Of a stretch of DNA of 42,218 nucleotides, positions 1 to 42,218 are shown in pieces (position 1 is the stretch's first letter; the number at the start of each line of letters is the position of its first letter). Origin of the DNA: a virus; the IMG/VR virus record IMGVR_UViG_3300005582_000023, positions 1 through 42,218 of that record; one strand, given 5' to 3'. The notes below the pieces were generated by a model. It made no database searches. It saw only the letters and a program-made list of their open reading frames with translations, and was not told where the DNA came from. Both the position numbers and the translations under genes were made by a program.

Positions 1-35
1 TGCCCGATTTGGATTTCAACCACAGCGAATACTAA
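1..35 (+). CDS. Possible 3' end of an upstream gene (partial)
   Basis: Frame 3 is open from the window edge and ends in TAA at 33-35, giving a possible C-terminus PDLDFNHSEY. The stop is followed after 10 nt of A/C-rich leader by the ATG at 46, the spacing seen between other gene pairs here. If the right edge joins directly to base 1, this is the end of the tail fibre gene, because its reading phase matches. If sequence is missing, it could be the end of another gene such as the unseen large terminase. Only ten residues are visible, so no function can be assigned. Confidence 0.3.
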   Translation, partial: PDLDFNHSEY

Positions 36-45
36 CACCAAAACT

Positions 46-429
46 ATGCGACCTCTTATCACAACCTACCGCGACCGTGGCTTGCAGGCTAGTGCCTTGC
101 ACACCTGTCTCAAGCTGCCGACCACTCAGACAATCACAATCAATGGTGTCGTGTACACCTTCGGCACGGACGTCTTTTATAACAAAACTCGCATCGAAGA
201 CGCCGTCCTCTCGCTTTGCTACGCGATCAACGGTGACCCCGGCACGTACGGCACCCGGCATCTATTCACTCAGCCTGCGGGTAGCATAGTTGCAGTAGCC
301 TACGGCAACAAGTTCTGCACAATCGCGGCGGTTCCCGGCACGGCGGGTAATAGTCTTGCTGTGACAACCTCCGACGCTGCCTACTTCACCGTCGTCACCC
401 CGCTTGCTGGTGGAACTGCTGCACCGTAA
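46..429 (+). CDS. Small virion-associated protein with a fibre-like beta domain
   Basis: This 127-residue product has the pattern TITINGVVYTFG, then an AINGDPGTYG region, then VPGTAGNSLAVTTS and a final LAGGT. That series (a 'TINGVTYTF' strand, an alanine/asparagine helix and a 'TAGNSIAL' strand) recurs in phage tail fibres and other virion proteins, so a structural role is likely. The frame is open to the window edge, but the ATG at 46 is preceded by an A/C-rich leader like those of neighbouring genes, which supports a true start there. Its stop overlaps the portal ATG by one base (TAATG), so the two are probably translationally coupled. A truncated fibre domain is the alternative. Confidence 0.6.
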   Translation: MRPLITTYRDRGLQASALHTCLKLPTTQTITINGVVYTFGTDVFYNKTRIEDAVLSLCYAINGDPGTYGTRHLFTQPAGSIVAVAYGNKFCTIAAVPGTAGNSLAVTTSDAAYFTVVTPLAGGTAAP

Positions 430-2336
430 TGAAAGACTTCGTCAAGACAGTCCTAGCTAACCCTGAGCATCCGGTGACGAAAGACCTCCTTTCGTCCTCG
501 CTTGCTTTGTTGAAGACTAGTAAGGACTACGTCACAACGCTGTACCCACAATGGGATGTCGCTGATCTCGACTTCCGGTTGCAGCGTTCTGCGGATGACG
601 CGGATAAGAAAGCCGAACGGAGGAAAGAACCCAAAAAGGTGGTTCTCCCGTTCGCGCACAGCCAAGTGCTCACCTTCGTGGCCTTCTGCATCCTGCTGTA
701 CAATCAGCGGCCTAACTTCTTCGAGGTGTCGGGCACTGGCCCAGAGGATAACGGCACGCCGGAGAGTGACGCGCAGAAGGTTCTAACGAGGGACCTCAAA
801 GCGTCGAAGTTCAACTCGGTCCTCTACCAACTCCTGCTCGATCTAGGTCGCTGGGGGCTCTGTGTGGCTAAGACCTCCTGGGAAGTTAAGCAAGCTACGG
901 TCCTCACCGAGGCTATGCAACCCGCAGGCGTGTCCATGTCCGGCTCTCCAATACCTGCCCAACCGCTGATAGAGACCAAGCGGCAGACAACCTTCATGGG
1001 TACCAAGATCACTCCAATCTCACCCTACCACTTCTTTTGGGATGTCTCCTTCCCGCTGACTCGGTTTCAGGAAGGCGAGTTCTGCGCGTCGGAGGATGAA
1101 TACTCGAAGACTCGGTTGAAAGCTCTGCAAGCCCAAGGTGTCATTGTCAACCTTGACTCCGTCGAGACGGCTAAGCAGGAATGGAGTGAGAGCAGCCGCT
1201 TCCACCGCACAGATAGAGCCCAATCCGCCTCGACGGTGAGGATGCTAGCCGGCGACAAAGCGTCGGGGACTGTAGTCATCACTGAAATGCAACGCTGGAT
1301 TGTGCCGGCTGACTATGAAATTGACGGGGAGAAGCTAGGGCCGGAAGATCACCCCGTGCTGTATCTGTTCTGGATTGGTAACTGGAACACTATCCTCCGT
1401 CTCGAACCGCTGAACTACCCGCACGATCAGTTCACCTACGATGTCGGCCAATTCTCCCACGATCAGCATAAGCTAGTCAACGAAGGGCTGGCCGAACTCG
1501 TCAAACCTATGCAGGACATTGCAGGCTGGCTGCTTAACAGCCGCGTGGCCTCTGTCCGCAAGATTGTCGACAGCCGACTGTTCGTCAACCCACAAGCGGT
1601 CGAGATGCAGGACTTGGTCGACCGCAAGCCGGTCATCCGCATCAAGCCCACAGCGATGGGAACGCTCGACATGTTTGTAAAGCAACTAAACGTGTCGGAC
1701 ACCACCCAAGGTCACATGCAGGACATTCAAACTGTCTGGGGCTTTGTACAAACGCTCACAGGCACTAATGAAAACTCAACCGGACAATTCTCTGGAGGCC
1801 GCCGGGACGCAACTCAAAGCCGAGCGGCAAACGCTGGTGCAGCTTCTCGAAATAAATCGGTTGCTACGGTTCTATGGGAAGTCTTCTTTGACCCAATGGG
1901 CCAGAAAATGTTGGCCAACGCGCAAGGAGCACTCACACTGGAGGAGTTCCAACGAATTGTAGGTAAAGACGCGGATGAGCTGCGGTTCGCCGCGTTTAAC
2001 AAAAGAGCCGAAGGCGTTCAGAATAGCTACGACTTCACTTTGTTCGACGGCACTCTGCCGAGTGAGAAAGGTTTCATCGCACAGTCCATGCAGGAACTTC
2101 TGCTCGGCTTGTTCGAGAACCCAATGGCACAGCAGCTTCTGCAAGACCCAACGTTCCGCAACCTGCTCCTCCGTATCTGCGAGCTACGGGGCATCCCGAA
2201 CGCGGCCTCTCTCCTACCACCACTAATACAACAAGCCATCCCACCAAATGTCATCCAGTCCCAACTCCAGCCCGGTGCTCCGGGACAACCTGTCCCAGGA
2301 GCTATCCCCGGAACAGCAGTCGGCCCTGCTTTCTAA
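429..2336 (+). CDS. Portal protein
   Basis: The 635-residue product fits a podovirus-type portal, the dodecameric ring at the capsid vertex through which DNA is packaged and ejected. It begins with a charged helical region containing a basic stretch around residues 60-70 (KKAERRKEPKK), followed by VVLPFAHSQVLTFVAFCILL at 71-90 and NQRPNFFEV. The middle is a mixed alpha/beta clip and wing region. The C-terminal third has a QDIQTVWGFVQTLTGTNENS helix and a Ser/Arg-rich segment, then a Pro/Gln/Gly-rich tail. Size, position at the head of the virion cluster and the scaffold and capsid genes downstream agree with this assignment. It overlaps the preceding stop by one base and the next ORF by 89 nt. 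Confidence 0.75.
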   Translation: MKDFVKTVLANPEHPVTKDLLSSSLALLKTSKDYVTTLYPQWDVADLDFRLQRSADDADKKAERRKEPKKVVLPFAHSQVLTFVAFCILLYNQRPNFFEVSGTGPEDNGTPESDAQKVLTRDLKASKFNSVLYQLLLDLGRWGLCVAKTSWEVKQATVLTEAMQPAGVSMSGSPIPAQPLIETKRQTTFMGTKITPISPYHFFWDVSFPLTRFQEGEFCASEDEYSKTRLKALQAQGVIVNLDSVETAKQEWSESSRFHRTDRAQSASTVRMLAGDKASGTVVITEMQRWIVPADYEIDGEKLGPEDHPVLYLFWIGNWNTILRLEPLNYPHDQFTYDVGQFSHDQHKLVNEGLAELVKPMQDIAGWLLNSRVASVRKIVDSRLFVNPQAVEMQDLVDRKPVIRIKPTAMGTLDMFVKQLNVSDTTQGHMQDIQTVWGFVQTLTGTNENSTGQFSGGRRDATQSRAANAGAASRNKSVATVLWEVFFDPMGQKMLANAQGALTLEEFQRIVGKDADELRFAAFNKRAEGVQNSYDFTLFDGTLPSEKGFIAQSMQELLLGLFENPMAQQLLQDPTFRNLLLRICELRGIPNAASLLPPLIQQAIPPNVIQSQLQPGAPGQPVPGAIPGTAVGPAF

Positions 2337-2667
2337 ACTCCATGAGTTCCGTGAAAACCCTTGGTATGCTCACTTCGTTGCCTGCACGCGGGCTATTCAG
2401 ATCAACCTTGAAACCATCGTCCTCAATTTCATCCCGTCCGACCTTCGGGAAGAAAAGTTACGGGAACAGTCTATCGGCGCAAGTCGAGACGTTGCCAGCT
2501 TCTACAACAAGGTTGAAGAAACATTCCATCAACTAAATTATGTCAGACTACAACGAGACAACCCCGGTGGAGAGCCAGCCGGACACGAGCAACCAGACGA
2601 ACGAACAGTCCACGGAGACCCTCTTGCGGAGTTTGGACGCTCCGGCGGAGACGAACCAGCAGCCTGA
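2248..2667 (+). CDS. Small protein between portal and scaffold, function unknown
   Basis: This 139-residue ORF overlaps the end of the portal gene by 89 nt and the start of the scaffold gene by 128 nt. The central part, roughly residues 20-97 (LSPEQQSALLSKLHEFRENP through a YNKVEETFHQLNY helix), reads as a genuine helical protein and fills a gap that is otherwise uncovered. The last 40 residues lie in the scaffold overlap and are Pro/Glu/Gly-rich, as expected for a secondary reading of the scaffold frame. Short helical proteins starting with a 'HPGW/NPWY' type motif are common next to portal genes of podoviruses. I do not know its function; a role in head assembly is an inference from position. 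Confidence 0.55.
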   Translation: MSSSPNSSPVLRDNLSQELSPEQQSALLSKLHEFRENPWYAHFVACTRAIQINLETIVLNFIPSDLREEKLREQSIGASRDVASFYNKVEETFHQLNYVRLQRDNPGGEPAGHEQPDERTVHGDPLAEFGRSGGDEPAA

Positions 2668-3367
2668 GGTCGAGACGGAGGCGGAGTCTTCCATGACGGA
2701 AGCTCCAAAGTCTAAATCCACCGGGCTGAGTGAAGACGACATCACACGCATCTTGTCGAAGGCGATGCCTTCGGTGCAGCAGGCTCCGACTACTGAACCG
2801 GCAAGGCAATACACCCCGGAGGAGGTTAAGAGGCTGCTGAACGTCTTCGAGCCAGACGACGCTTTCATGGAGCGGCTGTCTAATCCGGCGTCGGCTAAAG
2901 AGGCTGTGCAGGAAATGCTCGCAGGTCAAGCGAAGCACTTCAACACTGTCCTCCAACTCGAACGGCAAGCGATGCTTGCCGAGGTTAATCGGGACTACTC
3001 CCCGGTGAAACAGCAACTCCAGCAACAGGCGGCAGCGAAGGCCGAAGCGGAGTTTTACAACGAATTCAAAGACTTGAAAGGAAGGGAAGAACTCACCACG
3101 ACGGTGATGCAAGCCCTCCATGCACGTGGAGCGTTCCAAGGTCAGGACGCTACCAAGATCAAACAACTCATAGCAGGGGAGACGAGGACAATCTTGAAAA
3201 AGATGGGCGTCTCTGCCGGGACTTCGCAGTCCAACGGCACACAAACAACAACCAGCCAACGCCCGGCTCCAGCGACTCTGTCGAATGGTAGCCAAGGCGG
3301 TGCGGGACGGGGAGGGTCACCTGCGGCCACCGGGACGTCTGCAGTATTGCAGCACCTCGGCCTCTGA
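2540..3367 (+). CDS. Capsid scaffolding protein (putative)
   Basis: The 275-residue product has the composition of an internal scaffold: an acidic, Thr/Gln/Ser-rich disordered N-terminus (about residues 1-60), a helical centre rich in Gln, Glu and Ala (about 95-210, with KQQLQQQAAAKAEAEF), and a low-complexity Gly/Ser/Thr tail ending in AVLQHLGL. It lies directly between portal and major capsid genes, the usual place for a scaffold that directs procapsid assembly and is then removed. No protease domain is visible in it or next to it. The start follows ATCAACTAAATT with no Shine-Dalgarno sequence. The assignment rests on composition and gene order rather than on a specific motif. Confidence 0.6.
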   Translation: MSDYNETTPVESQPDTSNQTNEQSTETLLRSLDAPAETNQQPEVETEAESSMTEAPKSKSTGLSEDDITRILSKAMPSVQQAPTTEPARQYTPEEVKRLLNVFEPDDAFMERLSNPASAKEAVQEMLAGQAKHFNTVLQLERQAMLAEVNRDYSPVKQQLQQQAAAKAEAEFYNEFKDLKGREELTTTVMQALHARGAFQGQDATKIKQLIAGETRTILKKMGVSAGTSQSNGTQTTTSQRPAPATLSNGSQGGAGRGGSPAATGTSAVLQHLGL

Positions 3368-3396
3368 ACGCACGGCTTGCTTAGATACAACATCAT

Positions 3397-4743
3397 ATGC
3401 CTAGCTTAATCACAGGTTTGCTTAACAGCGAATCAGACGCGTCGTGGCGCTTCACTAACGTCCGCCGTTCTATCAACTACAACTACCCGAACGGCTCCGC
3501 TGTTCTGGTGGCACTGTCCGCACTTCTGAAAGAGGAAGCGGTTAACGACCAAAAGTTTGTCATCTTCGAGAAGCGGTTCGCGGAAGCGAGCACGACTACG
3601 AAGGCGGTCACGACTGGTTTCATCACGACCACCGGAACGAACACAGAGGTAGCCGACCAGATCGACTATGCTGTGGACGCTCTGGCGCGTATCTGTGTCA
3701 CCTCGACTGCACGGTTCCGCGCGGGTAACATCATCCGTATCCGCAACCTCGCGTGCGGCGCAGCTGGTGCTACGCTCGCGAACGTCAACGCCTCGGTAGA
3801 GAGCGTGGTTGATGCAACGCATCTGGAAATCCGGTGGCTGGAGACGGTCACGGATTACTATAAGAACGCGGCCAACGTCGGGATTGAAGTGCTCGTCATC
3901 GGTAATGCGGCCTATGAAGGCCAGACCGGGGCGGCTCTCGTCCCCTACCAGTTGCCCGATGAGCTGTACAACTACCTGCAGATCAGCCGTACTCCGTTCC
4001 AGCTCACTGGCTCGGCGAACAAGACGGCTCTGCGGCAGGACAAGAACGGTCCGTATCCCGACAAAGCGAAGGACGCGATGCTTGCACACGCGACAGAACA
4101 GGAGAAGACCTGGCTGTTCGGCACTCGCGGGATGTATACGGACACCACGACTGGCTTGCCGAAGAAGATGACCGGCGGCATCGAGTGGTACCTGAAACAG
4201 TGGGAACTGGGAACCGTCTACGGCAACAGTGCCACGGCGATCACGGCTGACACTGACGACCAGAAGCGTATCATCAATAACACTGCTGGAACGCTCACGC
4301 TCAAGCAGTGGAACGGCTATCTGGAGCGTCTCTTCCGAGTCACCAGCAATGAGGCCAACGAGAAAGTGGTCCTCTGCGGCAACGGGTTCTTGATGACCCT
4401 CAATGACCTCTATGCGGGTAAAGCCGTGTTCAACTACAACTCGCCTATCAAGGCGGGCCGGTTCGGATACGACTTCGTCTCGCAGGTCACTCCGTGGGGC
4501 ACCATCCACTACAAGACGCACCCGCTGTTCAACCTGAACGCTTACTGGCGTTACGGCGCGTTTGCGCTGGACACGGGCAACCTCAAGTACATGTACCTCA
4601 AAGGTCGTGATACTCAGCTCCTCACCGAGCGCGAGCCGAACAACGCGGACTATCTCGAAGACGAGTGGCTCGGCGAGTGCGGCCTGCAACTCACCCTGCC
4701 GGAGTCCTGCATGATCTTCAAGAACATGCAGACGGCGATCTAA
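3397..4743 (+). CDS. Major capsid protein, DUF5309/SU10-like
   Basis: The 448-residue protein forms the HK97-fold shell. Diagnostic segments are a beta-rich first half in which NIIRIRNL (111-118) is followed by strands ending VLVIGNAAYEGQ (166-176), then YNYLQISRTPFQLTGSANKT (191-210), EKTWLFG near 236-242 and the turn TTTGLPKKMTGGIEWYL (250-266). This order (NYLQI, helix, E..WLFG, TGG) is the hallmark of the SU10-like/DUF5309 capsid family. The start lies 29 nt after the scaffold stop, behind the leader AGATACAACATCAT, with no Shine-Dalgarno sequence. Codon bias creates a 418-residue antisense open frame, which I regard as an artefact. Confidence 0.82.
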   Translation: MPSLITGLLNSESDASWRFTNVRRSINYNYPNGSAVLVALSALLKEEAVNDQKFVIFEKRFAEASTTTKAVTTGFITTTGTNTEVADQIDYAVDALARICVTSTARFRAGNIIRIRNLACGAAGATLANVNASVESVVDATHLEIRWLETVTDYYKNAANVGIEVLVIGNAAYEGQTGAALVPYQLPDELYNYLQISRTPFQLTGSANKTALRQDKNGPYPDKAKDAMLAHATEQEKTWLFGTRGMYTDTTTGLPKKMTGGIEWYLKQWELGTVYGNSATAITADTDDQKRIINNTAGTLTLKQWNGYLERLFRVTSNEANEKVVLCGNGFLMTLNDLYAGKAVFNYNSPIKAGRFGYDFVSQVTPWGTIHYKTHPLFNLNAYWRYGAFALDTGNLKYMYLKGRDTQLLTEREPNNADYLEDEWLGECGLQLTLPESCMIFKNMQTAI

Positions 4744-4747
4744 TCAC

Positions 4748-5068
4748 ATGGCTACCACATTCACTGTGGTCGCTCGGCGGGATGGTGGGTTTCCACCATC
4801 CCGTTTGGTGACGGAGGTCTTCGGCCTCATGGTAACTGACGGTAATGACGGAGCCGCAGCAGGTGACATTGCGGCTTCGGTCTTCGGTCTGAACCGCATC
4901 GAGAAGGTGAGTCCAGCGGTAAAGAGCACTGGCGACTTGATTGTCGTTGTCGCTCCTGACTACTCGGCTACGGGTGAAAGCACCTCTATTGTCGGCAAGG
5001 CTGCGGCGACTGCCGCGCAAGCTAACATCCCGGCGGGCACTTACGCCCTAACTATCACCGGCTCCTAA
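4748..5068 (+). CDS. Small virion protein after the capsid gene
   Basis: The 106-residue product starts four bases after the capsid stop, so it is almost certainly co-translated with it. It is Ala/Thr/Val-rich, without Cys or Trp, and looks like a compact beta protein: FTVVARRDGGFPPSRLV, a GLMVTDGNDG turn and a final YALTITGS strand. Position immediately behind the major capsid gene suggests a capsid decoration or head-completion role, but no family motif is recognised and this is inference from context. Confidence 0.6.
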   Translation: MATTFTVVARRDGGFPPSRLVTEVFGLMVTDGNDGAAAGDIAASVFGLNRIEKVSPAVKSTGDLIVVVAPDYSATGESTSIVGKAAATAAQANIPAGTYALTITGS

Positions 5069-5101
5069 AGGGCCACAACCAAACAGAAAGGAACAAACAT
5101 C

Positions 5102-5305
5102 ATGTCTAACATGCTCAAGGACCACCTCAAAGACGCTATCTGCAAAGACGGCGATGGCAAGAATGTTCGCAATACGCAAATGCTGCGTGGCGGGCCTGAA
5201 CACTCGACGGCCGCAGACAAGGCGTCGAATATCACCAAGCAGTATACGTCTCAGCTCATCCAGGCTAGCGGTAAGCCGGGCGGCGAGAACGACCTGCACG
5301 GGTAA
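5102..5305 (+). CDS. Small hydrophilic protein, unknown function
   Basis: This 67-residue protein is charged and probably partly disordered: it opens MSNMLKDHLKDAICKDGDGK, then has an RGGPEHSTAADK stretch and a short helix (NITKQYTSQLIQAS). It has one of the few Shine-Dalgarno-like signals in the window, GAAAGGAAC about 10 nt before the ATG, which may mark it as strongly translated. It sits between the capsid-associated gene and the neck-protein gene, with a 6-nt gap to the latter. I do not recognise the family; an assembly or decoration role is only a guess. Confidence 0.5.
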   Translation: MSNMLKDHLKDAICKDGDGKNVRNTQMLRGGPEHSTAADKASNITKQYTSQLIQASGKPGGENDLHG

Positions 5306-5311
5306 ACAACC

Positions 5312-6097
5312 ATGAGTGATCTAGCGACCCTCAAGTCCAGCATCGCTGCGTTTTTGGATAAGTCTACCACGGACTTCTCCATCAACGGAGTCGACTTACT
5401 CCTGCAAGCCGTGAACAACGCCAAGCGGTGGGCACAGTCGAACTATGACTTCGAGTACGCTAGAATCCAAGCAACGCTGGTCGTTAATACGACAACGGGA
5501 GGGTTGCTGTCAGCTGTGGTGGACACTGGCAGCAACCCTGTGGTTGTTAAAAAGATCGAGTCAGCCTACTTTCCGGTAGGCACTTCGACAGTCCCGATTC
5601 AGTTCTATGCGAAGAAGAACATGATTGCGGAGTTGCGGCGTAGGCATGACCAGCCGACATACGGTCTGGAGGCGGGTAGTACACCCTACGTGCAAGGCTA
5701 CTCGGAGATTACGTTAAGTGGCTTTAACACCGGCATTATGGTGCCCGCCCTTGTGCAGCACGGTGGCACACTGTTCTTGTATCCGGACGTCTCTGATCTG
5801 GTCTCATCCTCGACGGTGACTGTCAGCCTGGACGTAATCAAATGGATGCCGGACTATTCCATCGACATCCAGACGCCGGCTAACTCTGTCCTCACCGACT
5901 TCTTCATGACTTACGGTTATGAGTTCCTTCTGTGGAAAGGCGTCATCGAGGCTAATCACCTTTTCACTCAGTTCGTTAACAGGACGGAAGGTAGCCTGAC
6001 GCCGCCTGATCGGCTACTCGACGCTGCGTGGAGAGCCTTCCTCGCGTGGGATAGCGGGCTGATCGCGTCTAATACAACAGCTTTCGACCTCGATTAA
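5312..6097 (+). CDS. Head-tail adaptor/neck-like protein (putative)
   Basis: The 261-residue product resembles podovirus neck proteins that seat under the portal (P22 gp4-like or adaptor group). It has an N-terminal helix pair, LATLKSSIAAFLDKS and LLLQAVNNAKRWAQSNYDFEY (about 30-50), where the phrase 'AVNNAKRWAQ..YDFE' matches the usual adaptor signature, followed by a beta-rich middle (residues 55-190) and a C-terminal helical region with FFMTYGYEFLLWKGVIEAN. Gene order behind portal and capsid agrees with this. The gene begins 6 nt after the previous stop. Confidence is moderate because the signature is short and I could not compare sequences. Confidence 0.5.
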   Translation: MSDLATLKSSIAAFLDKSTTDFSINGVDLLLQAVNNAKRWAQSNYDFEYARIQATLVVNTTTGGLLSAVVDTGSNPVVVKKIESAYFPVGTSTVPIQFYAKKNMIAELRRRHDQPTYGLEAGSTPYVQGYSEITLSGFNTGIMVPALVQHGGTLFLYPDVSDLVSSSTVTVSLDVIKWMPDYSIDIQTPANSVLTDFFMTYGYEFLLWKGVIEANHLFTQFVNRTEGSLTPPDRLLDAAWRAFLAWDSGLIASNTTAFDLD

Positions 6098-6098
6098 G

Positions 6099-7934
6099 AT
6101 GCCACACAATCCCGGACCTTTACTCACAGGAGACCGCCTTGGTGGCGAGAACACTATCCCGCCGGAGTTCCTCGCGGCGATGGAGAGGCACGTTGATGTC
6201 CAATGGAACCCGACGACGACAGAGCCGGACCCGTTGAGCGACACGGTGGTGGAGTCGGAGATTGCTACCGACCGGATAAATGAGCGGAGGCGGCAGACGG
6301 TGAAGAAGAAGGCGGGCAACATCACGCTGTCAGGCATTAGGCACAATGAGAGTGGACAGCCTGTCCAGGTCACGTTGTTGATGAGGCCGACTACGGATAC
6401 GGCTGGAGTTCCTTCGGCGACACAGCAAGTGGCGGTGAAAGACATGGGCAACGGATGGAGCATTGAGGAGACAAGTGTAGAAGGCTCTTACGTAAACGGA
6501 GTTTTCACTCCCGGTGTGTTCCCGCAGAACTTGAAGGACGTCCGGCAGGCCATCGTCCTACCGGATAAGTTTAAGCAGTCTGGAGCTATTCTCACGACGG
6601 AGGGCGCGACTACATCAGGAACAACGGCCACTACAACCACGTTGGGTTCGGGAGGCACAGGAGTAATTGAATCCAAAGCGCAGCGGGTGGACTTGTTCAA
6701 GGTGCGGTTGGAGGATACAACGCTGACGGCGTCGGTGAACGCTTCGGTGCAAGAGTACGGTTTTCACGAAGGCTTAGTGGCACCTATCGCTACGACCTAT
6801 GTAGCAGATTCCGACGGAGCGTCCAGCGGTGGCCTCCTTGTTACCAATGTCCAACGTGAAGTCATCGGCGGGGGTAAGGCGATCAATAAGGTTGAGACGG
6901 TAGCTTCTTGGCCGACGCGGTATGGGCAGGACTACAACCCACGGCTAGATGCTGTTATCCCGTGGACGGAGACTACTGTAGCTCCAGCCGCCTCCGGGAC
7001 GGCGAGGACGGAGATTCGTCCGGTGGACTTTGCGAGACAGCGGAATCGGACGTATGATCTTACGACTATTACGGCTGCGTATAACGCCTCAGTTGTGGAG
7101 TTTCCTGGGAAGACTGTGGTGGACTTGCCGGATGTACTTACGTCTATCACAGCGACATATAACAAAAGCTCAGGTTCGGGTGCAAGCAATCATCCGGTCA
7201 CGCAGCAGGCGTTTGTCGTTGTCAACGGTGGCTCTGCCGGACTATCTCCGAAAGCCACCGCTCAAGGTTCTGCGGCGATTATCGCAGATGTCACATGGAA
7301 CATTACGAACTATCGCGGGATTCAGGTCGACTGCCAGCATTACTATTTCTACCTCACAGGAACAGCTACGCTCGCACAGGTATTGGCTAAGTTAAACGGG
7401 ATTGCGAGCACGGGTGGTGCTGTGACAAACCTGGAAGTCTTCAAGCCACAGACGAAGCAGATCAAGGTTTACGGTGGGCAGGTGTCTGTGCAACAGACTG
7501 CCGATACGCAGGAATCTATGGGATGGTCACAGAATGCAAAAGGCACGGTAACAAGCACGATTCAGCAGTATGAGTATGGCGACGCCTACTCTAAAGAAGT
7601 CGGCTTATCCACGCGGGTGCTCACTATCCCGCCAACTATCCATGCGGCACTTTCGGTAGGTGGGTTGACAAGCGATTCGGAGAGTGTGACGGTAACGGTG
7701 AAAGCGAACACAACGGGAATAACTGGACCAGCCGCAATGGGTCCAATCATCAATGAGCCGACACCAATCATGGCTACGGTTAATGGTGGTGTGACGCCAT
7801 CATCCTTTTCCGCGACGTCGCCCGCAGCTATCCCGACCTTCGGCAAACGTCTTGTCGCGCATACGGGTGACCCAACAGACTACGGCTTTACGCTCATCCA
7901 TGCTGTGGTTGTAGACTTCGCGCAGTATGCCTAA
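6099..7934 (+). CDS. Large Thr/Val-rich virion structural protein
   Basis: The 611-residue protein is rich in Thr, Val, Ala and Gly, with two Cys-free halves of predicted beta structure. Residues 1-75 are charged and polar (IPPEFLAAMERHVDVQW, then DRINERRRQTVKKK), and a low-complexity TTEGATTSGTTATTTTLGSG linker follows near residue 165. The rest repeats motifs of the type 'VTVKANTTG' and 'ITATYNKSSG'. Its place between the neck-like gene and small virion genes suggests a tail-tube, stopper or tail-knob component. It begins two bases after the preceding stop and its end overlaps the next gene by 8 nt. No known family was recognised. Confidence 0.6.
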   Translation: MPHNPGPLLTGDRLGGENTIPPEFLAAMERHVDVQWNPTTTEPDPLSDTVVESEIATDRINERRRQTVKKKAGNITLSGIRHNESGQPVQVTLLMRPTTDTAGVPSATQQVAVKDMGNGWSIEETSVEGSYVNGVFTPGVFPQNLKDVRQAIVLPDKFKQSGAILTTEGATTSGTTATTTTLGSGGTGVIESKAQRVDLFKVRLEDTTLTASVNASVQEYGFHEGLVAPIATTYVADSDGASSGGLLVTNVQREVIGGGKAINKVETVASWPTRYGQDYNPRLDAVIPWTETTVAPAASGTARTEIRPVDFARQRNRTYDLTTITAAYNASVVEFPGKTVVDLPDVLTSITATYNKSSGSGASNHPVTQQAFVVVNGGSAGLSPKATAQGSAAIIADVTWNITNYRGIQVDCQHYYFYLTGTATLAQVLAKLNGIASTGGAVTNLEVFKPQTKQIKVYGGQVSVQQTADTQESMGWSQNAKGTVTSTIQQYEYGDAYSKEVGLSTRVLTIPPTIHAALSVGGLTSDSESVTVTVKANTTGITGPAAMGPIINEPTPIMATVNGGVTPSSFSATSPAAIPTFGKRLVAHTGDPTDYGFTLIHAVVVDFAQYA

Positions 7935-8466
7935 AGATTCTCATACAAAGCAACTCGCAGCGGAACGCGAAGCGATGGAGACGTACGGCTTGACGCGTGG
8001 TCAGGCAAGAGCGGGTTTGTGGGAGGCGGCAAAACTGCAACAGGTGGAGAAGAACCGACGTGAGCTTGAGCTTGAAGCGTTGACTAAACGTATCGAAGCT
8101 AAGGTCGCGGCAGCGGCAGGTGCGGCGGCGGCGGTGGAACAGAAGTTTGAGCCGAGGCCGTTGATGCAAGGGGGAGGAAACGCCGGAGCACCACAGCTTG
8201 CAGTGCCAGCGGCACCTTATAGGGAAGTCTTGGTGATCGCGCCGACGGATTTCATTAACGTAGCACCGAACACAACAGAGACCAGCACGGCAGTGCCGTG
8301 GCCCGACGGCACCGCCTGCACAGTTGATATTGGAGCCCAAACTAGCGACATTGGTTGGCTTGGTTATCGCGTAAAAAGCGGGAACCTATACCTCCGTTGG
8401 ATTTGTTTTTTCGGCTCTGGCAATCCATTAAACGGCGAAGACATCACCATCACCGCCTTTCTTTAA
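7927..8466 (+). CDS. Virion protein with coiled coil and beta C-terminus
   Basis: The 179-residue product has two parts. Residues 1-75 form a basic, strongly helical segment (LAAEREAMETYGLTRGQARAG, then QVEKNRRELELEALTKRIEA) that looks like a coiled coil and ends in an Ala-rich stretch. Residues 95-179 form a compact domain with APTDFINVAPN, DGTACTVDIGAQTSD and a final ITITAFL strand. The architecture, a helical stalk followed by a small beta head, is typical of short fibre or tail-associated proteins. The ATG overlaps the previous gene by 8 nt. Function is inferred from shape and context only. Confidence 0.5.
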   Translation: MPKDSHTKQLAAEREAMETYGLTRGQARAGLWEAAKLQQVEKNRRELELEALTKRIEAKVAAAAGAAAAVEQKFEPRPLMQGGGNAGAPQLAVPAAPYREVLVIAPTDFINVAPNTTETSTAVPWPDGTACTVDIGAQTSDIGWLGYRVKSGNLYLRWICFFGSGNPLNGEDITITAFL

Positions 8467-8499
8467 CCGCAGTATTAACTTAACCTAACAAAACAAACT

Positions 8500-9117
8500 A
8501 TGGCAACACAACGCTTTGACGGAGACGTCGAAATCACTGGAGGTCTTCGGGTCTCTGGCACTTACACTGGACCGATAAATCGGTCTAACATTATCACGGA
8601 TAACACAGCGGTTTATGAACTACCGCTGACATCCTTCCGCGTGCATAACGCGATGCAGACAACGTTACCTGGCACGGCTCTGGCTCCCGATCTCGGGATT
8701 ACCTCTGGCGCTTTCGGCACCGATGTCCCCACGATGCGGTCGGAAGACCTGAACGGTGACGGAACCGCAGCCTCCTACGCGCGTGGGAGCTTTACGCTGC
8801 CGCCGGAGTATCTGTCCGGCGGAACGATCACGTTGCGGATATACGCCGACACGCAGGCAGGAACTGCGAACGTGGACGCGCAGGCTTACCAAGCGTCCAA
8901 GACGAGCTTTCAGGTTACCGGGAGTGATTTGATCACCACGGCTGCTACGGCTGTTACCACGACTTACGCTGCTAAGGACTTCGTGATTACGCCGACGTCA
9001 AGGGTGGCCGGCGATACGCTCGACATCCGTCTCGCTGTGATCGGGACAACGAGCGTCACCGCGAACACCATTGTCCGCATCTCCAACGTTGAGATGCTTC
9101 TCCAAGTCAAAGGTTAA
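8500..9117 (+). CDS. Beta-rich virion protein, possible fibre or decoration protein
   Basis: The 205-residue protein opens with ATQRFDGDVEITGGLRVSGTY, a pattern common at the N-terminus of phage fibre and spike subunits in which a short beta strand series leads to a trimeric head. The remainder is Thr/Ala-rich and has an 'LRIYADTQAGTANVDAQAYQ' stretch resembling a jelly-roll domain, ending VRISNVEMLLQVKG. Its leader (TTAACCTAACAAAACAAACT before the ATG) is one of the clearest G-free leaders of the window. It ends two bases before the next gene. I infer a surface-exposed virion role, but the family is not recognised. Confidence 0.5.
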   Translation: MATQRFDGDVEITGGLRVSGTYTGPINRSNIITDNTAVYELPLTSFRVHNAMQTTLPGTALAPDLGITSGAFGTDVPTMRSEDLNGDGTAASYARGSFTLPPEYLSGGTITLRIYADTQAGTANVDAQAYQASKTSFQVTGSDLITTAATAVTTTYAAKDFVITPTSRVAGDTLDIRLAVIGTTSVTANTIVRISNVEMLLQVKG

Positions 9118-9119
9118 TT

Positions 9120-9581
9120 ATGAACCCTAACCAACAAGGTATGCAACTCCCTTCACTGGGAGAAATTTTAGCCCTCATTCAACATTTTGGGCCAGAAGGC
9201 CAGCTGCGTCAGGCGGGTGGCGCTGAGACTCTAACTCAGGCACAGAACAACCGGCGATATGCTGAGGCACAAGGCGTTCCTAGTTTGGATGCGCTCGCCC
9301 TACACCAGCGTGGGCAACAAGCCGGCTCGTCTCTGGAGCTAGATCGAGACCGGTTGCGAGCGTATCAGGACTCTCAGGCCGGCGACGAGCGGACTAAGAA
9401 AGCGTCTGGTATGCTTGGACTAGCGAACATAATGCCGATGACTAAAGAGGGTCAGTCTCAGCAAGCGCAACTTCTCCAACAACTGTATCAGATGTATCTG
9501 TCTGGTCAAAACCAAAACCCACAACCCGCAAAACCGTTAACCACTGCCGACCGCTTGAAAGGTCGGACTGAATATCACTAA
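9120..9581 (+). CDS. Gln-rich small protein, probable internal virion protein
   Basis: The 153-residue product is rich in Gln, Leu, Ala and Arg and predicted to be helical: SLGEILALIQHFGPEGQLRQ, LTQAQNNRRYAEAQG, and QSQQAQLLQQLYQMYLSGQN, then a Pro/Lys tail ending RLKGRTEYH. It starts two bases after the preceding stop and ends two bases before the next gene. Podoviruses often encode two or three such helical, Gln-rich proteins just before the giant ejection protein, so an internal virion (ejection) role is plausible. No catalytic motif is seen. Confidence 0.5.
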   Translation: MNPNQQGMQLPSLGEILALIQHFGPEGQLRQAGGAETLTQAQNNRRYAEAQGVPSLDALALHQRGQQAGSSLELDRDRLRAYQDSQAGDERTKKASGMLGLANIMPMTKEGQSQQAQLLQQLYQMYLSGQNQNPQPAKPLTTADRLKGRTEYH

Positions 9582-9583
9582 CT

Positions 9584-10873
9584 ATGGCTACTTACAATCC
9601 GTTTCTCGATCCAGACTTTGTTAGCAACACAGCTAGACCTAAACTAAGTGGCACCGTGCAGGCTGCACCTCAGCCGCAGCAACCGCAGACTCCAAGCCTA
9701 CCCTCAGGCGTGGGAGAGTTTCTGGCGTCTTATGGGAAAGCCGTTGAAAATATGGGACTCGCTGGGCCGGGTCATGGCCGGAATCAGAACATTGCAGACA
9801 GGGCTGTTATTGAGCGCGAGGCTGCGTTCCAGCAGCGAGCTGCGTTCAACGAAGCCTTTCCTCGTGGACGGGGAGCGGACGGTTTGGTAGAGGTGCCAAA
9901 GATCGACCAAGCGTTGGCGAATAGGGCCTATGCTGCACGGCGTGCCGGTGGGGACCCTCGTCGCCCAGTGGGCGACAACAACCTGAAGATAAACCAGGAA
10001 CAAACCGGCTTCCAGATGTTGCCGGGAAAGACTCCAGACGGAGCCCAGCGTCGGGTGTCAACGTGGGCACCTCCGCTGTCACTGGGCGGAGTGCTGGCTC
10101 CTTCATATCAAGCTCCGACCTATACCGGTCGGGGTGGCGATTTCCGCGACCCGAAAACCGGGGCTGTCAGCGGGTTGATTGACTACCAAGCGCCAGACGG
10201 GGTGAAATATACAGACGCTAATGTCTGGACTGTTGCGCCTATTCCCGAAAGCGATCAACGGGGTCCGGGTATTTACGACTCTAATTTTATGCCTCCCGCT
10301 AAACTAGCTGAAATGCAACACGTTAGAGACCGGGCTACCGGAAAGCAGGGTGGTCCGATAGGCCCGCCAATGACGCGCTTTACTCCTGTGGCTGCTGGAG
10401 GTGCTAAGGCACCTCCGGTTGCCGGAGACCCGGAGGCCGCTGCAATTACCGCGATGCTTGACCGCGAAGTGGCACAGTCAAGGGCGCGCGAAATGGCTGA
10501 AATACAAGCAGCTTTTCAACCGCTGCCGGCTCCAGCTACGGCTCCAGCCACTGTTGGGGATGCTATTACGTCACCTCCTGCCGAAGTGCCGCCTGCAGCA
10601 CCGGCGGCACCGGCGGCAGGCCCTAGACCATTTGAAACCCCCGAGGCTGTCCAAGCACGTCTCATGCTGGAGGAACAGGCAAGGCAGGATCAGCTAGCTG
10701 AACAGGCAAAGAAACAACAAGAAGCTAAGCGACGAGCGGAAGAACAGGTTCGTCTGGCAAAACAGCGCCAGGTAGAAGCGGATCAACGCGCTTTGGAGTT
10801 GTCTAGGCGCAAGGGTAACACTCAGCAGGAACCCTGGCGTCCGGGTGCCCAGCGCGGAAATCCTAACCAATGA
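9584..10873 (+). CDS. Pro/Ala-rich protein with basic coiled-coil C-terminus, probable ejection protein
   Basis: The 429-residue protein contains an N-terminal Pro/Gln-rich segment (about 20-45), a Gly/Arg-rich middle (AFPRGRGADG, RRAGGDPRRPVGD), a Pro/Ala linker (PPAEVPPAAPAAPAAGPRP near 330-350) and, from about residue 355, a long highly charged helix (LMLEEQARQDQLAEQ, KKQQEAKRRAEEQVRLAK) ending in a basic tail. Its stop overlaps the ATG of the polyvalent protein by 4 nt (ATGA), so the two are translationally coupled and probably act together. The basic coiled coil could bind DNA or form the inner core of the virion. There is no recognised family. Confidence 0.5.
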   Translation: MATYNPFLDPDFVSNTARPKLSGTVQAAPQPQQPQTPSLPSGVGEFLASYGKAVENMGLAGPGHGRNQNIADRAVIEREAAFQQRAAFNEAFPRGRGADGLVEVPKIDQALANRAYAARRAGGDPRRPVGDNNLKINQEQTGFQMLPGKTPDGAQRRVSTWAPPLSLGGVLAPSYQAPTYTGRGGDFRDPKTGAVSGLIDYQAPDGVKYTDANVWTVAPIPESDQRGPGIYDSNFMPPAKLAEMQHVRDRATGKQGGPIGPPMTRFTPVAAGGAKAPPVAGDPEAAAITAMLDREVAQSRAREMAEIQAAFQPLPAPATAPATVGDAITSPPAEVPPAAPAAPAAGPRPFETPEAVQARLMLEEQARQDQLAEQAKKQQEAKRRAEEQVRLAKQRQVEADQRALELSRRKGNTQQEPWRPGAQRGNPNQ

Positions 10874-13800
10874 ACCAACCCTTCACCTACGGTGAACTCT
10901 TAGCGAAGCACGCTAAGGTCTCGCAAGACCCCGAGTTCAAAGACATCTCTCTGCCGGATTACGCGGCAGCGATGAACGAAATCACGGGGTCGCAGAACTA
11001 CGACCAAGGCTTAAAGGACGACTTTGTCCGGCGTGCCTCTCACAAGGTCGATGAGGCGATTGACTGGACAGGTCTCCCACAGGGCTTCCAGAGTGTGGGT
11101 GAAGGGTTAACCTCAATGCTCGGCGGTGGGCCGGAGTATCAGGAGGCCGTAGGACACGCGTTCCGAGGATTACCGAGGACGTTGGGTGAGATCGGTGTCG
11201 GCGTGGGTGCGGCTGCTTTAGCGACTGCGGCCGCTCCGGTGGCAATCCCGGCGGGTGGTATCGCGGCTGGCGGTATCGCGTTAGGGACGATGGCGGGGTT
11301 GACCGGAGCAAGAACCTACGGCGAGACGGGGAGTGTGCCACAGGCCGGTGTCTCGGCTGCTACGATGCTCGCGGGTATGAAAGCGAGTCAGATGGTCGGA
11401 CAGCCGATTCTTCGTGCGATGGGAGCACCGACAGCAGCGGAGTTTGCAGGCAAGGTTGCACCGGAGTTCGCTGCTAAGGTCGGAGCCAGTTTCGCGCCGA
11501 AAGAGATCGGTGAGATGCTCGTCGCCAGCAACTACCCGCAGCAGATCGCAAGGATAACCGGCATGATAGGGTCTCAAGTTCCAGTGAACGAGTTAGGTGC
11601 CGGCATCAGTAGACGTATGCAAGAAGGTGAGTGGCGTATGCCTACGGGTCCTGAGTTTGTTGCGTCCACCGCAAGTTTGCTACCCTTCCTCGGGTATGAC
11701 ATGGTGCGAGGCGTCCAGAACCCGATGCGGACGTTCAACAAGCAGGTTAAGCCGGCGTTGCAGGATAGCTTTGTCCAGCGCGGCGTGGCCGATTATGTCG
11801 CCAAGCACGGTGAGATGCCGCCGGACAACCAGATTGCTGCGCTCGCGCGTGAGGCTGAGATTCTCCCACCGCTGACAGGGCCAAACTTCAAGATCGGTGA
11901 TGATGGTAGGTTTGAGGCTAAGTTTAACTCCACGGCTGAGGCTACAGAATGGGCACAATCCCACGCTTCTCGGTTTGATGGGTTCGACCTAGAAGCGAGG
12001 AATGGGATTACCTATCTCAAGGTGAAGCCGAAAGATGTGGCGGACTTCTTGGAGTTGACGGGGAATAATGAGAACAATAGCTTCTTGGAGAGTCGGAATA
12101 AGAGCTTCACTTATCAAGACGCTGGCGCTGAGAACGTCATGGCTACGGTCATGAAATACAAGCAGCGTTTCATGGATGCCGTTAATGAGGGCAAACCGGA
12201 GGGACAGCGGATTAGCGAGATAGACTTGGTGGATGACGAGCTAGTTCGGCATATCTCGGATGCTCACCGGCAGTTCGAGCAAGAGCAGATGGCAGCGAAG
12301 ACTAAGGCACGTCCTACGCAGGATGACATCATTAACCGGGCGATTAAGATTAACACGGTTGAGACGGAGTTTGGTCGCGATCTGGCTGTAAAGATCGACC
12401 CGGCGTACTTGGCGATGGAGCAGGAGTCAGTCGCGAGGGAGAACCAGCGCGCTGCGGACTTGGCTGCGGACGCCGAGGCTGTGCAGTTGATGAACAGCGA
12501 CCCGGCGATGAAGGCAAAGGGCGAGTTCGCGTCGAATTGGTATGAGAAGGAGCGTGGGGTTGGTGCGCGGAAAGAGACTGTCATGGAGAGTGGGCAACAC
12601 GGGAGGACGACCACAGCAACGGTGGGTCAGTCCACGCCAGAGCAGTTGGCGATTGACAAGACAATCGCGACTAAGGAGGGTCTCTTGCGTGGTATTCCGA
12701 AGGATGACTTGTTTGCTCAAAAAGCCGCTGACGACTTGAGGGCCGAAATCACGGCGTTGCAGGAGAAGCGGGCGACGTTGGGTGACCCCGAGAAGGTCGA
12801 GACGGTGGATGAGAAGGTCACTTACAACGAGGACGGCGACCCGGTTAATGAGAAGGGCGAGGTCATCGATGAGAACGCCGACGAAGTCATCACTGGCGGG
12901 AGCTATGGTGCCAACTCAGGTGTGCGTCCTGCGACTCCTGGAGTCAGCGAGGCTTTGATACGTGCTGCGGTGAAGTACCCTGGACAAGTGATCATTAACC
13001 CTGAAGGTATGCCGAGAGACCCGTCAGAGTTAGCCTTCACGTCCTATCTGCAAGGCACTCGCAAGCGGGCGGAAGCAGCTTACAAGGCGCAGGATGCTCA
13101 GGCGAAGTCGACGGGAATTGTCCAACGCTTCGGTGCGGATGAAGCCTCGGCTAAAGCGTACGCGGAGCAGAGACAGACTGGTCGGTCAGAGGCTGAAGTC
13201 GCGGCGAATGTAAAGTTCGAGGCTGTGAAGGACAAGAACGGTGAATGGGCTGTTCGAGCACTTGACCAAAATGCCATTCGTTCCTTCGAGGGCAAGTGGC
13301 AGACGGAGCGTGGCGATTGGGCTGACACCGAGATGGAGTCGATGATCGCGCAGTTTGTCGGTAAGCTGGAAGAAGGAGCACAGGTGGAGGTTGCCGCCGA
13401 ACGTGGCGTCCATGACCTCAATGACATCCGTGACCCTGCGATCAAGGTCATGCGGTATCAGGCGACTGTGAATAATGTTGCCTCTGCGATGAACGACGGA
13501 CTGTTGCATCGTGAGCTGATTCGCGTTCTAAATCTGGAGCGTAACCGTAAGCAAGACTCCGAGCTGAAGAAAGCCAAGGCGCGTGTGCTGCAATACATCG
13601 ACTTCATTCGGAAGGGTGGGAATCTGACGTGGAAGATCGTCCATAAGCCGGCGATGAGGGAAGTCTTTCGGACTACGGACAGGGCTGAGGCCGAGCAGTA
13701 CATCCAAGATCGTCTCACTCAAGCAGACGTCGGCAAGACGATTGGGTCTCGCGGCGAAGGCTTAACGGTGAGAGATTATCAGTTCACCACCGAGAGGGCG

Positions 13801-16800
13801 GAGAACAACTACAACGTGTTGGAAGAAGCCATCATGAACCAGTTCGGCGATCAAGTCTCGGTGGGATATAAGGTGATGGAGAAGCCGAAGGACGTGGTGG
13901 AAGTGCCCGGTAAAGGTGGCAAAAGCGGACGGCGTGGCTTCTTGACTGTTGAATTGCAGGGTGACCTCGAAGGATTTAACAAGCAGTTGTTGGCGTTGTC
14001 GGCTAGAACCGGAGTCGACTATGGCGGCTTTGTCAACGAGGCTAATGCTGATCGCAGTGGTCGGCTCAACGAGCGCCGAACCAACGGATTGTCTCCAGCC
14101 GAAGAGATACTCGCAGCGTTGCAAGCTGTTGGAAAGCAGTTCCAAGACCCGCGGAAGCTGTACGAGCGTCCGAAGGGTGATTTCGGATTCTTGCCTAAGC
14201 CGTATTGGGAGCTTAGTCGTGACGAGAAGGGGAGGGTCACAGCTCACAGGCTTGGCTTGAACGACCCAGAGACAGGTGCCTACATCCCGGCGCACGAGGC
14301 TGTGAAGACAGTCAAACGAGGTATGGACCTCGCGGTGCCGGCTGGCCCCGGTGTCATGGTCAAGCAGCGTGACGGGACGATGAAGGAGCACAAAGGGAAT
14401 TGGGCTACCTTGGTCGATGACATATTCAAATCCGAGGGCGTTGTCTCTTTCGCTGACTTTGTGAGCGTGATGAAACAAAGTCTGGAGAAGGATAGGAACG
14501 CTCAGACGGGGCCGCAGATTGATCACTACAATCGCGTTCTCGACATGCTGTTGAATAAGGGGAATGAGCGTAACTGGGCACCTAACATCCCTGTCGGTGT
14601 CGCTATGGCGAAAGAACTTGGACACGCAGGGCCGGACGGACTCATTAATGGCGTCTTCGGCTGGTATAACCATTCAAGGGATACGCTCCAAAGCACAGGT
14701 ATGCTGCTCTCGCCGTACTATGTGCATCCGAGGACGGGCAAGGTGTATCAGATGTCCGCCTTAGAGTTCTTGCCGCATCTTATCCACGAGGCGACTCATG
14801 GGAATGTCGCTCATGGCTTTGACGTCGACCCGGTGCTCAAAGCTCAGGGTATCGCCTTGGTGCTGCATCTTAAGAAGCAGCTCAAGTTGGATTCCGCGTG
14901 GGCTTCCATCACCGGAGCCGAGCCTCGGACTATCAGTGCGCTGAGAGACCCTAACCGGGAGGACTACGTCAGCCTGCAAGAGTTAGCCGCTGATCTGTTC
15001 ACAGACGAAAGTCTCATGCGCACTTTGCGTGGGATGAGGGATGACCCGACTTTGGGGGGTAACCCAAAGCCGATGAACAACTTGTTCAATCGCGTGATGG
15101 ACTGGATTAAAAGCTACCTGCTGAAGGTGTTCCCGTCGGGTAAAGGCGAGAGCGTGGTTGATGGCGCGTCTCTCTATGACCGGTTGGCTAACTATACGGC
15201 ACGCGCTATGGAAGTCTCGGATAGCCGAGTCCGCATGGAGTATAAGGGTGATGTATACTCCGCCATTGCGAAGGAAATCTTCGGGTCTAGTAGGGTCGAC
15301 CTACTCGGTTCGCGGAGGCCAGAGCCTTCGGAGCGCACTGGGGATAGCGGAGTAGGCCGCGTTGTGGGCGGGAAAGAGCCGGTCAAAACGGCTGGTCTCG
15401 GCTGGTCGCGCACGATTGGGGATGCCACGAGGCCGAAGACGGCGGAGGATTATACTCAATACGCGAAGGCTCGAAACGTGCAGACTAAGGCTGAACAAGC
15501 AGCCGCCGACGCGGAGCGCGCTAGGATTGAAGCGGACCCGAACAGGCCACGGCGTTTGGTTAAGGTGAAGCAGGTGGAGCCAACTCCCTCTGAGGAACTA
15601 GCGAAGCAGAGGACGGACGCGTTGAGGGCTGAGTTGCAGAAGGAGTATCCTGATAGTAAGAAGTGGACTATCATTGTTACTCCCCCTGAGAAGTCCAAAT
15701 CAGGACTCGTTTCCTGGGAGGGCGGTAGGGTTGAGGTTCGGTCCAAGACGGAGTATCAGCCTATACCGACTGTGGACCTAAAGGGCGATAACGAGTTGCC
15801 GGGTGTGATACGTGCTCAAGGAAAGAAGACGATACCGGAGTCTAGTAAAAACATTGAGGAGGATAATGGACCTCAGTTGATCGACCAGCCGTTGCAGTTC
15901 GCGCAGACAATAGTTCAAGAAGGACCAGCAGGTGAGCGGGTAGCCTATACGCGAGTTGAGCGTCCGTCGGGCGAGTTCAAGATGGGAGCTTACAGAGAAA
16001 TGATATCGTCGGTGGAAGGCACCGAGCCGGTTCCGGCAGGGCCGAAAAGTGTGCCGCCGGCGGAGAAGGACCGTGGGCCGGGATTGTCTGCCGAGGATGA
16101 GGCGAAGGTGAAGGCAAGGTGGCCGATGGGGACGAGTGAGGTGGAAGGTGGATTGCGGAGTTACATTGGGGCTAACGCTAATGTATTGAATAGTTCTAGG
16201 CTCACAGCCGAAACCATGCTCAAGGCGGGGCGGTCTCCAGAAGAAGTTCGTCAAGTGACTGGTTGGTTCAAAGGTAAGTATGATCAGAAAATGCGGTGGG
16301 AAGTGCCGGATAACTCGTCGAAATTGACCGGATTCTGGGAGAGTTTGTCAGAAAAGAAGCTCCTGGGAGCAAACGAGAGTCGAAAGCTTTCTGAGGTCTT
16401 TGACCATCCGGCTTTATACCAAGCTTATCCAGAACTGCGTGATGTTAATGTAACCAAACAACGCGGTTTCCTTGACTTCATGGGCGCAGTTCAAGGGTGG
16501 TATAATAGTGATACTAATACGATTAACGTTACCCCTAACGCTAAGGATGCTCGAAGCACTCTGCTGCACGAGATTCAACATTGGATTCAAACAAAAGAAG
16601 GGTTTGCGAAAGGGTCTAACACAGAGACGGCCATGAAAGGTTTGACACTTCAGCAAAAGCAAGCCGTCATGGACCGGATACAGGCTAAGGCTCCAGAGTT
16701 GATTAAAGCCTTGGAAGACAGGGTGCGTAGGCTAGGAAAAGACATAGACCTACTTCAACAGGTTGACCCTGTGCGGTTTGCTATGACTACCACCTTAATT

Positions 16801-19800
16801 CAAGAAGCTAACGCGAGGTTTAACAGTGCTGTGCAAGCAAAAACAGCTTCTAAGACGCCTGAAACAGAAGCGGCCGTAACGGAGGCTTACAAGGAATACG
16901 TGAAAAGACAAGACGAGCTTACGGCTGTTCTTGGTATACCTAAAAATGAAAAACTAGCCCACTGGGACTATTTTTACCACGCTCAGTTTGCAAAAAGTCT
17001 TGAAGCCTTTCAACAAACGATGCGAACGAAACAAATCGAGGGCGAGCTAGATTTGTTGGATCAAAACGAGATGGTGTCTACCATGCACACCAGTGAGGAG
17101 GCTTTTGCGAAAGCAGTTAAAGCTTTTGATCTGTCTCATGAGTTGTATAGCCGCGTTGCTGGAGAGATTGAATCTCGTGATGTTCAGGCGCGCCGGGACA
17201 TGAGCTTAGACGAATTGGATAAAGTGGGTCCGTATTCAAGTGAGGCTATTGACGTTAAAGATTCGATTATGCTCGAAAGCCGAGGTCTGCTTCAAGCTTT
17301 ACCTGTTCGTCCGGTTATCGGACAAAAAGGGCCGTGGCTTACGCCAGAGAACCAAGGACTGTTGAAGTCCCTTATGGAAGGGTCTAATCGAGTGGTTGAC
17401 GCGTTTATGGGAACCGGTAAGATGAGCGTAGCCGCACGGCTTCTCGGCTTTCAAGGACAAGTTGTGGCTAACGAGATACACGGTGTACCGGCTTCTGTCT
17501 TGTCTCGCTTGACTCCAGAGTTAGTCACTCAAGCAGAGCAGTTAGCTAAGCAACTCGAACCTTTAGTGAGCAAGCCTAAGGAATACAACGCTTTAGTTGC
17601 GGCTCACCCTGATAAAGAACTAGCCCGCTTTGTGGGAAGTCAAGCTAACTATATGGGACGTTCGCTTGATAAGAGTCCTGTTCATGTGCCTGCTTCAAAC
17701 CAAGCTTATCAATTACGGTCCTTAGGCAAACGCCTCAAGGCTTGGTTGGATAGTGAGATTTCGGTTACCCAAGGAGACGGTTTCAAACTGGCAGCAGAAG
17801 CTCAAGCCGGTGATTTTGTGATCTTTGACCCGCCTTACGTGGGTACTGATACTTATCGAGTGAATAGGCAGACTGACGGGTTGACAGAAATAGCTCAAGC
17901 AGTGGGCAATGGGGCTAAGGTGCTGTACTTTAATGCTTATTCGCCTGAACTCGTGAAAGGCTTGAAAGACCTTGGACTTAAGGTAAAGCGCGAACAGATA
18001 GGAACCGTGGATACGGTAGTGGCTCATAGTGCTATTGAGACACAAGCTCTCGAAAGCCGTGGCGGGCTTGGTCAAGAACCTGTGCCAGCTACCCAGTTTA
18101 CTGTGATGACAAAAGACGGTCCAATAGAGGCTAAGTCGTTTGGGAGAACCGTATTCTCTGAACAAGCCACAGGCAAAGGAGCACGTATTGACAACCCAAA
18201 CTGGAAGCCTGAAAGTGCTCCAGCCGAGCTAACTCCAGCGGCCGTGAAAGTAAAAGACGGATGGCTTGTGGGTTGGCTTAAGCCTGACGGCTCTTTTGTT
18301 ACCAGCAATAACCTTCCGCGACCTACTTGGGAAGACGCTAGTTTCGAGATTGGTATTCGAGATACAAACGCTCTCGAAAGCCGTGGACCTATCACTGTCC
18401 CGGAAGTCACCCGCGCGCTCAAGCACGGTACTACCGCGATGATCGACAAGCGGGAGGAGAGTGGCCGGCTGTGGTTCAAAGGCGAACCGTTCATCCTTGG
18501 GTCGGTGCGCCCGCAGAAAGAGGGCGAGTATGGCTGGTGGTCTCTTAGCACGAAGGACTTGCAGAGGATGGCGGAGGAGTTGGGGACTAAGGAAGACCTG
18601 TTCGCGAATCAGGTGAAGAGCACGCCGCAGATTACCTCGGCCTATCCAACTTTGGTCGAGGCGTTGGCTTACCAGGGTATGTCGAAGCAAGAGGCACGGA
18701 AAGGGGCGTTGTTGATCGGGAGGTTTTCGACAGTTTTTAGGGCTGTACCCGGCTACGGGGCAACTGTGGTAGGTCGATCAACTTCAAAAGATTCGCTAGG
18801 TTTTGCTTGGCCGAGTGAAGGGAAAGTTGGACTGAACCCAGAGGCTATTGCTGACAGTGCTAATACGACAGCCGGTCGGTTTATGCTTCTGCGTGAAGTC
18901 TTCATCCATGAAATGTTTCACCCAGCAGACGTTAAAGGTACGGCGCTTGCTGGTATCTTTGACCAGCTGAAAACGGCAGACGCCCGACGAGACGTGTTAA
19001 TTGCTTCGTCTTATCTTAACAAAGGCGAGTTTCAAGGTCGAACGAGACAGGAGGCTATTGAAGACTCAATGGAGTTTTCGGCCGACCTAGCAGCTAATTT
19101 GGTCCCGTCTTTATTGTCCGGTAACCCGACAGCTGTTATGTATAACGCGGCAACCTTGTTAGGTCCCGAGGTTCAACAAGCATTGTTTATGGAAGGCATA
19201 ATGCACCGTAAAGCTATGGAGATTTTCTCTAGTAAGCTGGCCGAGAAGGGACAGGCTGAGTGGGCAGTTCCTCTGACTAAAGAGATTCAGGCTTACATGA
19301 AAAGCTTTGACGAGATTCAGCGGGATACGGAGATGTTCCATGTCATGCGCGGCTTATGGCCGGATGCGTTTATGCCTGAGGTGATGGAGGTGGCTAGCCA
19401 GGTAGAGACCAACGGAAGACGTCAACTGTACGCTGCGAGTAAAGAAACCCTGCAAGAGTCCGTTCTTGAAAGTCGCGGGATGCTTAGGGCCGAGATCGGT
19501 CTATCAAACAACGCGAAGTTTTCCTGGTGGAACAAGACCCTCGCAAACTTCAACCGTCTGGCCGATCAGTTCCCTATCCTTCGACCGCACTGGGACATGC
19601 TCCACTCGGCGTCAGCTCAAGCGCAAAACGCCACGATGGATTTGAAACTCATCATGGCGGGTCAGTACCAAGCGGGCAAGTACAAGAGCGATGCGAGGTC
19701 GAAGCGTTGGCGGCAGTTTAACATGACGCCTCGGTTGCTCGAAGCTCACGACAAGCTGGTGATGTTGGCGAATCAGATGGGTGATACGGCGAACGTTCGG

Positions 19801-22539
19801 ATGACGCCTCTTGAGCAGAATACGTTCTTGGAGCGGTCGGGCAAGTTGACTGACCCGGCTGACCGTGCACTCGTGCTGGAGGTCTTCAACGCGCAACTGG
19901 CACAGAATGAAATAGTTGGCGGGATGATTAACAAAGCGGAGCGACACCGGGATGATGTCATGCTGGCGAGGTTGGCCTCGAAGCGCGGTGCTGGCACGGT
20001 TTCACTAGAGCAAGCTAGAGCACAAGGGAAGCTGGTGGGAGACTGGGCGGAGGCTAGTTTCGTGGGGGATATCGTCACGGCGAGTGACCTAGCGAACCGG
20101 ATGGCTACGGAGATACCCCAGGATGTGAGGAACGAAATGGTGGAGTTGGCTCAAGCCTTGGTCACACCGAGGATGGAGGCTTATAATACGAGGCAGCGTG
20201 GTATCGGATACTGGATGCCAGAGCGCCGGTTCGGCCAGTGGGGTCTTTACTATAAGGACCAGAATGGAGACGTGCAACGGCATTACTTCCAGCAAGCTAA
20301 AGACCTTGAGACGTTCAAAGCACGCGCGAGGGTTAAGGATGATGACGTTATCAAGCTGATCGGCCCTGCCGAGTCTGAGCCGAACTTCGGTGCTAACCCG
20401 GCGCTGTTCGCAGCCTTAGACGAGGCGCAGGCAAAGCAGGTCGCGGCAGTTCGTAAGCATCTTGGTGACGCCGCAGCGGACTTCTTGCAGAAAGAGGGCC
20501 ACTTCACGGCGCATGTTGTAGGTAACCTGCAGGCTGCTAACCCGACGTCGACCTCGCTCAAGCGCACCTTCGGAGCGACTCGCCAGTTCCTCACGATGAG
20601 CGATGTCCAGCAGCAGTATATTGAAGCTGCGGTTAATTCGATCAAGAATCGCACGGTCCAAGCGGAGAACGAGTTGATCTTGGGGGATCAGAGTTTCGCT
20701 ATGCAACCCGAATCGAAGATTCTGGTTCGTCAACACGTCGACCAGTTCCTCAAGAAGGATTCGGAGTTTGGACGGAAGGTGCAGATGGCGAACTTCGTCT
20801 ACTTCATGGGAGGCAACATCTCGAGTATGGTGCTAGAACCCTTCCAACAGTTGATGGCTCTGGCTCCCGTCTTGACGCACAATGGTGCCGGCCTCGCTGG
20901 TGGGTATAAGTTGATAGCTGACGCTAACGCGCTGTGGGCGAAAGCGAAGATGTCGGGGTCGTTCGGTAACCCCGATTATGACGCCGCGATGAAACAATGG
21001 AGGCAGCAAGGTGACGCGGACAATGGTATCTACGCTGAGTTGAATCACAATGAAGACTTGAATCTGGTGAATACTATCCGCCAGAGCGGTGGCTTCTCGC
21101 AGTTCTCTCCGTATGACTTGTTGAAGAATAAAGTCTACGCGCTGGCGAACTTTGCCACGAAGTTCTATCTTCGAGTGCCGGCTTATAACAGCGAGATCGC
21201 GTTGCTGGCTTCTTACAAGCTGTTGAGGTCACAAGGATTGCCACATGAAGAAGCGACCAAGCAGGCGGTGTTCTTGAAAGAGGGCGCGATGTTCGGTGGT
21301 GGCAAGCGCAACCGGCCTGTGGGACTATTCGGCTTTAATAGGACGGCGGCACAGGTGATGAGTTCTCTGCAAGGTTACAGTCTCGGCATGACCTCCCTCA
21401 TGGGGCAACTCATTCGCGAGTCTCTCGGTGGCAAGGGTAGTGGGTTGAGCCCGGCTCAGATCACACAGTCTCGGAAGGCTGCCGCACAGATGCTGATGAC
21501 GCAGTTCGCTGCGGCTGGTGCCCTCGGTATGCCGTTCATGGCGGCAGCCCTCACAGGGCTACAAAAGATGTTCCCTGGGACGAATCCTGAACAAGCGACG
21601 CGGGACTTCTTGGACGACTTCGATAAAGAGGACAAAGCGATGGGTGGGGTGGTAGGGACGTTCCTAGCGAAGGGTCTCCCAGCGTTGATGAGTAACGGGC
21701 CGGATATGTCCTCGCGCTTTGCCCTTGGTGGAGTGCTCGGGGTAAACCCGTACAATGGGTGGACCCTAGCGAACCTAGCTGGCCCCTCTGTCAGCCTTGT
21801 GACGAACATTTTCAACGCAGGGCGTGAGGCCGCTATGACAGGTGACCCGGCAGCGTTGAAACCAATGATGCCGATAGGGTTGCAGAAGATGTACGATGCT
21901 GCGACACAAGGGTCGTCGTTTAAGGACGCAAAAGGACGTATGTTGGCGGAGGATTTGACGGGGACCGAGCAAGTTGCACGGTTTGCTGGCTTTACTCCGA
22001 ATAGAGTAGCCGAGACGAGAGATACCACAAGGTTGGCCAAGATTAACGAATCCGCAGCAAGGGAGCGCACCACGCGCCTTGCTAACCAGTTGGCCGACCT
22101 ATACCAAGCCGGAGAAGTTGAGAGAGTGAGGGAGAAGATTCTGGACCTAGAACCGCACGAACAATCCACAATGGTGCAAGCAGTCGCCTCCCGGTTAGAA
22201 CAGAAGACGATGCCTGTCGACCCGAGAACGATTGGTTCTCGGATGAGTTTAAGGTCTCAACAGGAATTGTTCCGCCTGATGCAGACCGGGAGAGTGCAAC
22301 TACCCACGCAGCAGGAAAGGATGATGCTACATGGGCAGGTTGCGATGGGACTAGCTATACCTGGGACACAACCGCCTTCCAACCGCTCTATGGGTAGAGC
22401 CGCCGCTATTGACATGCTGCAACAACAGTCGCCGGCTTTGTCTAAGGAGGCGGCGTCCCTGCTGCTGGACCGGCACTCGAGGTTGAGCCCCCAAGCTCGG
22501 TCTGATATGTTTCCGGGAGATACAGCCACCGGGCTATGA
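10870..22539 (+). CDS. Large polyvalent protein: three zincin motifs, embedded Dam methyltransferase, repeated LESRG tags
   Basis: This 3889-residue protein takes up over a quarter of the window. It matches the 'large polyvalent protein' class: multi-domain phage proteins thought to be packaged and injected with the genome to act early in the host. Visible in order: an N-terminal helical part; a Gly/Ala-rich hydrophobic segment at about 107-145 that could insert in a membrane; a long region without recognisable motifs; zincin 1 with HEATH at 1306-1310 and a downstream SLQELAADLF; zincin 2 with HEIQH at 1900-1904, followed by EGFAKGS and ESRDVQARRDMS as in polyvalent metallopeptidases; a DNA adenine methyltransferase core with motif I DAFMGTG (2177-2183) and catalytic DPPY (2320-2323); zincin 3 with HEMFH (2680-2684) and a later EFSAD; and a helical C-terminus resembling an LPD38-type region (MGGNISSMVLEPFQQLMALA). 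The pentapeptide LESRG occurs at 2135, 2394, 2502 and 2866. Parts of the gene between about 16400 and 19350 are markedly poorer in G+C than the rest. The gene is coupled to the preceding one by an ATGA overlap, and its 3' end overlaps the convergent helicase gene by 98 nt. The host targets are unknown; roles in protecting or modifying the injected DNA and cleaving host proteins are inferred. Confidence 0.85.
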   Translation: MNQPFTYGELLAKHAKVSQDPEFKDISLPDYAAAMNEITGSQNYDQGLKDDFVRRASHKVDEAIDWTGLPQGFQSVGEGLTSMLGGGPEYQEAVGHAFRGLPRTLGEIGVGVGAAALATAAAPVAIPAGGIAAGGIALGTMAGLTGARTYGETGSVPQAGVSAATMLAGMKASQMVGQPILRAMGAPTAAEFAGKVAPEFAAKVGASFAPKEIGEMLVASNYPQQIARITGMIGSQVPVNELGAGISRRMQEGEWRMPTGPEFVASTASLLPFLGYDMVRGVQNPMRTFNKQVKPALQDSFVQRGVADYVAKHGEMPPDNQIAALAREAEILPPLTGPNFKIGDDGRFEAKFNSTAEATEWAQSHASRFDGFDLEARNGITYLKVKPKDVADFLELTGNNENNSFLESRNKSFTYQDAGAENVMATVMKYKQRFMDAVNEGKPEGQRISEIDLVDDELVRHISDAHRQFEQEQMAAKTKARPTQDDIINRAIKINTVETEFGRDLAVKIDPAYLAMEQESVARENQRAADLAADAEAVQLMNSDPAMKAKGEFASNWYEKERGVGARKETVMESGQHGRTTTATVGQSTPEQLAIDKTIATKEGLLRGIPKDDLFAQKAADDLRAEITALQEKRATLGDPEKVETVDEKVTYNEDGDPVNEKGEVIDENADEVITGGSYGANSGVRPATPGVSEALIRAAVKYPGQVIINPEGMPRDPSELAFTSYLQGTRKRAEAAYKAQDAQAKSTGIVQRFGADEASAKAYAEQRQTGRSEAEVAANVKFEAVKDKNGEWAVRALDQNAIRSFEGKWQTERGDWADTEMESMIAQFVGKLEEGAQVEVAAERGVHDLNDIRDPAIKVMRYQATVNNVASAMNDGLLHRELIRVLNLERNRKQDSELKKAKARVLQYIDFIRKGGNLTWKIVHKPAMREVFRTTDRAEAEQYIQDRLTQADVGKTIGSRGEGLTVRDYQFTTERAENNYNVLEEAIMNQFGDQVSVGYKVMEKPKDVVEVPGKGGKSGRRGFLTVELQGDLEGFNKQLLALSARTGVDYGGFVNEANADRSGRLNERRTNGLSPAEEILAALQAVGKQFQDPRKLYERPKGDFGFLPKPYWELSRDEKGRVTAHRLGLNDPETGAYIPAHEAVKTVKRGMDLAVPAGPGVMVKQRDGTMKEHKGNWATLVDDIFKSEGVVSFADFVSVMKQSLEKDRNAQTGPQIDHYNRVLDMLLNKGNERNWAPNIPVGVAMAKELGHAGPDGLINGVFGWYNHSRDTLQSTGMLLSPYYVHPRTGKVYQMSALEFLPHLIHEATHGNVAHGFDVDPVLKAQGIALVLHLKKQLKLDSAWASITGAEPRTISALRDPNREDYVSLQELAADLFTDESLMRTLRGMRDDPTLGGNPKPMNNLFNRVMDWIKSYLLKVFPSGKGESVVDGASLYDRLANYTARAMEVSDSRVRMEYKGDVYSAIAKEIFGSSRVDLLGSRRPEPSERTGDSGVGRVVGGKEPVKTAGLGWSRTIGDATRPKTAEDYTQYAKARNVQTKAEQAAADAERARIEADPNRPRRLVKVKQVEPTPSEELAKQRTDALRAELQKEYPDSKKWTIIVTPPEKSKSGLVSWEGGRVEVRSKTEYQPIPTVDLKGDNELPGVIRAQGKKTIPESSKNIEEDNGPQLIDQPLQFAQTIVQEGPAGERVAYTRVERPSGEFKMGAYREMISSVEGTEPVPAGPKSVPPAEKDRGPGLSAEDEAKVKARWPMGTSEVEGGLRSYIGANANVLNSSRLTAETMLKAGRSPEEVRQVTGWFKGKYDQKMRWEVPDNSSKLTGFWESLSEKKLLGANESRKLSEVFDHPALYQAYPELRDVNVTKQRGFLDFMGAVQGWYNSDTNTINVTPNAKDARSTLLHEIQHWIQTKEGFAKGSNTETAMKGLTLQQKQAVMDRIQAKAPELIKALEDRVRRLGKDIDLLQQVDPVRFAMTTTLIQEANARFNSAVQAKTASKTPETEAAVTEAYKEYVKRQDELTAVLGIPKNEKLAHWDYFYHAQFAKSLEAFQQTMRTKQIEGELDLLDQNEMVSTMHTSEEAFAKAVKAFDLSHELYSRVAGEIESRDVQARRDMSLDELDKVGPYSSEAIDVKDSIMLESRGLLQALPVRPVIGQKGPWLTPENQGLLKSLMEGSNRVVDAFMGTGKMSVAARLLGFQGQVVANEIHGVPASVLSRLTPELVTQAEQLAKQLEPLVSKPKEYNALVAAHPDKELARFVGSQANYMGRSLDKSPVHVPASNQAYQLRSLGKRLKAWLDSEISVTQGDGFKLAAEAQAGDFVIFDPPYVGTDTYRVNRQTDGLTEIAQAVGNGAKVLYFNAYSPELVKGLKDLGLKVKREQIGTVDTVVAHSAIETQALESRGGLGQEPVPATQFTVMTKDGPIEAKSFGRTVFSEQATGKGARIDNPNWKPESAPAELTPAAVKVKDGWLVGWLKPDGSFVTSNNLPRPTWEDASFEIGIRDTNALESRGPITVPEVTRALKHGTTAMIDKREESGRLWFKGEPFILGSVRPQKEGEYGWWSLSTKDLQRMAEELGTKEDLFANQVKSTPQITSAYPTLVEALAYQGMSKQEARKGALLIGRFSTVFRAVPGYGATVVGRSTSKDSLGFAWPSEGKVGLNPEAIADSANTTAGRFMLLREVFIHEMFHPADVKGTALAGIFDQLKTADARRDVLIASSYLNKGEFQGRTRQEAIEDSMEFSADLAANLVPSLLSGNPTAVMYNAATLLGPEVQQALFMEGIMHRKAMEIFSSKLAEKGQAEWAVPLTKEIQAYMKSFDEIQRDTEMFHVMRGLWPDAFMPEVMEVASQVETNGRRQLYAASKETLQESVLESRGMLRAEIGLSNNAKFSWWNKTLANFNRLADQFPILRPHWDMLHSASAQAQNATMDLKLIMAGQYQAGKYKSDARSKRWRQFNMTPRLLEAHDKLVMLANQMGDTANVRMTPLEQNTFLERSGKLTDPADRALVLEVFNAQLAQNEIVGGMINKAERHRDDVMLARLASKRGAGTVSLEQARAQGKLVGDWAEASFVGDIVTASDLANRMATEIPQDVRNEMVELAQALVTPRMEAYNTRQRGIGYWMPERRFGQWGLYYKDQNGDVQRHYFQQAKDLETFKARARVKDDDVIKLIGPAESEPNFGANPALFAALDEAQAKQVAAVRKHLGDAAADFLQKEGHFTAHVVGNLQAANPTSTSLKRTFGATRQFLTMSDVQQQYIEAAVNSIKNRTVQAENELILGDQSFAMQPESKILVRQHVDQFLKKDSEFGRKVQMANFVYFMGGNISSMVLEPFQQLMALAPVLTHNGAGLAGGYKLIADANALWAKAKMSGSFGNPDYDAAMKQWRQQGDADNGIYAELNHNEDLNLVNTIRQSGGFSQFSPYDLLKNKVYALANFATKFYLRVPAYNSEIALLASYKLLRSQGLPHEEATKQAVFLKEGAMFGGGKRNRPVGLFGFNRTAAQVMSSLQGYSLGMTSLMGQLIRESLGGKGSGLSPAQITQSRKAAAQMLMTQFAAAGALGMPFMAAALTGLQKMFPGTNPEQATRDFLDDFDKEDKAMGGVVGTFLAKGLPALMSNGPDMSSRFALGGVLGVNPYNGWTLANLAGPSVSLVTNIFNAGREAAMTGDPAALKPMMPIGLQKMYDAATQGSSFKDAKGRMLAEDLTGTEQVARFAGFTPNRVAETRDTTRLAKINESAARERTTRLANQLADLYQAGEVERVREKILDLEPHEQSTMVQAVASRLEQKTMPVDPRTIGSRMSLRSQQELFRLMQTGRVQLPTQQERMMLHGQVAMGLAIPGTQPPSNRSMGRAAAIDMLQQQSPALSKEAASLLLDRHSRLSPQARSDMFPGDTATGL
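17269..19479 (+). repeat. Four LESRG pentapeptide-coding repeats between polyvalent protein modules
   Basis: The codons for LESRG start at 17272, 18049, 18373 and 19465. Copies 2 and 3 are preceded by Ala codons and share an exact 17-bp DNA block (GCTCTCGAAAGCCGTGG); copy 1 differs slightly and copy 4 uses other codons (CTTGAAAGTCGC). A degenerate LESRN lies at residues 406-410. The four copies delimit, in order, zincin module 2, the methyltransferase, a roughly 100-residue module and zincin module 3. They could be linker scars of module insertion or protease sites. Confidence 0.6.
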
Positions 22540-23683
22540 CCTCTCCGGTCTTCGCGTTCTTCTGATCGACCTGGATTACTTGGCCGACCTTGACGAGGTG
22601 CTGAATTAGCTGGAGCAACTCCGGGGTTGTGGCGTCCCGCCAGAGTTCCATCTCCGCGGTCTTCTGACGGAGTTTGCCTCCACTCCCACGAATCATGATG
22701 AGCAGGCGGTTCGAGAGGGCGTTGAGTTCGTTGCGGCCTGTGCCTTCAAAGACTGCCAACATCTCTTTCTCCACTCGACTTTCCAGCAGGGCCACCGCAG
22801 CCTTGAAGGCGTCAACCCGGAGGATTAGTTCCGGTTTCTCGGAGAGCGTCAGAAGCATTGCTAACTTAAACGCCATGATGTGCTTGCTCGATAGGTAGCC
22901 CTGTCGGATGAAGTTGGTTTCTTTACCAACCTCAGCGTGGAGAGCGTCATACCACGGGGTGTACCATTCTATAAAACCTGGTTCGGGGATAAACTCTCCG
23001 ACTAGGTTTTCTAGCGTTTCGGCATAAGCGAGGCACGCATTACGGGCGGCTTGTGCCTCCTTGGTAATCTTCGGCCACGCGATAGGTTTGGAACGCTCCG
23101 TCTGCTTGACAAACATAGCGCGACGGCAGATGCCACCCGTGAGCACTGAGCTTTTCAGATACTTTGAGATAGCGTCATTTGTCGTGCAAGCGATGAGGTT
23201 TAGGTAGGGTGCCACAACCTCGTTAACCCCGCGACCGATGGTGCGGGCTTTGTAAATGCCGACTTTGTCATAGATCGTCGTGAGGAAGTCGATCATATGT
23301 TCGGCGTTTTGCGTATTAGTCCCGAGGAAGTGCGTCAACTCAGTGAGGCACAGTGTCAGCGGGCTGTAGGTTACCGGACTGCCGTCAGGACCGATGAAGG
23401 TACGAGCACAGTCTTGAGCCATTTCTTGCACGACGGCTTCTTTCGTCGCAGCGTCACAAGAGATAGGCACTTTCCCGTAGTCGACCAGCAGGTCTTGAGC
23501 CATCACCATAGCGGTGGTTTTCCTCCCGCCAGGTGCTGCTACGAAGACAACATAGAGGTTGGGGTAGTAGATGAAGTAACCGTTGTTGACCCACACCCGG
23601 CGGCCTACGATGGAGGCGAGAGAGACCAGAGCCGACCAGACGTCGAAGTTCTCGGGTGACTCACAGCCTGCCGCGTAGGTCAT
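22442..23683 (-). CDS. DUF3987-type replicative helicase/primase ATPase
   Basis: The protein has a P-loop AAPGGRKTT (residues 57-65 counted from the upstream ATG at 23707) preceded by a SLASIVGRRVWVNNG strand-turn region, and an acidic LCLTELTHFLG segment compatible with Walker B. This arrangement is typical of DUF3987 proteins, which occur in phage replication modules as helicase or primase-helicase ATPases. I place the start at the second Met (23683, MTYAAGCESPENFDVW), because it overlaps the stop of the upstream small gene as ATGA like its operon neighbours; starting at 23707 would give 421 residues instead of 413. The last 98 nt are antisense to the end of the polyvalent protein gene. It presumably unwinds DNA ahead of the phage polymerase encoded upstream. 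Confidence 0.75.
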   Translation of the reverse strand: MTYAAGCESPENFDVWSALVSLASIVGRRVWVNNGYFIYYPNLYVVFVAAPGGRKTTAMVMAQDLLVDYGKVPISCDAATKEAVVQEMAQDCARTFIGPDGSPVTYSPLTLCLTELTHFLGTNTQNAEHMIDFLTTIYDKVGIYKARTIGRGVNEVVAPYLNLIACTTNDAISKYLKSSVLTGGICRRAMFVKQTERSKPIAWPKITKEAQAARNACLAYAETLENLVGEFIPEPGFIEWYTPWYDALHAEVGKETNFIRQGYLSSKHIMAFKLAMLLTLSEKPELILRVDAFKAAVALLESRVEKEMLAVFEGTGRNELNALSNRLLIMIRGSGGKLRQKTAEMELWRDATTPELLQLIQHLVKVGQVIQVDQKNAKTGEVIARWLYLPETYQTELGGSTSSAGPAAGTPPP

Positions 23684-23871
23684 GAAGTTTGATATGAAGG
23701 ACGGCATCGAGTGGCGTATAGTAGAGGTGGATAGGTGCTGTTGGGATGGATGATAGGCCGGTCACGCTTGATGAGTGCTTGCAACGCGAGGGCGTGTAGG
23801 CTTTCCGAGGTGCTAGTAGAGCGGACAAGACGCTCTAGGTCTAGCCGCGATCTGGAGTCTAATGGGTTCAT
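23680..23871 (-). CDS. Small basic protein between ligase and helicase genes
   Basis: This 63-residue protein has an N-terminal charged helix (SRSRLDLERLVRSTS and HALALQALIKRDRP) and a C-terminal Tyr/Pro-rich tail. Its ATG overlaps the ligase stop as ATGA and its own stop overlaps a Met codon of the helicase ORF in the same way, so it is a coupled member of the replication operon. It could be an accessory factor for the helicase, but no family is recognised and that function is a guess. Confidence 0.55.
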   Translation of the reverse strand: MNPLDSRSRLDLERLVRSTSTSESLHALALQALIKRDRPIIHPNSTYPPLLYATRCRPSYQTS

Positions 23872-24752
23872 TCTATCGGTGAGGTGAGGTCATATCTAAT
23901 GCCGCGGAAGACGGGGCATCGTGGTGCTTCTAGGGCACCGTAGGGTTGATGTTTGTAGGTGACAAGCGAGCCGATTAAAGAGGCTCTAGTTTCCCAAAGC
24001 AGTGCCCTCTCCGCCGACGTAAAGCCCGTACCGATATTGAACTCGGTACCAGACTTCGGGTCACGGCATCGTAGAGCACCAAGCACGCCAGAAGGTCGTA
24101 ACCCAGCCTGCTCTTTGGAGCGTTTGAGGAGCCCGAGTTCGTTGATTTGCGGGACGTTTTCATTATGTTGTAGTTCTACACAGTCGATGATAATTGCTTC
24201 GCAGTCTTCGAAGCGTTTTAGCTTTAGCAGTTTCTGTTCTCGAAGGGTGGACCGTCCCTCCTTGTAGGTTGATTCCGGTGAGCGCATACAGACACCTTCG
24301 TAGCCGGAGGCTAGGCACTCCTGCTCGAAGATTTCCAGTTCGGTGGGGTTAGTAATCATCCGTTGCGGAATGATCTTGCACCATTCGGGAGCGTTGAGCA
24401 GCAGGTTGGTGAGCATCGTGAGGCGATGCACGTAGGGCAGAGTTTCCACGGCTCCGTCTATCCGGTCAAAGACGAGATAGTGGAAGGTTGGTGCACCGTC
24501 GAAGGACATCACCGCGCTTTGTGTCTCGTGAAAGGTTGAGTTCGGTAGGACTATCTCGCCGTCGAGACCGTCAGGGAGGGTCATAAGACTCTCTCGGACG
24601 TGGTCATTCGGGATGGTTTTGAAGGAGCGGGTGTAGACTTGACCTTCGAGCTTGAGACATCGGATACCGTCAATCTTGGGCGAACACAAGAGAGGGTATC
24701 GGAGGCTGTGGATGTCAGCGACTTTAGCCGCGAGGATTGGACGGGTGATCAT
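23868..24752 (-). CDS. ATP-dependent DNA ligase
   Basis: The 294-residue enzyme seals nicks using ATP. The adenylation motif I is KIDGIR, with Lys26 as the AMP-accepting residue; motif III is HYLVFD, motif IV is YEGVCMR and motif V is LLKLKRF. After these comes a C-terminal OB-type region ending with GTGFTSAERALLW and KHQPYGALEAPRCPVFRGIR. Length is typical of small phage ligases that lack an N-terminal DNA-binding domain. It overlaps the preceding 59-residue ORF by 29 nt and is coupled by ATGA to the next small gene. It likely joins Okazaki fragments during phage replication and acts with the repair genes of this operon. Confidence 0.9.
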   Translation of the reverse strand: MITRPILAAKVADIHSLRYPLLCSPKIDGIRCLKLEGQVYTRSFKTIPNDHVRESLMTLPDGLDGEIVLPNSTFHETQSAVMSFDGAPTFHYLVFDRIDGAVETLPYVHRLTMLTNLLLNAPEWCKIIPQRMITNPTELEIFEQECLASGYEGVCMRSPESTYKEGRSTLREQKLLKLKRFEDCEAIIIDCVELQHNENVPQINELGLLKRSKEQAGLRPSGVLGALRCRDPKSGTEFNIGTGFTSAERALLWETRASLIGSLVTYKHQPYGALEAPRCPVFRGIRYDLTSPIE

Positions 24753-24903
24753 TCTTTTTGTTCTTATTGGCTACACGTGCGTAGAAGGTTTCGATAACGG
24801 TGTAGAGCGTTATGTCCTTTTTGGTATAGAGGCGACCAAGTTCAGCTCGCACTTCAGCGATAGAACAGGTACGCATGAGTTGGATTAGTTCGTCAGGGTT
24901 CAT
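24724..24903 (-). CDS. 59-residue protein upstream of ligase
   Basis: The ORF reads MNPDELIQLMRTCSIAEVRA and continues with a LYTKKDITLYTVIETFYARV helix, ending in a basic KNKKNDHPSNPRG tail. It is below 60 codons and easily missed. Its ATG overlaps the stop of the upstream 84-residue gene (ATGA) and its 3' end runs 29 nt into the ligase gene, so it is tightly coupled in the operon. The helical and basic character would fit a small DNA- or protein-binding factor, but no family is recognised. Confidence 0.6.
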   Translation of the reverse strand: MNPDELIQLMRTCSIAEVRAELGRLYTKKDITLYTVIETFYARVANKNKKNDHPSNPRG

Positions 24904-25154
24904 AGTTGGTTGTTTAGTAGTTTATGGAGCTTCTGGTTTTCTTCTCTAAGGTTCGCCTTTTCGACAAGATGTCGAGCGTTGGCCTCACGGAGGCGTTGGA
25001 TTGAGCGGAGTGGAGTTGCATTTTCGATTGTAGTGAGCCTCTTATCAAGGACGTTGAGCATGGTTATTATGGTTTTGTTTTGACTGTCTATTTGTTTGCA
25101 GTAAGCTAGGATGGTGTCGGCTGTGGAGAGGATGTCGGCAGGGGTTAGTTTCAT
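24900..25154 (-). CDS. Small coiled-coil protein downstream of DNA polymerase
   Basis: The 84-residue protein is helical throughout: LTPADILSTADTILAYCKQ, KTIITMLNVLDKRLTTIEN and a C-terminal heptad-rich stretch (HLVEKANLREENQKLHKLL) that looks like a short leucine zipper. It starts with an ATGA overlap at the polymerase stop and ends with an ATGA overlap into the next gene, so it is translated as part of the polymerase operon. A structural or polymerase-accessory role is possible, but the function is unknown. Confidence 0.6.
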   Translation of the reverse strand: MKLTPADILSTADTILAYCKQIDSQNKTIITMLNVLDKRLTTIENATPLRSIQRLREANARHLVEKANLREENQKLHKLLNNQL

Positions 25155-27877
25155 ACTTCTCCCTCCAGCTCACCCCAAGACTTTCCCCACCGTCCCTCGA
25201 AGGGGATGGTGATGGACTTGCCGGCGATTGTGATGGAGTTGTCGAAGTAAGAACGAACTTTCTTAAGTGCCCATTCACGCAGATTCGTGGGCCATTGACC
25301 CACAAGGGCGTCATGAACTTGATGGAGAGGCTGAATGATGAGTGATCCGTCGGCCAGTCGATTTTCTGGGTCGCTCCACAAGCGGAGCATTGCCAGATTT
25401 GTTGCATAGGTTGTATTTTCTTGAGGTTCATTTGCTAACGCGGCTTTGAACGTGGCTTGATCGTCACGCCGGCCAAAGAAGATTCGCGTGTGGCCTGAGG
25501 CGGAGGTCATCCGCCCGGTGGTTTTTAACTCGTTCTGCACCCACCTATGCCATGAGAGCACACCGGGGTAGCGGTTGAAGTACATGCGTTGCATCTTTTC
25601 ACAGTCAGCAGCGGAGATGATAACCTTACCTTCGCTTTGGATAAGGATGGTTGAGGCCATGAGGACTTTACCCATGCCGTAGTTCGAGCCGTGCTGACAG
25701 CACTTAGCTCCGAAGTATAGCGGGCTATCTTTGGTGACCGTTTTAGTCGCCACGAGAAGCTCGTCTTCGGTCATGCCGTTGATGAACTGTGGGCCGTTGA
25801 TGAACATAAGGACCATCACTTTGGCGACCTTAATCCCAGCACGAAGATCAGTAAGCATACGACTATCTCCCAACCGGGCAGCATGTGCTGCCACTGTCCA
25901 GGCATCAGCACCAGAAAGATCGCACTGGAACATATCATGGTTGTCGTCCGCCAAGAATAGGTCTCGCATACCGGGCTGGAGCGGGTGGCCGACGGGCCAG
26001 TTGGGATTGGCGTCGGGGATGGTGGTGAGGTTGTAACCGGAGCCCGTTGGAGACTTATAGCATGTGAACCGTCCGGATTCTGTTCCAACGACATTGTAGC
26101 CACACCTAATGCGCTCGTCTCTATCAGCAGTGATCTTGAGCATAGAAGACAAAGTGAGTAGGGTAGTAATTTCGATGATCGCCGGTAAGTCGGCATCGGT
26201 CGGAGCCAATTTTCGCAGTTTAAGCAGAGCTTCATAGTTTGTTGTTATTGTTTGCACGCCATAGGCGTTCTTTTTGTGTTGTGCTGGTAGACCCTTCTTC
26301 GCATACAGCAGGAGTTGCAGTTGCTTAGAGGAGTCAGGGTTGACTCCGACCTTGAAGGCGGCGGATAGGAGACCGAGCTGGCCTTTAGTCGGCGGCCAGG
26401 TGATGGAGTTGACGACCGAGAGCGCGAATTCGCAGTTCTCTAGGTCAGCTTTACGGCAGGCGGGCAGAATGTCGTCGAAGGTTTGGATGAACTTCTGATC
26501 ACGGACTTTCACGAAGTTGGTAATGAACAGGCAGAGGAGGTCGGCTAGAGAGCCGACGACCAATGCGCCACCATTCCGTTCGTCAATGTCATGTTGCAGT
26601 TCACCAATGCGGTTCATCACGATGTCGTATTTAGCTTTTGCCTTGGCGACATCGTAGCGGATACCCGTCACCTCCATGTGCAGCACAGGCCGCAGCATTT
26701 TGTGGTTGAAGGTGGAGTGCAGTAGCGCTGGACCTTTTAGGGTGGAGTCAAGACGGTCAGCAATTTCGAGGGTGATCGCAGAATCCAGACAGCAGTACCG
26801 ATAGAAACGGTCCCAGTTATTTGCTTTTCGGTCGCTCTTGTAGAACGGCTGCCGAGTGTATATTGAGCATTGTAAACCGAGAGATTTCTTAAGTTCAGAA
26901 TAGAGTTCCCAGTGCATGAGCATCGTGTCTCGACTAACATTTCGTATAAATATTCCGTAGCGGTAGGAGAGGACGAAGTTGTCATATAGTTGGTTTTGTA
27001 ATACTTTCGGAACTGCGGGGTCTTCAAGGATGGATTTGACGGCGAGCCAAACTCGGGCTTCGTCTTCAATGTGTTCGTAGTAAGAGCCTGTCGCACCTCC
27101 CTCAAAGGGGACGATGAAACCGGAGTACGGGTCATTCGAGAAGGAGATACAGGAAATGCCGTAGACACCGCCTTCGATGTCGATAGAGACCCGCTTGCCG
27201 GCCCGCTGGTAGGTGGCCAGGTCTTCACAGACTTCGTCGGCTGTCCTATTAGCGATCTTGAAGTCACGATTAGGGATGACAAGTTCCGGCTTCTCGCTTT
27301 CTTCACGAGCACGGCGAAGGTCCATACGGACGAGTGGGACTACGGAGTAGTCCTTGATAGCCGTTGATGGATCGTAGGTTGCCATGCACTTGCGACCTAC
27401 GAAGGGGTATTGTTCCCCGAGGAAGAGTGATCCGCGCCAGTTGGCCACCGATGGTGGTTCCATCGAAGGGCGGTTACGCTTGATGACTTCCTCCAGTCCT
27501 TTGGCTGCTCGAAGTGGCACAGAGCCGACGAGCAGACAGAGGTTGGGCTGGAATAGGTCGAGGTCATGGGCGAGAGCTTGTAGAGACTCTTGCATTTCCG
27601 CCGAGGACCAGTCTAGGGTATCTTCGTCTTCGATTTTGCGGTTGAAGACGCTGGCGACCATGCAAGCGCCACGAAGGATGGAACGTGATGCGAGAAGGGC
27701 GTCGAAGAAACGACCGTTGCCACCGGCTAAGGGGCGACCGACCTTTAGTTCTTCAGCCTCAGGCCCAGCCACGATGATGGCAAGACGGTAGCCGAGGTTG
27801 GCTACCACAGGTTGGAGGTTGGGGACAATTTGGGTGACCGGCGTGATGTCTGTGTCGAACGTGATGATCTCGTTCAT
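25151..27877 (-). CDS. Family A DNA polymerase with N-terminal UDG-like domain
   Basis: The 908-residue protein has three parts. Residues about 32-190 look like a uracil-DNA glycosylase superfamily fold (AGPEAEELKVGRPLAGGNGR at 37-56, then CMATYDPSTAI at 164-174, compare GEAPG..E...G.PFVG and TYHPS); an N-terminal UDG-like domain is also known on the SPO1 phage polymerase. Residues about 225-390 are a 3'-5' exonuclease with Exo I DIE (D233, E235), Exo II in NQLYDN (D299) and Exo III YCCLD (Y361, D365). The palm and fingers follow: motif A DLSGADAWTVAAH from D653, motif B AKCCQHGSNYG around K725, and motif C VHD (H855, D856). The Glu of the usual motif A is replaced by Asp, and the O-helix aromatic residue by His. 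It is ATGA-coupled to small genes on both sides. Confidence 0.9.
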   Translation of the reverse strand: MNEIITFDTDITPVTQIVPNLQPVVANLGYRLAIIVAGPEAEELKVGRPLAGGNGRFFDALLASRSILRGACMVASVFNRKIEDEDTLDWSSAEMQESLQALAHDLDLFQPNLCLLVGSVPLRAAKGLEEVIKRNRPSMEPPSVANWRGSLFLGEQYPFVGRKCMATYDPSTAIKDYSVVPLVRMDLRRAREESEKPELVIPNRDFKIANRTADEVCEDLATYQRAGKRVSIDIEGGVYGISCISFSNDPYSGFIVPFEGGATGSYYEHIEDEARVWLAVKSILEDPAVPKVLQNQLYDNFVLSYRYGIFIRNVSRDTMLMHWELYSELKKSLGLQCSIYTRQPFYKSDRKANNWDRFYRYCCLDSAITLEIADRLDSTLKGPALLHSTFNHKMLRPVLHMEVTGIRYDVAKAKAKYDIVMNRIGELQHDIDERNGGALVVGSLADLLCLFITNFVKVRDQKFIQTFDDILPACRKADLENCEFALSVVNSITWPPTKGQLGLLSAAFKVGVNPDSSKQLQLLLYAKKGLPAQHKKNAYGVQTITTNYEALLKLRKLAPTDADLPAIIEITTLLTLSSMLKITADRDERIRCGYNVVGTESGRFTCYKSPTGSGYNLTTIPDANPNWPVGHPLQPGMRDLFLADDNHDMFQCDLSGADAWTVAAHAARLGDSRMLTDLRAGIKVAKVMVLMFINGPQFINGMTEDELLVATKTVTKDSPLYFGAKCCQHGSNYGMGKVLMASTILIQSEGKVIISAADCEKMQRMYFNRYPGVLSWHRWVQNELKTTGRMTSASGHTRIFFGRRDDQATFKAALANEPQENTTYATNLAMLRLWSDPENRLADGSLIIQPLHQVHDALVGQWPTNLREWALKKVRSYFDNSITIAGKSITIPFEGRWGKSWGELEGEV

Positions 27878-28065
27878 AGATAGTTGTTAGTCAACCGGAG
27901 ATTCTCCACTTTGCGTTTCACTTCTTCGGGCAGATCGTCCTCGCAGATGAACCTCGGCACGTTGGTATCGAGGTTGATGCGCCAGACTTGGACGGGTATT
28001 TGTCCTGCAGTGTCATAGTTGATTTGGTAAGCGTAGGGTGTGATGATGATAGTTTCGCTTTTCAT
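27874..28065 (-). CDS. Small protein between methyltransferase and polymerase genes
   Basis: The 63-residue product reads MKSETIIITPYAYQINYDTA, a beta hairpin-like start, and then ICEDDLPEEVKRKVENLRLT, a charged helix. The stop overlaps the polymerase ATG (ATGA), and the start lies 10 nt behind the methyltransferase stop with a TAAACTAACCAAC leader. The layout of a small beta domain plus a C-terminal helix is common in phage replication operons, but I cannot assign a function. Confidence 0.55.
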   Translation of the reverse strand: MKSETIIITPYAYQINYDTAGQIPVQVWRINLDTNVPRFICEDDLPEEVKRKVENLRLTNNYL

Positions 28066-28075
28066 GTTGGTTAGT

Positions 28076-29473
28076 TTAGAGGAACTTTACATTCCCGTTA
28101 GTTAGTTTGTGATAGTGAGCGCGGACGTTGGTGACAAGGTGTGGATAGTGAGCGTCGGAGGACTCGAAGGCTATGGGTAACAGGCCGAAGGTGATAGCAG
28201 GGATGGTAGATGACCCGCGACCCGCGAAGGGGTCGAGGACAGTCTGGCCTTTCATACATACGGCGTCGTAGAGCCACGTCCACAAGCCGGCAGGCTTAGC
28301 GAAGGGGTGGCCGTAGGTGGTGCGGGCTTCGAGGTTGTCGCCAGTCCAGTAGTTCATCGGCTGTTGTTTTTGCAATGTAGCCATGCCTTTACGGAGGACC
28401 ATTGCTACCTCTGTGCGTTTAGTGAAGTTGAACTGCGCTGCGCCGTTCATACATGGATGGGTCTTGATCCAGTAAAGGGGCCACTCTTGCATGGAGAAAC
28501 CGGTAGCGAGGGCCAAGGTTTTTTGTAACTCCCATACTTCCGTGTCCGTCCAGATCACGCAGAAGCTCTTGTCTTTCAAGACGCGGTACATAGCACGAAG
28601 CCACGGGCCGAAGTTCTTCCTGTTATCCATAGCATCGTGCTCCGCGGCGACAGAGGAGACGTCCATCTGTCCGAAGTTAGCCATGTCGATACCATACGGC
28701 CAGTCGGTGATGATGTTGTCAACGCTCTCGGCTGGGAGTTCGTTCATGAGGTGGAGGCAGTCACCCTGCTTGACGATGCGGGTGAGCGGGACTTCGAGCG
28801 GTGGTGGCAGGGCAGGAGTGGTGCCGTCAGGGAGTTTGACCACAGCCGTGGGCTGATTTGGCAGGACGACGCCAGAGCGTTTGGCCGCGAACTCAAGCAT
28901 CTTCTTTTCGGCTTCGTCTTCGAGGACTTTCAGATACGCTTTGTAGGCTTCTGCGAACGTCTCGGCTTCGAGGATCGTCTTGGTGCCTTTGCGGAGTTCA
29001 TCAGCGACACGGAGCATATGGGAGGTGTGACCCTTGTCGTACCCGACCAGTTTGCCGGTCTCTTTCTGTCCCCATTCGGTACCCACAGCGAGGTTCTCCT
29101 TGCTCTTGAGTTGATGAATTTCGTAGATAGACAGGACACGTTCCTGCCACGTCATAGCCTTGCGACCAAGGTTCTCCATGAGTTCAATTTCCTTGGCGAC
29201 ATGTTCGGGGACTTCTTCTCTCCACACGAAGCCGGGTTTCTCAGGATCACAGGTGGTGCCGTGGTAGAGCGTAGTGTAGTCATTGGCAGAAAGCCACGCG
29301 TAGCGACGGCCACCAGCCATAAGGGTGAGGACGCCGGCGATGTCTTGCAGGACGATGGGTTGGATGAGACCGATGTCCGCGATGGAGTCGAGGTCGGTGA
29401 GTGAGCCGTAGTCCTTGCGGAGACGGGGTGCGATGACGATGGATGAGAGTGGGATGGAGTCGATGGTGGGCAT
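28076..29473 (-). CDS. ParB-like nuclease / DNA methyltransferase fusion
   Basis: The 465-residue protein has two domains. Residues 1-190 form a ParB/Srx-like part, with GLIQPIVLQD (35-44) and the LMAGGRRYAW motif (51-60), and a helix-turn-helix type region around 130-160 (GQKETGKLVGYDKGHTSHM). Residues about 232-465 form a beta-class amino-methyltransferase: the catalytic motif is DWPY (257-260, in place of DPPY) preceded by QGDCLHLM, a HPFAKP segment (389-394) precedes motif I DPFAGRG (414-420), and the order IV before I is that of beta-class enzymes such as M.CcrM-type N6-adenine or N4-cytosine methylases. Such fusions occur in phages and may mark phage DNA against host restriction. Its start is only 15 nt from a strong terminator. 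Confidence 0.85.
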   Translation of the reverse strand: MPTIDSIPLSSIVIAPRLRKDYGSLTDLDSIADIGLIQPIVLQDIAGVLTLMAGGRRYAWLSANDYTTLYHGTTCDPEKPGFVWREEVPEHVAKEIELMENLGRKAMTWQERVLSIYEIHQLKSKENLAVGTEWGQKETGKLVGYDKGHTSHMLRVADELRKGTKTILEAETFAEAYKAYLKVLEDEAEKKMLEFAAKRSGVVLPNQPTAVVKLPDGTTPALPPPLEVPLTRIVKQGDCLHLMNELPAESVDNIITDWPYGIDMANFGQMDVSSVAAEHDAMDNRKNFGPWLRAMYRVLKDKSFCVIWTDTEVWELQKTLALATGFSMQEWPLYWIKTHPCMNGAAQFNFTKRTEVAMVLRKGMATLQKQQPMNYWTGDNLEARTTYGHPFAKPAGLWTWLYDAVCMKGQTVLDPFAGRGSSTIPAITFGLLPIAFESSDAHYPHLVTNVRAHYHKLTNGNVKFL

Positions 29474-29488
29474 ATTGGTGGAAGTTAT

Positions 29489-29535
29489 AAAAAAAAAGGG
29501 CGGGCAAGTGAGGGGATTGGACCCTCACTTGCCCG
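29489..29535 (-). terminator. Rho-independent terminator, possible attenuator
   Basis: Perfect 14-bp stem: CGGGCAAGTGAGGG at 29501-29514 pairs with CCCTCACTTGCCCG at 29522-29535, with a 7-nt loop. On the minus strand the stem is followed by CCC and nine T (29489-29497). It lies directly downstream of the DUF669-like gene, yet only 15 nt before the ATG of the ParB-methyltransferase gene, so downstream expression would need read-through. Confidence 0.85.
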
Positions 29536-29541
29536 GTTAGG

Positions 29542-30030
29542 TTAGCTCAGCTTGGCGACCGACTTAATCGCGTTGCTCTCGTCGTAGGTCTTGCCGGTGT
29601 TCTCGTCGAGCCGTTGGGGATCGAGGACCACTTTAGCTTCGACCGTCTTGCCGACCCAATCACCCGTGGTGGGCTTGCCGGTACCACCGCAAGCGCGGTG
29701 AATCTCGGTGATGCGTTCCATGAACTGGCCGGGTTTCATCCTGCCACTGTCCTGCATAGGGCAGTACATCTTGAGACGGAAGTGACCGGGTTCCAGCACG
29801 CGGGCGTTGCCCTCCGCGTCCTTCTGGAGCGAAGTGATTGGAGTGGCGTTGACGAACTCGACGATGAGGTTCTTACCTGTCTGCGCGTTGTTCGGTTTAG
29901 TGTAGGTCTTATCAACCTGCATCGGGTACTGGCCGGGCTTGACCTTGGGGTAACCAAGCTCGATTGTGTCGGAGTTGAAATCGAAGTCGATCAACTCGTT
30001 GCTCTGCTCTGCGGTGGTGTCGTTGGACAT
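29542..30030 (-). CDS. Putative ssDNA-binding protein, DUF669-like
   Basis: The 162-residue product from the ATG at 30030 has an acidic N-terminus (NELIDFDFNSDTIELGYP), a KPGQYPMQVDKTYTKPN beta turn, GKNLIVEFVNATPI, a HFRLKMYCPMQDSGRMKP strand series, and a helix MERITEIHRACGGTG before a final beta part ending NAIKSVAKLS. This order of beta strands with a central helix and a 'GK.Y....I' C-terminus resembles DUF669 and similar proteins that replace SSB in phage recombination modules. The start at 30030 is preferred because it has an A-rich leader (AAACAGAAAGCAAATAAC); an in-frame ATG at 30078 would add 16 residues. A strong terminator follows the stop. Confidence 0.5.
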   Translation of the reverse strand: MSNDTTAEQSNELIDFDFNSDTIELGYPKVKPGQYPMQVDKTYTKPNNAQTGKNLIVEFVNATPITSLQKDAEGNARVLEPGHFRLKMYCPMQDSGRMKPGQFMERITEIHRACGGTGKPTTGDWVGKTVEAKVVLDPQRLDENTGKTYDESNAIKSVAKLS

Positions 30031-30089
30031 GTTATTTGCTTTCTGTTTGCTTTGTTTGTTTTTGATGGTTTCGACCATCGGCGTCTGGG

Positions 30090-30272
30090 CTATTGCCCAA
30101 ATGGTGTGGTAGGAGAAGCCTCCCCGACAGAGGGGCGATTCCAGTAGTGAGTGGGTGTTGGAGTGTCGTAGCCCGCGTCGTTGACAGCCTGTTGGATGTC
30201 TTGCGCGGTGTAGTTGAGAGCCTCAGCATCGACGGAGTCGATGGAGACAGTGACAAGGAAGGTTGCGGTCAT
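30090..30272 (-). CDS. Small beta-alpha protein, unknown function
   Basis: This 60-residue protein begins MTATFLVTVSIDSVDAEALN and continues with a TAQDIQQAVNDAGYD helix, a pattern found in many small phage proteins where a beta strand is followed by an amphipathic helix. The ATG overlaps the stop of the Zn-ribbon-like gene upstream (ATGA). It sits before the DUF669-like gene, separated by 59 nt. No assignment is possible beyond membership of the operon. Confidence 0.55.
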   Translation of the reverse strand: MTATFLVTVSIDSVDAEALNYTAQDIQQAVNDAGYDTPTPTHYWNRPSVGEASPTTPFGQ

Positions 30273-30565
30273 TCTTCGCGGTAGTCGTCGGCTTCGTTTT
30301 GGTTATGATCTGCGAGATCGTCCTCACCGGTACCGTCGCCGGGCCAACCTTTTGGCTCGGCAAAGAGCGCGTCAAAGCACTTACCGCAGGTGCCGGAGAT
30401 AAGGAGTTCGCGTTCGTCAGCGGTGAGGTGCGGGAAGGCGTTCTGGATGAGTTCGCCAAGTTGCCACCTTGCCAGCGCGTCTTGATCGAGGCTGAACTTG
30501 GTGGTTTCGTGGCATTGACGGCAGCGACGTGAGATATGGATTAGGTTTGGTATGTTACTCTTCAT
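30269..30565 (-). CDS. Zinc-ribbon-like phage protein
   Basis: Counting from the ATG at 30565 the protein has 98 residues. It holds two CxxC pairs, RRCRQCHE near residue 15 and GTCGKCFD near 60, separated by an alpha-helical block (LARWQLGELIQNAFPHLTAD) and the phrase ERELLISGTCGKCFDALF. This combination (CxxC, then ERELLISG.CG.CFD) recurs in small phage proteins annotated as zinc-binding of unknown function. The tail is acidic. The start at 30565 overlaps the preceding stop by 11 nt; an alternative ATG at 30613 would add 16 residues inside the upstream gene. The two CxxC pairs probably bind one zinc ion, which suggests nucleic-acid or protein binding. Confidence 0.6.
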   Translation of the reverse strand: MKSNIPNLIHISRRCRQCHETTKFSLDQDALARWQLGELIQNAFPHLTADERELLISGTCGKCFDALFAEPKGWPGDGTGEDDLADHNQNEADDYREE

Positions 30566-30761
30566 AGTATTCGGCGTAGTAATTTTCAGTGTGTTCGTCC
30601 TCTGAACTTTCATACAAGCAGGAATTGCAAAGTGACGAACGGTTGTGCAATGGCAGCGTGACGCCGCATATGCATTTCATGTTAATCTGGCGACCGTTTT
30701 CATCGCGGTCAGGGCAACAGCCGGGTTCGTGACCACAGCAGGGATAGTCTTCGCAGGTCAC
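30555..30761 (-). CDS. Cys-rich small protein with GTG start
   Basis: The protein of 68 residues begins at a GTG codon (30759-30761) that overlaps the TGA of the ATPase gene as GTGA. It starts with the pattern CEDYPCCGHEPGCCP, a signature found in short phage proteins, then KCICGVTLPLHNRSSLCNSC, and finishes in an acidic Tyr/Glu tail. Ten cysteines in 68 residues suggest one or two zinc sites. A longer frame with an ATG at 30839 exists but lies inside the ATPase gene. Function is unknown. Confidence 0.6.
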   Translation of the reverse strand: MTCEDYPCCGHEPGCCPDRDENGRQINMKCICGVTLPLHNRSSLCNSCLYESSEDEHTENYYAEYYEE

Positions 30762-31456
30762 TTGAGCGTCTCCGGGTAGATTTTCTTCCAGTCGAAGACG
30801 AAGTCTTGGCCGACCAGATAGGTCGAGCGAGTGCCGCATAGGACATCCTCGAAGGTGCGGAAGGATATGTGCAGGTCTTTGCCTTGGCGGTAGAGATACC
30901 CGATGGTGTCGGCCTGTGCACAGATGATCGCTTTGATCTTCCCGGTGAGGTCGAGGTCTTTCGCAGAGACTTCCTTGCCGTTCTTCTCCAGCAGTTTGTC
31001 CCGCAGATGCCCCACGAAGATGATTCGTGAGCAGGTGCCGGAGAACTGTCCGAGTAGTTCTTGGAAGGCGAGACGCAGCCAGAGGTAACCGCCACCATTT
31101 GGCAGGGTTAGGACCGTCGCGCCGGTGAAGTTCTTTCCGGTGGCAGACTTCTTGTAGTTGTCAGTCGCGATGACCTCGGCCCAGTCTTCGATAAGGGAGA
31201 CTGTGTCGATGGCGATGAACTTGTACTTGTTGGGTTCTTTGCGGAGCAAGGAGGCGACCTCGGCGAGTTCGGCGGGGTTCTTGCAGACCACGCGGAGGCT
31301 TTCTACATACCCAGAACCGCCTTCGACGTCAATGGTCAGGCAGTCAGGGAGTTGGGAGAGGACGGTTGTCTTGCCGACTTTGGGCGCTCCGTAGAGGAGG
31401 AGGACACGAGGTTCGATGGTGGTGGCTGCGGATTTAGAGGTGGGTAGTACGATCAT
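30758..31456 (-). CDS. Sak4-like RecA-fold ATPase (recombination)
   Basis: The 232-residue protein has a P-loop GAPKVGKTT at residues 23-31, and KFIAIDTVSLIEDW near 79-92 with Asp84 as Walker B. Between them TIDVEGGSGY contains acidic and glycine residues typical of Sak4-type single-strand-annealing ATPases (AAA_24 or RecA-fold group). The IIFVGHLRDK segment fits a sensor strand. Sak4 proteins act with a phage exonuclease and an SSB-like protein in recombination, and here a Cas4-like nuclease and a DUF669-like gene flank it. The gene ends with a GTGA overlap to the Cys-rich gene. Confidence 0.75.
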   Translation of the reverse strand: MIVLPTSKSAATTIEPRVLLLYGAPKVGKTTVLSQLPDCLTIDVEGGSGYVESLRVVCKNPAELAEVASLLRKEPNKYKFIAIDTVSLIEDWAEVIATDNYKKSATGKNFTGATVLTLPNGGGYLWLRLAFQELLGQFSGTCSRIIFVGHLRDKLLEKNGKEVSAKDLDLTGKIKAIICAQADTIGYLYRQGKDLHISFRTFEDVLCGTRSTYLVGQDFVFDWKKIYPETLK

Positions 31457-31460
31457 GATG

Positions 31461-32402
31461 TTATTTAAGAGGTGACCAAGTTACGGGTTGATAGTTTTCA
31501 CCATGCAAGAGCTGTTCGCGTCCTGCAGCGGTATCCTGAGAGCAGACTTTCCAGTAGGGGCACTCGCCGAACTTGCCGTGGCACCACTTGGTACCCTTGG
31601 GGAAGTAGTCGCGTGCCCAGTGCTCCAAGAAGTCTTGGATAAGGGTGAAGGTGTCAACGCGCCATTCTTCAAGGTGGAAGTCGGAGTACCAGTAAGGCTG
31701 ACGCCGTTGGGCGATAGCCTTGCCGGTCTTGGAGGGGCGTCTCGTCTCAAGGACGTCTGCGTAGAGGCCGACGGCAGCAATGCCGCGTTGCCGAGCAGCC
31801 CAGACATAGCCGAGCATTTGGCTTGAGAGGTTGAAGTCTTCATAGTAGCTTTCTCCGGTTACTGAGGCTGTCTTATGATCCATGACGAAGACGGAGTCAT
31901 AGAGGTTGATGAGCGCGTCGCAGCGACCCGTCCAGAAGACGTTGACCGCTTTGACGTGGACAGGCCCGTCGGGTGTCTGGAGCGCGCAGTCAAGCATAGC
32001 GGTGCCGAGGAGAACGCGGAAGGAACTTTCGACCGTGTCCGGGATGACCGTGAAGGGTTCGAGTTCGATGGGCCAGCGTTTATTGTAGGCCGTGAGGACT
32101 TCGAGAGCGAGGTCAGGAGTACGCCATTCTTCAAAGGACGGTGGGTTCTCCGCGTAGGCCGCGGTGACTGTGTTGACTTGGTCAGCCTCCCATGTTGGAG
32201 TGCGATTCATCCTGTGCTCCAGAGCCTTGTGGATCACGGAGCCGAAGAACAAGGCGGCGTTGAAGCCGGCTGGTTCACGCTTGAGGATGGAGTAGTATTG
32301 AGCGCGACGTGAGCAGGAGGTGAAGTTCTCTAGAGAGGAGTTGTCGATCTCGAAGTCGAAGACCTGCTCTTGATCTGTTGGTTGTAGTGTGCAGGTGGAC
32401 AT
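31461..32402 (-). CDS. Cas4/AddB-like Fe-S nuclease of the PD-(D/E)XK superfamily
   Basis: The 313-residue protein has the RecB-family nuclease core: GSVIH (residues 54-58), GRCDAL with Asp162, the VMDHKTAS motif with Asp175 and Lys177, and the SSQMLGYVWA helix (193-201). Cys30 (ENFTSCSRRAQYY), together with Cys274, Cys281 and Cys287 (WCHGKFGECPYWKVC), forms the four-cysteine layout of [4Fe-4S] nucleases such as Cas4 and AddB. It probably resects DNA ends so that the Sak4-like ATPase and the ssDNA-binding candidate can anneal strands. No CRISPR array is present, so a CRISPR role is not indicated. The ORF ends four bases before the ATPase ATG. Confidence 0.8.
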   Translation of the reverse strand: MSTCTLQPTDQEQVFDFEIDNSSLENFTSCSRRAQYYSILKREPAGFNAALFFGSVIHKALEHRMNRTPTWEADQVNTVTAAYAENPPSFEEWRTPDLALEVLTAYNKRWPIELEPFTVIPDTVESSFRVLLGTAMLDCALQTPDGPVHVKAVNVFWTGRCDALINLYDSVFVMDHKTASVTGESYYEDFNLSSQMLGYVWAARQRGIAAVGLYADVLETRRPSKTGKAIAQRRQPYWYSDFHLEEWRVDTFTLIQDFLEHWARDYFPKGTKWCHGKFGECPYWKVCSQDTAAGREQLLHGENYQPVTWSPLK

Positions 32403-32406
32403 GGTG

Positions 32407-32655
32407 TTAGGCTTTTGGTGTTGTAACTGAGGCTAGGAACAAAGCGAAGGGGTCAGCCTTGGCTGGTTTTCTTGGCGCGGCGGGTGCTCGTCTTGTGAGT
32501 TCCCGACTCTCTGTGGCTAGCATCGCGTTGAGTGTCTGCGGGGACTTTCGTGCTGCTCGGAGGGTTGCTACGAACGCTTGGGCTTCCTCCAGGGTTGTGA
32601 ACCCCTGTGGGCGTTGGGATATTAGGGCAACAAGTGGTGCTTCTAAGTGCGTCAT
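32407..32655 (-). CDS. Small protein overlapping the preceding gene, function unknown
   Basis: From the ATG at 32655 the product is 82 residues: MTHLEAPLVALISQRPQGFT, then a TLEEAQAFVATLRAARKSPQ helix, a Pro/Ala/Lys-rich linker and DPFALFLASVTTPKA. The open frame can be read from an ATG at 32745, but that extra part is Ser/Pro-rich low complexity and lies inside the better-looking frame of the upstream gene. The frame overlaps that gene by about 200 nt in another phase. Either two overlapping genes or a frameshifted fusion is present. The stop is four bases before the nuclease ATG. Confidence 0.5.
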   Translation of the reverse strand: MTHLEAPLVALISQRPQGFTTLEEAQAFVATLRAARKSPQTLNAMLATESRELTRRAPAAPRKPAKADPFALFLASVTTPKA

Positions 32656-32914
32656 GTTGTGCTCCAGTGAGAGGTCGTCGTTGGAGAACGATGGTGAGGA
32701 TGGTGTGGTAGTCGATTGCTGTGAAGGTGCCTGCGGTGAGTTCATTGAGGTCTAGGATTAGGTTGCGGATTAGGTGGTTGAGGATGATGGAAGTGTCGCC
32801 CTTGTTAGGGGCAAACGTTGCTAGCTTGTGGCGCTCTGTGACTGGGATGTAGGTTTGAAGATTTGTGGATGTATGCGCCTCGTGCTTGAGAACGCCGTAT
32901 GGATTAGTGAACAT
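32453..32914 (-). CDS. Replication-operon protein of unknown function with overlapping C-terminus
   Basis: The 153-residue frame has a well-formed first half (MFTNPYGVLKHEAHTSTNLQ, IPVTERHKLATFAPNKGD, then SIILNHLIRNLILDLNELTA and a YHTILTIVLQRRP helix) and a second half of Ser/Pro/Thr low complexity that coincides with the coding frame of the next gene. The real protein may therefore end near residue 90 through a frameshift, or it may truly extend. The ATG is two bases after the stop of the gene upstream (TAATATG). No family is recognised. Confidence 0.5.
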   Translation of the reverse strand: MFTNPYGVLKHEAHTSTNLQTYIPVTERHKLATFAPNKGDTSIILNHLIRNLILDLNELTAGTFTAIDYHTILTIVLQRRPLTGAQHDALRSTTCCPNIPTPTGVHNPGGSPSVRSNPPSSTKVPADTQRDASHRESGTHKTSTRRAKKTSQG

Positions 32915-32915
32915 A

Positions 32916-33398
32916 TTAGAATAGGAAGTATGAGCCGTCGGGTTGATCTTGCAGTATGGTGTCGGTGTCGGTGGTTATGGTTATGAGGTTAAGGTCGAGG
33001 TTAGTGAGACGGATGGGAGCGGGTATGCGCGAGCCGTTACGGAGGACACAGAGCGCAAGGTATTCGCGCTCGGTAGGGTTGTTGACGGTGAGCAGGTTGT
33101 CTTCCGGTATGACGTGAGGGACGGACGAGGTTTTCTTGGAGATTAGGACATGAGAGGCGTCCTCCCGCATTTGGTAGGTGGGCCAGACTTCCAGCAGTGC
33201 GGGAAGGTCCAGGTGTGGTAGTGTTACCATACCGGACATGAGGGCTTTCTTACCGTCTCGGAGACGCGCGATGCAGGTTTGAGGGTTGAGGTTCAGCAGT
33301 TGAGGGAGTAGTTTGATAAGTGAGTCGCCTCGGGTCATGGACTGGTAGGTGGGTAGGAAGCGGGCGACGGAGTTGAAGGAGAAGCGTGCTTCAGGCAT
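32916..33398 (-). CDS. Replication-operon protein, unknown function
   Basis: The 160-residue protein has a mixed fold: MPEARFSFNSVARFLPTYQS, then SLIKLLPQLLNLNPQTCIAR with DGKKALMSG, and a C-terminal beta part (IRLTNLDLNLITITTDTDTI). It contains two Cys and several Leu-rich helices and is not recognised. It starts one base behind the upstream stop (TAACATG) and ends just before the next gene, so it is co-transcribed. Confidence 0.55.
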   Translation of the reverse strand: MPEARFSFNSVARFLPTYQSMTRGDSLIKLLPQLLNLNPQTCIARLRDGKKALMSGMVTLPHLDLPALLEVWPTYQMREDASHVLISKKTSSVPHVIPEDNLLTVNNPTEREYLALCVLRNGSRIPAPIRLTNLDLNLITITTDTDTILQDQPDGSYFLF

Positions 33399-33399
33399 G

Positions 33400-33786
33400 T
33401 TAGGTGGTCTTAAGGAGCTGCGACAGCATGGAGTCGAATCCGCCGTTGGTTTTCACAGCGGCTGTTTGTTTCTTCGTAGTGACGACGTCAGCAACAGCGC
33501 GCCGTTGACGGTCAGAGCCGTAACGTCCCTCTTTGATAAGTTCGTCGATGCGCTTGTCCGATAGGATGGGACCGCGTGGGGTGTAGGACGGCCCTTTGAT
33601 GGGCGTTTTAGGTGCGTAACAGCCATTGCCGGTGACCGGGTAGAGCGGGATTCCGTCAATGGGGTGTTGTTCCAGAACAGCAAGACGCGCTCTGGTGAGT
33701 TGGAGTTCACGGCAGAGCGCGCGTTGTTGGGCGAGAGGGAGTGGTGTGGGGCAGAGAAACCACTCTTCGAGTTGGGCATTAGTCAT
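33400..33786 (-). CDS. Replication-operon protein with Lys/Arg-rich C-terminus
   Basis: The 128-residue product begins MTNAQLEEWFLCPTPLPLAQ with a helix QRALCRELQLTRARLAVLEQ, a Pro/Gly/Tyr-rich middle (KTPIKGPSYTPRGPILSDKR), then IDELIKEGRYGSDRQRRAV and a basic tail with an MLSQLLKTT end. The pattern of a helix, a linker and a basic C-terminus would fit a small DNA-binding or helicase-loader-like protein, but no motif supports a specific function. A G-poor leader (CTTTTCTTACTACCAT) precedes the ATG. Confidence 0.5.
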   Translation of the reverse strand: MTNAQLEEWFLCPTPLPLAQQRALCRELQLTRARLAVLEQHPIDGIPLYPVTGNGCYAPKTPIKGPSYTPRGPILSDKRIDELIKEGRYGSDRQRRAVADVVTTKKQTAAVKTNGGFDSMLSQLLKTT

Positions 33787-34047
33787 ATGGTAGTAAGAAA
33801 AGAGCAGCCAACCCCTATGTCAGGTTGTTGTGAGAAAGTCGGGATAGGTGTGCTGGCATGAGTTGGGCCGTTCCTGCGCGCTACCGCGCCAAACTTGGCT
33901 CTCGCATGAGGCTGACTATCAAACTCGCACTTTCACGGTCGACAGGGTTGGCTGCAAAAGAAGTGCCGCCCTCTGACTAATGCGCTTGGTCTCGTCTTGG
34001 TTGGGGTGTTGGGAGACAGGATTAGTAACAGAGGACGGCAGGGTTGG
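33787..34047 (-). other. Intergenic region, no gene recognised
   Basis: These 261 bases separate the 105-residue gene from the downstream operon. I see no convincing ORF, tRNA or strong terminator. Only a small GCGCG-CTAC-CGCGC hairpin near 33880 stands out. The region probably carries the promoter for the downstream genes, but I cannot identify -35 and -10 boxes with confidence. Confidence 0.35.
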
Positions 34048-34365
34048 TTAGTCGATTAGGAGGCGATCAGCGTCATCATCACGCTGTTGATCACGGCGAG
34101 CTTCGGCACGATCAGCCGCTGCGTCGTCCATGTCTTGGGCGACTTGTTCCATGAGAGCTTCTTCGACCTTAGTGAGTTCGGTTTCAGATGGCTCGTAGGG
34201 GATCGTGGTCCCGTAGAGAGTGACTTGAATGTCGTCGAACTCGGCTGGCTCAGGTGGCTCGTCATAAGAGCCACGAGTGCCGGGGATGTATTCAGCAGAG
34301 GCGAGGACGTGGATGTCATTGTCCTCTCCGAGGTAGAGAGAGGTGATTACGCGGTAGTATGGCAT
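34048..34365 (-). CDS. Acidic small protein, unknown function
   Basis: The 105-residue protein starts MPYYRVITSLYLGEDNDIHV, a beta-rich opening, followed by a Pro/Glu-rich loop, a second strand (DIQVTLYGTTIPY) and a long acidic helix (VEEALMEQVAQDMDDAAADR) ending in a DDDADRLLID tail. The leader before its ATG is AACAACAACAACATCCC, a striking CAA-type leader without Shine-Dalgarno. A hairpin with a T-tract lies immediately upstream. No function can be proposed. Confidence 0.55.
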   Translation of the reverse strand: MPYYRVITSLYLGEDNDIHVLASAEYIPGTRGSYDEPPEPAEFDDIQVTLYGTTIPYEPSETELTKVEEALMEQVAQDMDDAAADRAEARRDQQRDDDADRLLID

Positions 34366-34401
34366 GGGATGTTGTTGTTGTTGGTTGTTTGACTGTCCGA
34401 G

Positions 34402-34445
34402 AAAAAAGAGTGCTGGTTTAGACAGAGCCAGCGTGTCGCTTTTTG
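34402..34445 (-). terminator. Probable bidirectional terminator
   Basis: GCTGG at 34412-34416 and CCAGC at 34428-34432 form the core stem; an A-run at 34402-34407 and a CTTTTTG at 34439-34445 extend it in both directions. On the minus strand the hairpin is followed by CTTTTTT. It would end transcription of the 225-residue protein gene. Confidence 0.5.
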
Positions 34446-34529
34446 TTAACCGGCAGAAGTGCTATCTGCGGGGTGCTGTTCAGAGGTGTCCCCACCCCTA
34501 GGTATCCCAAACCTTTGCCAGTGTTGCAT
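34446..34529 (-). CDS. Possible 27-residue peptide upstream of terminator
   Basis: An ORF from the ATG at 34529 to TAA at 34446 would encode MQHWQRFGIPRGGDTSEQHP followed by ADSTSAG. It fits between the gene at 34609 and the terminator at 34402, and its stop lies immediately before the terminator. No Shine-Dalgarno or clear A/C leader is present, so this may be a chance ORF. Confidence 0.2.
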   Translation of the reverse strand: MQHWQRFGIPRGGDTSEQHPADSTSAG

Positions 34530-34574
34530 GAGGTTATGAGTAGAGAACTTCAATAAACTCTCTCACATACCCAT

Positions 34575-34591
34575 CGCAGGGTCTCCCTGCG
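34575..34591 (-). other. Hairpin after the 225-residue protein gene
   Basis: CGCAGGG at 34575-34581 pairs with CCCTGCG at 34585-34591, a perfect 7-bp stem with a TCT loop, 17 nt downstream of the stop of the gene at 34609. It has no T-tract, so it could stabilise the mRNA 3' end rather than terminate. Confidence 0.4.
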
Positions 34592-34608
34592 CGTCATGCT
34601 GGCAAGGA

Positions 34609-35286
34609 CTAGGCCGTGACCGGCGACAACGGCAGGGCTGCGCGCTTGATCGCGTTGTCGCGGTTGATCTTGATCGCGTTGGCGAGCGAGATCGCGGTCG
34701 GCTTATTGTTCTCGTCGCGGTCGATCTTGAGGCCGCTGTTGTTGCCTTCGAGCCACGCGACGGACTGTTCGATGATGTCCTCCGAGAGGGAGAGCACTTG
34801 GGTTGCTTGTGCAAGGTCCGTCTTGTTCGGGCCTTTGCCCGCGCCACGGACGGTGCGAGGAGCGTTGAAGTCGAGGACTTTTCCGCTGGTGATGACCTTG
34901 CCGTCGGCGTCGAGGACGTCGTCATCCGGGAGGGCGTCGACCGCGGCTTGGACATCCGCGATGGTTTTGCCGGCGGCTGCGAGTGCACGCTTGAAGTACT
35001 TGCCTTCGGACTCGTCATAGACGGTCGTCTTGCTCTCCTTGCCGTCGGCGTTCTTCTTCACTTCCTCGTGAGAGAGACGCTCGATAGAGGTGAGTTCGGC
35101 GACGATGTCGCAGACGAGGGAACGACCATCGGGGTTGATGCCCCGGTAGAGTTCATTGGAGATTGCGGACGCGAGGGCCGCGCCTTCTTTACCCTTTTGG
35201 GTATCGAAGGTCTCGACATCGGTCGGGACATTCTTGACCGGGATGTTGATGCCGAGGCACTCCGAGAACATGGTGGTGGTTGACAT
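34609..35286 (-). CDS. Unknown protein in a single-gene unit, probably abundant
   Basis: The 225-residue product from the ATG at 35286 begins MSTTTMFSECLGINIPVKNV. It contains SIERLSHEEVKKNADGKES, KYFKRALAAAGKTIADVQAA, an acidic DALPDDDVLDADGK loop and a C-terminal helical part (TQVLSLSEDIIEQSVAWLEG). It is Asp/Asn/Lys/Ala-rich with few aromatics. It lies between a 600-nt structured leader and a hairpin plus terminator, so it forms its own expression unit. A longer frame from 35373 has no matching leader. Such a unit is typical of an abundant early phage protein, but no family is recognised. Confidence 0.6.
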   Translation of the reverse strand: MSTTTMFSECLGINIPVKNVPTDVETFDTQKGKEGAALASAISNELYRGINPDGRSLVCDIVAELTSIERLSHEEVKKNADGKESKTTVYDESEGKYFKRALAAAGKTIADVQAAVDALPDDDVLDADGKVITSGKVLDFNAPRTVRGAGKGPNKTDLAQATQVLSLSEDIIEQSVAWLEGNNSGLKIDRDENNKPTAISLANAIKINRDNAIKRAALPLSPVTA

Positions 35287-35395
35287 GATGGTTAATGGTG
35301 ATGTCTTTTCGTGGAGTCGCGTGGGCGACCTCCAGTTTGTTAAGTCAGCTTGACATGTTCGCTGTTTTGGCATGACGTATCACGCCGAAAGAGAA

Positions 35396-35516
35396 GGGCA
35401 ACCGTAGGTCTCGGCGGGAAGACAGATGCTCACAACATTTCGTGCAAGCGGATGTTGCTTTCCGAACGCGCACTATCATCGAGGCTTAGAACAGTCTATC
35501 GCTACTACGGTTGCCC
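35396..35516. ncRNA. Candidate structured RNA closed by a 12-bp helix
   Basis: GGGCAACCGTAG at 35396-35407 and CTACGGTTGCCC at 35505-35516 are perfect reverse complements enclosing 97 nt. Inside, CAACAT (35433-35438) and ATGTTG (35452-35457) form a second hairpin. No tRNA features (T-loop GTTC, acceptor CCA) are seen. The strand is undetermined because the closing helix is symmetric. Confidence 0.4.
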
Positions 35517-35673
35517 AAAGAAGCCGGTCATTACGCAGGCCGGGATGCGAGCAGCTTTAGTTGTTAACGTCGAACATAGCTGGCTGAACAACGACGAGAG
35601 ACCTTGTGACTTAGGCTCGTCGCGCTTGCGCGCCGCCTTTTAGTATTCTCCATGCACAGCGTTATCCCCAGAA

Positions 35674-35692
35674 GCTACGTATGAAACGTAGC
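35674..35692. other. Perfect 7-bp hairpin in the non-coding region
   Basis: GCTACGT at 35674-35680 pairs with ACGTAGC at 35686-35692 around a five-base loop ATGAA. It stands alone without a T-tract and may be part of a leader RNA or a protein-binding site. Confidence 0.45.
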
Positions 35693-35793
35693 CACCAAGA
35701 AGGGGTTTGATTGTAGTAGCGGAGGTATTCTACCAGCCACTTTGACGGTCGCTTTATGTTTTTCTTCATTTGTGATGGGATGATCCTATCGCA

Positions 35794-35832
35794 CTCTACC
35801 CTCCCTTCCCTGCTTGGATAGATTCGAGGTAG
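35794..35832 (-). repeat. Repeat R1 (copy of an intergenic 39-bp motif)
   Basis: Identical at 36 of 39 positions to the copy at 37252-37290. The shared core is CTCCCTTCC, six variable bases, then GGATAGATTCG. The ends CTACC and GGTAG are inverted repeats. It lies upstream of a minus-strand transcription unit, as do the other two copies. Confidence 0.7.
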
Positions 35833-35839
35833 GGCAAAG

Positions 35840-35867
35840 AAGATAGAGCGGACGATAGGAAAGTCAA
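35840..35867 (-). promoter_or_regulatory. Weak promoter-like pair upstream of R1
   Basis: On the minus strand TTGACT (35862-35867) and TATCTT (35840-35845) are 16 nt apart, like a sigma70 promoter. Transcription would begin just before R1 and read the 600-nt non-coding region toward the 34609 gene. The -10 match is only partial. Confidence 0.25.
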
Positions 35868-35886
35868 CTCCCTGCTTTAATGGCAG

Positions 35887-36096
35887 CTAAGAGGCGTAGT
35901 CTGTGATGATACGATCCGTCCTACCGGATTGAATGTTGATGAGCCAGTAGGGTGGGAGGTCAGGGCCGATCGCGACCATGACGCCGATGAACAGGAGCTG
36001 TTGACGCTCGGCAGCGGCTTCGGGGTCGAGGTGGCTGGTGGTGACCAGTGCCTTGATCGTGGAAGCGATTTCCTTTTGTCGAGTAAGGTCGATCAT
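35887..36096 (-). CDS. Small protein at the end of a replication-side operon
   Basis: The 69-residue protein has a basic helical start (MIDLTRQKEIASTIKALVTT), then a Gln/Glu-rich helix, a hydrophobic LLFIGVMVAIG segment (residues about 34-44) and a GPDLPPYWLINIQSGR turn. The hydrophobic part is short for a membrane span. The ATG overlaps the upstream stop (ATGA), so it is coupled to it. Function is unknown. Confidence 0.55.
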   Translation of the reverse strand: MIDLTRQKEIASTIKALVTTSHLDPEAAAERQQLLFIGVMVAIGPDLPPYWLINIQSGRTDRIITDYAS

Positions 36097-36689
36097 GAGA
36101 GTGTGGCCTTTACTTGACTCGCTTCGCTCGCCGCCAGTTCCTCCTTAGTCGGAGCGCATTTGACCTTGCGCTTTGTAATCGTGTGGGCCTCTTTCGCCGG
36201 GACGTCGATGGTCTCTTCCACAATCGTGCAGGATGGTGGGAGTTCTCTCACCTCGCAGACGATTTCGACACCGGAGTCGAGCGTAGCTCGGTAGGTGCAG
36301 CGGTCAGGGTCGATGTCTTTCTGCCAGACTCCTTTGTGGAGTGCCCGGATAGGGGCGAACATGGCGCGTGTTGGGACCGACATGATGAGCTTGGCACTTT
36401 CGGGGTAGAAGTAGCAGAAGTGAACTTCGTCGATGGAGTTGACGATGTCGAGCAAAGCCGGAAACTCCTGTTCACTGAGCAGGAGGTTGGCTTTGAGTTT
36501 TGTGATGTCGCGTAGGACGTAGTCGATTGTTAGTTTCATTGTTGTTGTTGTTGTTTGACCTAGTTGTTTGACCCAGTTGTTTAGTTTCTCCACCATGCTA
36601 GGGTCAAGCACGATGGGAGTTTTCTCGATGAGAGTGTCGGCGAGAGAACACTCGCCGTTGTTGAGGAATAGTTGGATGGTCGAGGTCAT
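36093..36689 (-). CDS. Protein of unknown function with poly-Thr junction
   Basis: The 198-residue frame contains an N-terminal part (MTSTIQLFLNNGECSLADTL, then a VEKLNNWVKQLG helix), the junction GQTTTTT at 45-50 and a second part starting MKLTIDYVLRDITKLKANLL with EVHFCYFYPESAK and a basic tail. The poly-Thr is encoded by an ACA repeat that looks like the CAA-rich leaders found before other genes. A start at 36539 giving 149 residues is therefore possible, with the first 50 codons being a separate small gene that lost its stop. The start at 36689 also has an A/C-rich leader. Function is unknown. Confidence 0.55.
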   Translation of the reverse strand: MTSTIQLFLNNGECSLADTLIEKTPIVLDPSMVEKLNNWVKQLGQTTTTTMKLTIDYVLRDITKLKANLLLSEQEFPALLDIVNSIDEVHFCYFYPESAKLIMSVPTRAMFAPIRALHKGVWQKDIDPDRCTYRATLDSGVEIVCEVRELPPSCTIVEETIDVPAKEAHTITKRKVKCAPTKEELAASEASQVKATLS

Positions 36690-36714
36690 GGTTTGGAGTT
36701 GAGCACAAGCTCGA

Positions 36715-37140
36715 TCAAAGCACGATCATCTGGTGTGAAATCGGCCAGACGTACGGCAGGCTATCTGGCACATCGGGCCAAAGCGGACCGTAGTGGGACG
36801 GTAACTTGCGGATGAGGTTCGAGCGGTGCGACTCGCAGAACTCCGCCGTGAGCCAAGGCGGGTAAGATACAATGGACGTGGCCAATGGTGCAAAGAAGTC
36901 CAGGAGCGTGTCCTTGTAGCCGCGCTTGCGCCATGTGTCGCAGACAATCCAGCCATAGGAGGCAAGCTGTGGTGCGTAACCTCTCCACATAGTTACCGCC
37001 GGATGCCGTTGCCAGCCGTAGTCTGGATTGGTCAAAGCCAGATAGATTTGCTTGCACTCGACGCGTTGTTTGCCAAGGCGTTGGCGGTCGAGGCAAGCGG
37101 CGGATTGGGCGAAGTCTGGGTATGGTAAAAAAGTTTGCAT
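36715..37140 (-). CDS. Pyrimidine dimer DNA glycosylase-like protein
   Basis: The 141-residue protein begins MQTFLPYPDFAQSAACLDRQ and continues RLGKQRVECKQIYLALTNPD, GWQRHPAVTMWRGYAPQLAS and a PPWLTAEFCESHRSNLIRK block. The order MQTFLPYPDF, LD..RLGKQRVE, W..HP.V.MW.GY and SHRSNLIRK matches the widespread family annotated as pyrimidine dimer DNA glycosylase (endonuclease V-like) or MSMEG_6728. Such enzymes would cut at UV dimers and support repair of phage DNA. It starts three bases after a 17-residue ORF. Confidence 0.75.
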   Translation of the reverse strand: MQTFLPYPDFAQSAACLDRQRLGKQRVECKQIYLALTNPDYGWQRHPAVTMWRGYAPQLASYGWIVCDTWRKRGYKDTLLDFFAPLATSIVSYPPWLTAEFCESHRSNLIRKLPSHYGPLWPDVPDSLPYVWPISHQMIVL

Positions 37141-37143
37141 AGG

Positions 37144-37197
37144 CTATTGGACGGGGATGCCGTCATTGGTGGTGAAGACAATGTATTTAAGTTTCAT
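37144..37197 (-). CDS. 17-residue leader-like ORF before the glycosylase gene
   Basis: The ORF MKLKYIVFTTNDGIPVQ starts with ATG at 37197 after the leader ATAACATAACATAACAT and ends three bases before the glycosylase ATG. It could be a leader peptide, or the remnant of a longer protein with a 'KYIV..T.DG.PV' start, as seen in small phage proteins. The leader and close spacing argue that it is translated. Confidence 0.45.
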   Translation of the reverse strand: MKLKYIVFTTNDGIPVQ

Positions 37198-37251
37198 ATG
37201 TTATGTTATGTTATAGTTTTTAACTGCGCGGCTTGGCTGCTCACCGCGCCG

Positions 37252-37290
37252 CTCTACCCTCCCTTCCGCGCTTGGATAGATTCGGGGTAG
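37252..37290 (-). repeat. Repeat R2 (copy of the intergenic 39-bp motif)
   Basis: Differs from R1 at three of 39 positions and lies 55 nt upstream of the 17-residue ORF. It is directly adjacent to two strong hairpins at 37289-37315 and 37329-37348. Confidence 0.7.
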
Positions 37291-37315
37291 TGGAGTAGGG
37301 TCGAACTACTCCACT
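37289..37315. other. Perfect 10-bp hairpin
   Basis: AGTGGAGTAG at 37289-37298 pairs with CTACTCCACT at 37306-37315 around a seven-base loop (GGTCGAA). It begins at the last bases of R2 and has no T-tract. Confidence 0.5.
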
Positions 37316-37328
37316 CATGCGCTGGTTT

Positions 37329-37348
37329 GAGCCGGCTTTAGCCGGCTC
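37329..37348. other. Perfect 9-bp hairpin downstream of the 58-residue gene
   Basis: GAGCCGGCT at 37329-37337 and AGCCGGCTC at 37340-37348 are complementary with a two-base loop. It lies three bases from the stop at 37352. There is no T-tract, so it may protect the mRNA end or be a protein site. Confidence 0.5.
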
Positions 37349-37351
37349 GTG

Positions 37352-37528
37352 CTAGAGCAACTCCATTAAGTAATCGGGCTCAAGGCCGAAGAACTCTTCG
37401 CAGATGTCGTCTGCTGGTTCTCCGCGCTCAAGACGCTGAAGGAGTTCTTCTTTAGCCTCGGCTATCTGTTCATCGGCTTCGTCTGCCGTGAGGTTATCCC
37501 GCCGCATTAGGATTTGTTTGATGCTCAT
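37352..37528 (-). CDS. Small acidic phage protein with GLEPDYLMELL ending
   Basis: This 58-residue protein begins MSIKQILMRRDNLTADEADE, followed by a helix QIAEAKEELLQRLERGEPAD and the C-terminal phrase ICEEFFGLEPDYLMELL. Short phage proteins with 'R.NLT..EA', a helix and a 'GLEPDYL..LL' end form a widespread family of unknown function. Its ATG overlaps the stop of the gene at 37525 (ATGA), and a strong hairpin follows the stop. It is too short for many gene finders. Confidence 0.65.
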   Translation of the reverse strand: MSIKQILMRRDNLTADEADEQIAEAKEELLQRLERGEPADDICEEFFGLEPDYLMELL

Positions 37529-37746
37529 AGGTCGCGGTTGAAAGAACGCACGCAGTCGGCAACCATTTTCAAGAGTTCTTCTTGCGAGTTGGTTGTCCCT
37601 TCTTCGCTGAACTTGCAGCCCAACGCATAGATGAGGGTTGAAAAAGCCCTTGCGTCTGCACAGTCTTTTTCAAATGACTCGATAAAGGTCGAGCCGTCGA
37701 TGCAATCCCAGTGGAACTGATTGGAGTTTTTGTTATACTTATTCAT
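37525..37746 (-). CDS. Small protein before the 58-residue gene
   Basis: The 73-residue product begins MNKYNKNSNQFHWDCIDGST and continues with a charged FIESFEKDCADARAFSTLIY helix and a SQEELLKMVADCVRSFNRDL tail. It has four Cys but no CxxC pair. The start follows AGAAGAACAGCAT. The stop overlaps the next gene. It is the first gene downstream of the hairpin-rich region at 37747-38233. Function is unknown. Confidence 0.55.
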   Translation of the reverse strand: MNKYNKNSNQFHWDCIDGSTFIESFEKDCADARAFSTLIYALGCKFSEEGTTNSQEELLKMVADCVRSFNRDL

Positions 37747-37860
37747 ATGCTGTTCTTCTATGGGCGCATAACGCTGCGCCGCCGTCGGATGGTTCTACCA
37801 TCGAAAGTTTGGGAGGCGAAGCCTCCCGGTCCGATAGGCTCATCCTATCACTGACATCCG

Positions 37861-38078
37861 GTGAGTGGGTGAGTGGGTAGCAGCCTCCGCTCTTTCCTAG
37901 CAGGGGAGCGGATTCTAGGTCTACAAGGCTCTAACACACACTTCTACCACACATATACTAGGTATATATAAGAGTAGTGTAAGGAGAGAGAAGAGAGTGT
38001 AGAAGTAGTAAAATAGTAGACTTGAAAATCCCTCCCTGCTAGGAATGAGCAGGGAGAGTATCCCACTCGCTCACTCAC
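37861..38078. repeat. Nested dyad symmetry with AT-rich core
   Basis: GTGAGTGGGTGAGTGGG (37861-37877) faces CCCACTCGCTCACTCAC (38062-38078) with two mismatches; TTCCTAGCAGGG (37894-37905) faces CCCTGCTAGGAA (38034-38045) perfectly. Both pairs share the centre 37969.5. Close to it lies the palindrome ATATAC-TAG-GTATAT at 37953-37967. Confidence 0.55.
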
Positions 38079-38185
38079 TCGATGGGAGTTTGCTGAGAAG
38101 GGAGAAGTGATAGCAGAGTAGCAGGGAGAGAAGAGGGAGAGGTCTGTGCCCTGCTACAAGGCCTGCTACCATGCGTACAACCGAC

Positions 38186-38219
38186 AAAAAGCGGGGAACC
38201 CCTTTCGGAGTCCCCCGCT
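38186..38219 (-). terminator. Rho-independent terminator after the 142-residue protein gene
   Basis: AGCGGGG and CCCCGCT (38190-38196 and 38213-38219) form the base of a hairpin with an inner GGACTCC/GGGGTTCC stem, followed on the minus strand by CTTTTTG. It lies 15 nt beyond the stop at 38234. Confidence 0.7.
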
Positions 38220-38233
38220 CTTGTCGCCTTGCT

Positions 38234-38662
38234 CTAGCTTTCCACGTCGCCGTTGTGGACAATGTCTTCTGCTTTGAAGACAAGCTGTGGCTCTTTCGCG
38301 GGAACGTACCCCGATACCAAGCGCGCAACTTCCACGCTGAGTCCAGCAGCCACCGCCCGGTCAAAGGCAGCTTTCCGCTCTTCCATCACCTTGGCCTCCG
38401 CCGACTGCGTCTTAGGAACATAGCCACCAATGGTCGTCACCACGATGCCCGTCAGGCCATCCGGTGCTTTCAGCTTGAGCGCAGCCGCCACCACCTCCGC
38501 CTCCGTCATGCCCTTCACCGACGCCTTGTCCGCCGCCGTCTTGATCGCGCTGGCAATCGCCGTGATGGCCGCTTGCCCAGCGTAGTGATCCCGCTTCGCG
38601 TCATCCACGAAGCTAAAAGCCACGTTCATCATCACGCCACCGATTCTGGTTTTGATCTCCAT
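38234..38662 (-). CDS. Ala-rich protein of unknown function, first gene region of the minus-strand block
   Basis: The 142-residue product begins MEIKTRIGGVMMNVAFSFVD, then an AGQAAITAIASAIKTAADKA helix, VVAAALKLKAPDGLTGIVVT and a KVMEERKAAFDRAVAAGLSV helix. It is strongly alanine-rich and moderately charged. It has its own terminator, and the leader carries a perfect 19-bp palindrome 16 nt before the ATG, so expression appears individually controlled. It is probably an early protein. No family is recognised. Confidence 0.6.
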   Translation of the reverse strand: MEIKTRIGGVMMNVAFSFVDDAKRDHYAGQAAITAIASAIKTAADKASVKGMTEAEVVAAALKLKAPDGLTGIVVTTIGGYVPKTQSAEAKVMEERKAAFDRAVAAGLSVEVARLVSGYVPAKEPQLVFKAEDIVHNGDVES

Positions 38663-38677
38663 AACTATTCAGGAGAA

Positions 38678-38696
38678 CGCCAGCATCATGCTGGCG
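38678..38696. promoter_or_regulatory. Perfect 19-bp palindrome in leader, operator or RNA hairpin
   Basis: CGCCAGCATCATGCTGGCG has 9-bp arms around a single central base and lies 16-34 nt upstream of the ATG at 38662. Such a site could bind a dimeric regulator, or in RNA act as a stem that blocks or protects the leader. The window encodes no obvious matching repressor. Confidence 0.45.
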
Positions 38697-38707
38697 GGAG
38701 GCGGGTT

Positions 38708-38878
38708 CTAATGCGCCTTCCGATCCCCTTCACACTCCCTTCCCCGCCCGGATAGATTCGCCTTTTTCCGCTCTATCGTCGCCCAAATCGTCTTCCCATC
38801 GTCCTCGTCTTCCAAGGGTACCTTTGCCCAGCCGGGGGTGCGTATTATGGTCTTATCCCCACTCTGTCCAAAACGCAT
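38708..38878 (-). CDS. Possible 56-residue protein overlapping repeat R3
   Basis: From the ATG at 38878, the frame encodes MRFGQSGDKTIIRTPGWAKV and a basic end with TIWATIERKKANLSGRGREC. A GGGGAG lies 8 nt before the ATG, an unusual Shine-Dalgarno-like sequence here. A longer form from a GTG at 38929 would contain a hydrophobic N-terminal stretch. Its 3' end covers R3, so either the gene or the repeat function may be accidental. Confidence 0.35.
   Translation of the reverse strand: MRFGQSGDKTIIRTPGWAKVPLEDEDDGKTIWATIERKKANLSGRGRECEGDRKAH
38735..38760 (-). repeat. Repeat R3 (core copy of the intergenic motif)
   Basis: CTCCCTTCC, six variable bases, then GGATAGATTCG, the exact blocks shared with R1 and R2, but without the flanking CTACC/GGTAG pair. 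It lies 73 nt upstream of the ATG at 38662 and overlaps the end of the 56-residue ORF. Confidence 0.6.
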
Positions 38879-38928
38879 TGGAAGCTCCCCTGCTTGCAGG
38901 GCGAAGAGCCACAGGTAGGCTAGGCCCA

Positions 38929-38942
38929 CCCTACCGGTAGGG
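38929..38942. promoter_or_regulatory. Perfect 14-bp palindrome between divergent genes
   Basis: CCCTACCGGTAGGG is fully palindromic and lies in the short region from which the minus-strand early genes and the plus-strand terminase and fibre genes diverge. A CCCTGC-TT-GCAGGG hairpin lies nearby at 38888-38901. A regulator site controlling both directions is plausible. No certain -10/-35 boxes were found. Confidence 0.4.
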
Positions 38943-39043
38943 CGGCTTGAACGGCCTCAGGAGAGTGCCTGCTCAAACTCCGCGCCCCAACGCGCCCTTA
39001 AAGCAGCCGCTTGCTTTTTCGCTGTCCTGAGCTACCTTCACAC

Positions 39044-39223
39044 ATGTCAGAGAACCCTTCCCCTTCAAGCAGCGAAGCAACCGCGCCGGTCTACACCCGC
39101 CGCACTCGCATTATCATCGTGCCGCCACAGCTTTCTGCAAGAAAGGAACCCAGCTTTAACGGGCTTCACCAGTATCCGAACGGAATGAGTCCTTTGGTTG
39201 GACTAGCCGGCCTACTGTCATGA
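39044..39223 (+). CDS. Small basic protein upstream of the small terminase gene
   Basis: The 59-residue protein starts MSENPSPSSSEATAPVYTRR and continues TRIIIVPPQLSARKEPSFNG, with a GLHQYPNGMSPLVGLAGLLS end. It is Ser/Pro-rich and likely disordered. The stop overlaps the ATG of the next gene (ATGA). It is the first gene of the rightward unit. Function is unknown; a packaging accessory role is suggested by location only. Confidence 0.5.
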   Translation: MSENPSPSSSEATAPVYTRRTRIIIVPPQLSARKEPSFNGLHQYPNGMSPLVGLAGLLS

Positions 39224-39918
39224 TCGAAGAACCACCAGCTGACCTCCGCGAGCCGTTCTCAATGGAGCGGGTGGAGGTGAAGCCGAAGATGACCTCGGAA
39301 GAGGTTATGGAGAAAGCTAGGTCCGTGCGCTGGACGCCGAAGGCTGGACTAGCTGACTTCCCTGACAAGTTTGATCCCGAGACTGACAACTACTGCGCGC
39401 CACCGCCGGAGCTTGAATTTCATAACGCTAAAGACCCAAATAGGGTCATCCAACGCGAGAAGCCTGAACACCGCATGGTCTTGTTCATGAAGGCTCAGAT
39501 GCTGTCCAACCGGGAAATCGCGAAAGAACTAGACCTCACGACAACCACAGTCTCTCAAATCACTCGCCAACCATGGTTCCGTCACGCTCTCGCTCGCAGG
39601 ATGGAGGACGCTGGTGGGGACATCCTACGCAAGACCCTCGAAGGCGTGGCTCTCGACTGCGTGTACAACCTAATCACCATTGCGAACGGCCAGCAAGAAG
39701 GTGCTAAAGTTGCCGACATCCGTGCGGCGAACGACTCCCTGCTGGACCGCTTCCTCGGTAAAGCCACGCAGAGGGTGGAACAATTTGATGGTGGTAAAGT
39801 GCCCACTACTAACGAAATCGAGTCTCTCGATAGGCAGTTGGAGGAAACGCGACAAGAAGTTGCGCGCCTCTCAGGTGCCAAATCTCAACCAAAACCCGCC
39901 ACAGAAGTGGCACAATAG
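39220..39918 (+). CDS. terS: Small terminase subunit-like protein
   Basis: The 232-residue protein contains a helix-turn-helix at about residues 93-115 (MLSNREIAKELDLTTTTVSQ followed by ITRQPWF), which matches the DNA-binding domain of phage small terminases. A helical central part follows (DILRKTLEGVALDCVYNLIT, then RAANDSLLDRFLGKATQRVE) and a coiled coil with SLDRQLEETRQEVARLSGAK. Small terminases bind the packaging site and recruit the large subunit. No large terminase is visible downstream or elsewhere in the window, so this assignment rests on its motifs. Confidence 0.6.
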   Translation: MIEEPPADLREPFSMERVEVKPKMTSEEVMEKARSVRWTPKAGLADFPDKFDPETDNYCAPPPELEFHNAKDPNRVIQREKPEHRMVLFMKAQMLSNREIAKELDLTTTTVSQITRQPWFRHALARRMEDAGGDILRKTLEGVALDCVYNLITIANGQQEGAKVADIRAANDSLLDRFLGKATQRVEQFDGGKVPTTNEIESLDRQLEETRQEVARLSGAKSQPKPATEVAQ

Positions 39919-39930
39919 ATACAACACCTC

Positions 39931-40422
39931 ATGGCTACACGTACTACAGCAACCGCGGTCGCAGGGGATTTCTCTGACCGAGTTCTCAAAGGGGCGACTG
40001 ACTTCGCCGGACCAACAGACTTCCTTGTCCCTCCAACCGCGCTGAGCGCGATTGAAACGGTGGTCGCTGCTCGCACCCTTACGGCTGCGGACTCCGGCAA
40101 AACCTTTGTTCTCTCGCTGGCCGGCGGGTTCACCATCACGCTCCCCGGTGTCGCTCGCGGACTGCACTTCAAGTTCATCACCGGCATTATCCCTACCACG
40201 GCCTACATCATCACGGCTGCGACTGCGGTGGTCAACGGCGGCATCAACGAACTCGAGGTTGACACCCACGACGACGGCCCGGTCGCCTCGGACTCGACCT
40301 CTCTCACTTTCGTCGCCTCCTCACTCGGCACCGTGGGTGACTGGGTCGAATACATCTCTGACGGAACCAAGTGGTATATCACCGGTCAGACCAAGCTCGA
40401 CGGCGCAGTCACCTTCTCCTAA
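39931..40422 (+). CDS. Virion protein with a fibre-like beta domain
   Basis: The 163-residue product contains the pattern VAARTLTAADSGKTFVLSLA followed by GGFTITLPGVARGLHFKFIT, and ends DWVEYISDGTKWYITGQTK. The block 'LTAADSGKTF....G.TITLP....GL.F.F' recurs as a domain in phage tail fibres and capsid-associated proteins. It begins 12 nt after the small terminase stop behind TACAACACCTC. Two strong hairpins separate it from the tail fibre gene. Confidence 0.55.
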   Translation: MATRTTATAVAGDFSDRVLKGATDFAGPTDFLVPPTALSAIETVVAARTLTAADSGKTFVLSLAGGFTITLPGVARGLHFKFITGIIPTTAYIITAATAVVNGGINELEVDTHDDGPVASDSTSLTFVASSLGTVGDWVEYISDGTKWYITGQTKLDGAVTFS

Positions 40423-40431
40423 GCTCTAACT

Positions 40432-40482
40432 GGCGGCGTAGACTACCCCTCTACGCCGCCTTCTAGCGTTCTAAAAGAACGC
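40432..40482 (+). terminator. Tandem hairpins between virion protein and tail fibre genes
   Basis: First hairpin GGCGGCGTAG (40432-40441)/CTACGCCGCC (40451-40460) with a 9-nt loop. Second hairpin GCGTTCT (40466-40472)/AGAACGC (40476-40482) with an AAA loop. T-tracts are poor, so the pair may be a partial terminator, attenuator or processing site rather than a full terminator. Confidence 0.5.
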
Positions 40483-40507
40483 CGCAGTCTCCACCTTCGC
40501 TCCCACA

Positions 40508-42218
40508 ATGGCCGAGTTCGTCATCCCACTCTACTACAACCTCGACACCTTCCGGTTCACGGACGGTCTCACGGGTTCGTCTAGAGACCCGCTCACCATC
40601 GGCCAGAGCGACGTCATCTCATGGGCAGTCCGCTTCGTGCGGTCTTCTATCGCGGTTGAGTTGACAGCTACCCCAGTCTTCGTCTGCGGCTTGAAGTTGG
40701 TCGACTCCCCGGGTTCCTCCTTCCTCATTCAGACGGCGACGGGCACCAAGACCGGGACGGGTTCTACCACGGTCTATACTTTCACCACCACGATCGCGAG
40801 TTCGGAGCTAAGCACTCAGCTCAACCTTGCGGCCGCGGTCAACTGTGCTTTCGTCATCTACGACTCGGCTAACGGTATCACCACCCTCCCTTCGTTGAAG
40901 GTGACGATACTACCAAACCCGAACATCACAGGCACCACGCCAACCAGCGCGAACGGCACGCTGTCCGTCGCAGCAGGCAAGACAGTCACCTTCCCGCAAA
41001 GCCTGACCTTTCCCAGCGACACCGGAACGGACAACTACCAACTCACAACGAACGGCGCTGGTGTGCTGACATGGGAGGCTGGAACAAACGCACCCGGTGG
41101 CAGCACCACTCAGGTTCAATACAACAACGCGGGATCGTTTGCAGGAATCACAGGCGCAACTACAGACGGCACCGCGCTGACGCTTGTTGCTCCGGTGCTG
41201 GGAACTCCATCAAGCGGCACGCTAACAAACTGCACTGGTCTCCCTGTTTCTGGTATCACAGCATCTACCACTACCGCACTTGGAGTTGGTTCGATTAACC
41301 TCGGTCATGCCACAGCGAACACTTTAACGGCTAGCAGCGGCGTGCTTTCAATCGAAGGCAAGACCATTCTTGACCGGACCAACACACTGGATGGAATCAC
41401 AAACAAGACGTTTGTGGCTCCGGTGCTGGGAGCAGCCACGGCGACTTCCATCAATGGCATCACGATCTCGGCAAACGGCTCTGGCACGCTCACGATGGAT
41501 GGCAGCATTAACACCTCCGATAACGGCGGCAGCATCGACACGACTGGTGATATGGGACTGTCCGGTGGAAGCATTATTACTAAATGCGTATCAGGCTATT
41601 ACCCCGGCGGGTTTATCAACACCAGCAGCGATGAGGGTCAGGGAGGCAGCATAGACACGAGAGGCCCATATGAAGGCGGCAGTGGAGGCAACATAGATAC
41701 TAGCGGCGATGTGGCTAATGGAGGCAACATCGACACTAGCGGATCAGGAACTTCCGGTGGCAATGGTGGTTCCATCAAAACATCGGGGCTCGGTGCGTCC
41801 CCCGGCGGCAGCATCGACACCAGCGACGGCGGTGGTAGCATCTACACCACCACCAACGGCGGCACCATAGACACTAGACTTTCTGGCGGCAGCATCGACA
41901 CAAGCAGCGGCGGAGGCTCCATAAACACCACAGGCACAGGTAGCATCCAGCTAGGAGTCACCGGAACGCGCACGACCTTCACTGGCGCGGCAAGCGGCAC
42001 AAACAAGTCCATCGCGCTTCCTAACCTATCCGGCACCGTAGTCGTGACAGCAGCCACCAGCGCAACCGCCACGCAGGCGTTGTTCGCAACGGCGACAGCA
42101 GGCGCACCTGCCTATCGTGCGATAGCCTCGGCAGACATCGCCACCGCGCTGACCACACCGGGACCCATCGGCACTACGCCAAACACTGGCGCTTTTACGA
42201 CGCTGACGGGAACAAGCA
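40508..42218 (+). CDS. Tail fibre protein with glycine-rich GGSIDT repeats (partial, 3' end cut)
   Basis: The frame starts at ATG 40508 behind TTCGCTCCCACA and runs to the window end without a stop, giving at least 570 residues. It begins MAEFVIPLYYNLDTFRFTDG with an N-terminal domain of about 140 residues. Then comes a fibre-like section (GTNAPGGSTTQVQYNNAGSF, and APVLGTPSSGTLTNCTGLPV, typical of phage fibre shafts), a glycine-rich repeat block with at least 13 G-x-I-x-T units (residues about 332-475), and the common ending PGPIGTTPNTGAFTTLTGTS. The repeat block predicts an elongated beta-solenoid-like shaft. The protein probably recognises the host surface. The C-terminal receptor-binding part is outside the window. 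Confidence 0.75.
   Translation, partial: MAEFVIPLYYNLDTFRFTDGLTGSSRDPLTIGQSDVISWAVRFVRSSIAVELTATPVFVCGLKLVDSPGSSFLIQTATGTKTGTGSTTVYTFTTTIASSELSTQLNLAAAVNCAFVIYDSANGITTLPSLKVTILPNPNITGTTPTSANGTLSVAAGKTVTFPQSLTFPSDTGTDNYQLTTNGAGVLTWEAGTNAPGGSTTQVQYNNAGSFAGITGATTDGTALTLVAPVLGTPSSGTLTNCTGLPVSGITASTTTALGVGSINLGHATANTLTASSGVLSIEGKTILDRTNTLDGITNKTFVAPVLGAATATSINGITISANGSGTLTMDGSINTSDNGGSIDTTGDMGLSGGSIITKCVSGYYPGGFINTSSDEGQGGSIDTRGPYEGGSGGNIDTSGDVANGGNIDTSGSGTSGGNGGSIKTSGLGASPGGSIDTSDGGGSIYTTTNGGTIDTRLSGGSIDTSSGGGSINTTGTGSIQLGVTGTRTTFTGAASGTNKSIALPNLSGTVVVTAATSATATQALFATATAGAPAYRAIASADIATALTTPGPIGTTPNTGAFTTLTGTS
41501..41935 (+). repeat. Glycine-rich tandem repeat block in the tail fibre
   Basis: Codons for G-S/N/F/T-I-x-T (for example GGSIDTSG, GGNIDTSG, GGTIDTR) recur about every 8-17 residues, 13 times. 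At the DNA level GGCAGCATCGACAC(C/G/A)A-type blocks repeat with variations. The changing spacing and third-position differences suggest an old, selected protein repeat rather than a recent expansion. Confidence 0.7.

Follow-up and report, generated by a model that had tools for sequence, protein, structure and literature searches.

Polyvalent proteins of phages carry one to five zincins per chain, and some are fused to a DNA adenine methylase (Iyer et al., 2017; PMC5512222). The zincin is reported as the commonest domain of these proteins (PMC5512222). Zincins were proposed to release the other domains of the chain, and since 2017 this release has been likened to the polyproteins of eukaryotic RNA viruses (PMC5512222); no cleavage site named for polyvalent proteins was found in that paper. 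According to work cited there, the virion RNA polymerase of phage N4, which bears a zincin, is packaged uncut. The large DarB protein of phage P1, which includes a DNA methylase, is carried in the phage head and shields the incoming DNA (PMC9024508, PMC5512222).

The sequence analyzed here, a virus record referred to as the window, spans 42,218 bases and encodes a giant protein of 3889 residues. The ATG of the giant gene overlaps the stop codon of the gene upstream. The gene stands in the context of a structural gene block (portal, capsid), and its product has a virion-type PLxRFG C-terminal domain. The features of the giant gene are as follows.

10870..22539, + strand: giant polyvalent-protein gene, 3889 aa, open reading frame without interruption
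11182..11310, + strand: Gly/Ala-rich hydrophobic segment by hydropathy, aa 105-147, possibly a membrane or ejection segment
14437..15249, + strand: probable zincin 1 by motifs and profile alignment, aa 1190-1460, HEATH at 1306, candidate Glu E1371
16168..17271, + strand: LPD23 (aa 1767-1819) and zincin 2 to aa 2134, HEIQH at 1900, Glu 2099
17272..17286, + strand: border tag 1, LESRG, aa 2135-2139, end of the confident zincin-2 fold
17287..18048, + strand: Dam/DpnM-type (D12) adenine methylase, aa 2140-2393, motif I DAFMGTG at 2177, motif IV DPPY at 2320
18049..18063, + strand: border tag 2, LESRG, aa 2394-2398
18064..18372, + strand: small module of about 100 aa, aa 2399-2501
18373..18387, + strand: border tag 3, LESRG, aa 2502-2506
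18388..19464, + strand: plausible zincin 3, aa 2507-2865, HEMFH at 2680, candidate Glu E2735
19465..19479, + strand: border tag 4, LESRG, aa 2866-2870
20755..22167, + strand: C-terminal PLxRFG/tail-700 phage structural domain (NF032893), aa 3296-3766, NCBIfam E 2e-33

An earlier note on this DNA had described an intact frame of 3889 residues with HExxH motifs at 1306, 1900 and 2680, DAFMGTG at 2177 and DPPY at 2320, and its coordinates proved right; the two methylase motifs do lie between zincins 2 and 3. The acidic third-ligand candidates that it had seen after each HExxH are likewise present, namely E1371 (LQELAAD), E2099 (GEIESRD) and E2735 (SMEFSAD). From composition about 0.05 HExxH motifs would be expected instead of three, and more than one was obtained in none of 500 shuffles.

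Since it combines several unrelated enzymatic domains (zincin 2 and the Dam-type methylase) with an LPD domain (LPD23), the giant protein is a member of the published class of phage polyvalent proteins. It shares with them the giant multidomain chain, the zincins, the LPD domain and an adenine methylase, and self-processing was proposed for that class (PMC5512222). As the combination of zincin and adenine methylase has been published, it alone is not new. New here are the Dam-type methylase, which replaces the DarB-type module, and the identical border tags; the novelty rests on the tags and not on the domain list. While the methylases described in PMC5512222 mostly belong to an EcoKI/TaqI-like LPD36-methylase-helicase module, that of the window is of the Dam/D12 type, and peptides such as the LESRG found at four borders here are not described in PMC5512222. 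P1 DarB resembles the window protein in its large size and in having a DNA methylase; its methylase, however, is of the gamma type (NPPF) and is joined by a helicase and LPD36, none of which was found in the window protein. In the giants of the Pseudomonas phages F116, AF and 8P, LPD23 is likewise followed by an HExQH zincin, and those of F116 and 8P also have a C-terminal region in common with the window protein. The three giants add a second HExxH about 190-200 aa further on, whereas the last two zincins of the window protein are 780 aa apart, with the methylase and the small module between them, and an extra zincin 1 lies upstream.

No close relatives of the phage were found by megablast, by scanning viral sequences with the whole protein, the methylase, the C-terminus, zincin 1, zincin 3 or the primase, or by a portal search in 40 LPD23 records. 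Within the giant protein only zincin 2 and the C-terminal domain have relatives, and a search for relatives of the small module (aa 2399-2501) returned none. The phage encodes an SU10-type major capsid protein (window 3397-4743; PF17236, E 5.6e-25), and also a DNA polymerase, an ATP-dependent ligase, a primase and a Sak4-like recombinase.

Zincin 2 is the best supported of the three putative peptidases. Pfam identified LPD23 (PF18838) at aa 1767-1819 with an E-value of 5e-11, followed by a sub-threshold match to the DUF6782 metallopeptidase over the second HExxH. In an alignment of 70 related sequences both histidines and the catalytic Glu of HExxH were invariant, and the distal Glu (GExExR) was conserved in at least 90%; this is as expected for a zinc peptidase whose third ligand is Glu. 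A long coiled insert lies between HEIQH 1900 and Glu 2099. The profile match and the conservation across about 70 relatives bear out the earlier note for this segment, and from its sequence zincin 2 is clearly assignable as an LPD23-linked polyvalent-protein metallopeptidase. The LPD23-zincin 2 block is common in phages and prophages; 42 annotated phage records contain it, most of them from Pseudomonas, as do over 500 stretches of IMG/VR and 98 genome stretches. Among the 50 PDB matches listed by Foldseek for an AlphaFold model of aa 1755-2400 there was no zincin, so that in the giant protein it is conservation that carries the zincin assignments.

Zincins 1 and 3 had no homologues in any collection searched, and sequence searches against solved structures gave nothing. 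Aligned with other polyvalent zincins by hhalign, zincin 1 brought HExxH and the Glu helix into register at 49% (shuffle maximum 0.8%), and zincin 3 did so at 9.7% (shuffle maximum 3.2%); both exceed the shuffles, but the probabilities are low. A single-sequence AlphaFold model of aa 2398-2874 was too poor for use (pLDDT 38). Thus, while the earlier note had called three zincins and a methylase, zincin 2 and the Dam-type methylase are clear, zincin 1 is probable on its sequence, and zincin 3 is only plausible.

For the methylase, a Pfam scan of the giant protein gave a sub-threshold MethyltransfD12 match at aa 2170-2328, and PF02086 exceeded the cut-off together with neighboring pieces (22.5 bits) in a search within the phage's own record. 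An independent D12 profile, for which T4 Dam was combined with 29 D12 proteins from other genomes, aligned the giant protein from motif I through DPPY (E 9.4e-6, Z = 5000) and placed its frame second among the 5,235 ORFs of the collected loci. With the AlphaFold model of aa 1755-2400, DpnM ranked second among the PDB matches listed by Foldseek (probability 0.99), and many E. coli Dam chains were among the best matches, with E-values from 0.02 upward and probabilities mostly above 0.9. The methylase part of this model was built with almost no relatives, and the Foldseek E-values are individually weak, but the family is consistent (DpnM/Dam). Motif I, the recognition region and DPPY stand in alpha-group order, and their order and spacing are like those of Dam/DpnM (D12) enzymes; unlike these, the window methylase is embedded in a giant chain. 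By hmmscan neither LPD36 nor a helicase family was found, and the motif is DPPY, not NPP[YF]. On profile and Foldseek grounds the methylase is therefore of the Dam/DpnM (D12) type and not of the DarB type usual in polyvalent proteins, and the earlier note's methylase call held. Across 50 virus records (49 LPD23 records and the phage's own), a D12 match in a giant frame was found in the own record only, and 38 genomes with LPD23 loci gave zero D12 matches in frames above 869 aa.

Avoidance of GATC was considered as a clue to the methylation target and rejected; there are 126 GATC sites against 184 expected, yet most palindromic tetramers are under-represented likewise. A second methylase gene, on the minus strand at window 28076-29473, combines a ParB-like N-terminal domain with a beta-type N6/N4 methylase (PF01555, E 1.9e-12; motif DWPY), so that the phage carries two unrelated methylases.

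The peptide LESRG recurs at aa 2135, 2394, 2502 and 2866, after zincin 2, the methylase, the small module and zincin 3, respectively, which the earlier note had missed. None of 3000 local shuffles contained any 5-mer with four dispersed copies, and the recurrence reached a Poisson score of 10. The flanking residues are restricted (M/A/A/V before the tag, L/L/I/L two after). The wider flanks are unrelated, and their identity of 0.10 rules out that the tags are relics of a whole-domain duplication. The four copies differ at third codon positions only; all differences are synonymous and all four glycine codons are used, an argument for the importance of the peptide itself. In the AlphaFold model, confidence is high to about aa 2134, tag 1 starts at 2135, and confidence drops from 2139; in the same model the final methylase strand ends near aa 2386, eight residues ahead of tag 2. 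LESRG was absent from all other window ORFs of at least 60 aa, and from the N-terminus to the end of zincin 2 no copy occurs, with a variant LESRN at aa 406.

Repeated tags were also searched for in 94 non-redundant ORFs of at least 1000 aa with an LPD23-type zincin. The search scored dispersed tags of six residues, of which no more than one could vary, and shuffles reached the threshold in 1%. Besides zincin motifs and duplicated domains, the search returned five ILKASGAVP-like tags in locus L013, three copies of DFSAS in L141, and the LESRG of the window; KFSxRE, present three times in L158, fell slightly under the threshold. A strict repeated tag in every giant can be rejected, as only about 4 of the 94 exceeded shuffles when zincin motifs and duplicated domains were set aside. 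In addition, YQAS occurs five times in L067, and PDIRYSRAK three times in L040, adjoining both ART-PolyVal copies, with two of the three inside a duplicated stretch. The tags of L013 and L067 employ both serine codon families, which suggests that the peptide is under constraint. The pattern [DEN][IV]R[YF]S had 16 occurrences where 1.4 were expected, and none in reversed sequences; it follows more than one kind of domain end. [FY]S was also enriched just past the zincin (17 against 4.4 expected), but we give this little weight because it overlaps the zincin's own last strand (DAIVxFS). Purely as a description, the tags of the giants have in common a core Ser preceded by F, Y, A or E.

Several single frames among these loci are of interest on their own. 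The L013 giant (L013:2-14305, 4768 aa) has, in addition to its five tags, DIRYS beside an ART domain and LPD23. In L040:3659-16558 two tandem ART-PolyVal domains are bordered by the three PDIRYSRAK peptides. L051:1819-9324 contains both DIRFSESRGI and PASESRGV, so that two types of tag, DIR[YF]S and ESRG, coincide in a single peptide; this ORF also contains a CTCTC repeat run. In L085:5078-12964 three near-identical stretches end in NRQYMQKGG..NVR[HY]S, a long repeated border sequence. L019:263-18214 is a frame of 5984 aa with five HExxH motifs, and L111:1403-18178 one of 5592 aa with at least three LPD23-type zincin copies.

Embedded zincins and four LESRG copies at module borders are features of a polyprotein. 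We infer that the LESRG peptides are the sites at which a polyprotein is cut, the embedded zincins being the probable proteases. In the reading that we prefer, to which we assign a probability of about 0.48, the giant is a polyvalent polyprotein that is packaged and delivered, its zincins cut at LESRG, and the freed methylase modifies phage DNA. The protein would travel in the virion and enter the host together with the DNA. Zincin 2 would be the first candidate for the protease, because its fold ends at tag 1; in the simplest reading the protease would cut directly behind its own domain and wherever that peptide recurs. Three modules (methylase, small module, zincin 3) would thereby be separated from the structural parts. 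If all four tags were cut, the products would be an N-terminal part containing zincins 1 and 2 (about 2137 aa), the methylase (about 259 aa), the small module (about 108 aa), zincin 3 (about 364 aa) and the C-terminal structural part (about 1020 aa). The freed Dam-type methylase could then methylate adenines in the phage DNA ahead of attack by host restriction enzymes. This last step follows from the Dam-type assignment and the precedent of P1 DarB, by analogy with which injection and methylation of the incoming phage DNA are plausible. Repeated tags in other giants (ILKASG, DFSAS, KFSxRE, YQAS, PDIRYSRAK) count for self-cleavage. Counting against it are the uncut N4 virion RNA polymerase, the closest zincin-2 relative (L006), which is without LESRG, the lack of any tag N-terminal of the zincin 2 end, and the restriction of strict tags to about 4 of 94 giants.

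LESRG could instead be a recombination linker, a short repeated DNA segment that allowed a foreign cassette, reaching from zincin 2 through the methylase and small module to zincin 3, to be inserted and reshuffled, without a proteolytic role and with the modules acting joined. Indeed, the four copies resemble each other at the DNA level beyond what codon usage would produce (P about 0.005); tags 2 and 3, which flank the small module, have 17 nt in common. The stretch from LPD23-zincin 2 through the methylase to the small module (window 16168-18372) also forms an island with a GC3 of 0.40-0.45, against 0.62-0.68 over most of the remaining giant gene and 0.57 in zincin 3, and by this composition it looks like a recently acquired cassette. 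The excess likeness and the acquired look keep the linker a live rival. Nevertheless, the variable positions of the tags are synonymous third positions only, the mixture of both serine codon families in the L013 and L067 tags would be needless for a copied DNA linker, and the tags are located at fold ends, so we consider this explanation unlikely.

The giant could also work uncut, with the zincins as effectors that cleave host defense proteins after injection while the methylase protects the phage DNA. Zincin effectors are known in other conflict systems and are one option given in PMC5512222, and three different zincins would fit several targets. Four identical border peptides, however, would be left unexplained, and no target-recognition feature was found for zincin 1 or zincin 3; we consider this quite improbable. 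The earlier note had offered both roles for the peptidases, processing of the protein itself and cutting of host defense proteins; the former is favored over the latter because the repeated LESRG marks module borders, and nothing found points to a specific host target. That the tags are real cleavage sites cut by another protease, either a prohead protease or a host enzyme, agrees with their arrangement and with the processing of structural proteins by head proteases in other phages (PMC9024508), but seems very improbable, as no prohead protease was recognized in the structural genes tested and no other window ORF of at least 60 aa contains LESRG.

Beyond the window, polyvalent proteins of phages might be true polyproteins, each with its own border cleavage peptide (LESRG in the window; ILKASG, YQAS, DIRYSR or KFS.RE in others) matched to an embedded zincin; new modules would arrive as tag-bearing cassettes, and protease and site would co-diverge. 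We propose this generalization only tentatively. Border peptides that recur within a protein and are specific to it pinpoint cut positions that can be tested, and they offer a means of delimiting modules in poorly annotated giants. If the reading as a self-cleaving polyprotein is true, it would explain how many unrelated enzymes are delivered from one chain, and one of the enzymes delivered would be a Dam-type methylase that could blunt restriction.
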